Shown one piece after another: positions 1 through 64,000 of a stretch of 64,000 bases of DNA. A program made the translations under genes and the position numbers. Position 1 is the first letter of the stretch. Every line of letters begins with the position of its first letter. This DNA is from a virus: positions 124,001-188,000 of IMG/VR virus record IMGVR_UViG_3300048927_000250; one strand, written 5' to 3'. Under the pieces are notes generated by a model, which saw nothing but the letters and a program-made list of their open reading frames with translations, ran no database searches and was not told the DNA's origin.

Positions 1-1308
1 CGGTAAGCCACGCATCGCCGATGGAATCAGCGCGTAGAGTACCGGTAAAAGGTAGAACTGGCTCAGCGGTTCCCAGTCGTAGGACTTGTCCCACAACTTG
101 ATGACCGAGGCCGGGTCTACGGTATTGTTATCAAACATCTGCCAGACCATGGCTTCCAGTAAAGACAGGTTCGTGGTGTCACGGTCGTAGAAGGCCTTAC
201 TGAGGATGTAGTAACCATCCGCCATCACCGCTGGGATATCCCGTGAACCGTCAGTGTTAGGTTCTGGTGGTGGCGGTAAGCCACGTTCCGCCCAACTCTG
301 TCCTTCCGTGATGTCCCCTGCCCGCGCATTCGGTGGGTAGACCACATCGTACAGACCGGAATAACGAATCCCGCCGTAATACGGGTTACGGTGGAACAGC
401 CGGGTTGACAGCAACTTGATTTGTTTGTCTGCACGTTTCAAGGTACGGGGACGCAAATCCACGATGGCATCAAAGAGGGTTACCGGTAAGCGTTGACGGT
501 CATCCATCACCGTAGGTTTGTTCAACCCTCGGGTAAAGACTTCCGTTACCTTATCCCCAAAGCAGGTATCGACGAAGGTGGTCAGGAACGGGTCGTATAC
601 CCGGTCAAAGCCCGGGACCAACAACGTACTGAATTCCCGGTCGATATACTGGTTCAGGTATTCCTGCGGCAGGGCCTCACGCATCTCGAGTAACTGAACG
701 TACTGTTCGTGGGCTTCGGTGGTAATCAGCGGGTTAATGCCGGTATCCAGGAAGTCACGGACGAAGTAGTATTCACGCACCGTCTTCTCAATCAGGTCCT
801 GATGGTCCTCAGGGGTCAGGTACTGTTTGAGGGTGTACTCGATAGAGTAGGTGGTCTGGGTGAAGATGGTTTTCTGTTCCACCGGGGAAATCACGATGAA
901 CAGACCAGGACGCCCGTCACCCAGGTCAGCGATAAACATGTCACCTGGGTTCGGAATCACCCCTGGGTACATGTTCGCTCGACCCCGGGCTTCGAACTCC
1001 GTTGCCTCGACGTTATAGGTCGGGTTAACCGGAATCGGGTCAGTAACCTTCAGTTCCAAATCGTTGATACGTTTGTACTGTTGGTTGATGGCTAAACGGC
1101 TGTCTTGCTGTGCCGCTGTCTCGCCGTCGCCCCCTAATACCTGGGAGAACCAAGTAACCACCCAACGACGGCCCTCAATGGCCGTCAGCAGCGTTTTCAG
1201 CGGAATAACCTGCGTATCTACCGGGACGCCTTTATAGGGCGTAGGATTGAGCACAGGCTGTTCTGGCTTAGGGATGGGCACGGACTCATCAACATCGAAT
1301 AAGGACAT
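1..1308 (-). CDS. Virion structural protein, 3' end outside window
   Basis: An open frame runs without a stop from an ATG at 1308 to the left edge of the window (436 codons seen), so the C-terminus is missing. The translation begins MSLFDVDESVPIPKPEQP. It contains mixed alpha/beta sequence with many aromatic residues and no catalytic motif that I recognise. It lies 12 bases downstream of the 510-residue gene in the same orientation and belongs to the virion-gene block at this end. A structural role (tail or baseplate type) is inferred only from context and composition. Confidence 0.75.
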   Translation of the reverse strand, partial: MSLFDVDESVPIPKPEQPVLNPTPYKGVPVDTQVIPLKTLLTAIEGRRWVVTWFSQVLGGDGETAAQQDSRLAINQQYKRINDLELKVTDPIPVNPTYNVEATEFEARGRANMYPGVIPNPGDMFIADLGDGRPGLFIVISPVEQKTIFTQTTYSIEYTLKQYLTPEDHQDLIEKTVREYYFVRDFLDTGINPLITTEAHEQYVQLLEMREALPQEYLNQYIDREFSTLLVPGFDRVYDPFLTTFVDTCFGDKVTEVFTRGLNKPTVMDDRQRLPVTLFDAIVDLRPRTLKRADKQIKLLSTRLFHRNPYYGGIRYSGLYDVVYPPNARAGDITEGQSWAERGLPPPPEPNTDGSRDIPAVMADGYYILSKAFYDRDTTNLSLLEAMVWQMFDNNTVDPASVIKLWDKSYDWEPLSQFYLLPVLYALIPSAMRGLP

Positions 1309-1320
1309 GGTAAAACCCCA

Positions 1321-2853
1321 TTAAGTAAGATTGGCAACGATAACCATGTTCATCACCGTAGGCCACACGACCCGGGGACCGAACAGTTTCGCATCCGTTT
1401 GTTTCAGGTACTGAATACAGCGCCACCATTCATCGTCAGGAATCCAGATGTTCTTGAGCGACTTCGGCAGTAACCCCTGATTGTACATCTCGGGTTCCAG
1501 TACCGTGAAGATAAGGTTCGCCCACTCCGGGTTAGACCGTAAGGTATCGGTCGCCTCTTTGGTGAGGAACGCCAACTGGGTGTACAGGTTAATGCGCAGG
1601 TGATGGACGTCCGTGAGTTTCAACGGCACCGTGCTACGGACCACCAGGTTCTCATCGACGTACAACCGACTGGAATCCAGAGGGCGGTCCCCGATATAGA
1701 GGACGATGTTGACCACGGACTGGGTACGCTTGGTGAGCCCCTTATGGTCTTTGGTCATAATCCCCAACAGTTTCTCATTCCAGGTGAACCCCGGGATGTT
1801 CTTCAAGTCGAGGACCATCGTCGGGTCGTCTTTCACCTGAATCATGAACTGCACCAGGTTCGTCAAGTCATGTCCGATTTGGGTCGGCCAGAACTCATCG
1901 AAGAACGGGATAATCATCCCACCGCGAGAGTTGTGGTTCTTAAACCCGGCGGCTTCCATCAACTGATGGTAACGGGACATGGACTTACTCGCCGCTCCCC
2001 AGATTTCACCCGGGTCGTAGATGACGTTGTCGGGACGAAACTTCTTCGGCACCAACTGGTTGTGAATCACCAACGGGTAACCGAGCACCAGTTCAATCGG
2101 GCGCTCCCACTGAAACTTAAAGGTAAAGGAAACCTCGTAAGTGTGGGTGTCTTGTTTCTTCTCTTCTACCGGCACCTGGGAGAAATCGAAATAGCCCAGG
2201 ATATCGAGTTCGTTCTCTTTGAACGCCCATTCCGGTTGGGTCCCGGCTTGCGTAGTCAGGACGGTGTTCGGCTGAATGGCGTGAGCCTGTAACCAGTCCG
2301 GGAGCGTTGTTCCCTCGGGAGCCACCGCCTCTTTCATTTTGTGGAACTGCTCCAGGAACAACAGAATCAGTTTCGGTACCACAAACTTGTAACTGGACTG
2401 GAATGACCCGTCTTTCCAGGCGAGCCCCAACTTACGGCGCATTCCGGTCTGCCAGTCTTTCGCCTTGTTGAGGTCCACCACACGGTAGCGGAATGACAAC
2501 GTGGTTTCGACGTGCTCATACACCGGTTGCAACCAGACAGGGAGCTTGGGGTCTTTCCAGATGGTTTTCTTGTCGTCGTACACAAAGGGGATATTGAACA
2601 AATACTCGTCCTTTATCTCCTCTTCTACCGTTACCTGCACTTTGTCGTAGATGGACATCTTGGCAGGTTCGGTATTACGATTGTTGGTCAGGAGGGTTCG
2701 ATAGGTAGGAATCCCATCGTTCTGTCCGGCGTATTCAATGAAGGTGTCTTCCGGGATACCGGTCGAATTGATAATACTCCGGATAATGTTCATGTTCGTC
2801 GGACGCGTCACCGACTCGTACACATCCGGAATTCCATAGTTCAGCTGTGGCAT
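1321..2853 (-). CDS. Virion structural protein, unrecognised
   Basis: A 510-residue protein, rich in Trp, Pro and aromatic residues and without signal peptide or membrane segment. I recognise no enzyme motif. It lies directly upstream of the partial gene at the window edge (12-base gap), so the two are probably co-transcribed. A hairpin at 2899-2926 separates it from the preceding gene. The size, composition and setting next to head and tail genes suggest a structural protein such as a baseplate or tail component; this is inference. Confidence 0.7.
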   Translation of the reverse strand: MPQLNYGIPDVYESVTRPTNMNIIRSIINSTGIPEDTFIEYAGQNDGIPTYRTLLTNNRNTEPAKMSIYDKVQVTVEEEIKDEYLFNIPFVYDDKKTIWKDPKLPVWLQPVYEHVETTLSFRYRVVDLNKAKDWQTGMRRKLGLAWKDGSFQSSYKFVVPKLILLFLEQFHKMKEAVAPEGTTLPDWLQAHAIQPNTVLTTQAGTQPEWAFKENELDILGYFDFSQVPVEEKKQDTHTYEVSFTFKFQWERPIELVLGYPLVIHNQLVPKKFRPDNVIYDPGEIWGAASKSMSRYHQLMEAAGFKNHNSRGGMIIPFFDEFWPTQIGHDLTNLVQFMIQVKDDPTMVLDLKNIPGFTWNEKLLGIMTKDHKGLTKRTQSVVNIVLYIGDRPLDSSRLYVDENLVVRSTVPLKLTDVHHLRINLYTQLAFLTKEATDTLRSNPEWANLIFTVLEPEMYNQGLLPKSLKNIWIPDDEWWRCIQYLKQTDAKLFGPRVVWPTVMNMVIVANLT

Positions 2854-2898
2854 GGTGCACGCGCTCCTCTAAGCAGTCTCATAGAAAGCAGCATAAAG

Positions 2899-2926
2899 CC
2901 CTCTCCTGCCAAAAAGCAGGAGAGGG
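2899..2926 (-). terminator. Hairpin terminator after the 480-residue gene
   Basis: A perfect 11-bp stem (CCCTCTCCTGC / GCAGGAGAGGG) with a 6-base loop lies just past the stop of the 2934-4376 gene. The following minus-strand sequence is only modestly T-rich, so terminator function is likely but not certain. Confidence 0.6.
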
Positions 2927-2933
2927 GGCAGTA

Positions 2934-4376
2934 TTACTCGGCTAAGCCAACGTAGTCGCCGTTAAGCGGCAGGAAGGTCGGTTCTACATCAATGGTCACG
3001 TCGTTCAGGCCCAGCATCTGGAGCGCCGTACGTACCGCGACAGTGACGCTTTCACCCACCACTTCACCAGCCACGTTAAAGGTGTTGCTCATGGCGTGGA
3101 AGCTTGGGGATTTCAGTTCACGTTGAATGAACGTCACCAGGCCCTGTTCTACTGCTGCGACACGGTTGGTGCCACGCAGCACAACGCGCAGTGCACTGGT
3201 ACCTTTCACATTGAAGTAGAAGGCATCACTTGCGCTTGCGGCGGCTGTGGTGTTTGATTTTTCTGCGAGTGGCGCGGTTTGGGCCAGCTTTGCGAGCTCG
3301 GAGCGAATCGACAAAGGCTTTCCCGCTGGAGGAATCTCCACCTCCGGGGCATTCGGACCACCCACCGCACGTTTACCCGCTACCGACGCCAACCAGATAC
3401 GCCATGAACCACCGTTACCGGCCAGAGGGAATTTGACCCATTCCAGTTTACCGTTCAGGTAATGGAGTGCGCCTTCCATGTGGACCACGTCTTTTGGCAG
3501 GTAGGTACCTTCAAACGGGTCGCGTTTCGGGTCGATGATGATACCACGGAAACGAACGTCGTACGCGCGCGCTGCTTCTTCGCGGTCACGGTCGTAGTTG
3601 AAGTCTTCCGGTTTGATAGCGGCAGGACTCAGTGCTACCGGTGCAGGTGTTCCCTGAGGGTCACCCAGTTGGGTTTCACGGGTCAGAGCGTTAGACGCGC
3701 TGTCTGCTTCACCGTAGGCTGCCAGGATTTCAGCAATCTTCGGAGCCGGGTGTTCAACGACCTGGTCAAGCTGAGGAATCTGGAAGCCTGGGAAGGTCAG
3801 ACTGAACATGGTCTGAATATCCGCGGCCGTTAACATGCGCACACCTGGGTTCTGACCTTTGGCGTCCTGGACCGGCGCAACCTGAAGCATTTCCCACTTC
3901 TCAGCCGCAGCATTGATGCGAGCAATCGCGTTGTACACGTTAGTGGCACGAGCAATGTGACCACGTTCCAGCGGCAGGCTGAAAATCAGACCATCCGCAG
4001 AATCACGCAGTTGGAACACCGCCGACTGGGAATCACCCACGGCCACGAACTTCAGTTGCGCGTCACCTTCACCTACTACGGTGTCGTTCAGTTCAGCCAA
4101 CAGGAGAGCGTGCGGGTCAGTGACCTCCTCCAGCTGTACGTCGCTTAACAGTGCAGCTTCGTTCAGTGCATCGGTCAGCATCTCAAGGATAGCTGCATCA
4201 GGGGTTGACTTCAGGAAATCTTTAGCGCGGACAGTAATGCCATGTCCGGCGTCACCCAGACGGAAAGACGGAAGAGCGGTAACCAGTTGCTCACGTGTCA
4301 CTTCGTCAAAGAGTTGGAGCTCTGGGCTGTCAATCAACTCGCCCTGACTGTTAAATACCGTAAAGATAATTTTCAT
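2934..4376 (-). CDS. Virion protein, unrecognised (480 aa)
   Basis: A 480-residue protein starting MKIIFTVFNSQGELIDSPE. The frame stays open upstream to 4487, but that extension would run through the terminator hairpin at 4456-4479, so I place the start at the ATG at 4376. The sequence is Ala/Val rich, with a low-complexity Ala/Ser stretch near the middle of the C-terminal half. There is no recognisable catalytic motif. It lies immediately after the two internal head protein genes and is probably another capsid or internal head component; the role is inference. Confidence 0.7.
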   Translation of the reverse strand: MKIIFTVFNSQGELIDSPELQLFDEVTREQLVTALPSFRLGDAGHGITVRAKDFLKSTPDAAILEMLTDALNEAALLSDVQLEEVTDPHALLLAELNDTVVGEGDAQLKFVAVGDSQSAVFQLRDSADGLIFSLPLERGHIARATNVYNAIARINAAAEKWEMLQVAPVQDAKGQNPGVRMLTAADIQTMFSLTFPGFQIPQLDQVVEHPAPKIAEILAAYGEADSASNALTRETQLGDPQGTPAPVALSPAAIKPEDFNYDRDREEAARAYDVRFRGIIIDPKRDPFEGTYLPKDVVHMEGALHYLNGKLEWVKFPLAGNGGSWRIWLASVAGKRAVGGPNAPEVEIPPAGKPLSIRSELAKLAQTAPLAEKSNTTAAASASDAFYFNVKGTSALRVVLRGTNRVAAVEQGLVTFIQRELKSPSFHAMSNTFNVAGEVVGESVTVAVRTALQMLGLNDVTIDVEPTFLPLNGDYVGLAE

Positions 4377-4455
4377 TCTTAATGTTCCATTTAGAAAGGA
4401 AAGGAATGGTAGGTTGTTCAAACCATTTCCTGGTGGTGTAAAAAAAGAAAATAAA

Positions 4456-4479
4456 ACAAGGGGGCCGAAGCCCCCTTGT
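4456..4479 (-). terminator. Intrinsic terminator after internal head protein gene
   Basis: A GC-rich stem (ACAAGGGGG / CCCCCTTGT) with a CCGAAG-type loop is followed on the minus strand by a long T-rich tract. It follows the stop of the 4502-5851 gene. The CGAA loop recurs in other terminators of this window. Confidence 0.8.
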
Positions 4480-4501
4480 TCAAGCACTTACCGCAGACGA
4501 A

Positions 4502-5851
4502 TTAAGCTTCGTACTGAGACAGCGCTTTAGAGCCAGCGGCCATTGCAGCACGGAACACAGCGCAGCTGTGAGCAGTGAATGCAGTGTACGGCTCTTTGGT
4601 CCAGGTGACGTAGGAAGAACCGTACTGAACGGCCAGACGGGTGCAAGACTGGTTTTCCTGGTTGACTTTATCTTCGTCAACCTTACGGCTACCAATTTTG
4701 TCCGCTGCTTTGCGCACGTTCTCGCCAGCTTTTTCCATGTCCTTCAGGCCTTTGCCTTCGGTGTAACGCTTCATGGTTTCGCAACCACGGATAACTTCTT
4801 CCGCGATGTCGACAACCTGTGCAGGCGTCAGCACGTCCAGGCTGGCTTCTTCTGGGTCTTTCTGGTCTTTCTTCGTGTCCGCCATGAACACGGTAGAAGA
4901 TTGCAGACGACGCGCGAAGTCACGGCTGTCACCGTCAACGCTACCAGACCAGGTAGAGCAGAAGATGGTTTTACCGCCCAGGATTGGGTCAGATTCAGTC
5001 AGCTTGGTGTCTTTGCTGCTGAAACGGCTGTCAGAAGAAGACTTGTCAGCGTCAGCATCTTTAGACATGTTCTTAAACATGGTGTGGATGTGACCGTTCA
5101 GTTTCTTCAGACCGTCTTTCGCGTCTTCCGGGTCAAAGCTGTTCAGGCTGTCCGCCAGCTTCTCACCGATTTTCGCTACTTCCGGGCAATACTTGGTTGC
5201 CAGGGAGTTCAACGCGCCGTTGATGTCGCGCAGACCAGAAACCAGCTCAGCGCCGTTCTTAACCGGTTTGTCAGCGTAAGAAATCAGACGAGCAACAGAG
5301 CCGCTCACTTCGAATTTCTTCTCTTTAGAGTGCTTACCGGTCATGCCGCCAGCACGCTTTTTCAGGTCTTCGGCAGAACGCTTCAGCGCAGACAGACGAG
5401 AAGTCATTTTACGCCAGAAGGATTTCAGACGCTCGATGATTTTCTTAATCATGCGCTTGATGGTTTCGATGATGTTGCGAACAACTTCACGGAAGCCTTC
5501 AGTTGACACTTTAGAACCGATGTAGCTCTCAACCGCAGGCATCACGGTTTCAGCGCTTTCATCAGAACCGGCAGTCGCCAGGTCAGCAACCTGTTCAGCC
5601 AGAGCAACTTCACCTTCAGTTGCGCCGTCTTCTTTCTGGTTGATACCCTGCTCGATGTAATCGGCAGTTTCTTCGGTTTTGTCAGCCACGTCTTGCAGAC
5701 GGTAGACTTCGTCGAGCTCAGCGTCGGCCGCAGCCAAATCATTCGCTTGCTCTTCGACAATCAGTTCTGCTTCTTCGTTGCTGACTTCCGGCCAGCCCTC
5801 ATTAGAAACCTGAGAACCATAACCACGCAGACCACTTGAAATACGACCCAT
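4502..5851 (-). CDS. Internal head protein with putative cleaved propeptide
   Basis: A 449-residue protein starting MGRISSGLRG. I choose the ATG at 5851 because a GGAG ribosome-binding site sits about 9 bases before it and the paralogue next door also begins MGR. The first 118 or so residues are strongly acidic. They contain AVE|S (106-108) and STE|G (116-118), which fit the (A/S/G)-X-E cleavage rule known for the head protease of phiKZ-like phages. Right after them comes a cationic amphipathic helix (about 120-148, rich in K, R, I, W). The rest is Lys/Asp-rich helical sequence. Length, architecture and neighbours fit the inner body/ejected head proteins of this phage group (phiKZ gp93/gp95-like). 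Cleavage is inferred. Confidence 0.7.
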   Translation of the reverse strand: MGRISSGLRGYGSQVSNEGWPEVSNEEAELIVEEQANDLAAADAELDEVYRLQDVADKTEETADYIEQGINQKEDGATEGEVALAEQVADLATAGSDESAETVMPAVESYIGSKVSTEGFREVVRNIIETIKRMIKKIIERLKSFWRKMTSRLSALKRSAEDLKKRAGGMTGKHSKEKKFEVSGSVARLISYADKPVKNGAELVSGLRDINGALNSLATKYCPEVAKIGEKLADSLNSFDPEDAKDGLKKLNGHIHTMFKNMSKDADADKSSSDSRFSSKDTKLTESDPILGGKTIFCSTWSGSVDGDSRDFARRLQSSTVFMADTKKDQKDPEEASLDVLTPAQVVDIAEEVIRGCETMKRYTEGKGLKDMEKAGENVRKAADKIGSRKVDEDKVNQENQSCTRLAVQYGSSYVTWTKEPYTAFTAHSCAVFRAAMAAGSKALSQYEA

Positions 5852-5880
5852 TTGGGTAATCTCCATTACAAATTGAGAAA

Positions 5881-5904
5881 GGTAGGGAAAACGTTTTCCC
5901 TACC
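5881..5904 (-). terminator. Palindromic hairpin between the two internal head protein genes
   Basis: A perfect inverted repeat, GGTAGGGAAAAC followed by GTTTTCCCTACC, lies between the stop of the 5943-7319 gene and the ribosome-binding site of the next gene. It could terminate the upstream transcript, or act as a processing or attenuating element that sets the ratio of the two paralogues. Confidence 0.6.
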
Positions 5905-5942
5905 ATTTAACCAGAATCCTCGAACGCATGAGCGCTATAGGA

Positions 5943-7319
5943 TTAGTACGCGCTCAGAGAACGGTTGCAGTAGTTCAGCGTGTTTTTACCAACGCTCATG
6001 AACACACCGCTCAGTTTCGCAGACGGCTCGTCAATCAGCAGACGCGCAGCTGGGATGATGCGACGGATGTCAGACAGAATCGCAGACATGCCTTCTTTTG
6101 CATCACCGTCGTTGGCTTCACGCTCAACGTGGTCGCCAGCCTGGTCAAGGTTCTTGTGCGCTTCTTCGCTCTTAGCGAATTTACGCTTGTAACCTTCGAT
6201 GATGTCAGCCATCTTGATGACTGCATCGCAGATGCTGATAATCTGCTGGGTGGTCGCGGTATCAACGCTGACAGAAGAATCATCAACGTCTTTCGCCAGT
6301 ACGCCGGTCACAGTCGTTTTACGACGGGCCAGGGCATCGGCAGCGCCTTTGATTTTGTCTGCTGCGCCAGTAGCGCCAGCGCCTGCCGGTGCGAAGCACA
6401 CGAAGATAGCCTGGTTACCCGGCATCTGCTCGGTACGACGCAGAGTCAGACCTTCGCCGATTTCACCGAAGCCAGTAGCTTTCGCATCCGGAACGTCTTT
6501 GCTGAACAGCTGAGTATCAGGGTTCAGGTCAGCCGCCGCTTTCACCAGGTTGTCACCCAGAGAAGACAGAGACGCTTCGTCGCTGAACTTAGCAGCTTCG
6601 ATAGCTTTCAGGATGTTGTCCGCAACTTCGATGGACTTAGGCTGTACGGTTTCGAACAGCTTACCAGCGGTGTCAGCAGCAGTGTTCAGCGCAGTGGCCA
6701 GACCCTGTGCACCCGGGAACTTACCGTCGAGGCCCAGCACTTTGTTCGCTGCGACAACTTCGATTTTCTTCTCTTTAGCCACAGACGTGGTTTTCTGAGC
6801 GCGTTCACGGATAGACTGTGCGTTGGATTTCAGACGCGGAGCCGCAGCCCAGGTCTTTTCCCACCAGGTTTTCAACTTGGCGCGCATTTTCTTGAACCAG
6901 GCTTTCAGCTTCTGCCACCAGTTTTTGATGGTAGCTTTCAGGCCTTCAACCGCTACGCGAGTAGACTGCGCAGAACGGCCAGAGTCAGAGAACGATTCAA
7001 CCGATACAGACATCGCATCTTCGATACCGTGTACGCGGTTCAGGATGTTAAGCAGACGAGCAGACTCAACGGAGATACCACCGTTTTCCTGGGCTTCTTC
7101 CAGGATTTCGATGACTTCCGGATAAGTCTCAGTCATTGCTTCAGTCAGCATTTCGCCTTCCGGCTCAACTTCGTTCAGCTGTGCTTCGACTTCATCCATT
7201 TCTTCCAGGGCAGTACGGGTGTCCAGTTCAATCTGGGCAGCCTGTGCCTGTTCCTGGTCGATGGAGCCACCGTAGTTTTCAACAGACGGTGCGCCAAGTG
7301 TGCGAGCTAATCTTCCCAT
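5943..7319 (-). CDS. Internal head protein, paralogue of the downstream gene
   Basis: A 458-residue protein starting MGRLARTLGA with an AGAGG ribosome-binding site. Its plan matches the neighbouring 449-residue protein: an acidic N-terminal region, cleavage-like motifs SVE|S (106-108) and AVE|G (123-125), then a Trp/Lys-rich amphipathic helix (about 127-154) and a helical body with KEKK(I/F)EV in both paralogues. This suggests tandem duplication followed by divergence. In phiKZ-like virions such proteins are abundant, processed by the prohead protease and packed inside the head, and some are injected with the DNA. The specific role here is inferred from architecture. Confidence 0.7.
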   Translation of the reverse strand: MGRLARTLGAPSVENYGGSIDQEQAQAAQIELDTRTALEEMDEVEAQLNEVEPEGEMLTEAMTETYPEVIEILEEAQENGGISVESARLLNILNRVHGIEDAMSVSVESFSDSGRSAQSTRVAVEGLKATIKNWWQKLKAWFKKMRAKLKTWWEKTWAAAPRLKSNAQSIRERAQKTTSVAKEKKIEVVAANKVLGLDGKFPGAQGLATALNTAADTAGKLFETVQPKSIEVADNILKAIEAAKFSDEASLSSLGDNLVKAAADLNPDTQLFSKDVPDAKATGFGEIGEGLTLRRTEQMPGNQAIFVCFAPAGAGATGAADKIKGAADALARRKTTVTGVLAKDVDDSSVSVDTATTQQIISICDAVIKMADIIEGYKRKFAKSEEAHKNLDQAGDHVEREANDGDAKEGMSAILSDIRRIIPAARLLIDEPSAKLSGVFMSVGKNTLNYCNRSLSAY

Positions 7320-7346
7320 TTTTCAAATAACCTCTTGCAAGAGTGT

Positions 7347-7874
7347 TTAGTTTACGGCTTTTGCATCACCGTCGAATTGGCCGAAGATGATATTCAAAGT
7401 ACATACCATGTCGGTAAAGCCATCCGGGTGCTTCAGCCAGTGCCACATATAATCCTCTACGGGTACGTGTAACAGACTGATAAGCTTCGGGGTGTGTCGA
7501 CCGGGACGGAACTTACTCGCGCCATCAGAACGCTCATAACGAATACATTCCCAGCGACTGGTAAGCGCCATCGGGCGACGACCGGTACTGATGTACTGCA
7601 AGGTATCTTCGAGCAGAGCCCGCATATGGATAGTCATGCGCGGGTTCTTCTCATTGGCTTCCAGCCAGTCACGCAAATAACCGAACAGGTCTAACGCACG
7701 ATTGATAATCTTGCGGCGGAACTGCCAGGTGTTGCACTCGCTGGAAATGGACAGGCGCACTTTGTGGTACGCCTCCACGACAAGGGCGTCCGCTTCGATA
7801 CCAGATTTAATCCCGTCGTATAACGGGGACTGGAAACCGCAGGGGGACACCTGGTACGAAACTAACATGGCCAT
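7347..7874 (-). CDS. Hypothetical protein in virion block (175 aa)
   Basis: A 175-residue soluble, mostly helical protein starting MAMLVSYQVSPCG. It has no recognisable motif. It lies 10 bases after the 302-residue gene and 27 bases before the internal head protein gene, in one orientation, so it is probably part of the same late operon. A structural or assembly role is inferred from position only. Confidence 0.6.
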   Translation of the reverse strand: MAMLVSYQVSPCGFQSPLYDGIKSGIEADALVVEAYHKVRLSISSECNTWQFRRKIINRALDLFGYLRDWLEANEKNPRMTIHMRALLEDTLQYISTGRRPMALTSRWECIRYERSDGASKFRPGRHTPKLISLLHVPVEDYMWHWLKHPDGFTDMVCTLNIIFGQFDGDAKAVN

Positions 7875-7884
7875 CGTTTACTCC

Positions 7885-8793
7885 TTAACTGGCGACGCCG
7901 TATTCTTTCTCCAGACGCACAACCTCGTAGTTAAGGTTACGCAGGCGCTCTTCGGTGACTTTAATCACCTTATCACTGGCCGCATCGCTGTTCCCTTCAC
8001 GGGCAGCACGCAGCTGGGCCAAACGCAGTTCCAGACACGCACGTTCATCACGCGCTTCCTGAAGGACTGCCGCCTGGTGTTCTACCCAACGGGAGCCGAA
8101 GAACCAGATGATGTCAGAAATAACCGGAACGAAGCCCAGACCCAGTGGGTCGAGTTTGCGTGCACCGGTTACCGACTCCACTGCTTCTACTTTACTCTCG
8201 TCGAACACGATGTCCGGAACGCTGTCAATCTTCGCCAGAATCTTTGGCATCGGTTCAGCGAACAGCTTAATCAGACGCGCAAAGGACACGGCGTTTTCTT
8301 CCAGCCACTTCACTTCACCCGCTTTGAACGCCGGAGTCGAGTCAATGCCTTTGAACGCCGCCGGGGTTTCTTTGCTGTAAGTATAGTGGAGCACGCGACG
8401 GGAATAACGAGAGACGAAGCCAATCAGGGAAATCACACGCAGCAAGGTCGCCTTCTGATAGGTCAGACCCAACTTCGCGGCAGAGCCCTTGAAGTGGTTC
8501 TCAATCGCTTTCTCGAGGTACGGGAAGCCTTCCGTCAGAGAAGACAGTACCAGCGTGGTCGTTTCCACGTAGTTGGTACGTGAGCCGGTTTCCTGGCGGA
8601 AGCGGTCGTTGAAACGTTTCACCTCGGTGGTGTGGAACGCAGACGGCCCCTGGTAACCTGCGAACTGTACGGCATCTTTGTACGGTTGCAGGGCGTCGTT
8701 GATTAACGACTCCTTGGTGTTCTCCAAGGTTTCCATGATGCGCCCTTTGTCCAACGTCGGGGTGAGGAACGCAAAGAAGTTCTTGATACTCAT
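7885..8793 (-). CDS. Virion-block protein, unrecognised (302 aa)
   Basis: A 302-residue protein starting MSIKNFFAFLTP, with a GGAG ribosome-binding site. It is largely alpha-helical with a predicted coiled coil at the C-terminus (about residues 245-300, rich in E, R, L and A). There is one hydrophobic stretch near 225-240 but no convincing signal peptide. It sits between two head-type genes in the late block, 12 bases after the 368-residue gene. Function unknown; it is probably a head or internal protein. Confidence 0.6.
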   Translation of the reverse strand: MSIKNFFAFLTPTLDKGRIMETLENTKESLINDALQPYKDAVQFAGYQGPSAFHTTEVKRFNDRFRQETGSRTNYVETTTLVLSSLTEGFPYLEKAIENHFKGSAAKLGLTYQKATLLRVISLIGFVSRYSRRVLHYTYSKETPAAFKGIDSTPAFKAGEVKWLEENAVSFARLIKLFAEPMPKILAKIDSVPDIVFDESKVEAVESVTGARKLDPLGLGFVPVISDIIWFFGSRWVEHQAAVLQEARDERACLELRLAQLRAAREGNSDAASDKVIKVTEERLRNLNYEVVRLEKEYGVAS

Positions 8794-8805
8794 CGGGGGT
8801 CTCCG

Positions 8806-9912
8806 TTAGAAAGTCGGGGCGGAGCGCTGTTGCAGCATTTCCGCGAATTTCAGCAATTCCTGACCGTTACCACCCTTGTTCGCATTCTTCATCTGAGATA
8901 CGGACAGCTTGGTCGAGTGCTCGATGCCGCGGTAGAAGATTTCCACCTGCTCGTACGCCTGGTCCACCACGTACAGGACCAGCATCCCTGAGTTGTCAAA
9001 GATACGCTGGCGGTCTTTGAACTTGCTCAGCTTGATGGTCAGGGAGCGTTCGATTTCGAGCTGCGTCTCATCGGAGATAATCACGATGTTGGACGCGGAG
9101 GCCACAGACGGTTTACCGGTCAGCCAACCTGTCAGCGCGTTACGACGTTGGTCGCGAATCGCTTTCATGTACAACCCGGTTGGGTCGTTCAGTTGGGCCT
9201 TACGGTGCTGGTCGAGCAAGTCCGCACAACCCAGGAGGTCCTGGAAGAAGCGCAGCTTATCCGCCTTAACAGCATAATAACGGTCTTTCAGGTCGCGGTT
9301 CTGCGCACCGGCGGTCAGGATGTCCGCGATGGAAGAGCCCACGGCTGGGATGGTGTTCAGACGCACGGAGACTTGCGTAGAGACGCTTTCACCGTTAGCG
9401 GTCAGTTCCACATCCAGAATTTTACCTACAGCGAGGTTGGTGTTCTCACGCAGCTGCGCCAGGTTCTCACGGGAGAACTTCGCACCCACAGTGTTGGTTT
9501 CCGGCGCATCGTTACCTTTGCGGCGATACCCTTCAACGGCCACCTGACGCACGGTTGGTAAACCGAACTTCATTTGCTCGTTGGAGACCATGCGGGCCAC
9601 CGTGTCAGCCAGTCCGTTAACGGGGTCACGTTTCGGGTTGAACTGCTCCAGACGAGAACCCACGGTCACGTTGTTCAGGGTGGCAGACAAACCCACAGCA
9701 GACAGATACAGGCTGGCAAACATGCTCAGTGCCGACTGCATGATGTCAGGAGTGTAAGGCTGATTCCACAGAGCAGTTTCAACCAGAGTAATCGGTTCCA
9801 CACGCGTAGTGGCCGTGTACCCAATGAGGTTATCGGTTTTCGCTGCGCGCACAAAGTTTGGAAGGCCGTTGGCCAATTCCAATAGTGTGAGTGGGTTAAA
9901 TGTTAATGACAT
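8806..9912 (-). CDS. Head-type virion protein with cleavage-like motif
   Basis: A 368-residue protein starting MSLTFNPLTLLELANG, preceded by an AGGG ribosome-binding site. AVE|GY at residues 125-127 matches the same (A/S)-(V/T)-E-(G/S)-aromatic motif seen in the two internal head proteins, so it may be a substrate of the prohead protease. The C-terminal part is basic and helical. It is divergent from the plus-strand gene at 9941, with only 28 bases between the two start codons, so a promoter must lie inside one of the coding regions or be very compact. Confidence 0.65.
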   Translation of the reverse strand: MSLTFNPLTLLELANGLPNFVRAAKTDNLIGYTATTRVEPITLVETALWNQPYTPDIMQSALSMFASLYLSAVGLSATLNNVTVGSRLEQFNPKRDPVNGLADTVARMVSNEQMKFGLPTVRQVAVEGYRRKGNDAPETNTVGAKFSRENLAQLRENTNLAVGKILDVELTANGESVSTQVSVRLNTIPAVGSSIADILTAGAQNRDLKDRYYAVKADKLRFFQDLLGCADLLDQHRKAQLNDPTGLYMKAIRDQRRNALTGWLTGKPSVASASNIVIISDETQLEIERSLTIKLSKFKDRQRIFDNSGMLVLYVVDQAYEQVEIFYRGIEHSTKLSVSQMKNANKGGNGQELLKFAEMLQQRSAPTF

Positions 9913-9940
9913 GGCTTTACCCTTATCAAGAGGTTACAAT

Positions 9941-11107
9941 ATGGCATCGAGAAATGACCAGATTCGCGAGAGTCTGGAAATCTTGCATCGGTCCAACGGC
10001 TTAGGGGGATTGAGCGCACAAGCGTTCGAGATGCTGTATGGCATCAACTACCGTGCCACGGGGGTTATCCTCCCCGCGAACACCGACCAGGTCGGGTTGA
10101 CGTTCTTTACGAAAACCGACATGAACTTGCAGGAAGAGAACATTACACAAGATAGAAGCTTAAGTCCCATGATTTCACGGGAAGCGTTGACGTACCCCCG
10201 TGCTATCCGAGCGTATCTTGACCCTTGGGGTGCCGCAAACAGCGGTTACGATACCCCGTTAGTTAACCCACGTCAGGCTTTCATTGCACCGTTAACCAAC
10301 CTATTGACCTCCGTTTCCGGTTGGCCAGACCCGGTGATGGGGACGCACGTTTCCCGGGAAGGTATCCTCGGTGAGCAGTGGGGGATGGCAGATGGCATCT
10401 ACGAGTACAATGGGCAATGGGACATGTCCGCCACCTTCAACAACGTCGAAGGGAACTTGTTGGTGTCCATGTTCAACAACTGGGTACGTTACGAGGATGG
10501 CGTGTACACGGGACGACTGATGCCGTATCCGTGGAACAACTTCATGTCCCGTATCGACTACGTTACCCGGTGCTATCGTCTGATACTCGACCCCGGTCGT
10601 CAGTTCGTTCAGAACATCATGGCCTGTGGTTACGGTTTCCCTACCACGGTACCTTGGGGTGGGATTGCTGACTTCGACTCCTCGGACAACTTCGCGACGG
10701 CCAACAATAAGATAACGATTCAGTTCCGTTGTTTTGGCGCGATGTACGACGACCCAATTCTGTATTTCGAGTTCAACCAGACGGTGGCGAAGTTCAACCC
10801 GGACTTGCAGATTGCCAACGCCGGGCGGTTGTACCAGGAAGACATCAAATTGAAAAGCGCGGACTATTATCGTGTCACCGCTGAACAACGCGATTACCTG
10901 GTCGGCTATTGCTACCCACTGATTCACCCGTTCACCCAGGAACTGTGCTGGTTCATCGAGAAAGCGGTGTACAACCAAATCATGAACTATTACGGTGCTG
11001 GCCGTGTGGCAGCGCAGGACTTTAATGCGATTCAGCAGGATACCGCAGATGTGGCCGGTGGCTACATGGCGAACACGCTGGAATCCGCCGATGACACCGG
11101 CTTATAA
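9941..11107 (+). CDS. Virion structural protein (388 aa)
   Basis: A 388-residue protein starting MASRNDQIRESLEILH. The ATG at 9941 has an AAGAGG ribosome-binding site at the right distance; the longer open frame from 9809 would overlap the opposite-strand gene and was not used. The protein is rich in aromatic residues, Pro and Asn, as in beta-rich tail or baseplate proteins. It is followed after 17 bases by the 981-residue gene, so the two form an operon. No family is recognised with confidence. Confidence 0.7.
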   Translation: MASRNDQIRESLEILHRSNGLGGLSAQAFEMLYGINYRATGVILPANTDQVGLTFFTKTDMNLQEENITQDRSLSPMISREALTYPRAIRAYLDPWGAANSGYDTPLVNPRQAFIAPLTNLLTSVSGWPDPVMGTHVSREGILGEQWGMADGIYEYNGQWDMSATFNNVEGNLLVSMFNNWVRYEDGVYTGRLMPYPWNNFMSRIDYVTRCYRLILDPGRQFVQNIMACGYGFPTTVPWGGIADFDSSDNFATANNKITIQFRCFGAMYDDPILYFEFNQTVAKFNPDLQIANAGRLYQEDIKLKSADYYRVTAEQRDYLVGYCYPLIHPFTQELCWFIEKAVYNQIMNYYGAGRVAAQDFNAIQQDTADVAGGYMANTLESADDTGL

Positions 11108-11124
11108 TTGAAAAGGTAACCAAG

Positions 11125-14070
11125 ATGTCAGACTTCGATTTAACCACACTGATGGAGCAAGCCGTGCGTAACCCGGCGGGTCTCCAGACCGTGGCCATCG
11201 ACTACGTCCAATGGCGACTCGACGGACTCACGGTACCGGACCCGTTGTCCCCCATGGTGCAAATCATGGAGGTCGGCTCAACCCAAACTGCTATCGCCAT
11301 TAACCAGGCCCTGGCCCTGGACCGTCGTCGTTATGGGTTACTGGCCACCACCTGGGAAGACCTGTACGCGGTCATGACTGACCGTGACTTCCTCAACCGG
11401 TTCTCCAAACCGGCGGGGATGCCGTTGTCCATCTGGGTAGAACGCGACACGGTACTTTCCTTGATGGCGTCAGTAGGGAACGGGTCGAAGAAATTGACCA
11501 TTCCACGCTACACGGAGTTCACGGTCTCCAACCAGTACACCTTTACCTTACTTTACCCGATTGAGATTCGCCAACTGCAACACGGTGCTATTCAGATTGG
11601 GTACAACTCGGATAAGCTGACGCCACTGCAAACGCTGACGGACAACGTGATTCCGTGGTGGAGTTCCAGGGACGATGAAGGGGTGAACCGTATTCGCCTT
11701 GACGTTAACCTGCTCCAGTTAAAACGGGTGTACCAGTTGTTCTCCCCGATGGGCGGTTCAGCCAACTCCTTCGTCATGACGTTTGAAGACAGCTACTTCT
11801 CTGCCCGCGTGTTCCGTAAAATCAACAACGGTTGGGTGGAGATGAAGACCACCCACAGTGAGCAGATTCACGACCCGCAGACCGCCACGGCGTTCCTGGA
11901 GGTAGATGAAGGCGCATTGCGTGTCACCATTCCACCTATCTACCTGACCAACGGGTTGATTCCGGGTGACATTCGTGTGGACGTCTACACCACCAAAGGA
12001 ACCCTGGAGGTGCCGTTGAGTCAGTTGGACTCGGCTGCATACAGCTGGGAATTCGGCGAAGACCTTGACGACCCGTCACAAGCGGCGTTCTGGAAAGGCT
12101 TACCGGACCTCAGCATGGCCGTGTTCTCCGAGGGTATCATCTCAGGCGGTACACCGGGCCTCACCTTTGAAGAAGCACGTGACCTGGTGATTTCTCGTGG
12201 TAGCAGCATTGATACGCCTATCACTCCGCCGCAGGTACGTGCGAACCTGGAACTTCAGGGCTTCAACGTCTTACTGGGTCGGGATGACTTGACGGACCGT
12301 GTGTACTACGCAACGCGGGGTGTACCGAACAACCCGAACAGCGAATTCACCACGTCTATCTCGTCAGGGATTGTCCCCATCAGCATTTCGATGGAGAACC
12401 TGGCGCGGTTACCGGGCTGTTACGACAACGGTGACCGGGTTACCATGACACCGAAGACGTTGATGCGTATTGAGAGCGGGCGGTTACAGGTTGTGAAAGC
12501 AGCTGAGTACCCGAACAGCGGTGCAGCGACCACGGAAACGTTGGTGGCGGCCGTGAACAACACGGAGTACGTGTATTCGCCGTTCCACTACGTACTGGAT
12601 GCCAGCAACAGCAACTTCGCGTTACGGGCGTATTACCTCGAGAACCCGAAGATGACGTTACGTGAGTTCCTGGCCGAAAACCAGTCAACGCTTCTCAGTG
12701 TCTCTACCCAGACCTTCGCCATTGAACGCACCACGTACGGTTACCGGATTGTGATTAACTGCAAACCGTCAACCGGCTATGATGCAATCAAGCAAGAAGA
12801 CGTGCACCTGCACCTCGGGTATTACCCACGCGGAGAAACGGAACTGGCCTATCTGACCGGAACCGTGTTGGGGATTATCGACGGCGTCTGGACCTGGGAG
12901 TTCCAACTCCACACCAACTACGATGTGGACGCGAACGACGACCTGGTGTTGACCAACTTCCTGCAATACGACACCACACCGCGTAACCTGACCATTGGGT
13001 TAGAGACTCGTTTCTTCCTGGTGAACTCGGTGACCAATTACCGGGTACTGAACCTGGAAGGCTCGGATGTGGATGCGTACGTTCCGGCGTTCCTGTTACC
13101 GAGCGGGGTTGACTGGGTGGGCGTGCAGTTAGAAGCCATGACCTTCCAGTTGGGTACGGCACTGACGGATTTCTGGCGTGGCTGCCGTCCGGTTGCCGGG
13201 AGTCAACAGTACCAGCTCTACACCCAAGACGTGCTGAAGTACTACGCGTCGGATGTGTACGAGATGGACCCGAGCACCAAACGGCCGAAGTATACCATCG
13301 TCAACGGTGAGATGGTGTACACCAAGTTGCACTCGAAAGGGGACCCGGTACTGGATGCCGTGGGTAACCAGGAAATTGAGTACTATGCCGGGCAGGTGAA
13401 GGTTGATGACAACGGGGAACCGATAGTCGTCTCAGAGCGTCCTACGCTGCGTCTGATGGACCTGTTCGTTATGGACGGGGCTTACTACTTCACAGACCAG
13501 AAAGAGGCGCTGGCTGACGCACAGTACCTTCCAGCGCGTATTGCCGATACGTACGTAGCAACCATCGAGCAAATCGCAGGGCGTGGCCTGGAAAGTACCT
13601 GGTATTACTACTATCCGAAGACCACCATCGGGCAGATTAACGTGTTGACGGATTCTTCACGCTCTCTGATGATGAACTCTCGGGTGAACGGTGTCTGTAC
13701 GCTGAAGCTGTCAGAGTTGGGCTACAACAACGAGGAATACCAGAAGTCAGTGAGCAGGGTGATTACGGACATCATCAATGCACACCTGAAACTGGAAACG
13801 GTGTCGAAGATGGATATCATGGCCGACATCAAGGAGAAGACCGACAGCGACCTGATTGGGTGCGAGTTGTACTTGTACTCGAATGGGGTTGAAGTTGAAA
13901 CCATCTCCGCCGGTGATGAAGCCGTTCGCTTCTCGCTGAACCGTGTTCTGTACCTGCGTGATGACGGTAAGCTTGGCGTGAAGGAAGACATGACCTTTAC
14001 TCCGAAACCGCACATCACCAAGTCGGATTCGTTGTACAGCACCAGTGTCAACAAACTGACGCAAGTCTAA
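11125..14070 (+). CDS. Large structural protein, possibly baseplate
   Basis: A 981-residue protein starting MSDFDLTTLMEQAVRN, the longest in the window. Early in the chain there is a segment of the IP-x-YTEF...TLLYPIEIR type (about 125-155) that is reminiscent of the beta-rich part of gp6/J-like baseplate wedge proteins. The rest is a long run of beta-strand-like sequence rich in T, V and Y. It ends at a bidirectional terminator facing the minus-strand late operon. The baseplate assignment is a guess from appearance; a general structural role is much safer. Confidence 0.65.
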   Translation: MSDFDLTTLMEQAVRNPAGLQTVAIDYVQWRLDGLTVPDPLSPMVQIMEVGSTQTAIAINQALALDRRRYGLLATTWEDLYAVMTDRDFLNRFSKPAGMPLSIWVERDTVLSLMASVGNGSKKLTIPRYTEFTVSNQYTFTLLYPIEIRQLQHGAIQIGYNSDKLTPLQTLTDNVIPWWSSRDDEGVNRIRLDVNLLQLKRVYQLFSPMGGSANSFVMTFEDSYFSARVFRKINNGWVEMKTTHSEQIHDPQTATAFLEVDEGALRVTIPPIYLTNGLIPGDIRVDVYTTKGTLEVPLSQLDSAAYSWEFGEDLDDPSQAAFWKGLPDLSMAVFSEGIISGGTPGLTFEEARDLVISRGSSIDTPITPPQVRANLELQGFNVLLGRDDLTDRVYYATRGVPNNPNSEFTTSISSGIVPISISMENLARLPGCYDNGDRVTMTPKTLMRIESGRLQVVKAAEYPNSGAATTETLVAAVNNTEYVYSPFHYVLDASNSNFALRAYYLENPKMTLREFLAENQSTLLSVSTQTFAIERTTYGYRIVINCKPSTGYDAIKQEDVHLHLGYYPRGETELAYLTGTVLGIIDGVWTWEFQLHTNYDVDANDDLVLTNFLQYDTTPRNLTIGLETRFFLVNSVTNYRVLNLEGSDVDAYVPAFLLPSGVDWVGVQLEAMTFQLGTALTDFWRGCRPVAGSQQYQLYTQDVLKYYASDVYEMDPSTKRPKYTIVNGEMVYTKLHSKGDPVLDAVGNQEIEYYAGQVKVDDNGEPIVVSERPTLRLMDLFVMDGAYYFTDQKEALADAQYLPARIADTYVATIEQIAGRGLESTWYYYYPKTTIGQINVLTDSSRSLMMNSRVNGVCTLKLSELGYNNEEYQKSVSRVITDIINAHLKLETVSKMDIMADIKEKTDSDLIGCELYLYSNGVEVETISAGDEAVRFSLNRVLYLRDDGKLGVKEDMTFTPKPHITKSDSLYSTSVNKLTQV

Positions 14071-14082
14071 ACGGCATAAAGG

Positions 14083-14108
14083 CCCTGGTACCCTTCGGGG
14101 TACCAGGG
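14083..14108. terminator. Bidirectional terminator between convergent operons
   Basis: A perfect 11-bp stem, CCCTGGTACCC / GGGTACCAGGG, closed by a TTCG tetraloop, is followed by TTCCTTTTATTT on the plus strand. It lies 13 bases after the stop of the plus gene and 7 bases from the stop of the minus gene, so it can serve both. Confidence 0.85.
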
Positions 14109-14114
14109 TTCCTT

Positions 14115-15485
14115 TTATTTCTTCATTCTGCTTTCGAGGTACTTCTTCTCTTCCGCAGTGACGTTCTTCAGGATATCAGACGCATCCATGTTCGCTTTCG
14201 CTGCTTCGCGTTGCGCCACATCGAATTCAAACGCCAGACACGCTGACACCTTATCCGCGAACTGACGCATCAGATGCAGTAACCAGCCCGACAGCAACAC
14301 ACAGGTGTTGAAGATTTGCTGGAACTCGCCCAGAGCACGGATGATGTCCTGAAGCAGCGTGAAGTCCGACATGCGACTTTCGTGGAAGGTGTTGCGAATC
14401 TGCTCGGTGTCCTTCAGCATCTTCTCCGCATACTTCGAAATTTCTTCCTGCGTTTTGATGATGCCTTCTGGAATCGACAGCATGTTGCGGCTGTGACCCG
14501 GACCACCCACGATACGGGCAATACCTTCTTGCAGTTTACGGATAGACTTCGAATCAGTCGCGATACTTTGCTTCTGGTCGTTCTTCTCCGCCAACTTGGC
14601 ACGGAAGTCCTTCAGACCGTTCACGATGTCTGCTGGTTCACTTCCCGCCACCTTAACCTGGTTCTTCGCCAACATGCGCTTGAGGCCCGGGAAGGAACGG
14701 TCAATCGCCGTGTCTTCCTGAATACGCTCCAGACGCAGTTTCACCTGGCCCGCACCCACGGTACCTTTCTCACGCAGATAACCTGAACAGGTTTCTTCGC
14801 CCACCTTGTAGCTTTCGCTCAAGACTTTCGCGTAGTTGTTCAGGTCACCCAGCATCCCAAAGATATCCGCGGATAACCCGTTCGGATTCAGCAGGTCACG
14901 CGTTAACCCGGTGTAGTGCTCGAGCAACCCATCGGTTAAGCGCTTGTACTGTTCCGCACTGGTCAGGACCTTTTCCACTTCCTGGTCACCGACTTTGCTG
15001 CGGATGTTATCCGACCCTTTGGCAGAAGCAGACCCGCCCGTGGAACTGCCCATCAAGGCACCCGCGTCGTCTTTCCCTTTCCCAAAGAAGCCCAGCACCC
15101 ATTTAATCAACTTGTACAGGAACGCTGCGCCAGCCACCAGGACTGCTGCAATGATACCTGCACGTTTGCCGTCGATGTCTTCAATAGCAACCTGCATGTT
15201 GGTGCGAGACCGACGCTGCGTGTAGCTTTGAACCGGGTACAGTTCATTCAGGGGACCGGCGAACGATTCAACGGCCGCCATAGTATCGCGGTTCACCCCG
15301 CGCGCTTTGACATCGGCACTCATGCGCTCGAGTTCGCTAATCAGCGGCTCGGCGTTGTTGCGCTGGACTTCATACTCAGAATAAATCTGGTTGATTTCCA
15401 TCACCATGGTGCGTAGGTCTTTACCGTCAGCGGCGATGAAGTTGAAAATCTCCTTCACCGGCTTGACGACTTGTTCGTTATCCAT
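14115..15485 (-). CDS. Membrane-segment virion protein with cleavage-like motif
   Basis: A 456-residue protein starting MDNEQVVKPVKEIFNF. AVE|SF (71-73) and AIE|D (100-102) resemble the head-protease motif. A hydrophobic segment at about 108-134, followed by a short Gly/Lys-rich turn, is the only likely membrane helix. A Gly/Ser/Ala linker follows, then a long helical C-terminal region with a second hydrophobic patch near 400-415. If cleaved, the mature protein would begin shortly before the hydrophobic segment, much as the internal head proteins would begin with an amphipathic helix. An injected or membrane-acting role is inference. Confidence 0.65.
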   Translation of the reverse strand: MDNEQVVKPVKEIFNFIAADGKDLRTMVMEINQIYSEYEVQRNNAEPLISELERMSADVKARGVNRDTMAAVESFAGPLNELYPVQSYTQRRSRTNMQVAIEDIDGKRAGIIAAVLVAGAAFLYKLIKWVLGFFGKGKDDAGALMGSSTGGSASAKGSDNIRSKVGDQEVEKVLTSAEQYKRLTDGLLEHYTGLTRDLLNPNGLSADIFGMLGDLNNYAKVLSESYKVGEETCSGYLREKGTVGAGQVKLRLERIQEDTAIDRSFPGLKRMLAKNQVKVAGSEPADIVNGLKDFRAKLAEKNDQKQSIATDSKSIRKLQEGIARIVGGPGHSRNMLSIPEGIIKTQEEISKYAEKMLKDTEQIRNTFHESRMSDFTLLQDIIRALGEFQQIFNTCVLLSGWLLHLMRQFADKVSACLAFEFDVAQREAAKANMDASDILKNVTAEEKKYLESRMKK

Positions 15486-16511
15486 CTATTCCTCCAGCGT
15501 GGAATCCAACAGATTAACCACCTCGTCCACGGCACCCTGATGGGTGTCATCAACCTGTCCCAGATGGAAGAACAGGTATTCCCACTGGACGGTCAGGGTG
15601 GTGGTTAACAGATTGAGGAGTGTGCGCACGGCGTTCAACAGTAAGTAACTGTGGCTGTGCAGTGCAATCATCGGGTTGTACAGTTCGTGGAGCAGACCGT
15701 CGATACGGTTCCGACGAGACCCGCTGACTTCCCGCAGACTGTAGATGCAACGCAGGCGGTTGTCCGCCTCAAGGATACGGGCACGTAACGTGTACGGCAG
15801 TAACTTACGCAGTTGCTCTAACAGCTGAAAGTTCCCTTGTGCCAGGGTCCAGGTTAAGGTCTCACGAGGAGTTTCCATTATCCGGTCCGTGACCTTCGGG
15901 GTAGCCAGGTCTAACAGTTTCGCCAACCGCACTGGGAGGTCCGTCTCTTTACAGTTCAACGCTCTGATGAGGTCAGTGCTGACCCCAATGGCTTCGTACT
16001 GACGGTAGACGTCATCCAGTCGGGCGTTCAGGTCACCGGGCGGTTCCCACAGGGGGAAGGTGCTGGCGTCCAACAACAGTTGGATTTTATCCAGCAATCC
16101 GCTCAGGTCACTCGGGAACGCCGGGAACGACGCGACCACGTCGCGCACGCTCAAGGTTTGCGCGCAAAGCCCTTCGGCGTAAGGGGTGCGGAGACCATTC
16201 AACCGTTTAATCGCCTCACTCAGGGAATGAGGGTAGATATGGTTGACCGGATATTCAATTCGCAAGTAACTGATAATCCGGCTTAACGTGGATGTCAGGT
16301 TTAAATGGTCGGTGGCAACGCTCGCTACCTGGTAGAACGCTTCGACTACTTCCGTAACCCCGGTCAGATGGTTAAGAAGGGTATCGTCCTCCTTTTCCGT
16401 GACCGACAGCGCAGGTAAAGGGTGGTAGGCACTCAACGTTGCCAGTTTGTTGCGTAGCGCCGGAGCAATTTCCGGCTTACGGGCGTATAACGCCGCGAGA
16501 CTCTGCTCCAT
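15486..16511 (-). CDS. Hypothetical late protein (341 aa)
   Basis: A 341-residue Leu-rich helical protein. I start it at the ATG at 16511 (MEQSLAALYARK) because a GGGAG ribosome-binding site lies 9 bases upstream; a TTG three codons earlier is in frame. Its stop directly abuts the start codon of the 456-residue gene, so the two are translationally coupled. No motif is recognised. A virion or assembly role is inferred from position. Confidence 0.65.
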   Translation of the reverse strand: MEQSLAALYARKPEIAPALRNKLATLSAYHPLPALSVTEKEDDTLLNHLTGVTEVVEAFYQVASVATDHLNLTSTLSRIISYLRIEYPVNHIYPHSLSEAIKRLNGLRTPYAEGLCAQTLSVRDVVASFPAFPSDLSGLLDKIQLLLDASTFPLWEPPGDLNARLDDVYRQYEAIGVSTDLIRALNCKETDLPVRLAKLLDLATPKVTDRIMETPRETLTWTLAQGNFQLLEQLRKLLPYTLRARILEADNRLRCIYSLREVSGSRRNRIDGLLHELYNPMIALHSHSYLLLNAVRTLLNLLTTTLTVQWEYLFFHLGQVDDTHQGAVDEVVNLLDSTLEE

Positions 16512-16531
16512 GGTGTTCAACTCCCGAGAGC

Positions 16532-16978
16532 TTAGGTATGGCTCTCTTGCACTTTAAAGGCCTCTTCCACCTTCTCTCCCAGCGCACAGGCCGCAGACAG
16601 AATGGTTTCACGGGTCTGGTCATCCACTGCATAGCCGCTTAACAGGTCAGCAATCGGACACGCTTTAGAAACGTGCGCCGCCAAGCCGCCGTAATCGGTG
16701 AAGAAGACGTTCTTGTAACGCAGCTCCCACAGGCCACGGGTAATGTCCGTCACCGTGGTGGTTTCCAGCAGGAAGCGTTCGTTAAACTCAGACACGAACT
16801 GCGCCACGTCAGCAAAGTAATGTTTGACGTAGTACAGCTCGGGGTTCTCCTGACGACTGGAAGGTAGCGGCAGGCTGTACGCCAATGCAACACCGAGGGC
16901 CAGGGAGATTTTCTTTTTGTCATTGCCGAGAGACATGACCAGGGGTTCCACCATCCCCGCAACAAGCGCACGATTCAT
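16532..16978 (-). CDS. Hypothetical late protein (148 aa)
   Basis: A 148-residue protein starting MNRALVAGMVEPLVMS with a GGAG ribosome-binding site. The first 40 residues contain a moderately hydrophobic stretch, too weak to call a membrane helix. It is flanked by short gaps (20 and 14 bases) in the same late operon as the metallopeptidase. No family recognised. Confidence 0.6.
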   Translation of the reverse strand: MNRALVAGMVEPLVMSLGNDKKKISLALGVALAYSLPLPSSRQENPELYYVKHYFADVAQFVSEFNERFLLETTTVTDITRGLWELRYKNVFFTDYGGLAAHVSKACPIADLLSGYAVDDQTRETILSAACALGEKVEEAFKVQESHT

Positions 16979-16992
16979 CGTTCTACTCCGAA

Positions 16993-18288
16993 TTAACTGA
17001 GAACACGCAGCTGAGCAGCCGCAGTGAAGAGGTCGTTGTTCATCAACGCCTCGAGGTTCTGTAGCTCCTCACGCTTTGCCTTCTGGCCGCGTGTTGCAGG
17101 AGACACTAACAGGTAAATCTTTTCCAGCACCGTTTCCCGGTCCTTCAGGTCAGCAATCAGACCGTCAATGACTTTGACGTCTGTGGTCAGCTGAATGGCG
17201 CGTGGTTTCGGTAACGCTGGGTGCTTCATCTGCGAGATTAAATCCCGTTTGATGCGCGTCAGGCGTTCACGCGGTTTGTCGTACTCACGCTCATGCGGGG
17301 AGACCAACAGCACCATGATGGACATGTACATCAACAGGAAGTTGAAGCTCATGACTGCCACGGTGGCCATCAGGATGTACCCCACCACCTTCACCAACTC
17401 CATCACGAAGTAGGTCAAAGTGTTGCGATAGGAGTTCGGGTCAACCTGGTTCATGATTTTGAACAGGCCGCTGGCCAATGCACGACCGGCACCCATACGG
17501 GAGGCGAATTGGTCGGACAAAGATTCCCAGCTACGGTTGTCATAAAGACTGGTACCGAACTCAGAGCGGGATTGGTTCACCACTTCGGTCAAGAGCACCA
17601 GTTGCATGGTTTTCTCGTCGGTGGTGTTCAGCAGCTCTTCGTTCTTGGTCACGTCAACGCCAGTTTTCTCTTTGAGTTCACTGAACAGTTTCACCCGGTG
17701 CTGTTTCTCAGTCACGCCCAGGGCGGAGCGAGCGAAATGGGTCAGGACGAAGCATGTCGTGTCTACCTGGCCAAGGTAGGTGAAGTACGACATCAGGTGC
17801 CCGATTTCATGCAGCACAACAGCGGCAATCTCTTCCGCTTCAAACGTGCCGGAAGAAATACAACCCGTGGTGATGTAAACTTTGTTCACCAGTTTAGAGA
17901 AAAAGCCCGAGACCTTGGCGTTTTCCAAATCAACCGTACCTTCAACCCCTTCACCACCCCAACGGATTTGCGCCATCCCGTCTGTGCGTTCTGCAAAGTA
18001 CTGACGCCAGCGGTTGACCAGGGGATGGTTGACATCAATCTGTGGTGCCACCACGTAAGCATTAGGTTTGGGGTAGTTCTCTAACTCGAACTCCACAAAC
18101 AGGTTCATGTGAACTTTAAAGATATCCTGAAGACGTTTCTTCTGAAGGAAAACCTTCTTCGTTTTTTTGAATTCGTTAATCATGTCTTCAAACGCGAGTG
18201 TCAGTTCTCGGAAGACTTTGGGGTTCTCCTGAGGATTCACCGCTTCGACACTGACAATCGGGAGCGGCGCAATAGGGGCGATTAACAT
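16993..18288 (-). CDS. Zinc metallopeptidase, HEXXH, membrane-associated
   Basis: A 431-residue protein with the zinc-binding motif H160-E-I-G-H164 in VVLHEIGHLMSY. A later segment WESLSDQFASRMGAG (around residue 265) resembles the third-ligand region E-x3-D-x-F/A of M48-like peptidases. A strongly hydrophobic region (about 300-332) suggests one or two membrane helices after the catalytic part, as in the HtpX/Ste24 group. A peptidase with this layout in a virion-gene block could process head or tail proteins, act on host membrane proteins, or be carried in the virion. The fold is well supported by the motif; substrate and role are unknown. Confidence 0.75.
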   Translation of the reverse strand: MLIAPIAPLPIVSVEAVNPQENPKVFRELTLAFEDMINEFKKTKKVFLQKKRLQDIFKVHMNLFVEFELENYPKPNAYVVAPQIDVNHPLVNRWRQYFAERTDGMAQIRWGGEGVEGTVDLENAKVSGFFSKLVNKVYITTGCISSGTFEAEEIAAVVLHEIGHLMSYFTYLGQVDTTCFVLTHFARSALGVTEKQHRVKLFSELKEKTGVDVTKNEELLNTTDEKTMQLVLLTEVVNQSRSEFGTSLYDNRSWESLSDQFASRMGAGRALASGLFKIMNQVDPNSYRNTLTYFVMELVKVVGYILMATVAVMSFNFLLMYMSIMVLLVSPHEREYDKPRERLTRIKRDLISQMKHPALPKPRAIQLTTDVKVIDGLIADLKDRETVLEKIYLLVSPATRGQKAKREELQNLEALMNNDLFTAAAQLRVLS

Positions 18289-18311
18289 GGTTCCGTGGCC
18301 TCGTCAATAAG

Positions 18312-18326
18312 AGATATACAGGGTTG
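18312..18326 (-). promoter_or_regulatory. Possible promoter upstream of the metallopeptidase operon
   Basis: On the minus strand the sequence reads TGTATATCTCTTATT about 25-40 bases before the ATG at 18288. A near-identical string, TGTATATATCTTATG, occurs on the minus strand near 49224-49238 upstream of the shell gene. With only two copies this is a weak candidate. Confidence 0.3.
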
Positions 18327-18426
18327 AGTACACAGAATAGGCTCTGTCGTATAGAGGTGGTAATAAAAAACGTCAGGGTACCTTGTTATAGAGACTTAGA
18401 AAATACGTTGGAAAGGAATAACCTCC

Positions 18427-20184
18427 ATGACCGAAGTAGCGAAACCTAAATTATTAGGGCGTGAGTTTAAGCACGCCACGAAGGTGAATTCCAAATTCAA
18501 TGACCACGATGAGGCCATCTTCGTAAAAGAAATCGAACACTGGGACAACGGTGTGCGTATCCCGAAAATTCGAATGATTAAAAACTTCGAGCGCACCTTC
18601 TACGTCACCCGTGATAAGTTCCGGACCCACAAAGAGAAACGGAGTTGGGAAGACAAAGACAAGCTGCGCGAATACCGCTGTACCGAACGCGAGATGCCAC
18701 TGGCCATCGTTAAAGCGTTAGGGTACGGCAGACCTTCCAGTATTAAGCAATTGAACCGCAGTCCCTATCTGTACGGTACGGACATCAACTCCACCACCAT
18801 TATCAAACGGGAATATGACCGTAAGTGGGGCGAGTACAAATCGGACTATCTGACCGCACACCTCGATATCGAACGTGACGTGACCTTCGGTACCGAAGCG
18901 ATTCAGATGATTTCCATCTCGTGTGGCAACGAAGTGTTCCAGGTTATTACTGAACACTACATGGCGGGTGACACCGAATTCCTGGACAAGGTACGCAAGT
19001 GTTACGATGCTGAAATCCCACCTATCTTCGAAGAACTGGCTGCCGCCCGTGACGAAGACGGGAAACCGAAGTTCTTTAAAGGGAAAGTCCACGAACCGTT
19101 CAACATTATCCTGAAGACGGCGAAGACAGAAGCGGAAGCGGTTATCCTGGCGTTCGACTATCTGCACGAGAAGAAACCGGATATCCTGTCCATCTGGAAC
19201 TTACCGTACGACTTAGAGAAGATGTGCATTGCGCTTAAGCGTGAGAACATCGAACCTGAGGATGTGTTCTGTGACCCGAAGATTCCAAAAGAATACCGTT
19301 ACTTCCGTTTCCAGGAAGGGTCCGCACGTATCCTCGATGCGAACGGCGAAGGGGCTAACAAAGAACCGCAAGACCGTTGGCACCGTGTAAACTGTCCGTC
19401 CCACTTCTTCTGGGCAGACCAGATGTGTGTCCGCCGTGCTATCCGTAAGCACTTGCCGAAAGAAGGTGGTTACGGATTGGGTGCCGTGCTGATGCGTGTG
19501 TTCGGTTTCGGTAAGCTCAAAGGTGACGCCGGTAAGAACCGTTCAACCGGTATCGACTGGCACCGTCAAATGCAACGTAACGAAAAGGTCTTCTACTGCG
19601 TCTACAACATGTTCGATAACATCGGTGCACAGTTGTTGGATGAGTATACCCTGGACTTACGTAACACCTTCCCCGCGCAGTGCGGTTGGTCAGACATGTC
19701 CAACTACGGTTCGCAGGGTAAGAAGTTGTATGACGACCAGTACTTCAAACTACTGGAAAGAGAGAACACCGTTATCTGCGGTATCTCTGACCAGATGCAG
19801 AATGAAATGGACGACTTGCTGGTTACGCTTGAAGGTTGGATTTGTACCCTGTCTTCTCACCTCATTGACCGCGGGATGGGTAACAAGGTCATCAAGGAAT
19901 TCCCGGATATCCTGACCAAGGTTATCAAATGGGTGCTGGACATTGACGTGAAGTCTTCCTACCCGTCCACCGGTGTGTGGATGAACCTGGAACAGCAGAC
20001 TATCATCCGTCAGATGTGCAAAATCCTGGGGATTACGATGGAAGAGCAACGTCGCCTTGGTATTAACTTACCGGCAGGGGCTGTAAACGCCGTAAACATT
20101 ATGACAACTATCTGCAACGCGCCGAGCCAGGAAACCATGCTGCATCGCTTTGCTAAAGCTCGGGGTATCACACTGGAATACTAA
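18427..20184 (+). CDS. DNA polymerase family B, N-terminal part (exonuclease and motif A)
   Basis: A 585-residue protein with an AAAGGA ribosome-binding site. It carries the three 3'-5' exonuclease motifs of family B polymerases: Exo I D147-I-E149, Exo II N258-L-P-Y-D262 and Exo III Y393-N-M-F-D397. It also carries polymerase motif A, D507-V-K-S-S-Y-P-S. It stops about 75 residues later, before motifs B and C. Those lie in a separate minus-strand gene at 50328-52478. The two halves would have to assemble to give an active replicase. The exonuclease triad is intact, so proofreading is expected. The GNAT gene follows after nine bases. Confidence 0.9.
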   Translation: MTEVAKPKLLGREFKHATKVNSKFNDHDEAIFVKEIEHWDNGVRIPKIRMIKNFERTFYVTRDKFRTHKEKRSWEDKDKLREYRCTEREMPLAIVKALGYGRPSSIKQLNRSPYLYGTDINSTTIIKREYDRKWGEYKSDYLTAHLDIERDVTFGTEAIQMISISCGNEVFQVITEHYMAGDTEFLDKVRKCYDAEIPPIFEELAAARDEDGKPKFFKGKVHEPFNIILKTAKTEAEAVILAFDYLHEKKPDILSIWNLPYDLEKMCIALKRENIEPEDVFCDPKIPKEYRYFRFQEGSARILDANGEGANKEPQDRWHRVNCPSHFFWADQMCVRRAIRKHLPKEGGYGLGAVLMRVFGFGKLKGDAGKNRSTGIDWHRQMQRNEKVFYCVYNMFDNIGAQLLDEYTLDLRNTFPAQCGWSDMSNYGSQGKKLYDDQYFKLLERENTVICGISDQMQNEMDDLLVTLEGWICTLSSHLIDRGMGNKVIKEFPDILTKVIKWVLDIDVKSSYPSTGVWMNLEQQTIIRQMCKILGITMEEQRRLGINLPAGAVNAVNIMTTICNAPSQETMLHRFAKARGITLEY

Positions 20185-20193
20185 GGAGTCGTG

Positions 20194-20718
20194 ATGGGGT
20201 CGTTAATCCAACGCGCTTTACAGCAGAGTAACGGGGACGTGGTGATTCAGACCATTCGTGAACGCTCGGACCCGGTACTGCGCCACTACCTCCAACCCAT
20301 TATGAAACTGTACCAACAGCTGGACTACGAGATGTCAGCGTTCCACGAGCAGGCCTTTGGCGTGTCCGGTGAAAGCTACCAGTTCAGTGAAGGAGAACTC
20401 TTCGACGAGTTAGACCAGGGGAACATCCTGCTGGTCATTCATGACTTGTCGGGTGCTCTTGGGTTGGCACAGGTGAAGGTGGAAGAGGAAGGGACACGGA
20501 CGAAAGAGTTGGTCATCCGTTACCTGGTGGTTGGTGAAGAGCAACGCGGGAAAGGTTACGGTACTCACCTGTTAAACAAGGTGATGACCATTGCCGAAGA
20601 AGAAAAGGTAGACCACATCACACTCGGGGTCTACGTGCAGAACGAAGGAGCCATGCGTTTGTACAGCAAATTCGGGATGCGTCCGTACTACCAGGCGTTG
20701 GTACGCAAAAATAAATAA
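20194..20718 (+). CDS. GNAT-family N-acetyltransferase
   Basis: A 174-residue protein. I start it at the ATG at 20194, five bases after AAGGAG; a GTG one codon earlier is too close to that site. The C-terminal half has the GNAT acetyl-CoA loop E-x-Q-R-G-K-G-Y-G-T (motif A), a preceding strand LVIRYLVV, and a motif B region with N-E-G-A-M-R-L-Y-x-K-F-G-M. The substrate cannot be told. It is in one operon with the DNA polymerase N-part. It could modify a host or phage protein, a small molecule or a tRNA. Confidence 0.85.
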   Translation: MGSLIQRALQQSNGDVVIQTIRERSDPVLRHYLQPIMKLYQQLDYEMSAFHEQAFGVSGESYQFSEGELFDELDQGNILLVIHDLSGALGLAQVKVEEEGTRTKELVIRYLVVGEEQRGKGYGTHLLNKVMTIAEEEKVDHITLGVYVQNEGAMRLYSKFGMRPYYQALVRKNK

Positions 20719-20724
20719 CAGGTA

Positions 20725-20751
20725 CCCTGCTTCCCCAAAAGGGAAGCAGGG
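20725..20751. terminator. Bidirectional terminator between GNAT gene and minus operon
   Basis: A perfect 11-bp stem CCCTGCTTCCC / GGGAAGCAGGG with a CAAAA loop lies between two convergent genes (stops at 20718 and 20763). Flanking T tracts are short on either strand. Confidence 0.75.
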
Positions 20752-20762
20752 CCTGTATGCGC

Positions 20763-21425
20763 TTACTCGCTGATGCGGGTAATGTAACCAATCAGACGCT
20801 CGCGGGCCGCAGTGGTGCGGCAGACGCTGGCAGACTGTTGCAGGTTGTAGTACTGCAATGCGTTCTTGCGCCCTTTCGGGTCAGCGAAGGTCAGCACGCA
20901 GTCGATGGCGAAACGAATCGCATTGATACGTTTGTCGGACAGGTTCAGGTGAGAGAAACCACGGAAGATGGCTTCGGCACCAAACACGCGATTCGGGTTC
21001 TCACGAACCAGACCCATCAGACGACCCATTACCACCACGAAGTCTTCGTCGCTTTCCAGGTTAAAGGTGGTGAGCACCAGATTAACCAGGGATTCTTGCA
21101 ACGATTTCAGTGAGCTCACGGTTTGGCGGTTCGCAGGGTTGGCGTCTTTGACGTACTTATCCCACTGAAGAACCAGAGACTTCGCCAGACCAGAGACTTC
21201 GTCGTACTGGGTGAACGCAGAGTTTGCATCGGCAACCGGACGCTGAGTTTCAACCGCTGCGCCAACAGACGCCTCTGTGGTTTCAACCGCCACTTCGGCT
21301 GCTACCTGAGTGTCATGGACGGTTTGTTCGCCGTCTTGCTGCTGTTGGGTTTCCGCCACCTGGTTAGACAGGTCGCTGGAGGTGCGCAGGAGGTCCTGCA
21401 CCTTATCGGCATTGTTCTTTGACAT
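20763..21425 (-). CDS. Hypothetical protein downstream of virion RNAP subunit (220 aa)
   Basis: A 220-residue protein starting MSKNNADKVQDLL. The ATG at 21425 has an AAAGGA ribosome-binding site and is preferred over an in-frame ATG 12 codons upstream. The first 90 residues are acidic and rich in Gln, Glu, Val, Thr and Ala, probably disordered. The remainder looks like a compact helical domain. It is the last gene of the operon that holds the virion RNAP beta' C-part. No family recognised. Confidence 0.65.
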   Translation of the reverse strand: MSKNNADKVQDLLRTSSDLSNQVAETQQQQDGEQTVHDTQVAAEVAVETTEASVGAAVETQRPVADANSAFTQYDEVSGLAKSLVLQWDKYVKDANPANRQTVSSLKSLQESLVNLVLTTFNLESDEDFVVVMGRLMGLVRENPNRVFGAEAIFRGFSHLNLSDKRINAIRFAIDCVLTFADPKGRKNALQYYNLQQSASVCRTTAARERLIGYITRISE

Positions 21426-21474
21426 GGAAACTATCCTTTCAAATGAATGGGAGTGGTACATAACAAGGTTGGGG

Positions 21475-22875
21475 TCAGCGCATGGCTTTCCAGTCCATCT
21501 TCTCGACCTTCAGTGCCACACCGTGCATACGTGACATCATGATGTACATCAGACGGTTACCGATTTCCGTGGCAACCGCAGGGAGAGATTGTTCACGGTT
21601 ACGGAAGTTCTCACCCATGCAGTGGATGCAGAAGTTACCTTCAGTCGCTGCGCAGTACATTGGGCTACGCAACAGTACACGTTTACCAATGAACTCTTTC
21701 TCGTTGTCCACGGTAATGAGTACGTCTTTCGACGGACCCTGAGCGTACGTGCCGTGATACGACTGGATGTTGTCGTTGTCCAGCGTACGGAAGCGTCCCA
21801 GTTTGGTCTTACAGTCTTCCATGGAGATAACGGTTGACATGAAGAAGCGCTGGAACACTTTTGCCAGTTCACCACCGAGGGCGGTCATGGCACCACGGTT
21901 GTACGAGCCGTCAATCAGGCTGTTAGCCATCTGTGGGAGTTTGGTGATATCCCACTGCTCAGAAAGCGAGCGTTCAATGACGGTGATTTTAGAGCGGTCT
22001 GTGAAGTCGTACTCGATACCGTGCATCAGGAACTGTTTGGCACGCACAACGTCAAAGGTCTTACCCGGTTGCAAGAACCCTTTGTCGGGGTCGTTCGCCT
22101 GGAACTCTTTGTCCGCGTCAATCAACGTCTTCATGATTTTCGCAATGGTCGCCGGGTTTTGTAAGTCGTCGATGTATTTCTCGAGCAACTCTTTACGCAG
22201 CTTACGAATCTCAGGGGACACGGTGATGGTGAACGGGGTTGCGGCCGGAACGCCTAATGGGAGCCAGCCCGTAGTGGAATAGGCCGCATGGTAATAGCGC
22301 TCATCCAGTTCATCCACGTAAATGGCTTTCGGGTCACGAGGCTTCCCTTCTTCCGGCAAGGATTGGGTCAGCTCCGCGATAATCATCTCAACCTTTTTCA
22401 GGCTGAACTTCCCTTCCTGATACGGGATACGGTCACCGAACGAATACACCAGAACCACCATGTTCAGTAAGAGGTTACCGTAACAGGTGTGCTTTATCGG
22501 TTCCAGGACGTTCGGGATGGCGCGCTTCGGTAAGAAGATGTGCTCCAGGAAGCGGAAGAAACTCTCACGCTTCTGCATCCGTGGCGTAAGCTCTTCCAGC
22601 TCCACCCAGACGTTCTCTTCCGGGTCAGCGTACACAACCTTCCCGTTATCGTTAAAGAGCTGGTACGGGTACTTCTCGAACGCATAGCGGTCGGGTTCAT
22701 CGGTGAAGCGGTAAGGGAGCATCTCCTTCTCTTCCACCGGTAAGGCACTGTAACGAACCAGCTCCCCTTCCGGCTTCGGTAGCAGACGCACAATCCCGAA
22801 ACACTCGATAATCCATTCCTTGTAAAGGTACGCACCCCCGTTAAGGGCGCGCAGGAAGTATTCCAACTTATTCAT
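21475..22875 (-). CDS. RNA polymerase beta' C-terminal part, probably virion RNAP
   Basis: A 466-residue protein. Near its end is a zinc-site segment Y-C-A-A-T-E-G-N-F-C-I-H-C-M-G that aligns with the second zinc site of bacterial beta' (C-x6-C-x2-C). It is followed by VATEIGNRLMYIMMSRMHG, which corresponds to the beta' AQSIGEPGTQLTMRTFH bridge helix/trigger-loop region. It is a different gene from the beta' C-part at 30963-32951. Its position after the helicase block matches phiKZ gp80 of the virion RNAP. That enzyme is packed in the capsid, injected, and transcribes early genes. Its start overlaps the preceding gene by eight bases. Confidence 0.75.
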   Translation of the reverse strand: MNKLEYFLRALNGGAYLYKEWIIECFGIVRLLPKPEGELVRYSALPVEEKEMLPYRFTDEPDRYAFEKYPYQLFNDNGKVVYADPEENVWVELEELTPRMQKRESFFRFLEHIFLPKRAIPNVLEPIKHTCYGNLLLNMVVLVYSFGDRIPYQEGKFSLKKVEMIIAELTQSLPEEGKPRDPKAIYVDELDERYYHAAYSTTGWLPLGVPAATPFTITVSPEIRKLRKELLEKYIDDLQNPATIAKIMKTLIDADKEFQANDPDKGFLQPGKTFDVVRAKQFLMHGIEYDFTDRSKITVIERSLSEQWDITKLPQMANSLIDGSYNRGAMTALGGELAKVFQRFFMSTVISMEDCKTKLGRFRTLDNDNIQSYHGTYAQGPSKDVLITVDNEKEFIGKRVLLRSPMYCAATEGNFCIHCMGENFRNREQSLPAVATEIGNRLMYIMMSRMHGVALKVEKMDWKAMR

Positions 22876-23710
22876 GGTTATCCCCTACTTCCGGTAAGGC
22901 CCGCAGCGCACGACCTACCTGAATGGCTTTGTTCGGGTCACCAAAGATAACGTTCAGGGTTTCCCCGGCTTTGGTCTCAAACGCTTCCCCGGTCAGGTTG
23001 GCAAATAACCCGATGGTCTTCAACATCTTGGCGGCTTTCTGCGCATCCAGGGTGGTGATTTCACGGTAGAAGTAATCGACGTAATGGTCAAACGTCAACC
23101 CCAGTTGTCCGCCGTGCTGGAAGTACCGGACCATCCCGGTGGTTTCGTACAGTGCCATACCGGCTTTCACACGGGCACGGTGTGCCGGGTCATCGGTACT
23201 GTCTTCTTCCATCAGGTAGTCTCGTCGGTCGGCGACAAGTTCTCGGATTCGCTTAATGAGTGACGTGGAGACTTCCTGCACCAGTTCACAAAAGCTCTCT
23301 GTGGCAACGTCGGATGAGATGGAGTTGACGATTTCGCCCATAGCGAGCTTAGGTCCCATGGCATCGTTAAGAATGGTGCGAAACTCTTCCAGGTTATCGT
23401 GATGCTCGAGCTTGTACAATGCATCGCAGATGGCATACAGCAGTGGTAAGGCTCCGTAGTATTCAAAGTCATCATTCAGGTACACTCCGAACTCTTCGAT
23501 ACGTTCACACAGGTTGTTAACCAACCAGCTGTAGAACCCGTTCACGTTGTCCGCGGTAGTATTATTTTCTACCGTTGACGCTAATGTATTGAGTAACATA
23601 TCCGTGGTAACGGGGTCAATCTCACGAATCAACTTAGCGGCGTCTTTATATAGGGTCGCCTGTTCCGGACCGAGTGCCCGGAAAATATAATCGAGATAGT
23701 CGTCAATCAT
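22868..23710 (-). CDS. Hypothetical protein upstream of virion RNAP subunit (280 aa)
   Basis: A 280-residue acidic, helical protein starting MIDDYLDYIFRALG with a GGGAG ribosome-binding site. Its stop overlaps the start of the RNAP beta' gene by eight bases, so translation is coupled and a partnership with the polymerase (subunit, chaperone or packaging adaptor) is possible. No motif recognised. Confidence 0.65.
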   Translation of the reverse strand: MIDDYLDYIFRALGPEQATLYKDAAKLIREIDPVTTDMLLNTLASTVENNTTADNVNGFYSWLVNNLCERIEEFGVYLNDDFEYYGALPLLYAICDALYKLEHHDNLEEFRTILNDAMGPKLAMGEIVNSISSDVATESFCELVQEVSTSLIKRIRELVADRRDYLMEEDSTDDPAHRARVKAGMALYETTGMVRYFQHGGQLGLTFDHYVDYFYREITTLDAQKAAKMLKTIGLFANLTGEAFETKAGETLNVIFGDPNKAIQVGRALRALPEVGDNHE

Positions 23711-23807
23711 TGGTATCTCCCGCTTGGCGGTTATTTTTTCACATATATCAGACTTAAGATGTTAAATTCTACGTCACCCATCCACTTATCCAAAAAGGAA
23801 GTGCGCC

Positions 23808-24338
23808 ATGCCTGTTTCAAAGAACAACCGTAAAACCAAAAAGGTCAAAAAACAAAAAGGTTACCGCCCGGTTCGTACACTTCCGGGGTACAAGCTGGTT
23901 AAAGAAACCTGCCAGAAGATTGATGACATCTTGTTCGAGACTGCAAAGCTCGCCAAGATTGTGGGTGTGATGGAAGACCAGTTCTCTCCGGAACACAAGA
24001 TTGAATCGCAAGCGCACCTGCGGGCGATTATTGAAGTGCTGGCTCCGGGTAAAGCCATTGATGCACAGGGCGTGGAAGTGGAATACGCCGCCTTCCCACT
24101 GCGTGTCTCTGCGCTGGAAAAAGAAGCGGATAAGATTGCTGCGCGTGCGCACGCAGACGACCTGGAGTTCGTCCCGATTCTGAACATGGCTGAAAATTAC
24201 CTGTCCACCCTGATTACGGGTACCGGTGAAGCCATTTCTCAACTGGCCATTCTCGTTGACACTTACGCACCACGTGAAGACGGCGTGAGCGAAGTGCTGG
24301 AAAAGCAAAAGGAAGAAACTGATGTCCAACCTGCCTGA
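23808..24338 (+). CDS. Hypothetical protein with basic N-terminus (176 aa)
   Basis: A 176-residue protein with a Lys/Arg-rich first 25 residues (MPVSKNNRKTKKVKKQKGY) followed by an acidic helical body. The ribosome-binding site is AAGGAAG. It overlaps the next gene by 17 bases. The basic tail suggests binding to nucleic acid or to an acidic partner, perhaps the acidic N-terminus of the next protein; this is inference. Function unknown. Confidence 0.65.
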   Translation: MPVSKNNRKTKKVKKQKGYRPVRTLPGYKLVKETCQKIDDILFETAKLAKIVGVMEDQFSPEHKIESQAHLRAIIEVLAPGKAIDAQGVEVEYAAFPLRVSALEKEADKIAARAHADDLEFVPILNMAENYLSTLITGTGEAISQLAILVDTYAPREDGVSEVLEKQKEETDVQPA

Positions 24339-26145
24339 AGATACCCCGCCACTCCCGGCGGGTCTACGTCCGTTACCCGATACCGCATTTAAAGACGATG
24401 ATGCGGTCGTCGAAGTCGTCAGCCAGCAGCCGGAGATTGCTCAGGTGGCTGCTGAACCTGCTCCCCAGCAAACTGAACCTGTTGCTGATGCCCAACCCGT
24501 TCCTGAAGCGGTAACTGAAGCAACGGCGACTGCCACTGACCTACCGAAAGACGCCACCGTGTCTGACGATGATGCGCCAGTGGAACAGGCCCCAGAAGTG
24601 AGCGAAGTCGGGTTCTTCTTTGATGACGACAAAGTGGAAGGGAAAGTTGACCTTTCTCGTTCGCCATTAAAGGATGCGTCGAATAAGGCTAACTTCTCAG
24701 CGAACCTGTCTCTGCTGCGCACCACTCTGGAGGATTACTACCTCCGCGGTGAGAGCATGGGCGACATGGCGGGACTGGATGATTACAACTGGTTCCTGGC
24801 CATGCGTGATGCTATCGACTCGTCTCTCTCCGGTAAAGGTCTGACTGAAGCTGTGGTGCGTGACCAAGCGCACTGGGTGAACGAAATCGCCACCGGGAAG
24901 AAAGGGCGTGAACTTCGTCTGCGTAAGACCCTGTTCAAACGTCCTGAAGGTCAGAAGAACGGTCAGGCGTTGGTGGGCAGTCGTGCTACTGAAGCGTTCG
25001 TTACCGGTACAGGTATCGGTCACCCGGTTCAGGTTCCTCTGTGGCGCACCGGTATCTGGGTGACCATGCGTACCCCGTCTATCGGTTACCTGGCCGAGAT
25101 TGACCGTGCGCTGGCGTTTGCCCGTCCTGAGCTCGGCATGGACACGTCTGGGATGTTGAACTCCAACGAAGCGTTGCTGTTCGAAGAAATCCTGGTTGAT
25201 GCTGCACTGCGTCTGGTAACGTCTACCAGCTACCCGATTGCCTCTTCGCCGCTGGAACTGAAAGAAGTCATCAGTGCCCACGACAAAGACCAGTTAATCT
25301 GGGGGATGGCTGTGGCGGCGTGGCCGGATGGTACTGACATTGCGATTCCGTGTACTGACGGTGAATGTCGTCACACTGACCGCGTCTTTGCTTCTCTGCT
25401 GCGTATGTCCTGGGTGGATGAAGGTCGTCTCACCACGGCACAACGTACCCACATGGACCGCGCGGGTACCGGTCGTGTAACGGATGAAGACCTGGAGAAA
25501 TACCAGGCTGACTTCCTGACGCACGAGAACGAGTACTTCGAGTACAAGAGTCGTCGCTTCAACTTCTTCGTTTCCACGCTGGCAGAATACTTCGCAAACG
25601 GTCGTCAATGGATTAACTCCGTGAACCGTGCGCTGGTTGAAGCCATGGGTGAAGACCTGGAAGGGAATGACCAGAAGCGTGCTGCGCTAATCAACAGCCT
25701 GATTAGTTCAGAGCAACTCTGTCGTTACGGTCACTACATCCGTAACATCGAAATACCGAACCCGGAAGATGAAGACTCCCCTGACACCATCGACGGGGAA
25801 GATGAGATTCGCGATATCCTGAAACTGCTGTCCGCAGAACCGGCTACCGTGAACGAACTGTTGCGTGCGGTGGATAGCTATATCCAGAACAGCATGGTTT
25901 CCCTCATCGCCTCCATCAACGTGCCGTGCTCGGCGTGTGGTAAACTTCACCTGAACCGTGGAGGTGAAGCACGACTGATTCTGCCGTTCAATGCTGCACT
26001 GGGTTTTTTTACCCTTGCGCAACGCAAGATGGTTCACGCGGGGATTCAGCCGCTGACCGACCTTTCGACGTTAGGCATCCGGAATTTTGTACAACAGGTC
26101 TCGGCGAACGCGTCTATGGCGTCCTCGAGTCTGCCGGTAGCTTAA
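24322..26145 (+). CDS. 607-aa protein with CxxC motif; likely 0-frame product of a frameshift pair
   Basis: A 607-residue protein starting MSNLPEDTPPLPAGLR. The first 120 residues are acidic, Pro/Ala/Val/Thr-rich and probably disordered; the rest is helical. Near the end, VPCSACGKLHLNRGG gives a CxxC turn that could be half of a zinc site. Codons 562-563 (TTT TTT) lie in a run of seven T followed by a perfect stem-loop. The -1 frame from there stays open for 159 more codons. I therefore expect a minority 722-residue fusion product. Such pairs are typical of tail assembly chaperones, although the proteins are much larger than usual. Function unknown. Confidence 0.75.
   Translation: MSNLPEDTPPLPAGLRPLPDTAFKDDDAVVEVVSQQPEIAQVAAEPAPQQTEPVADAQPVPEAVTEATATATDLPKDATVSDDDAPVEQAPEVSEVGFFFDDDKVEGKVDLSRSPLKDASNKANFSANLSLLRTTLEDYYLRGESMGDMAGLDDYNWFLAMRDAIDSSLSGKGLTEAVVRDQAHWVNEIATGKKGRELRLRKTLFKRPEGQKNGQALVGSRATEAFVTGTGIGHPVQVPLWRTGIWVTMRTPSIGYLAEIDRALAFARPELGMDTSGMLNSNEALLFEEILVDAALRLVTSTSYPIASSPLELKEVISAHDKDQLIWGMAVAAWPDGTDIAIPCTDGECRHTDRVFASLLRMSWVDEGRLTTAQRTHMDRAGTGRVTDEDLEKYQADFLTHENEYFEYKSRRFNFFVSTLAEYFANGRQWINSVNRALVEAMGEDLEGNDQKRAALINSLISSEQLCRYGHYIRNIEIPNPEDEDSPDTIDGEDEIRDILKLLSAEPATVNELLRAVDSYIQNSMVSLIASINVPCSACGKLHLNRGGEARLILPFNAALGFFTLAQRKMVHAGIQPLTDLSTLGIRNFVQQVSANASMASSSLPVA
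26004..26028 (+). promoter_or_regulatory. Candidate -1 programmed ribosomal frameshift site
   Basis: The run T TTT TTT (26004-26010) is a canonical X XXY YYZ slippery heptamer in the reading frame of the 607-residue gene (GGT TTT TTT ACC). Three bases later comes a perfect 6-bp stem CTTGCG / CGCAAG with loop CAA (26014-26028). A -1 slip enters a frame open to 26489. That frame has no ATG, GTG or TTG until 26241. Confidence 0.7.
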
Positions 26146-26240
26146 CGGAGTTTCAGGCCAAGTTAGCGCTGCGACGGGCGTACGACCTGGACCACCGTAT
26201 CTACACCCCCGAATACGCCGCCAAACATCCGTACGCTCCC

Positions 26241-26489
26241 ATGGAGATGCATAAGACGGAGATGGCGGCTAACCGAGGCATGTACGAGGCGTTAGTGGAA
26301 AAGTTCCGTGTCTACCGCATGAAGGACCTCTACGGGTATAACTACTCCGAGTTCCTTCTGTTACCGAATGACACGGCCCAGATGTTAATCCGGGATGCCA
26401 TCAAAGCGTCTGCTGCGGAAAACAAGCAAGACGCTGCTGCGGCGCAACTGGCTGATGAGTTGCGTAAGTTAGAAGGGAATAAGCAATAG
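26241..26489 (+). CDS. C-terminal extension reading frame, probably expressed by -1 frameshift
   Basis: The first in-frame ATG at 26241 would give 82 residues (MEMHKTEMAANRGM), but no ribosome-binding site precedes it. The same frame is open upstream to the slippery run at 26004. The segment between the upstream stop (26145) and 26241 reads like real coding sequence (ALRRAYDLDHRIYTPEYAA). No usual start codon lies between 26010 and 26240. I therefore read this as the C-terminal part of a 722-residue fusion with the 607-residue protein. It is helical and ends in an Ala/Lys/Glu-rich tail. Independent initiation at 26241 is the alternative. Confidence 0.6.
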   Translation: MEMHKTEMAANRGMYEALVEKFRVYRMKDLYGYNYSEFLLLPNDTAQMLIRDAIKASAAENKQDAAAAQLADELRKLEGNKQ

Positions 26490-26517
26490 CCTTACCGTAC
26501 CTTCGGGTACGGTAAGG
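26490..26517 (+). terminator. Intrinsic terminator after the frameshift pair
   Basis: A perfect 12-bp stem CCTTACCGTACC / GGTACGGTAAGG with a TTCG loop is followed by TTCTTTTAT. It begins directly after the stop codon at 26489. Confidence 0.85.
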
Positions 26518-26573
26518 TTCTTTTATGCGACTTCTTATAGCACTGGCAAAGTTAAGGTGAGGGAGCCTCTATA

Positions 26574-27206
26574 ATGGAAGCTAATCTGATGGGGTCGAGA
26601 AAGAAATCAAACGTCGTCGTGGACATTGACTTCGCAAACGCTGTAGTGGGCGACAAAACCCTGAGCAGTAAGATAGGTGGGTATAACTTCGTCCGGAAGG
26701 CCGGGACCGGTACCGCAAACGGCGATGATGGCGTTGTGGATGACCCAACGTACGGGAAGTGTTACCGTTTTAATGGCGTGACGTATTTTGAGGACGCAAT
26801 ATTACGTCCAGGTATCTGGAATAAAGAGTATCGCATCACCATCAGCTTCCAGAGTTTGTCCTCTCGGGCAGAGGCGGTATTCGGTACCGGGGATTATAAC
26901 CCTTCTCCTCAAGTAGGGTCGTCACTTAGCATTAACAACTACGCCAGCCAATGGATACAGTACTTCATGTGCAGTGGGGCTTACCAGAGGGTGCTATTAG
27001 ACGGTGCACGTCCAGCTGTCATGGAAACTCTGGTAATCACCCGGCGTTCAACGGGGATAACCATCGAGAGTACTCGAACGGGGCAAAAGAACACCTACCC
27101 AGACTTTAATACAGGTGGTGAAACCTTCTGGCGTATTGGCGTGGCTCAGAACCCGGCATACTGCTTCACGGGACTGTTAAAGTCGTTGAAGATTGAGTTG
27201 CTCTAG
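26574..27206 (+). CDS. Lectin-like beta-sandwich protein, first of a tandem pair
   Basis: A 210-residue protein starting MEANLMGSRKKSN, with a GGGAG ribosome-binding site. The core pattern, V(V/L)(V/L)DI(D/N)FA...DPTYGKCY-F-G...YF..., is shared with the next gene, so the two are tandem paralogues. The alternating hydrophobic pattern and the closing FTGLLKSLKIELL strand look like a LamG/concanavalin-type jelly roll, as found in phage decoration and fibre proteins. A carbohydrate-binding or head/tail decoration role is inference. There is no signal peptide or membrane segment. Confidence 0.65.
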   Translation: MEANLMGSRKKSNVVVDIDFANAVVGDKTLSSKIGGYNFVRKAGTGTANGDDGVVDDPTYGKCYRFNGVTYFEDAILRPGIWNKEYRITISFQSLSSRAEAVFGTGDYNPSPQVGSSLSINNYASQWIQYFMCSGAYQRVLLDGARPAVMETLVITRRSTGITIESTRTGQKNTYPDFNTGGETFWRIGVAQNPAYCFTGLLKSLKIELL

Positions 27207-27217
27207 GGGAGTCAAAG

Positions 27218-27859
27218 ATGCTTGAATCTAACTTGTTCGGCGGGAAACACAAAAAAGTATTGTTGGACATCAACTTTGCTGATGCGGCCGTGGGCAGTAA
27301 AGTTATCACCGACTCTGGTCCCCTGGGGATACCGCTCACGCGTGCTGTCGTTGCAGGTGGTGCGAATGGAGACGGCGTAGTCAACGACCCCACGTATGGG
27401 AAGTGCTACTACTTCGATGGGTACGCGTATTTTCAGAACCTGTCACCGGTGTTGAATTTGGCGGACAGTAACTACGAGTTGACAATAGAGTTAGCGTTGG
27501 TGGGTAGTGGATTCATGTGCACGTTCGCTACGGGTGACTACCCGGCTGCCAACAACATCAAGAAAGGACTGGAGTTACTGCACAACCAACTCAGTCAGCC
27601 TATTCAGGTCTTCCAGACCACGGACGCGGGAGCGTTTCAACGCACTTACGGTTATGGTAGTGCCAATAACCAAATGTTGAAGCTCACGGTAAAAGAGGAC
27701 AGTACGAACATTACCGTCTCCAACAATCAAAACAGTAACCAGGCTGTTGCTGCCAGATTCCGGACTGGGGGTGATTCGTACCTGATGTTGGGGACGTCTC
27801 ACGGACTGGCTAACCGTTTCACGGGATACTTGAAGTCTCTACGGGTTGTCAAACTGTAA
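27218..27859 (+). CDS. Lectin-like beta-sandwich protein, second of a tandem pair
   Basis: A 213-residue protein starting MLESNLFGGKHKK with a GGGGAG ribosome-binding site, 11 bases after its paralogue. The shared core DPTYGKCY(R/Y)F-G and the C-terminal FTGYLKSLRVVKL are conserved. The middle differs considerably, as expected for a surface-exposed binding protein after duplication. Function as a decoration, adhesin or fibre-tip protein is inferred. Confidence 0.65.
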   Translation: MLESNLFGGKHKKVLLDINFADAAVGSKVITDSGPLGIPLTRAVVAGGANGDGVVNDPTYGKCYYFDGYAYFQNLSPVLNLADSNYELTIELALVGSGFMCTFATGDYPAANNIKKGLELLHNQLSQPIQVFQTTDAGAFQRTYGYGSANNQMLKLTVKEDSTNITVSNNQNSNQAVAARFRTGGDSYLMLGTSHGLANRFTGYLKSLRVVKL

Positions 27860-27875
27860 CGAAACAAAAAAAAAG

Positions 27876-27899
27876 AAAGAGGGGCGAAAGCCCCTCTTT
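27876..27899. terminator. Bidirectional terminator between lectin-like and macro-domain genes
   Basis: The stem AAAGAGGGGC / GCCCCTCTTT with a GAAA tetraloop is flanked by an A tract and T tract, so it can act on both strands. It overlaps the stop codon of the minus-strand macro-domain gene. Confidence 0.85.
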
Positions 27900-28363
27900 T
27901 ATTCTCCATCCACCTCGTAAGGGTGGTGGACATCAATCTCTAAGTCAGTGGGGCCTAGAATGCGCTGTATCATCGGATAAACCTCCCAATGTTTCAGCCA
28001 CCCATTTCCACACCCGGGCATCGTCATCGCGATATCGAAGAGCCCACGCTGGTCATACGTGTCTCTGAGCTTAATCAGTCCCTGTTCAACCCACTCCATC
28101 TTAGACGGGGCTTTCCAGTCTACTTTAGTGGGGAACAACAGGATGATTTTTCCGTCGGGCATCCGCTCGCTGTACAACATGCCAATCTTGAACATCCCGG
28201 CGCGGCACCACTTACGGTACTTTTCGTAGAGGGCAGGATAGTTATCACGGCAATCCTTCGCAATCCCCGCACCCATCGCCCCAACGCAGTTCACCGTTAT
28301 CATGATGCACTCTTTATCAGTGTCCCAGATGTTCTGGTTCTTGAGCTTCCTGATGATTGCCAC
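27899..28363 (-). CDS. Macro-domain protein (ADP-ribose binding/hydrolysis)
   Basis: A 154-residue protein with a GTG start at 28363 and AAGGAG ten bases upstream. It shows macro-domain hallmarks: strand plus loop VNCVGAMGAGIAKDC near the N-terminus (the ADP-ribose loop), a catalytic-type region after it, and PGCGNGWLKHWEV as the second phosphate-binding loop. The form resembles the small TARG1/DarG/Poa1p class more than MacroD. Such enzymes remove ADP-ribose from proteins or DNA or dephosphorylate ADP-ribose-1''-phosphate. In a phage it could counter host ADP-ribosylation defences such as DarT, or recycle NAD products. Activity is inferred from the fold. Confidence 0.85.
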   Translation of the reverse strand: MAIIRKLKNQNIWDTDKECIMITVNCVGAMGAGIAKDCRDNYPALYEKYRKWCRAGMFKIGMLYSERMPDGKIILLFPTKVDWKAPSKMEWVEQGLIKLRDTYDQRGLFDIAMTMPGCGNGWLKHWEVYPMIQRILGPTDLEIDVHHPYEVDGE

Positions 28364-28688
28364 TTTCTGATTTCTCCTTTATTTTTTCTACTAATCGCGT
28401 AATGGCATCGCCGCATTGGAAGATGACGTTGGTAAGATGACTGTGGTGCCCCAGTTTGTGGTGAATGGCTGTAACAAAATAGGGAAATTGTTCTTCGGTC
28501 GGGAACCAGCCGACGAACTGGTTCCACCCGATTCGAGCGACGTTGTCCTGGAGTAAATGTACTGCCACCATTGACTCAACGAGGTACCCCACTGTAATGA
28601 AATTGGAACCGGGTGAGACCTCATTCACTGAGACGAGATGTAACCCTTTCTCCTGACATTGGTAGTTATCAAAAACTTTAGGTTCCAT
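28317..28688 (-). CDS. Hypothetical protein overlapping the macro-domain gene (123 aa)
   Basis: A 123-residue protein starting MEPKVFDNYQCQEKG with a TAGGAG ribosome-binding site. Its last 47 bases overlap the start of the macro-domain gene in another frame, which implies tight co-expression. It is soluble with a Glu/Lys/Ser-rich polar tail. No motif recognised. Confidence 0.6.
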   Translation of the reverse strand: MEPKVFDNYQCQEKGLHLVSVNEVSPGSNFITVGYLVESMVAVHLLQDNVARIGWNQFVGWFPTEEQFPYFVTAIHHKLGHHSHLTNVIFQCGDAITRLVEKIKEKSESGNHQEAQEPEHLGH

Positions 28689-28714
28689 GAGCTGTCTCCT
28701 ACGAAAGAAAAAAT

Positions 28715-28739
28715 AAGTAGGGGCAAAACGCCCCTACTT
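28715..28739 (-). terminator. Intrinsic terminator before the 123-aa gene
   Basis: The stem AAGTAGGGGC / GCCCCTACTT with an AAAAC loop is followed on the minus strand by TTATTTTTTC. It ends the transcript of the 28850-29368 gene and of the possible 25-residue frame. Confidence 0.8.
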
Positions 28740-28743
28740 TCGG

Positions 28744-28821
28744 TTAAATTTCCCACCACGTATCGTTGGCTTTCGTGATGGTATCGGACCCCGACAAATG
28801 TGCTTTGTAATCTCTACGCAT
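28744..28821 (-). CDS. Possible 25-aa small open reading frame
   Basis: The frame MRRDYKAHLSGSDTITKA... of 25 codons plus stop fills the space between the 172-residue gene and a terminator. There is only a poor ribosome-binding site. It may be a real small protein, or simply a 3' untranslated region. Confidence 0.3.
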   Translation of the reverse strand: MRRDYKAHLSGSDTITKANDTWWEI

Positions 28822-28849
28822 ACAGAGTGGAGTCCAAGTAAAAAATAAC

Positions 28850-29368
28850 TCAAGGGCGGCGGGTGATGTTGAGCATGATGAAATAAATCAGGAGTGCCAT
28901 GATTTTACGGTTCACCTCAGCAGCCACACGCAGCTCTTTGTTCGCCTCCCGAATCCGGTCGTTGACATCTTTAAAGCATTTGTCGACGTAGAAGAAATCG
29001 GGCTGGTAGAGATACTGGAACTTCTCACACAGGACCAGGTCACCTTGGCGGGTTGCCAACACGACTTTGCGTTCTTCCAGGTTACAGCGGATAGCGAGCC
29101 AGGGGGCGTGGGTAGTCAGGTAACTGACCGCTGCAAAATCAAAGGTGCAACGTGTATCCGTATCCCCGGTATCGCGATAGACCAGTTTCAGTATCTGGTG
29201 AGCAATCTGACCACGACGGTTGGTGTCGTAAGTGTTAGCCAGGTCGTTCACCAGACAAGTTAATTGATAGCCCCGCTTACGGAAACGGAGATGACAGAAC
29301 AGTGCGTACAGTGGGTAGAGCAGAATCCCAAAGAACCGCCAGATGAAGTAGTTAGTGTTCGCAGACAA
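28850..29368 (-). CDS. Small membrane protein (172 aa)
   Basis: A 172-residue protein. The start is probably TTG at 29368, eight bases after AAGGAG. A hydrophobic segment at about 8-26 (IWRFFGILLYPLYALF) and another close to the C-terminus (MALLIYFIMLNI) bracket a soluble middle domain with a helix rich in charged residues. This suggests two membrane helices with the domain on one side. Function unknown. Confidence 0.65.
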   Translation of the reverse strand: MSANTNYFIWRFFGILLYPLYALFCHLRFRKRGYQLTCLVNDLANTYDTNRRGQIAHQILKLVYRDTGDTDTRCTFDFAAVSYLTTHAPWLAIRCNLEERKVVLATRQGDLVLCEKFQYLYQPDFFYVDKCFKDVNDRIREANKELRVAAEVNRKIMALLIYFIMLNITRRP

Positions 29369-29402
29369 AAGAAAAACTCCTTATCCCGTGGAGGGAATAG
29401 AA

Positions 29403-29428
29403 GCCACCAGAGGTTTCCCCCTGGTGGC
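29403..29428 (-). terminator. Hairpin after the helicase gene
   Basis: The stem GCCACCAG / CTGGTGGC with a ten-base loop follows the helicase stop codon. The downstream minus-strand sequence is not strongly T-rich, so it may be a weak terminator. Confidence 0.55.
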
Positions 29429-29432
29429 CACG

Positions 29433-30953
29433 CTAGATTAAACGTCCCAGCCGCGCCTGACGCGTTCGCTTGATGCGACTTTTAAACAACGTCTGCCGTC
29501 GTTTACCGTACGTGACCTGTTTGGGAATATCCTCACAGATGTACGCATGGTACTCGACTTGAACGTTGGGTCGCTTCGGCAGCTCACGTAGACGACCGAG
29601 GCACTGTACGTTTTGGTTCGGGGAGTCTGACGACACGGTGTTGTGCACCTGCGTCAGGTCTGGGATATCAACCGCTGTACCGGCCTTGATGACCGTTGAG
29701 AAGATGATGTCCGATTCTTCCAGGACCGTATAGTCGTCACCGGCATTAAACGAGTTAATGATTAAGTCCGGTAGCTTTCTACGGAAGTACTCCAGAAGGT
29801 GTTGGCCCATTTCGACCAGCCCGGTGAAGATAAGCAACTTGGTCCCTTCTTCCTTCTCCAGTACCCACTTGTCCAGTGCGTAGTTGTAGACGGCGTCCAG
29901 ATACCGTTGCATCATCTCCGGGTGACGCATGATAACCTTCTCGTACTCGTTGTGCGAGTACACCGACTGTTTGTTGAAGTTCTCAAACAGTCGAGGGTCT
30001 TTCACGTTGTAGAACACTTCCACCATGTCTGCGTAAACGCGCAGTTCCGCGGCTTCCTTACGGATGCGGTGCGGGAGCATGGTTTCGTACACGCGCTTGA
30101 TGAACTCGTCACGTGGGAACAATGTACCAGTCAGGTACACGGTCATTGGCATGTGAGTGTACAAGTCAGCGATGTAGTTCGCGTGATACTCCTGGTGGGT
30201 TTCATCGGTACCGCGTAACCCAATCCCCAGAAACTCGTAGAGCTCCCAAGGTGGGACATCTTCCGCTCCGGTTCCGGCATCTGCGCCAGACTCGTAGTTG
30301 TTGATGTAGGTACGAATCGCCCCGTTAGAGATAAAGATGGCTTTGACGCCGTCTAACCCCTTCTTCTTTTTCTCCCGAATCAATTGGTACAACCGTGCCG
30401 CACCACAGCAGCTGCGAATCTCGTCGGGCGTAAGTGAGAGGTGTTTATGAAACGCCTCCAACCATCGCCCTTCGTAACCGCCTTTGGTCTGCACGGCAAA
30501 GCGCTGACCGAAACGAGCGGCGATAAAGAGAAACATCAGTGTCTTACCGCCGCCTGGCTGAGTGGTGATACAGGTTTGTCGGTCCCCACGAAACGCGAAG
30601 TCAATAACGGGCACCTGGTTATCCCAGGGCACCCATTCCCCCATGTCCAGTTCCACGCGGGCTCCGGCTACCGGTTCATGGTAGCGAAAGTCCAACGAGG
30701 TGTCCTGAATCCCGTGCTTCTTGAGATGGTCGTGAAACAACTCCCATTCGTTACGGTGGAGGTGGTACCGCCCGTGCTTTGGCGACTTAGCCGCGTACAC
30801 ACAGTGCGGTTCCATGTAGAACTTACCGCGTTTCTTCGTCAGCTTCTTTTCAATCAACCCCGTGAGCCATTCGCGCAATGCCACACGCATCCTGGGACCC
30901 ACGGGATTAACCGTATAGAAGTGGCTGTAGAACTCCAGTACGCCCTCAACCAT
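29433..30953 (-). CDS. Superfamily 2 DNA/RNA helicase
   Basis: A 506-residue ATPase with an N-terminal accessory region followed by helicase domains. Motif I is TQPGGGKT, motif II D-E-T-H, motif III TGT, then a C-terminal RecA-like domain with LLIFTGLVEMGQ (motif IV), IIFSTVIKAGTAVDIP (V) and QCLGRLRE (VI). The pattern matches UvsW-type and phiKZ gp75-type SF2 helicases. The likely role is remodelling of branched DNA or replication restart, or a transcription-coupled function, since the gene follows the RNAP beta' gene after nine bases in one operon. The C-terminus is very basic. Confidence 0.9.
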   Translation of the reverse strand: MVEGVLEFYSHFYTVNPVGPRMRVALREWLTGLIEKKLTKKRGKFYMEPHCVYAAKSPKHGRYHLHRNEWELFHDHLKKHGIQDTSLDFRYHEPVAGARVELDMGEWVPWDNQVPVIDFAFRGDRQTCITTQPGGGKTLMFLFIAARFGQRFAVQTKGGYEGRWLEAFHKHLSLTPDEIRSCCGAARLYQLIREKKKKGLDGVKAIFISNGAIRTYINNYESGADAGTGAEDVPPWELYEFLGIGLRGTDETHQEYHANYIADLYTHMPMTVYLTGTLFPRDEFIKRVYETMLPHRIRKEAAELRVYADMVEVFYNVKDPRLFENFNKQSVYSHNEYEKVIMRHPEMMQRYLDAVYNYALDKWVLEKEEGTKLLIFTGLVEMGQHLLEYFRRKLPDLIINSFNAGDDYTVLEESDIIFSTVIKAGTAVDIPDLTQVHNTVSSDSPNQNVQCLGRLRELPKRPNVQVEYHAYICEDIPKQVTYGKRRQTLFKSRIKRTRQARLGRLI

Positions 30954-30962
30954 TTAGTCTCC

Positions 30963-32951
30963 CTAGACCACTTTCACCCCTTTCGTCTGCCAGTACTGAT
31001 TCCACTTCTTGATGTTCAAGAACAGTGGGTCAAATGAATGGTTAGGACGAATGCGGTGAATGTAAGATTTCGGGTCAGCTATCATCTCGAACTGTCGTTC
31101 GTACGCCGCTTTCGCAGACAAACTACGACCGCTCATGATGCGGGTTTGTGGTGCAAAGTGAATCCCGGTCCCGAGCTTCGGCAGACGGAAGTCGCCGTTT
31201 TTCGGGTCACGACCCATCATGCAGTACAACACCAGTTCCACAATACCCAAGTTGACCGAGAACTTACGGTTGGTCATGTCACACACCAGTCGAATTGCAC
31301 CGGCCAAGTTCACGGGGTCGGTCAGGTCACGGCGGAGTAACTCTTTACCGATGTCCGACGACATGAAGATGACCGATTTCAACTCTTCCATTTGCTCCAG
31401 GGTTGAACCACGGCGTTCCGGGAAGCGCAGGATGATTTCTGCGTTGTCCCAGTTCATCAGGTCAACCTCAATATATTTGCCGACGGTTTGGAAACCAAAG
31501 TCGCGCATATATTGGAGGAACTCTTTGGTCAGGAATGGGCGGTAGGAGCCACGGCTGACAGGGACGATGTCCATTTTCTGGTTCTTATCCCCGTTATCAA
31601 TAACGAGAACAATTTCCTTAATCGTGGAGATACGGGACAAGTCACCGTCTTTCAGTTCGTTAAAGATGGAGATATCTGCCAGACGGAAGATGTCACTCAC
31701 ATCGAAACGGACTTTAACGTGCTTGCCCCAAAGGTCCCTGGAAAGCGTTATCTCCTTATCGTCACCGAGGTTGGAGATGTACTTCAGTTCGTGGTCATGA
31801 ATCACGTACGATTCTGACTCCGCAGAGACCAGGTGGTGTTTGGTGGAAATAACGTCCTGTGATACGGCTTCGTTCTGGGTAACCGTCAGGGCGAAACCAG
31901 GGTTGGTGTCGTCCTGTACCCGCGACGCATTCTCACAAAGACAATACTTACACACCACACCGTCTTCTGGATGCTGGCACTTCGACGGTGTACGCATTCG
32001 AATCACGGTACCCACTAAGTGGTTATCGTAACCTTTCCCGCGCACCATCTTCAAATCGCCATCCCGGTCAAAGTAATACTTGCCCGGTAAGACGTGTTCC
32101 AGGTCATCCTTCGTGACTTTCCACGGGATGGTTTCTTTCGACCCACAGTCTTGCTGGTCAACGCCGTGTACGACGTAGGTTATCAGCTGAAGTTCGCGGT
32201 TATAGTACTCAGTACGTTTAACCGGTTCACTCGTGGCTAACTGGGCTTGTGCAGCAGAGCAACGGTCCATTGCGGAGAAGGACAGTCGTTTCAGGTGTTC
32301 CGAGAACCCAACCGGAATCGGGTTAACGAAGATACGCTGGTTAATCTCGCTACGGAAGCCCACCTTGTCGACCACCTGTAACAGCTGACCGGTTTTGGTC
32401 ATCGAGTTACGGTGTGGAATGGCCAGGTTATTGTGGTTCAGGCTCGGGTCATGGGAGAGGATATACACGAACTCTTTATAGCCGTTCGAGATATCGCGTT
32501 TCCCGGTTATCGGCCGTTCACGAATCTCCTTCAATTGTGGATGGCGGTGAATCTCCAGGAAGTCGAGGGCGTCGAGTGTGGTTTGGAACTCTTCGCCATC
32601 GGTTGCAATCGCATTGTGCAGCGCTTGCGTTATCCCGGCGTTGATTTTGTAAACGTTCTGGCGGTCTTCCAGCGGATACTCCGCATAGACCTGTTCAGCA
32701 GCACGTTGGTGCAGCTTGTTCTCCAGACCTTTACTCAACGGTTCACCGTAGACGTGGTTCTTAATGCAGAGCGGTATCGACGGGTACTGACGATGATACT
32801 CCCAGAAATACCAACTGATTAAGGTTTGTGGGAAGTCAGCAATGATTTCCCCGTCGGCAAAGATTAGGGCGATAGGCTCGAGGTCATCGAGCCGTGCCCA
32901 TATTTGTCGCTCACTCCAATGCAGAATATCATCGGCGTAGAAAGTGCGCAT
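30963..32951 (-). CDS. Non-virion RNA polymerase beta' C-terminal part
   Basis: A 662-residue protein with a GAGGAG ribosome-binding site. A zinc-site segment, K-C-Q-H-P-E-D-G-V-V-C-K-Y-C-L-C (about 322-337), followed by TVTQNEAVSQDVISTKHHL, lines up with the second zinc site and the bridge helix/trigger loop of bacterial beta'. It is flanked by the beta C-part upstream and the helicase downstream, the phiKZ gp73-gp74-gp75 order. It should assemble with the beta pieces, the beta' N-part (45552-46961) and an accessory subunit into the RNAP that transcribes later phage genes from inside the nucleus. Confidence 0.85.
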   Translation of the reverse strand: MRTFYADDILHWSERQIWARLDDLEPIALIFADGEIIADFPQTLISWYFWEYHRQYPSIPLCIKNHVYGEPLSKGLENKLHQRAAEQVYAEYPLEDRQNVYKINAGITQALHNAIATDGEEFQTTLDALDFLEIHRHPQLKEIRERPITGKRDISNGYKEFVYILSHDPSLNHNNLAIPHRNSMTKTGQLLQVVDKVGFRSEINQRIFVNPIPVGFSEHLKRLSFSAMDRCSAAQAQLATSEPVKRTEYYNRELQLITYVVHGVDQQDCGSKETIPWKVTKDDLEHVLPGKYYFDRDGDLKMVRGKGYDNHLVGTVIRMRTPSKCQHPEDGVVCKYCLCENASRVQDDTNPGFALTVTQNEAVSQDVISTKHHLVSAESESYVIHDHELKYISNLGDDKEITLSRDLWGKHVKVRFDVSDIFRLADISIFNELKDGDLSRISTIKEIVLVIDNGDKNQKMDIVPVSRGSYRPFLTKEFLQYMRDFGFQTVGKYIEVDLMNWDNAEIILRFPERRGSTLEQMEELKSVIFMSSDIGKELLRRDLTDPVNLAGAIRLVCDMTNRKFSVNLGIVELVLYCMMGRDPKNGDFRLPKLGTGIHFAPQTRIMSGRSLSAKAAYERQFEMIADPKSYIHRIRPNHSFDPLFLNIKKWNQYWQTKGVKVV

Positions 32952-32953
32952 TC

Positions 32954-34474
32954 TTACTCCTCTTCATCGGAATAGTCGTCGTCGCTGTCGTCTTCGGAGT
33001 CGTCGTCTTCACTGGACTCTTCTTCCGTTTCAACCACGCTATCCTCAGGAACGATGTCGTCTTCTTCCTCTTCAGCTTCTTCTTCCGGGTCAATGGGTAC
33101 TGCCACCGGTTGAGCCACATCAGGCGGAATCCCTAAACGGTCCACGTCGAAGTACGCAAACTGAGCGCCTGCGCAATACATCGTGTTGTTCAGGTAACTC
33201 AATGCCAGGGAATTCCCGACCGGAATCTCTTCACGGTCCACAACACGCTCAATGTCAGTTGGGCGGTCTGTGTTCATGATGTTACTGAAGATTTGATACA
33301 AGGCTTTCGGGTTGTTCGGACGGTCTACCTGGTCGGCCATATACTCGCCACCCAGAATACCTGCCTGGTTACGTACCTCGGCCTCACCCATCAGACGGAT
33401 TGCCTGATAACGCCACGGGAGTGCATGGCGGTCTTTCTGCGACATCTTCGCCGGAACCCCATGAACCTGGCGACGCGGTGCATCGACGGCGGACCAGTCG
33501 TGACCCGTTTTCTCCAGGACAATCATGTAGTTAGCACCGATACGAATCTTGCTGCGTGTACGACGGAGGTCACCCTTCTCGTTGTAGAACGTTACCGGAC
33601 CGTAATCTGACGGGAACCGGTCTTCGATGTCACCTACGCCTTCCACCCCGATGTTCTGAGTGTGGGACGGTAAGTAAATGTACATCATGTCTTCAACGAC
33701 CGAGTTCACATGACGCTTCACGCGGCGAATGTCGTTACCCATCCCGTTGAACTCAATCAACTTATCGTAGAACGGTTTGGACAACACTTCGTAGAACGAC
33801 ATCAGCAGTTTGTACGCTTCCCGATAGCCATCGTCAGAACTGTCACGTTTAATCATTTCACGGACGCGTTCTTCCATGCGCATACACTGGAAGTTGTAAT
33901 ACTGCTCGAACACTTTCGGCGGGTTCATACGGTTGATGGAGACAACTGGAGCAGACAACACTTCAGCTACCACGCCGTATTGGTCCATCGGCATTTGTTC
34001 GCGCTTCAGCACTTTACAAATAACCCCTTTGTCACCCCAGCACCCGGTTGCTTTGAACCCGATGGTTGGTACGACGTCGTAGGTGTATTTGATGACGATA
34101 CGGCAGGTGTTCAGCTGCTGGCCGTTGTAGTTAGGGACCAGCTTCAGGCGACCCAGTCCTGGCATCTCACTGGTGGCACCCGCAGAGTCACGAATCAGAC
34201 GCGAGAACTTCTTAGAGAACTTCGGCGTCTTGTTGACCTTACGGTTGTCACGGATGATTTTATCGTAGGCGTCCAGGATACGCTTGTGATACTGACGACG
34301 GGCGTTATCGAAACGCGTTACGTCATCGGTTGGCGTCATCCCTTGTTCTTCCGGCGTCGGCTGCTGTTCCAGCGGGTCGTTTTCCGGTTTCCAGACTTCC
34401 ACGTCAATCACACGAGCATTGCGGGTGTGCGCCTCAATGTAGACGAATTCATCGAAGAAGTAATCGAGTTGCAT
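32954..34474 (-). CDS. RNA polymerase beta C-terminal part, with acidic tail
   Basis: A 506-residue protein if started at the ATG at 34474 (MQLDYFFDEF); a TTG directly after the upstream stop codon (34492) is in frame and is the alternative. KATGCWGDKGVI (about 140-151) corresponds to the conserved G-D-K-x-x-G-R-H-G-N-K-G active-site region of beta. The last 45 or so residues are almost all Asp/Glu/Ser. The preceding gene encodes the preceding part of beta in the same frame, separated only by a TAG codon. It corresponds to the second half of phiKZ gp71-73. No clear ribosome-binding site precedes the ATG. Confidence 0.85.
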   Translation of the reverse strand: MQLDYFFDEFVYIEAHTRNARVIDVEVWKPENDPLEQQPTPEEQGMTPTDDVTRFDNARRQYHKRILDAYDKIIRDNRKVNKTPKFSKKFSRLIRDSAGATSEMPGLGRLKLVPNYNGQQLNTCRIVIKYTYDVVPTIGFKATGCWGDKGVICKVLKREQMPMDQYGVVAEVLSAPVVSINRMNPPKVFEQYYNFQCMRMEERVREMIKRDSSDDGYREAYKLLMSFYEVLSKPFYDKLIEFNGMGNDIRRVKRHVNSVVEDMMYIYLPSHTQNIGVEGVGDIEDRFPSDYGPVTFYNEKGDLRRTRSKIRIGANYMIVLEKTGHDWSAVDAPRRQVHGVPAKMSQKDRHALPWRYQAIRLMGEAEVRNQAGILGGEYMADQVDRPNNPKALYQIFSNIMNTDRPTDIERVVDREEIPVGNSLALSYLNNTMYCAGAQFAYFDVDRLGIPPDVAQPVAVPIDPEEEAEEEEDDIVPEDSVVETEEESSEDDDSEDDSDDDYSDEEE

Positions 34475-34492
34475 AATATATTTAGGTGACAA

Positions 34493-35251
34493 CTACAACC
34501 CACCCAGGATATCGTCGTGCTTACGCATTGCCAACAACAAACCGTCTTGTCGAATCCTGTCACCCGGTTCCGGGATAAGTTTCTGACGGTCTATCGTACC
34601 GTTCACGTTCAACAGGTAGTGGTCTTTCGGTACGTTAATTGCCACGGTACCAAAGCCACGAGATTTTGCTCGTTCGCACCATTCGTCCATGACCACAAAT
34701 CCGTCTTCAGTAGTATACGGATGGGACATGGTGGCAGTTGTCGTCAGGAGACCTGGACGCCAGATGCCGTATTCATCAATTGACGGAGATTGCGCCAGCG
34801 TTGCCCCTGCCTGGAATGCGCCACCACGGTGGGCTTGTTCCAATGCTTTGAGGTTCAGCTTCTGCTCATATCCGAAATTGTTATGATGCGAGACGTATTT
34901 GTCCACGTGCACGATATCGTATTCTTCTTTCTTACGGTTAAACACGACGTACGTGGTGCGTGGGTTTGTTGTGAAAGCGCCAAGACCTTGCCCAACATTG
35001 AACTTTTCGATTTTTTCAATGATGTCCATTGGGTCTTTGATTTTGGTCTTCCAGGTATACTTACCATACTCGCGGCCAACTCCGGTATAAAACCGGTCGC
35101 GGGTACAGCCTTCAATCACCAACGCTTGGGGTAACTGACTACCCCACATTATCAAACGCGAGGCTGACACACCGCCCATCCATGGCAGCAAGTTACACGC
35201 CAGTCCCGTTAGTTCGGTATAGAGTTGATTCTCATTGGCTAGAGTACTCAT
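34493..35251 (-). CDS. RNA polymerase beta middle part
   Basis: A 252-residue protein with AAGGA eight bases before its ATG. SRLIMWGSQLPQAL resembles the beta segment N-R-A-L-M-G-S-N-M-Q-R-Q-A, and PYTTEDGFVVMDEW resembles Y-N-F-E-D-A-I-L-V-S-E. It ends ...DDILGGL at a TAG, and the same frame continues as the beta C-part. A shared promoter-like motif lies 35 bases upstream of the start, so it probably begins the transcript that includes both beta pieces, beta' C and the helicase. Confidence 0.85.
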   Translation of the reverse strand: MSTLANENQLYTELTGLACNLLPWMGGVSASRLIMWGSQLPQALVIEGCTRDRFYTGVGREYGKYTWKTKIKDPMDIIEKIEKFNVGQGLGAFTTNPRTTYVVFNRKKEEYDIVHVDKYVSHHNNFGYEQKLNLKALEQAHRGGAFQAGATLAQSPSIDEYGIWRPGLLTTTATMSHPYTTEDGFVVMDEWCERAKSRGFGTVAINVPKDHYLLNVNGTIDRQKLIPEPGDRIRQDGLLLAMRKHDDILGGL

Positions 35252-35278
35252 TGATAATTCCTTAGTATTGGAACACTG

Positions 35279-35298
35279 TCACTACGGTAATATATACT
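35279..35298 (-). promoter_or_regulatory. Candidate phage promoter upstream of the RNAP beta gene
   Basis: On the minus strand the site reads AGTATATATTACCGTAGTGA, 35 bases before the beta start codon. The 13-base core AGTATATATTACC is identical to the site at 40880-40892. The 17-base block differs at two positions from each of the sites at 40873 and 49131. It resembles the TATATTA-type AT-rich early promoters described for phiKZ. Confidence 0.6.
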
Positions 35299-35342
35299 TT
35301 AATTCCCGTATGGTTAAACACATCCGTTGAACAGGTGGCGTT

Positions 35343-35690
35343 ATGTCCGAAGTTAACACCCTCATGGTAAACCCGGGCTCAGCCTGGTATTACCGCCCAT
35401 CATGGTACGCGACCATTGAAGACCACATGTACCTGTTTCGCGATACCACCAACTCCGAATTAGTAACGGTAGCGGATATTGACCGCCATCGTTACGAAGC
35501 TGATTTCTACGGTTATCTGCGAGACGTACACGAAATCAAACAACCGCAATACTGGTACGTGATTCTGCGAACCAATCACATGACCTCACCGCAAGAATTT
35601 GGGGCGGATAACCAGGCAATCTACTTACCGAAAACGGCAGTGGTTGACCGGGTTATGGAGCTGTTCAAAACCGCAAAAGGAATTGGGTGA
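35343..35690 (+). CDS. Hypothetical protein (115 aa), isolated plus-strand gene
   Basis: A 115-residue protein starting MSEVNTLMVNPGSAWYY with an AGGTGG-type ribosome-binding site. It is divergent from the RNAP beta gene and ends at a bidirectional terminator. The composition (many Tyr, Trp, His, Asp) suggests a small soluble beta-rich protein. No family recognised. Confidence 0.65.
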   Translation: MSEVNTLMVNPGSAWYYRPSWYATIEDHMYLFRDTTNSELVTVADIDRHRYEADFYGYLRDVHEIKQPQYWYVILRTNHMTSPQEFGADNQAIYLPKTAVVDRVMELFKTAKGIG

Positions 35691-35724
35691 ATACTACATC
35701 CCATGTGGTCTCGGCGTAAAAAAG

Positions 35725-35742
35725 GAAGGGCGCAAGCCCTTC
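35725..35742. terminator. Bidirectional terminator between convergent small genes
   Basis: The stem GAAGGGC / GCCCTTC with a GCAA tetraloop is flanked by AAAAAAGG and TTTTATT. It sits between the stops at 35690 (+) and 35745 (-). Confidence 0.85.
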
Positions 35743-35744
35743 TT

Positions 35745-36077
35745 TTATTCTGCATTTCGGAGTGCGGTGTCGTAAAGTTGGTCCAGTCGTTTCTGACTGA
35801 AATGGTAACCCATCTTCTTAACCCGACAGTAAACCAGTTCCCGTAATTGACGGTCACGTTCTTCCGGCACCAGTGACTTCAACAATGCACCAAAATCATC
35901 CCCTTTCTTGGGGGACGTTGAACTCAAACGGAAATCAACAAATACCTCTTTCGAGAGTATCTGGGGAATGAGGGAGGGAACAACTTCCAGCTGACGACCA
36001 ATTTCCTTGTCCGTCATCCCTTTTGCTTTTAGAGCCATCACTTCCTTGCGTGTCAAATATAGCTCGATGGTAATCAC
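35745..36077 (-). CDS. Small protein with helix-turn-helix-like segment (110 aa)
   Basis: A 110-residue protein with a GTG start at 36077 and AGAGGA eight bases upstream; the start is three bases past the preceding stop. Residues 15-40 (ALKAKGMTDKEIGRQLEVVPSLI) look like a helix-turn-helix of the sigma-4/resolvase type, with EIGRQLEV as the first two helices. A DNA-binding regulatory role is plausible but untested. The C-terminal half is basic and helical. Confidence 0.6.
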   Translation of the reverse strand: MITIELYLTRKEVMALKAKGMTDKEIGRQLEVVPSLIPQILSKEVFVDFRLSSTSPKKGDDFGALLKSLVPEERDRQLRELVYCRVKKMGYHFSQKRLDQLYDTALRNAE

Positions 36078-36080
36078 GGG

Positions 36081-36299
36081 TTATTCCTCTAATTGACCGT
36101 GTTGTTCAAAGTGCTGAATCTCTTCAACAGAAAGATTGAATACCGCAGAGAGGCTGTCTATGGGAACGCCATTCTCCAACCCATTACGCAAGTGCGTTTC
36201 CATGCGCAACCGGTGCATTTCTTTGGCGTCAATTTCCGCCTGCTTAATCAGGTCGTCGAGAGATTTCCTTAGCGGGCTAGGTTTGGGTGTTTTTGCCAT
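36081..36299 (-). CDS. Small helical protein (72 aa)
   Basis: A 72-residue protein starting MAKTPKPSPLRKSLDD, with AGAGGA before the ATG. The segment GVPIDSLSAVFNLSVEEIQHFEQ resembles a small HTH-like repeat also seen in the 130- and 153-residue proteins at 62.5-63.4 kb. It precedes the 110-residue HTH-like gene by three bases. Function unknown. Confidence 0.6.
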   Translation of the reverse strand: MAKTPKPSPLRKSLDDLIKQAEIDAKEMHRLRMETHLRNGLENGVPIDSLSAVFNLSVEEIQHFEQHGQLEE

Positions 36300-36327
36300 C
36301 TTTTGGGTCCTCTAAGAAAGAAAAAAG

Positions 36328-36351
36328 AAAGAGGGGCCGAAGCCCCTCTTT
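36328..36351 (-). terminator. Intrinsic terminator after the RGG/RD-tail gene
   Basis: The stem AAAGAGGGGC / GCCCCTCTTT with a CGAA loop is flanked by A and T tracts. It follows the stop at 36356. Confidence 0.85.
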
Positions 36352-36355
36352 TCTG

Positions 36356-37714
36356 TTAACGACGCCAGCCGCCGCGTCCACGGTCGCGACTGCGGTCATC
36401 ACGTACGGATTCACCCCAGTCACGGCTGATACCGGAGGAGGTGGTTTCACGTGCATCATCGCGTCCACGCCCGCGGTCATCTTCGCGGTCACGGCTATAG
36501 CGGTCGTCACGGTCACGTTCACGACCACGGCGGTCGTCGTAATCATCACGGCTGCGACCACGGTCACGACTGTAACGACTGTCGCGGTCATCGCGGTCGT
36601 CATCACGCCCACGTCCACCCCAGTTACCACCACGTCCACCACGGTCATCGTCACGTTCGTCACGACGTCCGCCACCCCAAGAGGCACGACGAGGTTCATC
36701 ACGGCTACCACGATTGTCCGTATAACGGTTTCCGCCACGGCTGTGCTGGTCACGGAGTTCACGACGTTCTTCACGTCCTTTCTCTTTGGCCAGACGGTCC
36801 TTCTCTTCCTTCAGCGTCCCTTCGTCCGCTTCCCCTTCGTTACCCGGCAGAGAGGATGGAATGTCTAAACGGTAATCGTTCAGCATTGACATCTCTTTCG
36901 TCCAGTTGGTCGGGATAATCCAGGCTTTCAGCGCCGGGTTATAGGACTCAAAGATTTTGAGCTGTGCGTTGATGTCTTTCGCCACACGGCTGTAGGCCAT
37001 CATTAACGCATGGAAGTTTGGAGCCACCGGTGAATTCGACCCGTAGTTGTAATGCAGGTCGGCTTCGTCGATACCCGGCAGGATGTGACGAATCAGCTTG
37101 AAGAAAGCTTCTTTGTCAGAGACCCGTGCCAGGTTCTTACCGTAGATGGCTTTACCGCCGGTGTACTCTTCATCCATCACGGGGAAGGACACGGAACACA
37201 GACGTGCCACTTCTTCGCCTTTCCAGGTACCGTTACGACGCACGAACAGGTTGATGAGGGCTTTCTCCTCACCGTCCATGTTCTTCAACAGAACGTCTTT
37301 GATACCTTTATAGGTGCGCTCGTCCGCATCTTCCATCAGACGCAGGAAGCCTTTCTGTTCGGTGGTAACCTGAGAATGCTGCTCGGTTTCCGCCGCCAGT
37401 TTGCTCATGGTCAGAATCAGTTCAGTCAGTGCGCCGTTCAAATGGTGTTGTGCCATCTTCACGGTACGTTCATGAATCAGAGACTTCTTACGAATCAGGT
37501 TCTCACCGAGCGGATGGAATGCCCAGAAGTTATCCCAGTCTGGGTCAGCCAGGAACTCTTCGGTTGGGACACGCAGTTGCTTCCCTTCGATGGTGAAGGG
37601 GATGTTAACCCCCTCCTGTTTCAGCGTTACGAAGCCGGTGTCGTCAACTGACAGTCCAATGGCAGTAAGGACTTGACCGTAAAACTTCGCAATAGGTTTC
37701 TTTTTATCGGACAT
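36356..37714 (-). CDS. Protein with long Arg/Asp/Gly-rich disordered tail (452 aa)
   Basis: A 452-residue protein starting MSDKKKPIAKFYGQ. Residues 1-310 form an ordinary globular region. From about residue 320 the chain becomes an Arg/Asp/Gly/Ser/Tyr tail of roughly 130 residues with repeated RDD, RDR, RGG and DDR units, ending RGRGGWRR. Such tails are known from RNA-binding and condensate-forming proteins. It lies in the transcription block between the probable gp68-like gene and the beta gene, at the position of phiKZ gp70 by order. A role binding phage RNA, DNA or the RNAP is inference. The tail is coded by near-repetitive DNA that also creates spurious open frames on the other strand. 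Confidence 0.7.
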   Translation of the reverse strand: MSDKKKPIAKFYGQVLTAIGLSVDDTGFVTLKQEGVNIPFTIEGKQLRVPTEEFLADPDWDNFWAFHPLGENLIRKKSLIHERTVKMAQHHLNGALTELILTMSKLAAETEQHSQVTTEQKGFLRLMEDADERTYKGIKDVLLKNMDGEEKALINLFVRRNGTWKGEEVARLCSVSFPVMDEEYTGGKAIYGKNLARVSDKEAFFKLIRHILPGIDEADLHYNYGSNSPVAPNFHALMMAYSRVAKDINAQLKIFESYNPALKAWIIPTNWTKEMSMLNDYRLDIPSSLPGNEGEADEGTLKEEKDRLAKEKGREERRELRDQHSRGGNRYTDNRGSRDEPRRASWGGGRRDERDDDRGGRGGNWGGRGRDDDRDDRDSRYSRDRGRSRDDYDDRRGRERDRDDRYSRDREDDRGRGRDDARETTSSGISRDWGESVRDDRSRDRGRGGWRR

Positions 37715-37728
37715 TTTCTACTGGTTCC

Positions 37729-39261
37729 TTATAAATCGAGCAGGAAGCGTGACGCAGACGTTTCTTCACGACGGGTGTCGCGGCTACGGCTGTTATGGTC
37801 AATCGCGGCGGTAATCAGGTCGTCCATGTCGTTCACGATGTTTTGCAGGACACTACTGTCATTTGCTTTCATCGGAGACAACAGGCCATCACAGAAGACC
37901 GGTGAGTTAAACGGTTCCATTGGACTACCGTCAACGGAGATTTTAATCAGCATGTCAGTAGTAACACGGATGTTCACGGACATGTTGAACGGCAGCTGGT
38001 TGTTACGAGACAACAGCAGACCCAGGTCGGTTTCCAGACGCAGTTCCAGCGCCTGTTCGTAACGGGAGATATCCATGTCACGAATCAGCGGCATTGCGTT
38101 GATAACGCTGCAACGAATTTGACCGTCGAGAGTTTCGTTGGTCATTTCGATGATGGCAGACGAGATGAAGTTGTTCATGACCAGAGCAGGTAAGGTCTTC
38201 GCAATCATCTCAGCGGCCATGGTCACGTTGTTCGCGCCACGCCATTCGTTGGTATCACCACGACGAACACGGTTGGTGTCGGTATGACGAGCAGAGCCGA
38301 AGCCTACCATCATTGCACGCACATCACGCGGCCAGTCAACACAGTCCTGGAATTCAGAGAATGTGATTTCGGCATTGCGTTCGTATTCGGTACGAGACAG
38401 GAAGTTACGGAACAGTTCATTACGGTGCAACTCGGTGCCACGCAACATCGCTGCTGCACGTTCGCTCGGGTTGAGGTCGTCCTGACGTTCCATTTCTTCG
38501 TCCATACGGTTATCGTCAGAATGACGGGTACCGCGTTCGTTCTGGTCAACGGTTTCCGCCGTTACACCGGTACGAATGATATCGGACAGGTAGTTCGCTG
38601 GGTTGTTGTGGATACGACGGGCTGTCTTAAAATCACCGGACAGGTTCGTACGGGAATCGTTGTACGCATCAGCGCCACCGAAACGTCCCACGGTTTGTGC
38701 TTCGGACTTCTGGAAGAAGATGTCCTGTGGACGAATCAGAGTATCATGGTTCTGCACGCCAATGAGGTTACGTTCCGTTGCACGACGGCCACGGATGATG
38801 TACTCACTGGATTCCATACGGCTACCACGACGACGGCCACGACCCGTTTCAATTTCTTCATCACGGATGGTGAACGTGTTGTTGATGTACAGCACGGTAT
38901 CCGGGTCCATCTCACCGGACAACGACAGGTCAGCTTTGTCAGTAAAGCCGGTCAGTACCTGACGGCAGGAAGACCCTGCGTAGTCTTCGGTCAGGACCAC
39001 GATGATGAACGCCAGACGTTCTTCATCCCAACCGTTGGCAATCTGGATAATGTCATTACGACCCACATCGGCACGCAGTTCCAGGATTTCACCTACAGCA
39101 CGGGCGCAGGTGGAGGCATCCAGGTTACGCCCATCATTGGTTTCACGCAGGAAGGTTTCACGTACATGGTCAGAACGACGGTTCGGGACGTAGTGACGAC
39201 CGTACTGGTCTTCTTGACCGGAAGTTACGTAGAAGGTTGCTTCAAGTACACGCGGTTCCAT
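37729..39261 (-). CDS. Conserved-position protein of the transcription block (510 aa)
   Basis: A 510-residue protein starting MEPRVLEATFYVTSGQ with a GAGG ribosome-binding site. It is rich in Arg, Asp, Asn and Thr, with a charged middle region (about 200-260) and a more hydrophobic C-terminal domain. No catalytic motif is recognised. By order it sits where phiKZ has gp69, between the fifth RNAP subunit and the beta subunits. A role in transcription or in the phage nucleus is possible; I cannot assign it. Confidence 0.65.
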   Translation of the reverse strand: MEPRVLEATFYVTSGQEDQYGRHYVPNRRSDHVRETFLRETNDGRNLDASTCARAVGEILELRADVGRNDIIQIANGWDEERLAFIIVVLTEDYAGSSCRQVLTGFTDKADLSLSGEMDPDTVLYINNTFTIRDEEIETGRGRRRGSRMESSEYIIRGRRATERNLIGVQNHDTLIRPQDIFFQKSEAQTVGRFGGADAYNDSRTNLSGDFKTARRIHNNPANYLSDIIRTGVTAETVDQNERGTRHSDDNRMDEEMERQDDLNPSERAAAMLRGTELHRNELFRNFLSRTEYERNAEITFSEFQDCVDWPRDVRAMMVGFGSARHTDTNRVRRGDTNEWRGANNVTMAAEMIAKTLPALVMNNFISSAIIEMTNETLDGQIRCSVINAMPLIRDMDISRYEQALELRLETDLGLLLSRNNQLPFNMSVNIRVTTDMLIKISVDGSPMEPFNSPVFCDGLLSPMKANDSSVLQNIVNDMDDLITAAIDHNSRSRDTRREETSASRFLLDL

Positions 39262-39276
39262 TTATAGGCCTCGTTA

Positions 39277-40824
39277 TTAGGAATTGAGTTTAATGTAAAA
39301 GTCTGCTAACACCTGGCGGAAATTCATCGGCACGATGTAGCAACTGTCTTCGACGCGAATCATTTCTGATTCATCGTGGATAGCATCAACAACTTGTGGT
39401 GACCAGCAGTGGTCTGAGCACGCCGCCATGATTGCTTCAATTGCAATCACCGCCGGGTTCTTAGACGTGGTGCGGTTACCTTGTTTGTTCAGCTTCACGG
39501 TACGTCGATAAGGGAGCAACTTCTCCAGCGCCGAGTTCTGGTAATCTTTGGTTTGAACACGGCCGAATTTGTTGTCCCCTAGAGAGGGGTCACGGCGTCG
39601 AGCTTCGCTTGCGCCAATCAATTCTGCGATGGTGGAGAATCCCCACTCATGACAGACGACCTGTGCAATCGACATCAGCTTGACCGTACCATCTCGGTTG
39701 ATGTATCCGTAAGAACGTGGCGTAACGACCGGCTTGGTAATTAACCCTGCCAGACGCATCTGAAACTCTTTCGGGTTGAAAGACTTCCTTGCCATGTTCA
39801 TGTTGATTTGATGACGCACCATCTCCAGGTCAATGTCCGGCTTTATCGCCAGTGCATTCGCCCTGTCGTCTTCTGTATAGAAGTCGAAGATGGCTTCTGT
39901 TACCTCCGAAACGTTAGCACGTAATGTATGGTTCTCCGCTGTGGATGTATTGTCCTCTTCGTTTTTGCCACCACGGTCTATCTCTTTATCGCGGACACGG
40001 AACCCCTGGCGTTCTTCTACGGCTTTGACACGGGTGTCAATGTAGTTGAACAAGTTCGCAATGACGTTCCCCGTCTTCTCCTGGTCATCGTCTTTGTGCG
40101 ACAGACGAATCTGGGTCAAACGGTCAACAACGCATTGACTGAACATCCAGTCTGGCATGTCCAACGTCCCAATCCCTTGCAGTAACGTACTGGTGCCGGA
40201 AATGATTCCTTTGTGCTCCAACGTTGCACTCACGAATTCTTCCAGACGCTGATAAGCATTGCTCTCAGCCAGTACCGTTTGTTCCACTAACCCCAACGCC
40301 CGTTTCTCTGGGAACGTATCGGTTATTGAGTTACGCATCCCGAGGTATTCCCCCCAGATAGGTAACATCACTTTCAGTACCACCGACAATGCTGTCAAGT
40401 CATGGTACTCAGGTTCCAGGTAGGTTTGCTCTACCCGGTGTCCGTCGTTTAGGGTGGTCGCCAACGTATCCGGGAAACGGATGTCGCTGTGCGTTTTCAC
40501 CCAATGGCACATCAGGTCAACCGGATGCAATGCCATTAATTTTTTCACCACGTCCCGTACTTCACGGAAGCGGTATGTTTGGTTAATCGTGTTATTCAAC
40601 GATTCTGCTGCTTCTTTAAACAACGCAAAGACTTCACGGGTTTCATCATCCCCCATCTTCTCACGCCATTCCCAATAATTGTTAATGTCGCGGAAAGTAT
40701 CGTTGATGTCGCCTGCCCGGATTTTCGAATAGTACCCAAGGTTGTAAACAATCTGTTCACTCCCATGCTCGATTATAACCGCTTTGGTTTCACCGAGCAG
40801 CTCAACATCAGAGCGGATTCTCAT
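39277..40824 (-). CDS. Probable accessory subunit of non-virion RNAP (phiKZ gp68-like)
   Basis: A 515-residue protein. The ATG at 40824 lies eight bases after AAGGAG; an in-frame GTG two codons earlier is too close. The length is close to that of phiKZ gp68 (about 520 residues), which is the fifth, non-canonical subunit of the non-virion RNAP and is needed for promoter recognition. The gene order (this gene, two genes, beta, beta' C, helicase) also matches. There is no motif that proves it, so the call rests on length and order. A shared promoter-like site lies 50 bases upstream. Confidence 0.55.
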   Translation of the reverse strand: MRIRSDVELLGETKAVIIEHGSEQIVYNLGYYSKIRAGDINDTFRDINNYWEWREKMGDDETREVFALFKEAAESLNNTINQTYRFREVRDVVKKLMALHPVDLMCHWVKTHSDIRFPDTLATTLNDGHRVEQTYLEPEYHDLTALSVVLKVMLPIWGEYLGMRNSITDTFPEKRALGLVEQTVLAESNAYQRLEEFVSATLEHKGIISGTSTLLQGIGTLDMPDWMFSQCVVDRLTQIRLSHKDDDQEKTGNVIANLFNYIDTRVKAVEERQGFRVRDKEIDRGGKNEEDNTSTAENHTLRANVSEVTEAIFDFYTEDDRANALAIKPDIDLEMVRHQINMNMARKSFNPKEFQMRLAGLITKPVVTPRSYGYINRDGTVKLMSIAQVVCHEWGFSTIAELIGASEARRRDPSLGDNKFGRVQTKDYQNSALEKLLPYRRTVKLNKQGNRTTSKNPAVIAIEAIMAACSDHCWSPQVVDAIHDESEMIRVEDSCYIVPMNFRQVLADFYIKLNS

Positions 40825-40872
40825 TGACACTTCTCCTTAAAAAGTATAACCATTGTCAATAAAGCCAATGCT

Positions 40873-40892
40873 TCACTTAGGTAATATATACT
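40873..40892 (-). promoter_or_regulatory. Candidate phage promoter upstream of the gp68-like gene
   Basis: On the minus strand the site reads AGTATATATTACCTAAGTGA. The first 13 bases are identical to the site at 35286-35298, and the AGTGA end is shared with the sites upstream of beta and chmA. It lies in a 150-base gap with no other feature except a hairpin. Confidence 0.6.
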
Positions 40893-40920
40893 CGAGTCTT
40901 TTTAAGATTCGGAATAAACC

Positions 40921-40940
40921 GTCGCGGCCTTAGCCGCGAC
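40921..40940 (-). terminator. Hairpin after the SSB-like gene
   Basis: A perfect 8-bp GC-rich stem GTCGCGGC / GCCGCGAC with a CTTA loop lies 45 bases past the SSB-like stop and just before the promoter-like site of the next transcript. The T tract is short, so this is a moderate call. Confidence 0.6.
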
Positions 40941-40984
40941 GGTCATCGCTGTGCTGTCTTTGCTACATGCTCAGACGAAGGGAA

Positions 40985-41764
40985 TCAGAACGGGATGTCG
41001 GAATCGAAATCGCCGCCAGTGGCGCTACCACCACCAGTTTCGCCGCCCCATCCGCCGCCTGTAGCCTGCTGTTGAGGAGCTTGTTGTTGCTGGTTCTGTT
41101 GAGGTTTGCCCCAACCGCCGCCGCCCTGGCCGCCGTTCCCACCACCGTTCCGGCCGGAGAAGGCATTCTTGCGTTTGTTCTCTGAGGCAATCTTTACCTC
41201 ATCGCGGTCCATGTAACCGGCGTCAATCAGACGGAAGAACTGACGTTCGAAGATTTTCGCTTTCGCACGGGCCACCAACATGGAGGCTTCGTTGTTCGGC
41301 AGGATAGAACCGTCTTTCGCCTGGTAGACAACGTCACGACCCGGCTTGAAGTAGAACTTCACGCTTGGACGACCCTGTTGCGCCAGACCGAAGAACACAC
41401 CATCGTTGTCACGCATGATAACCAGTGACACGTCCAGCTCTTTTTTATCCAGCTTCTTACCGAACTTCCACAGCACCATGTTACCCACTTTGAAGAAATC
41501 ACGGGTACCAGAGGCAATGGCGTGGAGCTCGTCCAGAATAATCTGGAGGTTTTCCGGGTCGGTATAGAAGTCGATGCGACTGTTTTTATCATCGGTACGC
41601 AGGTTAACACCGATGTGCGGGATAGCCACTTTACCGTTTTCTTCGTAACGGAAGTCCCAGAACATGAACGGTTGTTTGTCACCGCCATTCAGGGGGTCCG
41701 CGAACAGACGCATGTTCCAGTCATCCAGTAAACGCGTCGGTCGGTTCAGCTTGTTATCAGCCAT
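40985..41764 (-). CDS. Single-stranded DNA-binding protein-like
   Basis: A 259-residue protein. Residues 1-200 form the folded part. Residues 205-250 are a Gly/Gln/Asn-rich flexible linker, and the chain ends GDFDSDIPF, which is the acidic-hydrophobic tip of bacterial SSBs (D-x-D-I-P-F). In bacteria this tip recruits replication and repair proteins. Single OB-fold identity cannot be proved by eye, but the domain-linker-tip layout is convincing. Neighbours are replication and repair genes. Within a phage nucleus it would coat phage single-stranded DNA and could recruit phage helicase, nuclease or host factors. Confidence 0.75.
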   Translation of the reverse strand: MADNKLNRPTRLLDDWNMRLFADPLNGGDKQPFMFWDFRYEENGKVAIPHIGVNLRTDDKNSRIDFYTDPENLQIILDELHAIASGTRDFFKVGNMVLWKFGKKLDKKELDVSLVIMRDNDGVFFGLAQQGRPSVKFYFKPGRDVVYQAKDGSILPNNEASMLVARAKAKIFERQFFRLIDAGYMDRDEVKIASENKRKNAFSGRNGGGNGGQGGGGWGKPQQNQQQQAPQQQATGGGWGGETGGGSATGGDFDSDIPF

Positions 41765-41832
41765 TGTTCATTCGCCTTCTTAGGTTTTGATAAGGGGTCC
41801 ACATTAGATAAGACCCGTTCGTAAAAAATGTC

Positions 41833-42693
41833 TCACAGCAGGCGCTGGAGCTGCTTCGCCAGGAATTGGTCCTTCATTCCCTTCAAGTTATACTTGATTT
41901 TTTCCATGGTGGTAACCGGGGTCCACTTGGCCGAGGTGGCCACTTCGAGCAGTTCACGTCGGGCTTTAATTGCCCAACGATTGAAGTGAACCCCACCGTC
42001 ACCAAACACCTGGATGGTAAAGTAGTTGAAAGGAACAATCTTCATCTCTTTACCTTCCGTCAGTTTGGTGGACCACTGACTTTTGGACTTGATGGCACCG
42101 GTATGGGATTCCAGTAAACGCAACTGGTTGAACTTGGTACGGGAGAGCAGGTCAACCGGACAATGGGTAATAATCAGCGACTTGGTCTGTTCACCACGAA
42201 GTTCGCTTCCTTTATCCTGTTCGATTAACGTGTCGGCGTCTTCCATTAACACGTAGTCCAGTGTGCGTTCCATCAGGTCGGCGTACTGCTGTTGCAACGG
42301 GGTTGTTGGGACACGCAGAATCGCCATTGGGTACTTCTTGGCGAGGTCTTTGTACCCCAGGTGGTACACACGTACCCCTTTCAACTTACCGTCCAGGAAG
42401 CCGCGTATCTGTTGCAGTTCTTCCTTCATGGTGTCTGCCATCGCCTTACAGATTTGACGATAGTGGGCGTCCATTTGTGCAGGGGACGGCGGTTTAATCA
42501 TCCGTTCCCGGTCTTCGCGTTCAATGGCGTCGTAGATGTTACGCCACAGCGTACGAATGTTAATCCACAGCGTATCGTACTTCTCATACACCGCAGGTTC
42601 TTTCAATGCTTCGATGGCCATGGACGTGCCGATGGATAACGGAAGTTCACCGGTAGCACGCTTGGCCAATATGTCATACGGGTCTGCTGCCAT
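41833..42693 (-). CDS. Hypothetical protein between SSB-like and SbcD-like genes (286 aa)
   Basis: A 286-residue basic, mixed alpha/beta protein starting MAADPYDILAKRATGE with an AAAGGAG ribosome-binding site. It sits between the SSB-like and SbcD-like genes, so a role in DNA replication or repair is likely. No motif is recognised; in particular no Walker motif is present. Confidence 0.6.
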   Translation of the reverse strand: MAADPYDILAKRATGELPLSIGTSMAIEALKEPAVYEKYDTLWINIRTLWRNIYDAIEREDRERMIKPPSPAQMDAHYRQICKAMADTMKEELQQIRGFLDGKLKGVRVYHLGYKDLAKKYPMAILRVPTTPLQQQYADLMERTLDYVLMEDADTLIEQDKGSELRGEQTKSLIITHCPVDLLSRTKFNQLRLLESHTGAIKSKSQWSTKLTEGKEMKIVPFNYFTIQVFGDGGVHFNRWAIKARRELLEVATSAKWTPVTTMEKIKYNLKGMKDQFLAKQLQRLL

Positions 42694-42725
42694 GTCGTCG
42701 CTCCTTTAGATAGATGGGTTAAGAA

Positions 42726-42754
42726 CTGCTACAGGGGACCCACCCCTGTAGCAG
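42726..42754 (-). terminator. Hairpin after the SbcD-like gene
   Basis: A perfect 12-bp stem CTGCTACAGGGG / CCCCTGTAGCAG with a five-base loop lies three bases past the stop at 42758. Confidence 0.7.
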
Positions 42755-42757
42755 TCG

Positions 42758-43903
42758 TCAGTGCATTACGCCGCGGACCAAGTTCACCGCGTGATTGATT
42801 CGTCCAGAAGCTTCTCCGGTACTTTGCAGGTGCTCGGTCAACAACCCGACCAGGTTCTCTTCCGTGAGCGGGGTAACCGCATTGCCCACGTTCAACAACT
42901 TGAAACCGGTGTTAACCTTGTTGTCTTTTTTACCGCCCTTCTCTATCGACGTTAAGATGTAATCCTGGTACAAGTCCTGGAGTTCTTCGAGAATCGCCCG
43001 CATGGGGTCAGTGGCTCCGTGCTCCAGTCGGATAGCACTCCCTTTCGGTAAGTTCTGTCCTTCAATTAACTGGGCAATGTCCGTGACGGTAAAGTCATAG
43101 ACTGCGAGGGTCACGTACTTTTTCGCCAGCTGATTCTCAATAAACCGGAACTCGTGCTCCACTTTATTTCGGTAAGTAATGTCCAGGAACCCTTTCGCTT
43201 CTTCTTCCCCGTGCCCACAGCGGTTCGTTGAACCGATGGAGATGTGTTTCAGAAAACGCGAGAAGGTATGGACATGTCCGGAAAGGATTGCCATCGTTAC
43301 CAGTTCAGACCATTTCTCTGCATCGTGATACGCAGGGGACTGGTGTCCTTGTAACTGGTGTAACCATGCCCCGTGCATAATAGACAGGTCAGCTTTGGCC
43401 AGGCCACGCGAATGCAACAGCTCTTTCGCTTGCTGGTAAGTCTGTTCGGCTTCGGGGTGGTACTCATCAGGAATGTACAACACGTTCAGGTCGTACTCTT
43501 CCATGTAGTCCAGCGTCATGGTGGTGAAGTACTTTACATCGCAGTTCGTTTCCATGGCTTCGTTCAACCAAAGGAAATGTTTTGACTGTCCGCGGTCATG
43601 GGAGCGCGTTCCTTCCAGGATACGCAGTTTGATGTTGTACTTTGCACACACACGCAGGACGTGCGCCATGGCCATCTGCGCCGCGTAGACGTCTTCGTCT
43701 GACATGGTAAGCAAATGGTCAAAGAAGTCGCCAGGGATGAAACAGATGTCGTACACGGCGGTTTCGGGGCTATCCGGGAAATACCGGCGAACCGCAGCTA
43801 ACGTTGACAGGGATGGCGTACGATTGTGTCCGAAATGTGGGTCACTGAACACAAAGATACGCAGCCACTCAGAAATCGTCTTCAACAAAGTCGACGTCGC
43901 CAA
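42758..43903 (-). CDS. SbcD/Mre11-like metallophosphoesterase
   Basis: A 381-residue protein with the calcineurin-like motifs in order: FSDPHFGH (D-x-H), PGDFFD (G-D-x-x-D), GTRSHD (in place of the usual G-N-H-D), IMHGAW (H) and LSGHVH (G-H-x-H). This is the set for the two-metal site of SbcD/gp47/Mre11-type nucleases. GTRSHD is a notable variant, since the Asn of GNHD is replaced. There is no ATG: the open frame begins at a TTG (43903) that overlaps the upstream gene by 35 bases, and the true start may be a later TTG. It is likely a DNA repair or recombination nuclease; I did not see an SbcC/gp46 partner in the window. Confidence 0.8.
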   Translation of the reverse strand: MATSTLLKTISEWLRIFVFSDPHFGHNRTPSLSTLAAVRRYFPDSPETAVYDICFIPGDFFDHLLTMSDEDVYAAQMAMAHVLRVCAKYNIKLRILEGTRSHDRGQSKHFLWLNEAMETNCDVKYFTTMTLDYMEEYDLNVLYIPDEYHPEAEQTYQQAKELLHSRGLAKADLSIMHGAWLHQLQGHQSPAYHDAEKWSELVTMAILSGHVHTFSRFLKHISIGSTNRCGHGEEEAKGFLDITYRNKVEHEFRFIENQLAKKYVTLAVYDFTVTDIAQLIEGQNLPKGSAIRLEHGATDPMRAILEELQDLYQDYILTSIEKGGKKDNKVNTGFKLLNVGNAVTPLTEENLVGLLTEHLQSTGEASGRINHAVNLVRGVMH

Positions 43904-44465
43904 TTTCGAAATCCTCAGTCGCGTTAACTACCGTAGCCCCTTTACTGCCCGGACCGAGTATCCCCGTCTTTGGTTTCCCGTCAAGGTAACCAAAGTCTTT
44001 CAGGATTTTGTACCAGTCCAACGCCCATTGTTTCTGCTGCGCATCACTTTGGGAGAGGTTGTTGAACATCTCTTTCTGCGCACGGATACCGAATGACACC
44101 AGGCGGTTCATCTGCGCTTGCATCATACGGGTACGGGATTCGATTGAATGGGGGTTCCCTGTCTGACGCGTCTGTACCGTACCGGTAATGGGTGGCACGG
44201 TATACAGGTGATTACCGGCTTTGTCCACAATCAATACTGGGCGGCGAGCGTTCTTTGACACTTCCGCTTCCCACATACGCAGGGCAGCCACCGAGTCTTT
44301 CGAATCCAGGTCACCGGCGAGGTATGGGAGATAACGAGTACGGAAGATGTCGATGTCAAGTTTGGGTAACTCTTCCATCGTGTACTCGGTAAGGATGTAG
44401 TCAAGGAATGACGTATCCTCAGGTTCTAAGGGAGGCGTCAGTTCCACTTCTTCGGGTTCAGTCAT
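43869..44465 (-). CDS. Hypothetical protein overlapping the SbcD-like gene (198 aa)
   Basis: A 198-residue acidic protein starting MTEPEEVELTPPLEPE, with a GAGG ribosome-binding site. Acidic segments at both ends (the C-terminus is EIGDVDFVEDDF) frame a helical middle. It overlaps both neighbours (8 bases upstream, 35 downstream), so it is co-translated with the nuclease gene. No family recognised. Confidence 0.6.
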   Translation of the reverse strand: MTEPEEVELTPPLEPEDTSFLDYILTEYTMEELPKLDIDIFRTRYLPYLAGDLDSKDSVAALRMWEAEVSKNARRPVLIVDKAGNHLYTVPPITGTVQTRQTGNPHSIESRTRMMQAQMNRLVSFGIRAQKEMFNNLSQSDAQQKQWALDWYKILKDFGYLDGKPKTGILGPGSKGATVVNATEDFEIGDVDFVEDDF

Positions 44466-44859
44466 CGCCGTTCGTCCTCTTTATAGTTTTCACGAAGGCA
44501 CCGTTTCGGGATTGCACTTCATGGCCGACGTTAAAGTTCACACCATTGTACTTTCCCGTAATTTCTAACACGATGGTACAAATCCCGGTGGCCGTGTCTT
44601 CCTCTACTGAACAGGTGGCGTCAGCGGTTCCAAAGACACGGGTGAACAAATCCTTGTACATCTGCTCGACAGCGGCAGCCAGTTGCTCGGGTTTGTTGTT
44701 GAAGTCTTTCATCAACGTATCGAGTGCGGCCACTTTACCGAAGTAGATTTCGCTGTAACGGTTTCGGGCAAAGATAGAGGCGGCAAAGACCTCGTCACAG
44801 ATGGTCCCGATATCGGTGGCGTAGCCATTACCGTTCAGGGTAGGGAAGACAATAGACAT
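44458..44859 (-). CDS. Hypothetical protein (133 aa)
   Basis: A 133-residue protein starting MSIVFPTLNGNGYATD. I choose the ATG at 44859, since GAGG lies about nine bases upstream and the longer frame from 44886 would begin inside the terminator of the previous gene. It is a mixed alpha/beta soluble protein without a recognisable motif. Confidence 0.6.
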   Translation of the reverse strand: MSIVFPTLNGNGYATDIGTICDEVFAASIFARNRYSEIYFGKVAALDTLMKDFNNKPEQLAAAVEQMYKDLFTRVFGTADATCSVEEDTATGICTIVLEITGKYNGVNFNVGHEVQSRNGAFVKTIKRTNGDD

Positions 44860-44892
44860 GGGTAAATCCTCGCAGCTGAGATACAAAAAAAG

Positions 44893-44912
44893 AAGGGGAC
44901 CGAAGTCCCCTT
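44893..44912 (-). terminator. Intrinsic terminator between the 211-aa and 133-aa genes
   Basis: The stem AAGGGGAC / GTCCCCTT with a CGAA loop is followed on the minus strand by TCTTTTTTTG. It is of the same type as those at 4456, 52543 and 60676. Confidence 0.85.
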
Positions 44913-44916
44913 GCTT

Positions 44917-45552
44917 TTAGAGTTTTTCCAGGAATCGACTGGTTGGGTCGATACCATCGTCGAGTGCTGCATCCACCAACGCATGGGTTGCCAAGAGGTC
45001 AAGTTGCTGTTCAATGAACAGTTCCTCTTCACCTTCCACGGTATGGGCACCAATCTCGTACTCTGTTACCCAACGCACGGTCTCGTCTTCTTGCTCTTCC
45101 GGTCTGGCTACGCCATTCTGGATAGCTTTCCAATACGGGTCCGGTGCATTCATTGGGGTCACATCAAATACCCCAGGTTTAGCACCCCAGGCCTCAATTG
45201 ACTGCGAATGGTAGCGCGAACGTAAGCGCGGGTTAGCCAGAAGCCAGCGGCGCATGGTATCCGGTGCCATGGAGATTTCGCTGTAATCGTCCAGGTACTG
45301 AATTACGTTATCGCGATACAGACCTCGCTTCGACGTGTTTAGCGCGTGTAAGGCGCGACGCACCGATGGGTCAAAGAGTCGGGTTAACGTGTCACGTGTC
45401 CGCTCCAGATACCCAACCGCGCGGTCAGACAAGTTTCTACTGTACTCTTCAAGACGTCGATAACCTTCTTCCAGATTACGGCGGTCGGGGATACCGAATG
45501 CCGAGGCCTGAAAGACGGTGTCATCTCCGTCAACAAAGTGAAATTTTACCAC
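44917..45552 (-). CDS. Hypothetical protein coupled to RNAP beta' N (211 aa)
   Basis: A 211-residue acidic, helical protein starting (GTG) VKFHFVDGDDTVFQ. Its GTG shares a base with the TAG of the RNAP beta' N gene (TAGTG), so it is translated by re-initiation. This suggests a partnership with the polymerase or the same expression need. By order it stands where phiKZ gp56 would be. No motif recognised. Confidence 0.65.
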   Translation of the reverse strand: MVKFHFVDGDDTVFQASAFGIPDRRNLEEGYRRLEEYSRNLSDRAVGYLERTRDTLTRLFDPSVRRALHALNTSKRGLYRDNVIQYLDDYSEISMAPDTMRRWLLANPRLRSRYHSQSIEAWGAKPGVFDVTPMNAPDPYWKAIQNGVARPEEQEDETVRWVTEYEIGAHTVEGEEELFIEQQLDLLATHALVDAALDDGIDPTSRFLEKL

Positions 45553-46961
45553 TAGTGAGCCCGTCCATACATTAAGTTGTTAATGGTTGCTAGTACTGGC
45601 ACACCCAGCCCCATGTTGGAAGTCATGGCGTTAGGTTTGTTCAGGTCGGCCAGACCAGATTCCGGGGACAGCTTCCGTGCAACTTTCCAGTCTTCATGAG
45701 AGAGGACCGGTTTTCCGCCCAACTGGTCGCCATCGAAGTCGGCGTTCGGACTGCGCAGTACATGCACCGAGAGAGAAATCGTGTTGTCGTGGATATTACT
45801 TTTAATCTCTGTTACGTACAGCGCCTGAATGGAGCGTAAGTTCAGAGTTGGGTTTCGACCAAGAAGTATTGGTAACCCTTTATATCCCGATTCGCGTTTC
45901 AGTTCCTCGAAGATGTCGTGTAGCCCTGCATCGTATCGACTCATGGCTTGTATCAGGTAACCGCGTGCGCTGTTTGGCGTATAACCCCGGCGCAACAGTT
46001 TACTGATGAGTTGTGGCATATACACTGCAATGGCCATTGCCCACGGCAAATGTATTTCGTCGTAGTCGTGCACACCCGCCAGCGAGGTAATTACCCCACG
46101 GAATGACGGACCGTCACGCGTACCGACAACCTGCTTACGAATCCACCCTTCCTTTTGTCCGATAATCTTCTTGTCCACGAATACGCGGAAGTCAATCATC
46201 ATCTGGAGCGAACGGAACACATGGTATTCTTTTCGCGCCAACGACATGGTGTCTTCTTGTCCCACGATACTGTACAACGCGCGCGCAGCATCGACAATCG
46301 TGAACATACTTTTCACGGCGGTCTTTGCACGGGTCGACGTTTCAGTGATAATGGAACGTTTGTTTGGCAGGGGAAGATGCTTCGGGAACAACACATGGCG
46401 GTTCTCTTTGATGCACGTATAGACATCGCGGCGACGCTGCATGTTGTTCTTAAAGATTCGGGCCGCCATCAGCGTTTCCAGAATCTCATCGAAGTTATCA
46501 ATGAAATGGTTGTACCCACGGGGAATGTTTAACGCCATGAACTGCCGATAGACAATGCTGTTCGGGTCGTCAAACTTGTAGCGCGGATTACACAGCCATT
46601 CAATGGCACTGAACCCTTCTTGCGTGAACGCTTCAAGTAGCATCCCAAGCAAGTTAGGTCGGATAAAGGCTCGCACACCTTTCGGCGTTTGTAACCACAC
46701 GTCAGAATAGAATCCACGTTCCATCACTGACAGGACTTCATCTCCACAACGCTCACACACTTTAAGATGACGTCCGCGACTGTGACCACATCCACACGTT
46801 GGCATTGTGTCAATGTAATCGCAATCGTACTCCGTAACCATCAAAGCCTTTACCACGTCGATACCTTCAACACCGGCATGGTATTGGTTCAGGATTATCG
46901 GCTCGCGCGGCAATCGTTTAATGTCTTCATCGAAGTCCGGGTTGATTAGAAATATACCCAT
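45552..46961 (-). CDS. Non-virion RNA polymerase beta' N-terminal part
   Basis: A 469-residue protein with an AGAGG ribosome-binding site. It contains the catalytic N-A-D-F-D-G-D-Q motif (Mg-binding Asp408, 410 and 412) of multisubunit RNAP beta'. It also has an N-terminal zinc ribbon C-G-C-G-H-x9-C-E-R-C (about residues 55-75) matching the first beta' zinc site, and a LGRNPTLNLRSIQAL segment of the L-G-K-R-V-D/R-P-T-L-H-R type. The gene lies directly downstream of the shell-protein gene, as phiKZ gp55 lies next to gp54, which is why I assign it to the non-virion polymerase. It needs the separate beta' C-part at 30963-32951. Confidence 0.9.
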   Translation of the reverse strand: MGIFLINPDFDEDIKRLPREPIILNQYHAGVEGIDVVKALMVTEYDCDYIDTMPTCGCGHSRGRHLKVCERCGDEVLSVMERGFYSDVWLQTPKGVRAFIRPNLLGMLLEAFTQEGFSAIEWLCNPRYKFDDPNSIVYRQFMALNIPRGYNHFIDNFDEILETLMAARIFKNNMQRRRDVYTCIKENRHVLFPKHLPLPNKRSIITETSTRAKTAVKSMFTIVDAARALYSIVGQEDTMSLARKEYHVFRSLQMMIDFRVFVDKKIIGQKEGWIRKQVVGTRDGPSFRGVITSLAGVHDYDEIHLPWAMAIAVYMPQLISKLLRRGYTPNSARGYLIQAMSRYDAGLHDIFEELKRESGYKGLPILLGRNPTLNLRSIQALYVTEIKSNIHDNTISLSVHVLRSPNADFDGDQLGGKPVLSHEDWKVARKLSPESGLADLNKPNAMTSNMGLGVPVLATINNLMYGRAH

Positions 46962-47008
46962 TTCTCTCTAACCTCTTATGGCTTTTTCGGTACGAAAAGA
47001 CAAAAAAG

Positions 47009-47029
47009 AAGGGGACGCGAAGTCCCCTC
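47009..47029 (-). terminator. Intrinsic terminator after the shell-protein gene
   Basis: The stem AGGGGAC / GTCCCCT with a GCGAA loop is followed on the minus strand by TCTTTTTTG. It separates the shell gene from the RNAP beta' N gene. Confidence 0.8.
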
Positions 47030-47048
47030 TTTTTTATCGCACTACAAC

Positions 47049-49019
47049 TTAGCGACCGAAGCCGTAACCACCACGAGAGTTGAAGGTGTTACCGTTGTAG
47101 TTACCGGAACCGCCGAAACGGTTGTCGAAGTAACCACGACGAACGCTGTCTTGCAGCAGACCTTCAGTCGGGATGGTCAGGCCAGCTTTATCCACCGCCT
47201 GAGTCAGTTTGTACAGCCAGTCAGGGTTAATCTGAACCAGGTACGCATGACCAGTGATGGTGTAGCTGCCGGTAACGGAAGCGATGATTTCTTCCATTTT
47301 CGCCAGACGTGCTTCTTCGCTGATGTTGCGGTTCCAGCACGCGTCATCCCACATGGCAATCGCTTCGAGGTCGCGGTTCTTCGCCAGACCGAAGTGGGTC
47401 ATCATGAAGAAACGGTCCAGTTCACGCAGGTCACGGATACGACCTTTAGAATCGGTCCAGTGGCCCAGCAGGATGATGCGCTCTTCCAGAGCACCGAACG
47501 GAGTAGCTTCATCGAGGTAATCTTCGATGACGCCGCCGGTCAGACGGTGTGCCGCTTCCCACAGCTGGATACGAGCCTGACGGTGGTTCGGGTGCTTATC
47601 GTCAGCCGCTTCCAGGTACAGACGCTGGGTACGCGTTTGCAGGCCGGATTTTTCGATGTGCAGGAAGACGTTCAGAGAATCTTCCTGAACGACCGCTTCG
47701 TTCAGCTCAGCCCACTCAACTTCTGATGGGTCAGCTGGAATCGGCGGGTCAAACTCGACCAGCTGCTCAACTTCCAGAGCACGTGCATCACGCAGGTCAG
47801 CAGAATCGCCAACCGGGCGCAGAGATTTCACCAGGCAGTCTTCACGCATCAGAGCCGATACGGTGGACAGACCCAGCAGGTTCATCTCGGTAGTGAAGTT
47901 GTTGTTGGACGCAATCTTGGTCAGGTTCAGACCCAGTGCGTAGATGTCCAGCTCATCAACTTCACGACGACGTGCACGGCTACCGCCACGACGACGACCG
48001 CCATCTTTTGGACCCAGGTAGATGTAGTCGGTGAAACCGTCAATCTGCACCAGGTTAGAGTTACGGTTACCTTCCAGGGCGTTTACCTGACCTTTGCGGC
48101 CCGCAGGACCGGTAGTGACTTGCAGAGACAGGTCACGACGCAGTGGTTCGCCAAAGACGGTAGAGTCATCACCCGGTGCGTAAGTTACGCGACCGCTGAC
48201 TTCGTAGTTCTCTGGAATGATATCTTCCAGCTTGAACTGGTGGTCACCCTGAGTCAGCTCATCGTACATGCTGTACGCTGCGGTGTTAATCAGGTTGGTG
48301 ATAACTTCATCCACTTCACGCTCGGAGTAACCGAAGGTGACCGGAACGGTTACCGCACCGAAGAGGACAACCGGTACATCAGCACCCAGGCCAACGTTTT
48401 TCTGCACCTGATTGATGACGGAACCTTTGAAGCCTTCGGTCCACACATCGCTCGGTACCGCAGAGAACACGTAACGGCGCTGACCTTCAGTCACTTCCTG
48501 CTTAGGCAGCTGCTGGCGACCCATCATGACCGCAGTGATTGCGCCGACGAATTTCACGTCGCCGTAGGTAAAGGCCGCAGCCAGGACAACTGAGTCCAGC
48601 TGGAAACCAGTCAGATGACCCGGAACCGGAATCAGCTGCCACTTAGTTTTGCCACCCATGCTCAGACGGTTTTTGTTCGCTTCGAGGAACTTGTTACCCG
48701 CGTCGATGAATTTACCCATCTCGTCGCCGCCAGCGGCAGACTGAATCAGCGGTTGACCAGGATTGAACATGTTCAGGATATCGTTCATTGCAGTTTTCCC
48801 TTTATAGGCTTCTGTATTAGTTTCGGTTTGTGGTACATGACGAGCTGCGACAACTTCTTCTTCGTGAGGAGCTGACGCTTGGGTATTCGGTTGCTGCTGC
48901 GAGTGCTTTTTGGCACTCTGGTGTTGGCGATACTGAGCTAACGGGTTAGGCGGGTTTTGGCGTTTGCCTTCACCTTCATCCTTATTACCGTGTTCACTAT
49001 CACCAGAATTCCAACCCAT
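47049..49019 (-). CDS. chmA: Chimallin-like phage nucleus shell protein
   Basis: A 656-residue protein with AAGGAG seven bases before the ATG. A polar N-terminal segment (about 1-75, rich in N, Q, H, E, K) is followed by a folded body. A short Arg-rich loop (RRRGGSRARRR, about 345-355) lies inside the body, and a Gly/Asn/Arg/Tyr-rich C-terminal tail ends RGGYGFGR. Length, flexible terminal segments and position next to the gp55-type RNAP gene all match chimallin (phiKZ gp54, 201phi2-1 gp105), whose lattice encloses phage DNA and excludes host nucleases. No single motif is diagnostic, so the assignment is by architecture and gene order. The N-terminal extension looks somewhat long. A promoter-like motif lies 112 bases upstream. 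Confidence 0.75.
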   Translation of the reverse strand: MGWNSGDSEHGNKDEGEGKRQNPPNPLAQYRQHQSAKKHSQQQPNTQASAPHEEEVVAARHVPQTETNTEAYKGKTAMNDILNMFNPGQPLIQSAAGGDEMGKFIDAGNKFLEANKNRLSMGGKTKWQLIPVPGHLTGFQLDSVVLAAAFTYGDVKFVGAITAVMMGRQQLPKQEVTEGQRRYVFSAVPSDVWTEGFKGSVINQVQKNVGLGADVPVVLFGAVTVPVTFGYSEREVDEVITNLINTAAYSMYDELTQGDHQFKLEDIIPENYEVSGRVTYAPGDDSTVFGEPLRRDLSLQVTTGPAGRKGQVNALEGNRNSNLVQIDGFTDYIYLGPKDGGRRRGGSRARRREVDELDIYALGLNLTKIASNNNFTTEMNLLGLSTVSALMREDCLVKSLRPVGDSADLRDARALEVEQLVEFDPPIPADPSEVEWAELNEAVVQEDSLNVFLHIEKSGLQTRTQRLYLEAADDKHPNHRQARIQLWEAAHRLTGGVIEDYLDEATPFGALEERIILLGHWTDSKGRIRDLRELDRFFMMTHFGLAKNRDLEAIAMWDDACWNRNISEEARLAKMEEIIASVTGSYTITGHAYLVQINPDWLYKLTQAVDKAGLTIPTEGLLQDSVRRGYFDNRFGGSGNYNGNTFNSRGGYGFGR

Positions 49020-49130
49020 TTCATTTCTCCTTAAACGTACTGTGACGTTACGGTCCTTAGAGAACCTTCTATGAATTTAGCTTTTCCGGAAAGACTAAAC
49101 GTTCGAATCAATTCCTATAAAGGACTCAAT

Positions 49131-49147
49131 TCACTACAGTAATGTAT
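49131..49147 (-). promoter_or_regulatory. Candidate phage promoter upstream of chmA
   Basis: On the minus strand the site reads ATACATTACTGTAGTGA. It matches the site before the RNAP beta gene (ATATATTACCGTAGTGA) at 15 of 17 positions. It lies in the 250-base non-coding gap between chmA and the divergent 357-residue gene. That gap also holds an AT-rich stretch near 49224-49240 that could serve either direction. Confidence 0.6.
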
Positions 49148-49270
49148 GCCTGAAAAAAGTTTCAAAAGGCACTTACTCCCGTTAATCCAGCATTGCCATT
49201 CTGGATGGCAATACTTTCTACATAAGATATATACAGTAACGTAAAAAATGATTACTGTACTGGGGGCGTC

Positions 49271-50344
49271 ATGTTTGAACTCTTTAGTCAGAAAACTCAC
49301 GGCAATTCATCACTCCACGTTTCACCCCGACACGAGTACGTTTCCTCACGCTTTGATGAAGCTTACGTTAGGTTGGCGCACTACTTCCGGAAATCGGTAA
49401 GAACGGTGGAGTCGGACAATCTGCTGTGTCAGGTCATCCACCATGCAAACGTCGTGTACACGGGTAATGATGAGCAGTACTACTACGCTGTTGCCAGTCG
49501 CGTGGAAAAGATTGCCACTGCCTTACGACTGAACACAGCTGTTCACAAAAGTGGACCGCTAGTAAAAAATCACTTCTACGGTTCGGACGTGACCGAGTAC
49601 GTTCTGGCGGTGACCCGTGGTTACCCAACGGGATTGGATGCCGGGAAGTACTGGCAGTCGTTCCAACCGTTACAGGCGGTTTCCCACCCGTACAGTGACC
49701 TCAACATGAACCCCCGTAACGGCAGCGAAACTGTTGGCGTTAAAGGTGTTGCGGTCCTGACACTTGATGTACCGTTGTTGATGCTTCAATACACCCGCTG
49801 GCGTTTGTACTGCGAGAAGTATCTGGACCAACAACCGGACATCGCCCAGTTCGTGTTCCAGTATCCGGTGGTAAACCTGATACCGTCTGACACGGACGTT
49901 TGCTACTTTAACCAGTTACGTAACGCCGCACAAGGCCGTCCCAATGTACCGCAGAAACGGCGCTATGGGTTAGGCCTGAACGACGTCACCAACTTCGTGG
50001 AGAAAGAGCAAGCCGAGTTTCTGAAAGAAGCCATCAGTAGCAATGCTTCCATCATGGACCTGGCCTTGGGTACACCGATGGTGTTCAGTGAAACCCTGTG
50101 GGACTTCTTGCAGTTACCCCCGGGCGTGTACACGAACAAGAACTCCGGGCTCTGGTTACTCGGGTACCTGCCGTATCTGGCGTATCTGGTACAACTCAGT
50201 AAGAAAGCGGGCAGCAACGATAACACCGCGGCAGCCGCGTATCTCAAGAAGAAGTACCGTTACTTCAAGAACGCCGGGTTCCTCAGTTCCTATCCGGGCA
50301 TCGAGAAAGAAATAGATGAAGAAGTGATTAACTATCTAACATGA
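49271..50344 (+). CDS. Hypothetical protein divergent from chmA (357 aa)
   Basis: A 357-residue protein starting MFELFSQKTHGNSSLH with a GGGGG-type ribosome-binding site. It is rich in Tyr, Leu and Val with a helical C-terminal half and several aromatic clusters; there is no clear membrane segment. The coding end overlaps the end of the convergent DNA polymerase gene by 17 bases, so no terminator separates the two. No family recognised. Confidence 0.65.
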   Translation: MFELFSQKTHGNSSLHVSPRHEYVSSRFDEAYVRLAHYFRKSVRTVESDNLLCQVIHHANVVYTGNDEQYYYAVASRVEKIATALRLNTAVHKSGPLVKNHFYGSDVTEYVLAVTRGYPTGLDAGKYWQSFQPLQAVSHPYSDLNMNPRNGSETVGVKGVAVLTLDVPLLMLQYTRWRLYCEKYLDQQPDIAQFVFQYPVVNLIPSDTDVCYFNQLRNAAQGRPNVPQKRRYGLGLNDVTNFVEKEQAEFLKEAISSNASIMDLALGTPMVFSETLWDFLQLPPGVYTNKNSGLWLLGYLPYLAYLVQLSKKAGSNDNTAAAAYLKKKYRYFKNAGFLSSYPGIEKEIDEEVINYLT

Positions 50345-52478
50345 ACGCCTCATCACGGGTGACCATGTCCATCACTAACTTCGACTGTTTCTCGTCAAAG
50401 CAATAGAACTCCAGGGATTCCAGCACGAGGTAGAACGGGCTCATGGCTTTCGCCACGATTTTACGCACGTCAATCACGGGCAGGACTTCCTTGGGGATTC
50501 CCACGGACAGGATAATGGCTTCAGGAAGAAGCATCTCTCCCACGTACGACTTCCCACGACTGGCTAACCACGCCGTCATCTCATCAGCCGCACTGCGGTT
50601 CGACCAGGTCGCTATCCACTGTTCGGTCTTACGTTTGGTATCCGGTGTGATACTGAACGACAAGGCGGAATACGGAGGCGGTTCACAGGCACCGTAGTTC
50701 GGTGCGAATACCCGTTGCCACATTTCGTAGTTAATGAAGCGAGAGTTCTCGGTTGAGTACCCTTCCTCTTCGTTCACTCGCGCGGTCTTCAGGTAGTCTG
50801 TTTCCCCACTCATCACACTTTCCATTACCGTATATTCCCAACGCGCCACCATCCGGAGTATCTTGTGGATGGACACCGGCTCGTCATTCGTGACCGAGTC
50901 GATGATGTAGTGCAGTACGCCGTCCAGGTCTTTACGGATAACCGGCGGTAAGTTCGAGGCAATCAGTTCTACGCCTTTACGTTCAAAGTCGTATTCCTTG
51001 AAGATAACCCCTTCCTGCACGGCCATGTTCGCAAAGTAGTGTTTCGCACGCGAGGTCAGGACAAACACCGGGAACAGGTATTCGTTCTTCATCGACAAGC
51101 GGAACAACTCTTTCGGGTCAGTCACCCCGATGTTCGAAACCATGGTTGCCAGGTTATGGGTCGTGGTCTGCGAAATCAGGAAGCCGAAGGTTTCCGCCAC
51201 GATGATGTTAGCGTGGTTGATGGTATCGTTACCCGAGTACCAGCGTACCCAATCCTGCACCGTGAAGATGGCGGAGTCAGTATCAGACCCGACGGTCACT
51301 TTACGGATACTGGACGGGAAGTCAGCAATCAGGAACGGGATATTGCGCGTGGTGTGGAACGCATCAATAATCCGGCGGTGGTCATGCAGGCACTGCGTAA
51401 TCTCGTAGCAGGAGCTACCGATTAACCCAAAGTTCGGGTCGTTACGCAATTCCGGGTTGTCCAGTTCTTCACGTCCCAGGATATCCGGATAGATAACCTT
51501 CACCTGGTTAATGATGTCACCGTCTACTTTCTTCAACCAGTCTTCGTGGTCCGGTACAATGCGCGAGGCACGACAAGACAACCGGTCAATCCAGGTACGC
51601 ACCAGTTCTTCGTTATACAGACGCAGGTGGTAGAAGTCCCCCATGTACATGACGGCGGCACGTTCTTCCGGTTCCATATTGCGCACAAAACGCTCAATGT
51701 TGACCAGACCCACTCGGCCACTCCAGTACGGTTCGATAGACCGCTCCACCATTTGCATGACTTCGTCAGGCGAGGGCATATGGAGACGGTGATGCTCGCA
51801 CGCGTCACGGACCATGGTAAAGTCGGTGAGGTCGAGTATCGAGGCAAAGTTATTTATCACCACCTCCGGGGAGTAGTAGTGTCGGTTACCTGCCAGGAAC
51901 CGTTCGTTATGACTGTTCGCCACGCCGTTCGCAATACGGCAACTGGAGGTCAGTATCGGGTGAGTCGGACGGTCAACCAGATGCGAGTGTTCTGAACGGT
52001 GGTTACCGGAGATGGCGTTGTTCAGAATCTTTTTGTTGTTCTGGTTGTTCTTGTGCAAAGTCGCTTTGAACGCGTCACCGCGGTTCTTGGCAATCATCTG
52101 CTTATGTTTTTCTTCGTTACGGTCAGCCAAGTTACCCTTGATGTATTTGGATAACTTCGATTCACGAATCCACGGCGGGAGAACGACCGATAACGTTGGG
52201 GCAATGTAATAGCGGTTCTTGATAACGTAGTCGAGGTACTGGGTGAACGGATACGCTTTCTTCGAGCGGTCCCCCTCCTCGTCTCGTTCCAGGACGCAGA
52301 CCAGCGGGTCCTTCATCTGACTTTGCAGTTCCTGAATCACGAACACGCGACATTCGTCCATTTCTACCCCGGTCGACTTCGACAGGTAGATGGCGGTTTG
52401 TTCCACGTACGCCCGACGAATATCCAAATCGCGGCTATATTGCTCAGCCGTGCGGTTAAACGGGTTGGTTGGTTCCAT
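50328..52478 (-). CDS. DNA polymerase family B, C-terminal part (motifs B and C)
   Basis: A 716-residue protein starting MEPTNPFNRTAEQ. I use the ATG at 52478, with AGGA before it; the longer open frame from 52643 crosses a terminator. It carries motif B, K-x-x-x-N-x-x-K-x-x-x-N-N-A-I-S-G (about 140-160), and motif C, S-D-T-D-S, with the catalytic D-T-D at 399-401. Motif A and the proofreading exonuclease are absent and lie in the plus-strand gene at 18427-20184, about 30 kb away. The C-terminal 300 residues should form the thumb. The protein can only work as half of a two-chain polymerase. Confidence 0.9.
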   Translation of the reverse strand: MEPTNPFNRTAEQYSRDLDIRRAYVEQTAIYLSKSTGVEMDECRVFVIQELQSQMKDPLVCVLERDEEGDRSKKAYPFTQYLDYVIKNRYYIAPTLSVVLPPWIRESKLSKYIKGNLADRNEEKHKQMIAKNRGDAFKATLHKNNQNNKKILNNAISGNHRSEHSHLVDRPTHPILTSSCRIANGVANSHNERFLAGNRHYYSPEVVINNFASILDLTDFTMVRDACEHHRLHMPSPDEVMQMVERSIEPYWSGRVGLVNIERFVRNMEPEERAAVMYMGDFYHLRLYNEELVRTWIDRLSCRASRIVPDHEDWLKKVDGDIINQVKVIYPDILGREELDNPELRNDPNFGLIGSSCYEITQCLHDHRRIIDAFHTTRNIPFLIADFPSSIRKVTVGSDTDSAIFTVQDWVRWYSGNDTINHANIIVAETFGFLISQTTTHNLATMVSNIGVTDPKELFRLSMKNEYLFPVFVLTSRAKHYFANMAVQEGVIFKEYDFERKGVELIASNLPPVIRKDLDGVLHYIIDSVTNDEPVSIHKILRMVARWEYTVMESVMSGETDYLKTARVNEEEGYSTENSRFINYEMWQRVFAPNYGACEPPPYSALSFSITPDTKRKTEQWIATWSNRSAADEMTAWLASRGKSYVGEMLLPEAIILSVGIPKEVLPVIDVRKIVAKAMSPFYLVLESLEFYCFDEKQSKLVMDMVTRDEAFMLDS

Positions 52479-52542
52479 TGTACAGGTCCTGTAGTCCGAT
52501 ACTTTTGTTCTACACCATGACAGGAGAAAATAAAAAATAAAT

Positions 52543-52560
52543 GGGGGACCGAAGTCCCCC
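52543..52560 (-). terminator. Intrinsic terminator between the 140-aa gene and the DNA polymerase C-part
   Basis: The stem GGGGGAC / GTCCCCC with a CGAA loop is followed on the minus strand by ATTTATTTTTTATTTTC. It ends the small-gene operon. Confidence 0.85.
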
Positions 52561-52566
52561 GCTTTA

Positions 52567-52989
52567 TTACTCGAAGTTGATGGTAAAGTCGCTGATGTCC
52601 ACTGACGAAATTGCCAGACGAAGTTCAGACAACTTCGCATCACTCAAGTTAGGGAAGTAACCCACGGCATTGCGGGTAGATTCGACCGTGATACTGTCGG
52701 CACGAATCCACGGAATCCCCACCACTAACTTCGTAGTCGGGTCACCTGCCGGGGTAACTACCAGGTACTGGTAACTGGCGTAGTCCAATGGGATTTGTCC
52801 ACGGGGGACGTTCTCATCAGCAATCACCTGACCATGTACTGCGGCGGCATCGAAGTTGAAGTACTTCGTGGTATCCGCAGACACTTGGTCGGTTACCTTA
52901 ACACGATTGAAGGGTCCACCTGCCAATGTGGAGTAACACTGGAAGGAGATGGTATCCCCAATTTTGAACTTGTCGAGAATCAGGCTCAC
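52567..52989 (-). CDS. Hypothetical beta-rich protein (140 aa)
   Basis: A 140-residue protein. I start it at GTG 52989 (V/MSLILDKFKIGD), which overlaps the stop of the preceding gene as GTGA and has AAGGGG about seven bases upstream; the frame is open to an ATG at 53022. The sequence alternates hydrophobic and polar residues as in a beta barrel. It is the last gene of the operon and differs in type from the helical proteins before it. Confidence 0.6.
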   Translation of the reverse strand: MSLILDKFKIGDTISFQCYSTLAGGPFNRVKVTDQVSADTTKYFNFDAAAVHGQVIADENVPRGQIPLDYASYQYLVVTPAGDPTTKLVVGIPWIRADSITVESTRNAVGYFPNLSDAKLSELRLAISSVDISDFTINFE

Positions 52990-53369
52990 TGCAACACCCC
53001 TTTGAATCGGTAGACTATACACAGAGAAGGGCCGGTAATCGGTTCAACCTTGTAACTATAGTTCTCGCCAATCGGAAGTTTGTAATGTTCGCTGATACCG
53101 TTGACAATGCGTTTCAACACAGACACCCACACGTCGTCGTAGTTACTCCAGGCGTCATGCGGTGAACTGCCCTCCAAAAGCACGCGCATCTGCGTGGTCA
53201 CCCAACTTACGGCCATTTGGGCAGCCAACATCGGCGGCATGTCAGGGTCGTCTTTCAGGTATTCCCGGCCGACACCGTCGACCAGGTACGGAAACAGGTT
53301 ACAATCACAGAGGACCGCGTTAGGGGTTTCCGTGATGTTGATTTCCGGTACTTTTCTTTTTTTGCTCAT
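52986..53369 (-). CDS. Small protein of the 53-56 kb paralogous cluster (127 aa)
   Basis: A 127-residue protein starting MSKKRKVPEINITE, coupled to the previous gene by an ATGA overlap. A helical middle is followed by two C-terminal strands (KVEPITGPSLCIVYRFKG). The same helix-then-strand ending with an I-V-x-R-F/Y type closing strand is seen in several neighbours, which suggests an expanded family. Function unknown. Confidence 0.6.
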   Translation of the reverse strand: MSKKRKVPEINITETPNAVLCDCNLFPYLVDGVGREYLKDDPDMPPMLAAQMAVSWVTTQMRVLLEGSSPHDAWSNYDDVWVSVLKRIVNGISEHYKLPIGENYSYKVEPITGPSLCIVYRFKGVLQ

Positions 53370-53740
53370 CTGCGAACGTACCTCACCACGATGGTTTGGG
53401 CTTTGAACAGAAACTTCCAGTCTGTCACCACCAGGACGTTTCGAGCGTCATCGGCTGCCACTTCATCCCACTGCTTCCGGAACATGTCAATGATACGGAC
53501 TTGCGCGTCGTAAAGGACCGTACGATACCACTCTTGTTCGCCCCGGTCGCTACTGCACCAGGTACAAGCTGTTTCCCACTCACCGCCCTGATTAGTCAGG
53601 GCTTGACGGAGCGCCCCTCCTAACCAGAGGTCGTAGTTGATGTGACAGCCCATGGGGGCCATCTCTACGACGTCATCGAGGAGCTCAAAGGCGCGCATAC
53701 ATTCAAATATTTGAACGCCGCTGCTACTTGGCTCTTTCAT
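53366..53740 (-). CDS. Small protein of the 53-56 kb paralogous cluster (124 aa)
   Basis: A 124-residue protein starting MKEPSSSGVQIFECM. The ATG at 53740 has GAGG about six bases upstream, overlapping the end of the previous gene; the longer frame starts at a poor TTG. The C-terminus TDWKFLFKAQTIVVRYVRR closely resembles SRWEFLNRRKDTIVLRVK of the gene at 54986, sharing W-(K/E)-F-L and T-I-V-(V/L)-R. Function unknown. Confidence 0.6.
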   Translation of the reverse strand: MKEPSSSGVQIFECMRAFELLDDVVEMAPMGCHINYDLWLGGALRQALTNQGGEWETACTWCSSDRGEQEWYRTVLYDAQVRIIDMFRKQWDEVAADDARNVLVVTDWKFLFKAQTIVVRYVRR

Positions 53741-53747
53741 AAATACC

Positions 53748-54176
53748 TCAGCGCTCGACAGCAATACTCACGGCAATCCCTACCCCCAGTAACTCCGCCC
53801 CCTGTACTTCATAATCCATACGGCGGAAGTTGAAGTTAAAGTGGTCAAGGCTACCCAAGAGACCGGGCTCGATTACTGCACACAAATCACATATGGAATT
53901 AGCGCGTTCTTCCGAAAGGTCTTGCAGGTGGTCCATCAAGAAGATTTTCTCGTCACGGTACACATGACGAAGAACTTCCTCGACGGCATCTTGCAGGTCT
54001 TCGAACCAACCGCTGTCCGGTGCTTTCTCGTACGCCATGACAGCTTCGGTTGCCATCTTGATGGCTTCTGAAACAGTGAACTCATCCAGGTACCGGCGGA
54101 CGAACTCACGTATCTCACTGCGCGACAGATTAGTGTCAAAGGAGAACACTTCAACACGATGTAAAAATGAACTCAT
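53748..54176 (-). CDS. Small protein of the 53-56 kb cluster (142 aa)
   Basis: A 142-residue acidic, helical protein starting MSSFLHRVEVFSFDT with a GGAG ribosome-binding site. It ends in a long strand pair (...VQGAELLGVGIAVSIAVER), in line with the helix-then-strand architecture of its neighbours. Function unknown. Confidence 0.6.
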   Translation of the reverse strand: MSSFLHRVEVFSFDTNLSRSEIREFVRRYLDEFTVSEAIKMATEAVMAYEKAPDSGWFEDLQDAVEEVLRHVYRDEKIFLMDHLQDLSEERANSICDLCAVIEPGLLGSLDHFNFNFRRMDYEVQGAELLGVGIAVSIAVER

Positions 54177-54186
54177 ATACTCTCCG

Positions 54187-54561
54187 TTAAAACGGTTTGT
54201 CGCTTTCGTCCCACTCGAACGCCTTGACTCGAATACCCGTGCTTGTATAAGAAACGTCTACAATGGTTGCATCGGGATAATGACGTCGGATGACCGCTGT
54301 CTTGTACGACTCCCAGAGAGCCTGGGCGAATCGCTGGACATCGAGGAGTTCAACACTCCCCAAATCATCCAGACGATTACGTACAATTTGAATCTGGTAG
54401 GCGATTTCATCCAACCAGTCTCGATTAGGGTGACGATGAGCATAAAGGAATGAGGACCACGCTACCGTGTGCAAGACGCGGTAGTGTGGGGAACGTAGTA
54501 GTCGCTGATGGGTTCTATCAACCCGATACGACGATGGTAGGACTATCCGAATGGTTCTCAT
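54187..54561 (-). CDS. Small protein of the 53-56 kb cluster (124 aa)
   Basis: A 124-residue protein starting MRTIRIVLPSSYRVD, coupled to the previous gene by an ATGA overlap. It has a helical core with Ala-Leu-x-x-x-Tyr (FAQALWESYKTAV), then a strand pair DVSYTSTGIRVKAFEWDE. Function unknown. Confidence 0.6.
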   Translation of the reverse strand: MRTIRIVLPSSYRVDRTHQRLLRSPHYRVLHTVAWSSFLYAHRHPNRDWLDEIAYQIQIVRNRLDDLGSVELLDVQRFAQALWESYKTAVIRRHYPDATIVDVSYTSTGIRVKAFEWDESDKPF

Positions 54562-54974
54562 CGTGGTTCAAACCTCACGACCAGAATCCCTCGGGCGAAG
54601 TCAGGGGCGACCCTGACCTCCTTGATGTCTTGTACTCGGTCCGCGTAATTGTGGGTTTTGTTCCGCAACCATTTGGCCACCTGGTGTATCTCGCGATACA
54701 CCTTCCCACGAATCTGCTCCACTTCGGATTCGGTCAGGTTATGACTGTCAATCCTCAGTTGGTCACAAATGGCTTCTTCCACGTAGTCGGCCAATTCGTA
54801 ATACAGACTCATGCGCATATGGAGCCGGTCCTCGCTTTTCGCAGTGATGAAAGAAGCGAGAACAGCGGCTTTGCAGAACGTCCGGGAGCCGATAAACGAT
54901 TTCATCGCGTACTCCCCGATATCACGGTTACGTATGGCGATGTCAATGAGTTCTATTTCTTGACGTCTAGACAT
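54558..54974 (-). CDS. Small protein of the 53-56 kb cluster (138 aa)
   Basis: A 138-residue charged, helical protein starting MSRRQEIELIDIAIRN with a GGGG-type ribosome-binding site. It ends VRVAPDFARGILVVRFEPR, the same type of closing strand pair as in the neighbouring proteins. Function unknown. Confidence 0.6.
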   Translation of the reverse strand: MSRRQEIELIDIAIRNRDIGEYAMKSFIGSRTFCKAAVLASFITAKSEDRLHMRMSLYYELADYVEEAICDQLRIDSHNLTESEVEQIRGKVYREIHQVAKWLRNKTHNYADRVQDIKEVRVAPDFARGILVVRFEPR

Positions 54975-54985
54975 ATAACCCCTGC

Positions 54986-55357
54986 TTATTTCACACGTAA
55001 GACAATCGTATCCTTACGCCGGTTCAAGAATTCCCAACGGCTGACCAGGTGGAAACGCACTTTCCCCGTGTGTCGGTAGATAACCCCTTTTGTAAATGCC
55101 TTCGCTTCCGAAAGCATCTCTTCGGCGTCAACGCGACTCACGTCAAACATCATCAGGTCAGTCACGAAATCCATCTCCCGTTCCGTGAGACCGTACTTAT
55201 CCGAAGACAAGACCGTATCCAGGAACAGGGTGATGTGGGTTTCTAAGTTCAACTGCCCTAACAAGTCGGGAAAGCGTTCCTCTATTACACATTCGTATTT
55301 GCTGTACAACCGGTCAACGGGAATCAGAATCAATTCGTCGCGGCGGTTACGGCTCAT
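54986..55357 (-). CDS. Small protein of the 53-56 kb cluster (123 aa)
   Basis: A 123-residue protein starting MSRNRRDELILIPVD. The ATG at 55357 has AAGGG upstream and overlaps the end of the previous gene by 11 bases; the open frame continues upstream without a good start. The C-terminus matches that of the 53366 gene (W-E-F-L ... T-I-V-L-R). Function unknown. Confidence 0.6.
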   Translation of the reverse strand: MSRNRRDELILIPVDRLYSKYECVIEERFPDLLGQLNLETHITLFLDTVLSSDKYGLTEREMDFVTDLMMFDVSRVDAEEMLSEAKAFTKGVIYRHTGKVRFHLVSRWEFLNRRKDTIVLRVK

Positions 55358-55823
55358 AGGCGATACCCTTATTAATACAGTACTGCTGGGCCCGCCAATC
55401 TCCGAACATTTCCAGAATGAACACCTCACGGGAGTCATTGTAGAGTTCGTAGATTTGCCAGCGGCTGTGCAACGAGAATCGGGATGCATGGTCACGGATG
55501 CGGTCTTCAATCCGGTACATGATGTCCGACAACGTTATCGACTCCTGGTCTCGAACCGTCCCATCTCGGGTTACCCCTGGGTACGGGTAGTACCCGTCAA
55601 ACCACTTCTCTATCGCGGTGTCAACATCCCAGTTGTCAGCCTGGTATTTGACGTTGCGATGACACTCATTCCAGAGAATGTTCAGGAGGGTATCCCGGGT
55701 GTCGTCGTAAGTAAGTTTGTCGCTTTTGAATCGGCGGTCAAAGGCATCGTTTCGTTCGCGCTCATGTATAATCCAGGCATGGAGTAAATCCTGCCATTGG
55801 CTCAGGTCTATCTTAAAGCGCAT
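55347..55823 (-). CDS. Small protein of the 53-56 kb cluster (158 aa)
   Basis: A 158-residue protein starting MRFKIDLSQWQDLLH. The ATG at 55823 lies seven bases after GAGGAG; the longer frame starts five codons upstream inside the previous gene. It is rich in Asp, Arg, Tyr and Trp. The segment HSRWQIYELYNDSREVFILEMF near the end parallels the W-x-F/Y-L strand pairs of the neighbours. Function unknown. Confidence 0.6.
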   Translation of the reverse strand: MRFKIDLSQWQDLLHAWIIHERERNDAFDRRFKSDKLTYDDTRDTLLNILWNECHRNVKYQADNWDVDTAIEKWFDGYYPYPGVTRDGTVRDQESITLSDIMYRIEDRIRDHASRFSLHSRWQIYELYNDSREVFILEMFGDWRAQQYCINKGIAYEP

Positions 55824-55824
55824 T

Positions 55825-56280
55825 TTAGTACTCCTCACTGTCGGCGACGTAGAACCACTCGGCTGTCGGTTCCGGGTCTTCCAGGCAGTATGGGCTGATA
55901 ATGTTTAGAGGTATTAACAGTCGGTCAAATGAACGCCACAGTCGTTCGTAACCATGACGTTCAGCACCTCGGCCAGTAAAGCTGTTGGCAAAGGCCTGGA
56001 ACTCTTGCCACTGTCGTTCAGGTAAGTCGTTATCGTCACTTTCATGCGAGTCGATAAACAGCTCGTAGAAGTTGGTTTCCCACGCCATTATAAACTGCTC
56101 TTCCATTCGTTTGTCCCAACGAATTTCCAATGCGTTACGGCGGTAGAATCCTTGCATAGTTACCCAGGTTTCCAGCAAGGACTGATAGACCCATTGAAGG
56201 TCGAGGTTAATTGGAGTTCGGTCTAACGCATTCTGAAGGAAGCGTGGGACATCGAACCTATGTCCAGTAATCACGTACAT
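55825..56280 (-). CDS. Small acidic protein of the 53-56 kb cluster (151 aa)
   Basis: A 151-residue acidic protein starting MYVITGHRFDVPRFLQ, with GGAGG four bases before the ATG. It overlaps the previous gene by 23 bases. It is rich in Trp, Phe, Glu and Arg and ends AEWFYVADSEEY. No motif recognised. Confidence 0.6.
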   Translation of the reverse strand: MYVITGHRFDVPRFLQNALDRTPINLDLQWVYQSLLETWVTMQGFYRRNALEIRWDKRMEEQFIMAWETNFYELFIDSHESDDNDLPERQWQEFQAFANSFTGRGAERHGYERLWRSFDRLLIPLNIISPYCLEDPEPTAEWFYVADSEEY

Positions 56281-56572
56281 CTACCTCCGTCATGCTCAAG
56301 AACCCACAGCTCAACTTCGGGTCCTTCACTGCGTGGACATACGACGGCAAATGCATGGCGCGTTTACCGTAAATGTTGCGCACTTTCTCGGCCACGAATA
56401 ACTCCCCGCCGCCGATGGCTCGATGGTCGAAGCCGTCCACAATCAGGTCGTTGTCCTTAACCAAGATGTACAGCAGGATATCCAGCAGGTTATAATTTTC
56501 CCCGTCAATGAGTTCGTAGCATACCTCTTCTATAAAACTGAGTCGCCCGTGACACTCAACGGTGAATCTCAT
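56258..56572 (-). CDS. First gene of the 53-56 kb small-protein operon (104 aa)
   Basis: A 104-residue protein starting MRFTVECHGRLSFIEE, with GAGG before the ATG. It is soluble, mixed alpha/beta and slightly acidic. It is the promoter-proximal gene of a run of nine closely packed or overlapping genes that ends at the terminator at 52543. A promoter-like site lies 141 bases upstream. Function unknown. Confidence 0.6.
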   Translation of the reverse strand: MRFTVECHGRLSFIEEVCYELIDGENYNLLDILLYILVKDNDLIVDGFDHRAIGGGELFVAEKVRNIYGKRAMHLPSYVHAVKDPKLSCGFLSMTEVDVRDYWT

Positions 56573-56712
56573 GTAACGCCTCTCGGTTCGCCATAATCAT
56601 CTCCACAACCCTCGCTGAGCGCTTTAAACTATCCGCCCTATACAAGGTTCCACATAACAGAGAAAACCGCGTAGAATTTAATACAGGCGGTTTCCTGAAT
56701 TTGTATTCATCT

Positions 56713-56725
56713 GGATAATATATCC
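56713..56725 (-). promoter_or_regulatory. Candidate promoter of the 53-56 kb small-gene operon
   Basis: On the minus strand the site reads GGATATATTATCC, close to the AGTATATATTACC core at 35286 and 40880 (ATATATTA shared) and itself a near palindrome. It is placed correctly to start the transcript of the genes below 56572 and lies just past the terminator-like end of the structured RNA region. Confidence 0.45.
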
Positions 56726-56754
56726 TTTAAACTCTGTTAGTTAGGAAAGAAAAT

Positions 56755-57000
56755 AAAAGAAGATATTCTGGTTACCTCACCGCTCGCGCTCGTAAGCCGA
56801 TTGTGTGGGTAACCAGGTATCTTGTCGTGCTTGTGGTCCCGTCCAGAGTCAGTCGCTGCAATAGCGCTTCGTCATCGCGGTTAACGCGAGTTCCCCGCTG
56901 GGAACTTAATGGCCGCAATTAAGCAGCTTGGGTTTTTTGGGGTACCTCTGCACGCAGGTGTTGACCAGACACCCCGCAGCTATTCCATCCAGAGAACAAC
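56755..57000 (-). ncRNA. Hairpin-rich probable structured RNA between phuZ and the small-gene operon
   Basis: The 480 bases between 56573 and 57053 hold no plausible gene. In plus coordinates a string of hairpins can be drawn: 56760-56776 with 56808-56823 (16 bp with one bulge), 56854-56866, 56876-56888 (CGCG/CGCG), 56889-56906 (AGTTCCC/GGGAACT), 56906-56922 (TTAAT/ATTAA) and 56957-56973 (GGTGT/ACACC). Read on the minus strand, the last hairpin is followed by TTCTTTTATTTTC, like a terminator, which suggests transcription from the phuZ side. It lacks the T-loop of a tRNA. It could be a stand-alone phage RNA or a structured phuZ 3' end. Confidence 0.5.
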
Positions 57001-57036
57001 TACGTTAGCTTGCATATTTGTACATATAATAGACTA

Positions 57037-57050
57037 AACCGCTAACGGTT
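57037..57050 (-). terminator. Short hairpin directly after phuZ
   Basis: The inverted repeat AACCG / CGGTT with a four-base loop starts within a few bases of the phuZ stop and is followed on the minus strand by TAGTCTATTATATG. It is a weak terminator or RNA-processing candidate. Confidence 0.4.
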
Positions 57051-57053
57051 CTC

Positions 57054-58022
57054 TTACGAAGAGAATTTAAAGCCGTCGTCGTTCAGACCAGCGGTATCCA
57101 GCACGTCAACGCTCTCACGTTGTTTACGGGCACGGGCCAGCGCTTCGAAGTTGTCCACGGTCTTTTGCAGGCCTGCAATCACACCCGCCAGGTCCTGGGT
57201 ATAGATGATGAAGTGCAGGTCGTTCTTTTCAGCTACGCGGCGATACCCTTCACAACCGTATTCAGACGGCAGAGATGGGTTGGCACCGTCCACTGAACCG
57301 TGCAGGCTGGCAACCGCCAGTGGGTATGGCAGCGACTTCGCATGGCTGTAGTCTGGGGTGATGTCCAGTAGCGCAACGCCTGGGCCGTTTTTCACGTTGA
57401 AGAAACGGTGTACGTCAGAGCTGTCGAGACGGTCGTGTTCGCCAGAGTACAGGTCAAGGATAGACAGCAAGCCCAGAACCATCTGTGCATCAACGTCGTT
57501 GTCCTGTGCCACAGAACCGTTATCTTCGTAGAAGACGACCGCAGTGGATTCGTTCTTCTTCGCGATACCGTTCAGGGTCTGCCAGGTATCCATGGTGTTT
57601 TTGGTGGTCTGGGAGTTTTCCGCAGAACCTACCACAAAGAACACGGTTGGTTTTTTCTGGCGCAGCAGTTCTTCAGCCAGTTTCGGTCCAATAACAGAAC
57701 CGGAACCGCCACCGCCTGAGAACACCAGAATGTTCAGGTCACCGGCAGGGTGGCTGACCAGCACGTCTGGGATGGCGCGGGCGATGGGGTGATAGTTGGT
57801 ACTGCGCTCTTTGCCAGAACCGTCGGTTGCACCCGGGATGATATAACAGTCTTCATCACGGAAGTTGGAACCGCCGATGGCGCTAAAGTTTGAACGAGAG
57901 GTATCGACGAAGTGGGCTTTCACTTCGGCCAGACCCGCGAGGTTTTTCTTCATCAGCAGGCTGACAATGTTGATACCAGTGCCGCCACAGCCATAGATGG
58001 AAACGGTGTTACGTGAGCTCAT
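57054..58022 (-). CDS. phuZ: PhuZ phage tubulin
   Basis: A 322-residue protein, the usual PhuZ length, with AAGGA before its ATG. The N-terminus SIYGCGGTGINIV is the first nucleotide-binding loop. FSGGGGSGSVIGP (about 101-113) is the tubulin signature G-G-G-T/S-G-S loop that binds GTP. The acidic C-terminal segment ends DDGFKFSS, as in PhuZ tails that mediate filament contacts. In related phages PhuZ forms a bipolar dynamic spindle that centres the phage nucleus and moves capsids to it. The T-to-S change in the signature (GGGGSGS) is tolerated in this family. Confidence 0.9.
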   Translation of the reverse strand: MSSRNTVSIYGCGGTGINIVSLLMKKNLAGLAEVKAHFVDTSRSNFSAIGGSNFRDEDCYIIPGATDGSGKERSTNYHPIARAIPDVLVSHPAGDLNILVFSGGGGSGSVIGPKLAEELLRQKKPTVFFVVGSAENSQTTKNTMDTWQTLNGIAKKNESTAVVFYEDNGSVAQDNDVDAQMVLGLLSILDLYSGEHDRLDSSDVHRFFNVKNGPGVALLDITPDYSHAKSLPYPLAVASLHGSVDGANPSLPSEYGCEGYRRVAEKNDLHFIIYTQDLAGVIAGLQKTVDNFEALARARKQRESVDVLDTAGLNDDGFKFSS

Positions 58023-58124
58023 TGTTTTGGGTCCTTAACACAAAGGTTATTCAAAAAGGTTACCAACGTTATACTTCTACACAGTTACTGTGACATACGT
58101 ACATTTTGAAACGGAGCGAGCCCA

Positions 58125-58955
58125 ATGAGCGTCATCACGAAACTCATCGCTGATGTCAAAGCGGAAATCCCCCGTCAAGTCCTGGAAATTGCTTTCCTGG
58201 GTGACATGGGCCGGGAGAACCGTTTTGCCAGCAACCTCGACTTTCAGATTCGCCAGAAGGTCATTGACGCCCGTGTCTGGGTGGACTTAAGCCTTCAAGG
58301 TGCTGAAGAAGTCAACATCCCTCTGGCGCGTTGCGAAGTTGAGCAAGACGACCAGTACAAGACCATCATACGCATCCCAAAAGAATTGACGGGCGGGCGT
58401 ATCATCACGCAGGTATTAGCGTTCAACTATACCATCAACGGCGTGACCGGTATGACCAACAACGGGTATAACAACAACTCGTTTAACATGTCCAACGAAG
58501 GAAACTCCCCGCAAATGAACTCCGCGGCAAAGATTCTTCGTTCGGCATCCCCGGCACCTATCCTGGGGTCAGCGGCTACCCGTATCGTCGGGGAGAACGT
58601 AATTCTCCTGAACGATTACATGGGGTCGGTGAAGCAGGGTAATATGACCGTGCGTGTGGGACATGACCCGGAACTGAATACCTTCAAACCAACCAGTGTA
58701 AAACAGCTGTCGAAGTTTGTCGTGTACGCAGTGAAGGCGTATATCTACACCAACAGTGTGATTACGCTGGATATGGGTCATCTGTACGGTGGTAGTGAAA
58801 TCGGCCGTATCCGTGATATCATTGACGGGTATGCGGATTGTAATGAACTGTACAACACCTACTACGATGAAGAAATGATTGCGGTCAACTTCATGAACGA
58901 TGACACGCGTCACGGGAACTTCCTGCGCACCCTCATTGGCGGTGCTGCGTCGTAA
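58125..58955 (+). CDS. Hypothetical protein, possibly structural (276 aa)
   Basis: A 276-residue protein starting MSVITKLIADVKAEIP with a GGAG ribosome-binding site, divergent from phuZ. It contains an Asn/Ser/Met/Gly-rich loop (about 105-135, NNGYNNNSFNMSNEGNSP) between two mixed alpha/beta parts. It ends in a bidirectional terminator. The composition is like that of a tail or capsid component, but no family is recognised. Confidence 0.6.
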   Translation: MSVITKLIADVKAEIPRQVLEIAFLGDMGRENRFASNLDFQIRQKVIDARVWVDLSLQGAEEVNIPLARCEVEQDDQYKTIIRIPKELTGGRIITQVLAFNYTINGVTGMTNNGYNNNSFNMSNEGNSPQMNSAAKILRSASPAPILGSAATRIVGENVILLNDYMGSVKQGNMTVRVGHDPELNTFKPTSVKQLSKFVVYAVKAYIYTNSVITLDMGHLYGGSEIGRIRDIIDGYADCNELYNTYYDEEMIAVNFMNDDTRHGNFLRTLIGGAAS

Positions 58956-58964
58956 AGAAAAAAA

Positions 58965-58989
58965 AAGAAGGGGCGCAATGCCCCTTCTT
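58965..58989. terminator. Bidirectional terminator at the end of two convergent transcripts
   Basis: The stem AAGAAGGGGC / GCCCCTTCTT with a GCAAT loop is flanked by long A and T tracts. It lies between the stops at 58955 (+) and 59002 (-). Confidence 0.9.
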
Positions 58990-59001
58990 TTTTGCTGTTT
59001 G

Positions 59002-59388
59002 CTACGAAATCCAAGACAGCGCGATAACCTGTCGCTCAAAGTCTGTTTCCGCCAGGATTTTCTCGACGTCCTCTAACCATTTCAGATAATGTCTCTTGTC
59101 AGGGTCATCATCGTCAAGGGTTGTGATGGCGGTTTGTGCAATACGACGACTTTCCTCCAGCATCTCTTTAGTGAGCCGGTGGTAAGTACACTGGTCCATT
59201 CCGTTACAGAGTCCCACCAGAGTATCGCGAATCACGTAATGTTTGCGATAATAGAACAACTGGTCTTCTTTCCCTGACCCCGTATGGTAATCCACATGAC
59301 CTTGACCGGGCTTATCGTCGTGATAGTGTCCTTCATATTCTTCGAAGAACTCCCGGTCGAAACGTTCGATGTCAATATCCAGTCCCAT
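59002..59388 (-). CDS. Hypothetical small protein (128 aa)
   Basis: A 128-residue charged, helical protein starting MGLDIDIERFDREFFE. AAGGAG precedes the ATG, which overlaps the stop of the upstream gene (TAATG). Many His, Asp, Tyr and Arg residues are present (YHDDKPGQGHVDYHTG) but no known motif. It is the last gene of the 59-64 kb operon. Confidence 0.6.
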   Translation of the reverse strand: MGLDIDIERFDREFFEEYEGHYHDDKPGQGHVDYHTGSGKEDQLFYYRKHYVIRDTLVGLCNGMDQCTYHRLTKEMLEESRRIAQTAITTLDDDDPDKRHYLKWLEDVEKILAETDFERQVIALSWIS

Positions 59389-59780
59389 TACTGCTCCTTA
59401 CCAATCAAATTTCTGAAACTATTTACCGATATCGACCTGAAAAACTTCTTCAGTGTCTTAAATACACTCGGCACCTTGTCTGCGTACAGGGTGACCTGCA
59501 TGACATGAAAGTCGATACCTTCAGATTCAAACTGAATAGAACGCCCTAATGGTGATAGCGGCTCGTCCGCCATAGCTTCCAGAACTGCCGCCATGTGCGC
59601 TTTGATATCTTTGATGCGCGGGTGAGTCTTGTGGATAATCGCGTAGGCGTCCTTTAATTTACGGGTGTCTTCCGGGAGAATATCACGGCCGGTCAACATG
59701 ATGCAGACGGGAGAAAACTGGACGCCATCCACTTTTAATGTCGTGGCGAGTTCGTCACCCACAAATACCTTCTTACTCAT
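59388..59780 (-). CDS. Hypothetical small protein (130 aa)
   Basis: A 130-residue protein starting MSKKVFVGDELATTLK, with GAGG before the ATG at 59780. It overlaps the preceding gene by eight bases. It is a soluble mixed alpha/beta protein with a basic C-terminus. No motif recognised. Confidence 0.6.
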   Translation of the reverse strand: MSKKVFVGDELATTLKVDGVQFSPVCIMLTGRDILPEDTRKLKDAYAIIHKTHPRIKDIKAHMAAVLEAMADEPLSPLGRSIQFESEGIDFHVMQVTLYADKVPSVFKTLKKFFRSISVNSFRNLIGKEQ

Positions 59781-60330
59781 TGTTAACCTCAAACTTTTTA
59801 GTGATGTACAACTTCATGCGTTGAATAACCGCGTCGACGTACTCACGATGGATACTGGCGTCTTCCAGTCCGGCGCGGACGGAGACGACGATGTTATTGA
59901 TGAGCCAACCGTTTTCTAACGCGGTGTCGACGAACTCTACCCAGTTAACGCGACTGTTGCGCTCCAGGATAATTTGCCCGAAGATGACGTCGAACGGCAA
60001 CCCGTGCGTAGCCTTCATTTCGAAAACCAGTTTTCCAGACACCATGGGGTGTTGCTTTTCGAATGCCAGGTGTTTACGGAGAGCCAGTTGGTAGTGCATC
60101 TCCTTGTCCAGCTTCTTATCGGGGTACAGACGCGCCCAGTCCTTCGTTACGGCGTCGAACGCCACCTGGGGTACCAATGGTCCATTAGAGGAGCGCGGTT
60201 GCTTGAGTAGCGCTTCATTGATTGGATTAGGGGTACTGGTCTGGCGGCGAGCATCGCTGGTGAGGGGTGGTGCCCACTCGGTGTAGCTGGCTACTGTGCG
60301 CTGAAAGCCTTTCGGTTTATTCTTCTTCAT
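59773..60330 (-). CDS. Hypothetical protein with basic disordered N-terminus (185 aa)
   Basis: A 185-residue protein starting MKKNKPKGFQRTVAS. The first 55 residues are Lys/Arg/Pro/Thr-rich and probably disordered; the rest is a helical domain. It overlaps both neighbours by a few bases. The basic tail could bind nucleic acid. No family recognised. Confidence 0.6.
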   Translation of the reverse strand: MKKNKPKGFQRTVASYTEWAPPLTSDARRQTSTPNPINEALLKQPRSSNGPLVPQVAFDAVTKDWARLYPDKKLDKEMHYQLALRKHLAFEKQHPMVSGKLVFEMKATHGLPFDVIFGQIILERNSRVNWVEFVDTALENGWLINNIVVSVRAGLEDASIHREYVDAVIQRMKLYITKKFEVNNE

Positions 60331-60646
60331 TACCCATCACCTCCGGTTCTACTCCTTCCGGTAAATCGCACGGCTCTAAGTCAGCCGGGTTAATACCGAA
60401 GACCCGCTTGTCGAAATCGAAAGGACGGACATCTAAGTTATACTTCCTGAGGATGGTCACCGTGATGGTCCCGTCTTCCGACAGCGAGTGCAACATCACG
60501 CGTTGACCGGTCGTCTTCAGGCGGTACAATTCATCGCCGACCAGGTTATATTTCTCCGCGATGTCCTGAATAACTTGTGGTCGACCGGTAATCCATTCGT
60601 ACCAACCCTTCTTCTGTTCTTCTTCCCAAATTAGCCACTTCGCCAT
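60317..60646 (-). CDS. Hypothetical small acidic protein (109 aa)
   Basis: A 109-residue protein starting MAKWLIWEEEQKKGWYEW. The ATG at 60646 lies eight bases after GGGAG; the longer frame starts at a TTG. The first part has strikingly many Trp and Glu residues, and the C-terminus is Pro/Glu-rich (EGVEPEVMGNEEE). No motif recognised. Confidence 0.6.
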   Translation of the reverse strand: MAKWLIWEEEQKKGWYEWITGRPQVIQDIAEKYNLVGDELYRLKTTGQRVMLHSLSEDGTITVTILRKYNLDVRPFDFDKRVFGINPADLEPCDLPEGVEPEVMGNEEE

Positions 60647-60675
60647 TTTACTTACTCCCAAAATAAAAAATAGAG

Positions 60676-60693
60676 AAGGGACCGAAGTCCCTT
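60676..60693 (-). terminator. Intrinsic terminator after the HTH gene
   Basis: The stem AAGGGAC / GTCCCTT with a CGAA loop is followed on the minus strand by CTCTATTTTTTATTTTGG. It lies between the HTH gene (60702) and the 109-residue gene. Confidence 0.8.
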
Positions 60694-60701
60694 GCTCGAG
60701 G

Positions 60702-61058
60702 TTAGTGCGTGACGCGAGAGATTGTTAACCCGCCACGTTTGGATTTCGTCAGGTCGTAGTTCACCTGGGTGTACTTTTCCATCCCGGTAGCTTTAACCTG
60801 GGTCTTACCTTTCTTAGACTCCATGGTGACACTGAAGTCGAGGTGCATGGTTTCCGCCACGTTCATCAGGTAGTTCAGCGAGAACGTGTGGTAGCGCCCA
60901 TTACGGATAGCGCAGATAGCGTAATACTGGATACCGAGAGATGCGGCGATATCACGCATGGTAGCCTCTTGCGCTAACTTGTCGAGCAAGTAGCTGAGAC
61001 GAACACCGAAAAAGTTACGGGCTTCTACAAGAGCTTGATTCTTAATACGTTTTGACAT
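60702..61058 (-). CDS. XRE-type helix-turn-helix DNA-binding protein
   Basis: A 118-residue protein with AAGGA before the ATG. Residues 32-75 read TMRDIAASLGIQYYAICAIRNGRYHTFSLNYLMNVAETM, the helix-turn-helix pattern of lambda-repressor/XRE proteins (recognition helix in YAICAIRNG). A basic Lys/Thr-rich C-terminal tail follows. It could repress phage early genes or a host promoter. It is a single domain without a dimerisation part. Confidence 0.8.
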   Translation of the reverse strand: MSKRIKNQALVEARNFFGVRLSYLLDKLAQEATMRDIAASLGIQYYAICAIRNGRYHTFSLNYLMNVAETMHLDFSVTMESKKGKTQVKATGMEKYTQVNYDLTKSKRGGLTISRVTH

Positions 61059-61070
61059 TAGTTCGGTCCT

Positions 61071-61559
61071 TTAAATAAGAGGTTGAACGAGGGTAGCGTT
61101 ATAGCCTTTCTCAGTAGGAAGGCGATTTTGGTCATCTGCCAGAATCAACTGGACGAGTCCGTGAGTCGGCAGACAAACTTTCTGGTTGACGGCAAAGTAG
61201 GCTTTCTCTTTGATGCTCTCTGGCGTCAAGGTGCGTAACATGCAGCGGCGAAGGCTACTGCGGTTATGGTTGTCGCTACGGCTGTCCACCACCTTGAACG
61301 TGAACGGAACGTCCAGCTCGAAGGGTGCGCCATTTACCAGTGCATCAATGAAGTCTTTCAGATAACGACTGGACTGCGATAATGCGCTGGCTCCCGTAAG
61401 GACAACTTCGGGGAGTTTGAGGGTGGTGAGGCCCACGGTGTAGATAAAGTTGTTCGCGCCGTTCTTTGGGTCACGGACTTCAATCGGAACCCAGCCTCTT
61501 TCTGCGACGGCACTGCGAACGTTAGAATAGAGCTGGTCCAGTTCCTTGCGTGTACTCAT
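61071..61559 (-). CDS. DUF4262-like protein (162 aa)
   Basis: A 162-residue protein starting MSTRKELDQLYSNVRS with GAGG before the ATG. FIYTVGLTTLKLPEVVLTG (about 38-57) matches the (F/A)-Y-T-V-G-L-x5-(H/P)-P-E-L conserved core of the DUF4262 family, known from bacteria and phages without a settled function. A C-terminal beta segment follows. The family assignment is by pattern only. Confidence 0.6.
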   Translation of the reverse strand: MSTRKELDQLYSNVRSAVAERGWVPIEVRDPKNGANNFIYTVGLTTLKLPEVVLTGASALSQSSRYLKDFIDALVNGAPFELDVPFTFKVVDSRSDNHNRSSLRRCMLRTLTPESIKEKAYFAVNQKVCLPTHGLVQLILADDQNRLPTEKGYNATLVQPLI

Positions 61560-61572
61560 GAAAACCTCAGTA

Positions 61573-61590
61573 GGGAGGGAAACCCCTCCC
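61573..61590 (-). terminator. Hairpin between the 155-aa and 162-aa genes
   Basis: The stem GGGAGGG / CCCTCCC with a short loop lies in a 35-base gap. The T tract overlaps the ribosome-binding site of the next gene (GAGGTTTTC), so it could attenuate rather than terminate. Confidence 0.4.
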
Positions 61591-61594
61591 GACG

Positions 61595-62062
61595 TTATGC
61601 CGCGATGTTGCGGAAGATAGATTGCGCAAACCCAAACACGCGTTCCGGGTCAGTCCCGGTGGCGTTGTGTTCTTGCAGCGCCTGGCGGAAGTAGTCGCTC
61701 AGCTTACCGCTGCGACTGATGATGGGACGGTCGGAGAAGGCAAGCCATTCTTCGTCGTCAATGGAAACAACGGTTGGGGAACCCCAGACGATGGCGTCAA
61801 AGGTCAGACCATAGTTGTTCTTCAGGTCATCACGGATGACTTCAGCGTAATGGCTGATGCGATGAATTTTACCTGGGCTGTTACGGGTTAATTGAAAAAC
61901 CTCCAGACCGGCGTCGGTGAGGACAACCGCGGAGTAAGGCATGTGGCGAGCGTTGTGACTCATGCGAAGGAGAACACTGCGTTTCTCATCAGTACCAATG
62001 ACGGAGATTTCGCGCAGCTTCCCTTCTGATAGGCGAATAGTGACTGTCATTAACGAGGACAT
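61595..62062 (-). CDS. Hypothetical small protein (155 aa)
   Basis: A 155-residue mixed alpha/beta protein starting MSSLMTVTIRLSEGKL, overlapping the preceding gene by 13 bases. Alternating hydrophobic strands occupy the first 60 residues, and ATGTDPERVFGF lies near the C-terminus. No family recognised. Confidence 0.6.
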   Translation of the reverse strand: MSSLMTVTIRLSEGKLREISVIGTDEKRSVLLRMSHNARHMPYSAVVLTDAGLEVFQLTRNSPGKIHRISHYAEVIRDDLKNNYGLTFDAIVWGSPTVVSIDDEEWLAFSDRPIISRSGKLSDYFRQALQEHNATGTDPERVFGFAQSIFRNIAA

Positions 62063-62484
62063 GGTTTCTTACCCTTACAGTTTGGTTGGCAGTATTTACC
62101 AAACCCTGTTATGGTTGTTAAGTTAACAGGGAAATCAGAGATAACAGGGTTAACCCGACCGCAACCTTGACATTTAGCCAGCCGAATATTGTCGGGGACA
62201 AAGACCATCAGTGGATTACTTTTAAATTCTTCACGGATGAGGCGGTCGTTGGTTATGGCGGTGGTTTCCCTACAGGTGGTGCAGTACTTGTAAATTTTGT
62301 CGCGGAACGTGAACTCCGCAATGTCGAGCTGTTCTTTACAGCACGGACATTCTTTCTCGGTGAGGACCTCCTTCACTTTGGTGACCCGAGGTTTCTTAAC
62401 GTCCTTGTTGGCAGTACCGGCTTTGATAGGGGTACTGTGAAAGAACTGGTTCGGGTCGTACTGGTTGCCGTTACGGTCTAACAT
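62050..62484 (-). CDS. Zinc-ribbon protein (144 aa)
   Basis: A 144-residue protein starting MLDRNGNQYDPNQFFH; the ATG at 62484 has AAGGA seven bases upstream. It contains three cysteine pairs: C-P-C-C near residue 45, C-T-T-C about 22 residues later, and C-Q-G-C in the second half, followed by C-Q-P-N-C and a closing CPR. This gives two probable zinc ribbons. Nucleic-acid or protein binding is likely; the partner is unknown. Confidence 0.7.
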   Translation of the reverse strand: MLDRNGNQYDPNQFFHSTPIKAGTANKDVKKPRVTKVKEVLTEKECPCCKEQLDIAEFTFRDKIYKYCTTCRETTAITNDRLIREEFKSNPLMVFVPDNIRLAKCQGCGRVNPVISDFPVNLTTITGFGKYCQPNCKGKKPCPR

Positions 62485-62532
62485 TTGATATTCCTTATTA
62501 GCGGTCAATGCCGCGATGGTAAATGGTGTTGG

Positions 62533-62925
62533 TTACAGCTTGATAACTTTGTCAACGAGCATGTAGGATGGTTCGTCGTCAAAATACCCTTCGCTACTTG
62601 CAATGCGGTAGTGTTTCCGTGCTTCACGTGACGTGGCCACTTGACCGGTTTTGCGATGGAACTCCTGCTGACGTTGTATGTTTGCCAGATAGTCGACTTG
62701 GTGTTTGTCGAGTGCCTGAATGGTTTCTTCTACATCGGAGACCGGGAGACTAAAAGCGTGTGCAATCATCTCATCGGTGAAGTTGTTCTCACGCATCTGG
62801 TGAAAGCTTTCGTACGGGGCGTATTGTAAACCAGCAACCGCCCGACTACGTTCTGAGTCGATACGGTCCGACTCCATCAGAATGTCCAAACACTCACGAC
62901 GTTCGCTTTCGAATTGTTCGCTCAT
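62533..62925 (-). CDS. Small protein, paralogue of the next gene upstream (130 aa)
   Basis: A 130-residue protein starting MSEQFESERRECLDIL, coupled by an ATGA overlap to the 153-residue gene. NNFTDEMIAHAFSLPVSDVEETIQALDKH parallels NYMTVEMVSQAFTMSHDDIENVLAAMKKF of that gene, and both are followed by a R-x-H-Y-R / H-F-Y-R-V segment. The central helices look like a small HTH. The pair is a tandem duplication. Function unknown. Confidence 0.65.
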   Translation of the reverse strand: MSEQFESERRECLDILMESDRIDSERSRAVAGLQYAPYESFHQMRENNFTDEMIAHAFSLPVSDVEETIQALDKHQVDYLANIQRQQEFHRKTGQVATSREARKHYRIASSEGYFDDEPSYMLVDKVIKL

Positions 62926-63383
62926 GGTAGTCTCCCGAAACCATAGTCACTTTGTGGAGGGAAGTCGGGGTACAAGCTGTACATCGACTCATCAAAAGGT
63001 TTGTCGCTAAGGACGTAATCGCCCGCCCCGGCGTAAGAGTATTCGCGCTCAACCCGGTAGAAGTGTCGGGTGTTTTCGGAATGGACTGACTTACCGTGGG
63101 TCTGTTCGAACGCCGCTGATTTCTCGTTCCACTCGCGCATTTCACCACGAAACTTCTTCATGGCAGCGAGAACATTCTCAATGTCATCGTGCGACATGGT
63201 GAATGCCTGAGAAACCATCTCGACCGTCATGTAGTTATCGAGCATCTTCTGGATTTCGTAAATCGGGTCACCTTCATACGGTGCTACTGCATTCTGATAC
63301 TCCCGGTCTATCTTTATCCATTCGTTTAATAGCTCAACATATTCCCGTCGGGTCATTTCCCAACGGCGCTGGAAGATATCCAT
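62922..63383 (-). CDS. Small protein, paralogue of the next gene downstream (153 aa)
   Basis: A 153-residue protein starting MDIFQRRWEMTRREYV with an AGGAGG ribosome-binding site. It shares its helical core (MxxEMVSQAF...DDIENVLAAM) and the following H-F-Y-R-V-E segment with the downstream 130-residue protein. Its C-terminus is Tyr/Gly/Asp/Pro-rich. A DNA-binding HTH-like core is possible but weakly supported. Confidence 0.65.
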   Translation of the reverse strand: MDIFQRRWEMTRREYVELLNEWIKIDREYQNAVAPYEGDPIYEIQKMLDNYMTVEMVSQAFTMSHDDIENVLAAMKKFRGEMREWNEKSAAFEQTHGKSVHSENTRHFYRVEREYSYAGAGDYVLSDKPFDESMYSLYPDFPPQSDYGFGRLP

Positions 63384-63391
63384 GTTACCTC

Positions 63392-63994
63392 CTAGTGACA
63401 GTTAACGTGGTTGTACTCTTCGGCCATCAGCTGTTGAATACGTTTTTTGATGCCGTCGCTCTCAACGCCCGGTGGGTTGATGACATCGACAAACGTGATG
63501 CCGTGCTGACGCAAGAGTTCCATGATACCGGACAGCCCTTTCTCTTCCGCCCCTTCGATATCAATCTTCGCAAACGCTCCGCCGTAGATTTCACCCGGTG
63601 GAACATAGTGGTCAATTTCAATCTTCAGTTCGTTCATCGGAATGGAGTGGCGGAACTTGTGGTGGATGTTCCCGGCAAAGGCAAGGACCTGACGGAAGCC
63701 GTGTTCGTCAATCACCACTTCGGTTTCGATACATTCGCTGTTGATGGAACCGGCAGTGCGAGGGAGACGGAACTTGGTGGCGGCCTCGTACAGTTCTTTA
63801 TCGGTTTCCCCATGGTCATCAAAGGTGACAGTACGGCGAACGCGGTTGGTAACACGCATTCCTTTATCGGTAGTCGAGTTTGTCTCGGCCTGAATCATGT
63901 ACTGGGCATTACCGCGTTTACTGTTCAACATGGCTTTGGACCCGACACCCAACATGACAAACAAACATAACTCTGCTTCTTTGGCAGTACTCAT
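63392..63994 (-). CDS. Possible CYTH-domain protein (200 aa)
   Basis: A 200-residue protein starting MSTAKEAELCLFVMLG at 63994. The order of charged strands resembles the CYTH/triphosphate tunnel fold: YEAATKFRLPR, then INSECIETEVVID, then ELKIEIDHYVPPGEIYGG, then FAKIDIEGAEE, where alternate Glu/Lys residues point into the tunnel. CYTH proteins cleave or use triphosphates (thiamine triphosphatase, class IV adenylate cyclase). A phage enzyme acting on nucleotide signals is a tempting inference. The usual N-terminal E-x-E-x-K is not clear, so the call is tentative. Confidence 0.5.
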   Translation of the reverse strand: MSTAKEAELCLFVMLGVGSKAMLNSKRGNAQYMIQAETNSTTDKGMRVTNRVRRTVTFDDHGETDKELYEAATKFRLPRTAGSINSECIETEVVIDEHGFRQVLAFAGNIHHKFRHSIPMNELKIEIDHYVPPGEIYGGAFAKIDIEGAEEKGLSGIMELLRQHGITFVDVINPPGVESDGIKKRIQQLMAEEYNHVNCH

Positions 63995-64000
63995 GACAAA

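Follow-up and report, generated by a model that had tools for sequence, protein, structure and literature searches.

Organization of the locus and its putative slip site

The 64,000-nucleotide window covers bases 124001-188000 of a virus record 215,418 bases long. It belongs to a jumbo phage that encodes chimallin, forms a nucleus and is closely related to Erwinia phage PhiEaH1. Its placement among the nucleus-forming jumbo phages follows from the chimallin gene on the record (nuclear shell protein, phrog_4795, minus strand, window 47049-49019 or G000:171049-173019), and over the region described here the Erwinia phages PhiEaH1 and vB_Ea277G share ~91% DNA identity with the window. All other window features given below are on the plus strand. 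The locus centers on a 607-codon gene at 24322-26145 (stop included), delimited as an open reading frame and characterized through its homologues, AlphaFold2 (AF2) and Foldseek; its homologues are phiKZ gp77, 201phi2-1 gp136, PhiPA3 gp074, SPN3US_0039 and RAY gp267. It has a 17-nt overlap with an upstream gene (23808-24338) that holds the phiKZ gp78 position, which is taken by a small gene in the relatives shown with their upstream flank. The main chain carries two conserved cysteine pairs, C344 and C349 (25351-25368) and a CxxC, C536-C539 (25927-25938), the second of which lies ~23 residues N-terminal of the putative slip site. Neighbors of the gene are other virion genes. No tape-measure gene lies beside it, the best candidate being a 2222-aa tail protein at G000:49297-55965, ~92 kb away. 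Directly 3' of the locus, the ORFs at 26574-27206 and 27218-27859 are alike in length and sequence motifs, apparently as tandem duplicates; the first has a PHROG match to a virion structural protein, and the PhiEaH1 annotation names the counterparts of both as virion structural proteins.

A preliminary description of this DNA had predicted a -1 programmed frameshift near the 3' end of the 607-residue gene, on a T TTT TTT run in the correct phase, and both the coordinates and the phase proved right: the heptamer occupies 26004-26010 as X XXY YYZ, within the 0-frame reading GGT TTT TTT ACC (26002-26013), and encodes a Phe-Phe pair that is invariant among the non-redundant homologues described below. 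While the 0 frame ends at a TAA (26143-26145), which closes the 607-aa product, the -1 frame has no stop between 25969 and a TAG at 26487-26489, giving an extension of 159 aa (26010-26489) that forms a conserved, all-helical domain. As had been described, this frame holds no ATG, GTG or TTG between the slip site and 26241, and the ATG at 26241 has no Shine-Dalgarno match. The PhiEaH1 and vB_Ea277G annotations treat the 82-codon ORF that begins there (26241-26489) as a gene in its own right; it is probably just the 3' part of the extension. A fusion would join the 563 residues through the second Phe to the 159 of the extension, so the predicted length of 722 residues holds.

Taken from this one sequence, the signal is suggestive. 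Runs of seven T are not rare in the window (11 vs 12 expected), a 44-codon -1 overlap would be open by chance in the 607-aa gene with P = 0.03, and the hairpin that follows the T run after 3 nt (26014-26028; perfect 6-bp stem 26014-26019/26023-26028, loop CAA) turns up by chance alone in 6% of resamplings with synonymous codons. It is conservation, not the single-sequence signal, that makes the case for a predicted frameshift compelling.

Conservation of the site and coding constraint in the overlap

We compared 122 phylogenetically related loci, 26 of them from the window and named phages and 96 from IMG/VR contigs, of which 86 form a non-redundant set. The same frame layout was found in 122/122, with two codons at the site (two Phe codons in all but the six loci described below) 8-44 codons ahead of the 0-frame stop and a -1 frame that is open from the site, runs past the 0-frame stop by several hundred bases and enters a homologous domain. 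The site reads TTT TTY in 116/122 loci, and T TTT is retained in the remaining 6. Those six (L043, L119, L138, L143, L147 and L157) have lost the Phe-Phe pair, reading GTT TTT or CTT TTT; they are left out of the non-redundant set and dropped by the site scan, which takes open sites only, though their -1 frames are open too. They offer a natural series on the minimal slip motif. In a divergent IMG/VR group (L152-L155), the site reads TAT TTT TTT, with extensions of 180-202 codons and main chains of ~480-500 aa.

Within the non-redundant set the Phe-Phe pair is invariant, N TTT TTY occurs in 86/86 loci, and the full T TTT TTY in 73/86. All 86 use TTT as the first slip codon, compared with 459/1312 (35%) of Phe codons elsewhere, and in other Phe-Phe pairs of the same genes the first codon is TTC in 41/42. 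The base before the slip codons is T in 73/86 loci (85%), the share of codons that end in T being 28%. Alignment of homologues, which the preliminary description had proposed as a check, thus found the slip site and the -1 extension retained across very diverged relatives, and no homologue with an independent conserved start for the -1 frame, which in homologues without the T run it had named as counterevidence, was present among the loci examined. The putative slip site characterizes the phiKZ gp77 family as a whole and is not confined to a single phage.

The overlap itself bears the mark of two reading frames. Against an expectation obtained by resampling synonymous codons, 86/86 overlaps lack a stop in the -1 frame (42.8 expected), whereas the +1 control frame is open in 35 vs 31.9 expected, which is chance-like. 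Across 48 moderately diverged locus pairs, 20% of four-fold degenerate sites differ in the overlap vs 48% upstream, a contrast whose Fisher p of 9e-22 is indicative only, since pairs share members. A positional control gave the same picture, with silent divergence of 38-58% in upstream bins, 22% in the overlap and 51% beyond the 0-frame stop. The -1 frame is therefore under coding constraint through the overlap. These data also bear on the possibility that a single extra or missing T, whether through sequencing error or gene decay, has split what is really one gene. A one-base homopolymer change would look just so in one genome, but the layout recurs in many independently sequenced phages, the 0-frame C-terminus is conserved within the Erwinia/Serratia/Klebsiella group, and the overlap is constrained as coding sequence; this explanation, to which we give a negligible probability, is refuted by conservation.

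Start codons, stimulatory elements and the proposed mechanism of fusion

Annotation of all named relatives examined presents the locus as two separate genes, and the extension could accordingly be an independent gene with a start of its own that just overlaps or abuts the 607-aa gene; an ATG does lie close to where the domain begins in some relatives, for example SPLA10, with a weak AGG. Yet 5' of any such start the -1 frame already stays open and constrained, and independence would leave the TTT TTY heptamer unexplained. Start positions in the extensions vary, mostly lack a Shine-Dalgarno sequence, and show no conserved start codon or Shine-Dalgarno among the loci compared. They are practically absent in two loci, where the earliest possible start is codon 151 of 153 (L067) or 136 of 160 (L111), and the phiKZ extension has none until codon 85. 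In 77/86 loci there is also no start 5' of the slip site in the -1 frame. Counted from the slip site, the extension spans 149-202 codons and is nearly constant in length, while the overlap ranges from 8 to 44 codons; its length holds steady despite a shifting 0-frame stop, as if fusion set it. An independent start, lacking conservation, was rejected, and we regard a separate gene as highly improbable. An ACG start at 26145-26147, where homology in the downstream frame begins, was likewise considered and set aside: relatives have other codons there, and the -1 frame is constrained upstream of it.

Stimulatory elements are usual for -1 frameshifting, not obligatory. The hairpin noted in the preliminary description is present in the window as described, but a stem after the T run was found in only 2/86 loci and conservation of the hairpin is confined to the closest relatives; lacking conservation, the stem does not belong to the frameshift signal in general, and the hairpin was rejected as a conserved stimulator. 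No other downstream structure emerged as a conserved stimulator, folding energy being not below that of in-gene controls. An upstream Shine-Dalgarno stimulator was rejected as well, with no enrichment over chance (4/86 vs 3.7 expected).

On this comparative evidence, we consider a programmed frameshift at 26004-26010 almost certain. The simplest reading is that the two tRNA-Phe would slip in tandem by -1 on U UUU UUY. Most ribosomes would continue to 26145 and make the 607-aa protein, and a minority would slip on U UUU UUU by tandem tRNA-Phe re-pairing and read on to 26489, yielding a 722-aa protein composed of 563 shared residues and a 159-residue helical domain. We infer that the long form is the less abundant of the two and that the slip is ribosomal, not transcriptional. 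All loci retain the tetramer U UUU or U UUC, and a tetramer motif of this kind is a recognized minimal slip motif (PMC4066793).

Runs of seven T are described in PMC4066793 as prone to slippage and as depleted from E. coli genes whatever the frame, and the phages studied here encode their own multi-subunit RNA polymerases. A phage polymerase might therefore add a base on the T run, after which the fusion would be translated in frame. What tells against such transcriptional slippage is that the signal depends on phase and that the layout is kept though the run is often six T then C, or five T. The second slip codon, moreover, is TTT or TTC among the 86 loci; TTC would be permitted there because tRNA-Phe re-pairing allows either, and this freedom at the third base is not favored by homopolymer slippage. 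We judge a transcriptional origin improbable. That a ribosomal frameshift makes products of 607 and 722 aa is, to our reading of these alignments, very likely, whereas any chaperone function for them is an inference.

If so, an ~700-aa product has apparently been missed in every annotation examined of phiKZ and its relatives, which are among the best-studied giant phages, and the C-terminal part of this product stands listed as a small unrelated gene. A search of the open-access literature found no report of a frameshift in phiKZ or the chimalliviruses. Short and long chaperone forms made by frameshift are already known; what appears to be new is such a predicted site in the phiKZ gp77 family, absent from the annotations examined. 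A recoding site in 122 loci would provide a handle on the unassigned gp77 gene family and on the assembly of giant contractile tails and hubs.

Predicted products and comparison with known chaperone systems

Sequence searches of Pfam, PHROG and the PDB returned at most PHROGs of unknown function, or nothing significant, and none of 23 homologues had a Pfam match above cut-off, PF12322 included. Structure models took only the window and IMG/VR loci as input. AlphaFold2 modeled the main chain with confidence as a mixed alpha/beta fold (pLDDT 88.5) and the extension as helical (pLDDT 84, low for the first 16 residues). Beyond jumbo-phage homologues, the Foldseek hits of the main chain carried the name "T4-like baseplate hub assembly protein" or else "baseplate hub subunit" (prob 1.00, E-values of 4e-5 to 1e-2, target-normalized TM ~0.5); a fold search of the PDB with the main chain gave nothing significant. 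Profile comparison with T4 gp26-like proteins was weak (prob 15.6%), sequence profiles alone being not significant, and neither the T4 gp51 C-terminus nor the extension of Bacillus phage SP-15 matched the extension profile significantly.

A short and a long form, the latter with an extra helical C-terminal domain, together with the main-chain fold suggest a tail or hub chaperone pair, and the fold, the layout of the cysteine pairs and genomic parallels point to a pair of the G/GT kind. We therefore consider it probable, from models and analogy, that the 607- and 722-aa proteins are tail/baseplate-hub assembly chaperones, which would act like lambda gpG/gpGT on a chain of the T4 gp26/gp51 type. 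It is also conceivable, if unlikely, that the frameshift is real and its products serve elsewhere, as a virion protein that also has a minor, longer version, like gp10A/gp10B of phage T7, or as a head or inner-body assembly factor. The locus adjoins vRNAP/head genes (phiKZ gp79/gp80) and virion structural genes and is not part of a tail cluster, with no tape-measure neighbor, as a non-tail role would have it; against such a role stand the fold matches to hub-assembly proteins and the 201phi2-1 record, which marks the neighboring gp138 and gp139, but not gp135-gp137, as detected by mass spectrometry.

A conserved frameshift was reportedly described by Xu, Hendrix and Duda in 2004 and is grouped with the lambda gpG/gpGT tail assembly chaperones. 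The chaperone pair proposed here resembles lambda gpG/gpGT in that the long form adds a C-terminal domain. The lambda G protein, however, is small and helical, whereas the jumbo-phage main chain has ~480-735 aa, a mixed alpha/beta fold and two cysteine pairs, and its gene does not lie beside a tape-measure gene and carries the heptamer T TTT TTY. The 607-aa main chain thus falls outside the small, mainly helical G type. The preliminary description had likened the arrangement to tail assembly chaperones while finding a main chain of this size unusual; the idea of a frameshift pair is supported, but the large main chain fits an enlarged T4 gp26-like protein, not one of the lambda G type. We propose that the 607-aa gene belongs near the T4 gp26/gp51-type superfamily, and assign it to neither the G/GT nor the PF12322 family.

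PMC3004832 lists T4 gp26 and gp51 among the hub-assembly chaperones. In T4 (L163, NC_000866), each matches PF12322 across nearly the whole profile, which makes them paralogues. The jumbo-phage main chain may resemble PF12322-type proteins in its predicted fold, though its sequence is below Pfam detection and its length roughly double; T4 encodes its two paralogues in separate genes, with no frameshift layout. T4 gp26, SP-15 and the jumbo-phage proteins have in common a layout of two cysteine pairs and then Phe-Phe, the pairs being 82/84 and 187/190 in gp26 and C344/C349 and C536/C539 in the window. The gp26 chain ends a few residues past the Phe-Phe that follows its second cysteine pair, while gp51 has 48 residues past its PF12322 match.

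Two further phages have a PF12322 gene with an overlapping out-of-frame extension that lacks a good start. In SP-15 (L180, KT624200:33490-37212, at ~2214-2440), SP15_045 has an overlapping +1-frame extension, whose 3' part appears in the annotation as a short ORF of its own, SP15_046, and the gene has a tail tube gene on one side and a 1198-aa putative tail (tape-measure-like) gene on the other; it is a candidate +1 frameshift. Aeromonas phage phiA8-29 (L179, KY914485:133290-137000, reverse strand) offers another candidate frameshift: behind its PF12322 gene lies a -1 extension that carries the motif GFGLSFSEFCDMMP. The phiA8-29 extension has a GxSxxEFxxxP motif in common with the jumbo-phage extension (prob 66%), whereas the similarity of the SP-15 extension to it is not significant; the SP-15 and phiA8-29 chains are small (~250 aa), and the SP-15 shift would be +1. 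In Bacillus phage 0305phi8-36, orf143/144 likewise provide short and long chaperone forms, from two genes without a frameshift (PMC2147016).

The passages of PMC5009743 on G-T frameshifting describe it as broadly conserved among phages with long tails, "except T4", and make no mention of phiKZ-like phages. We tentatively suggest, as a possibility that we hold at somewhat less than even chances, that the T4 gp26/gp51-type proteins, the phiKZ gp77 family and the SP15_045-type proteins form one superfamily of contractile-tail chaperones in which a short form and a long form are always required, which jumbo phages would obtain from one frameshifted gene and T4 from two duplicated genes, gp26 as the short form and gp51 as the long. 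If true, this would be a testable answer to the apparent lack of a G/GT frameshift in T4.
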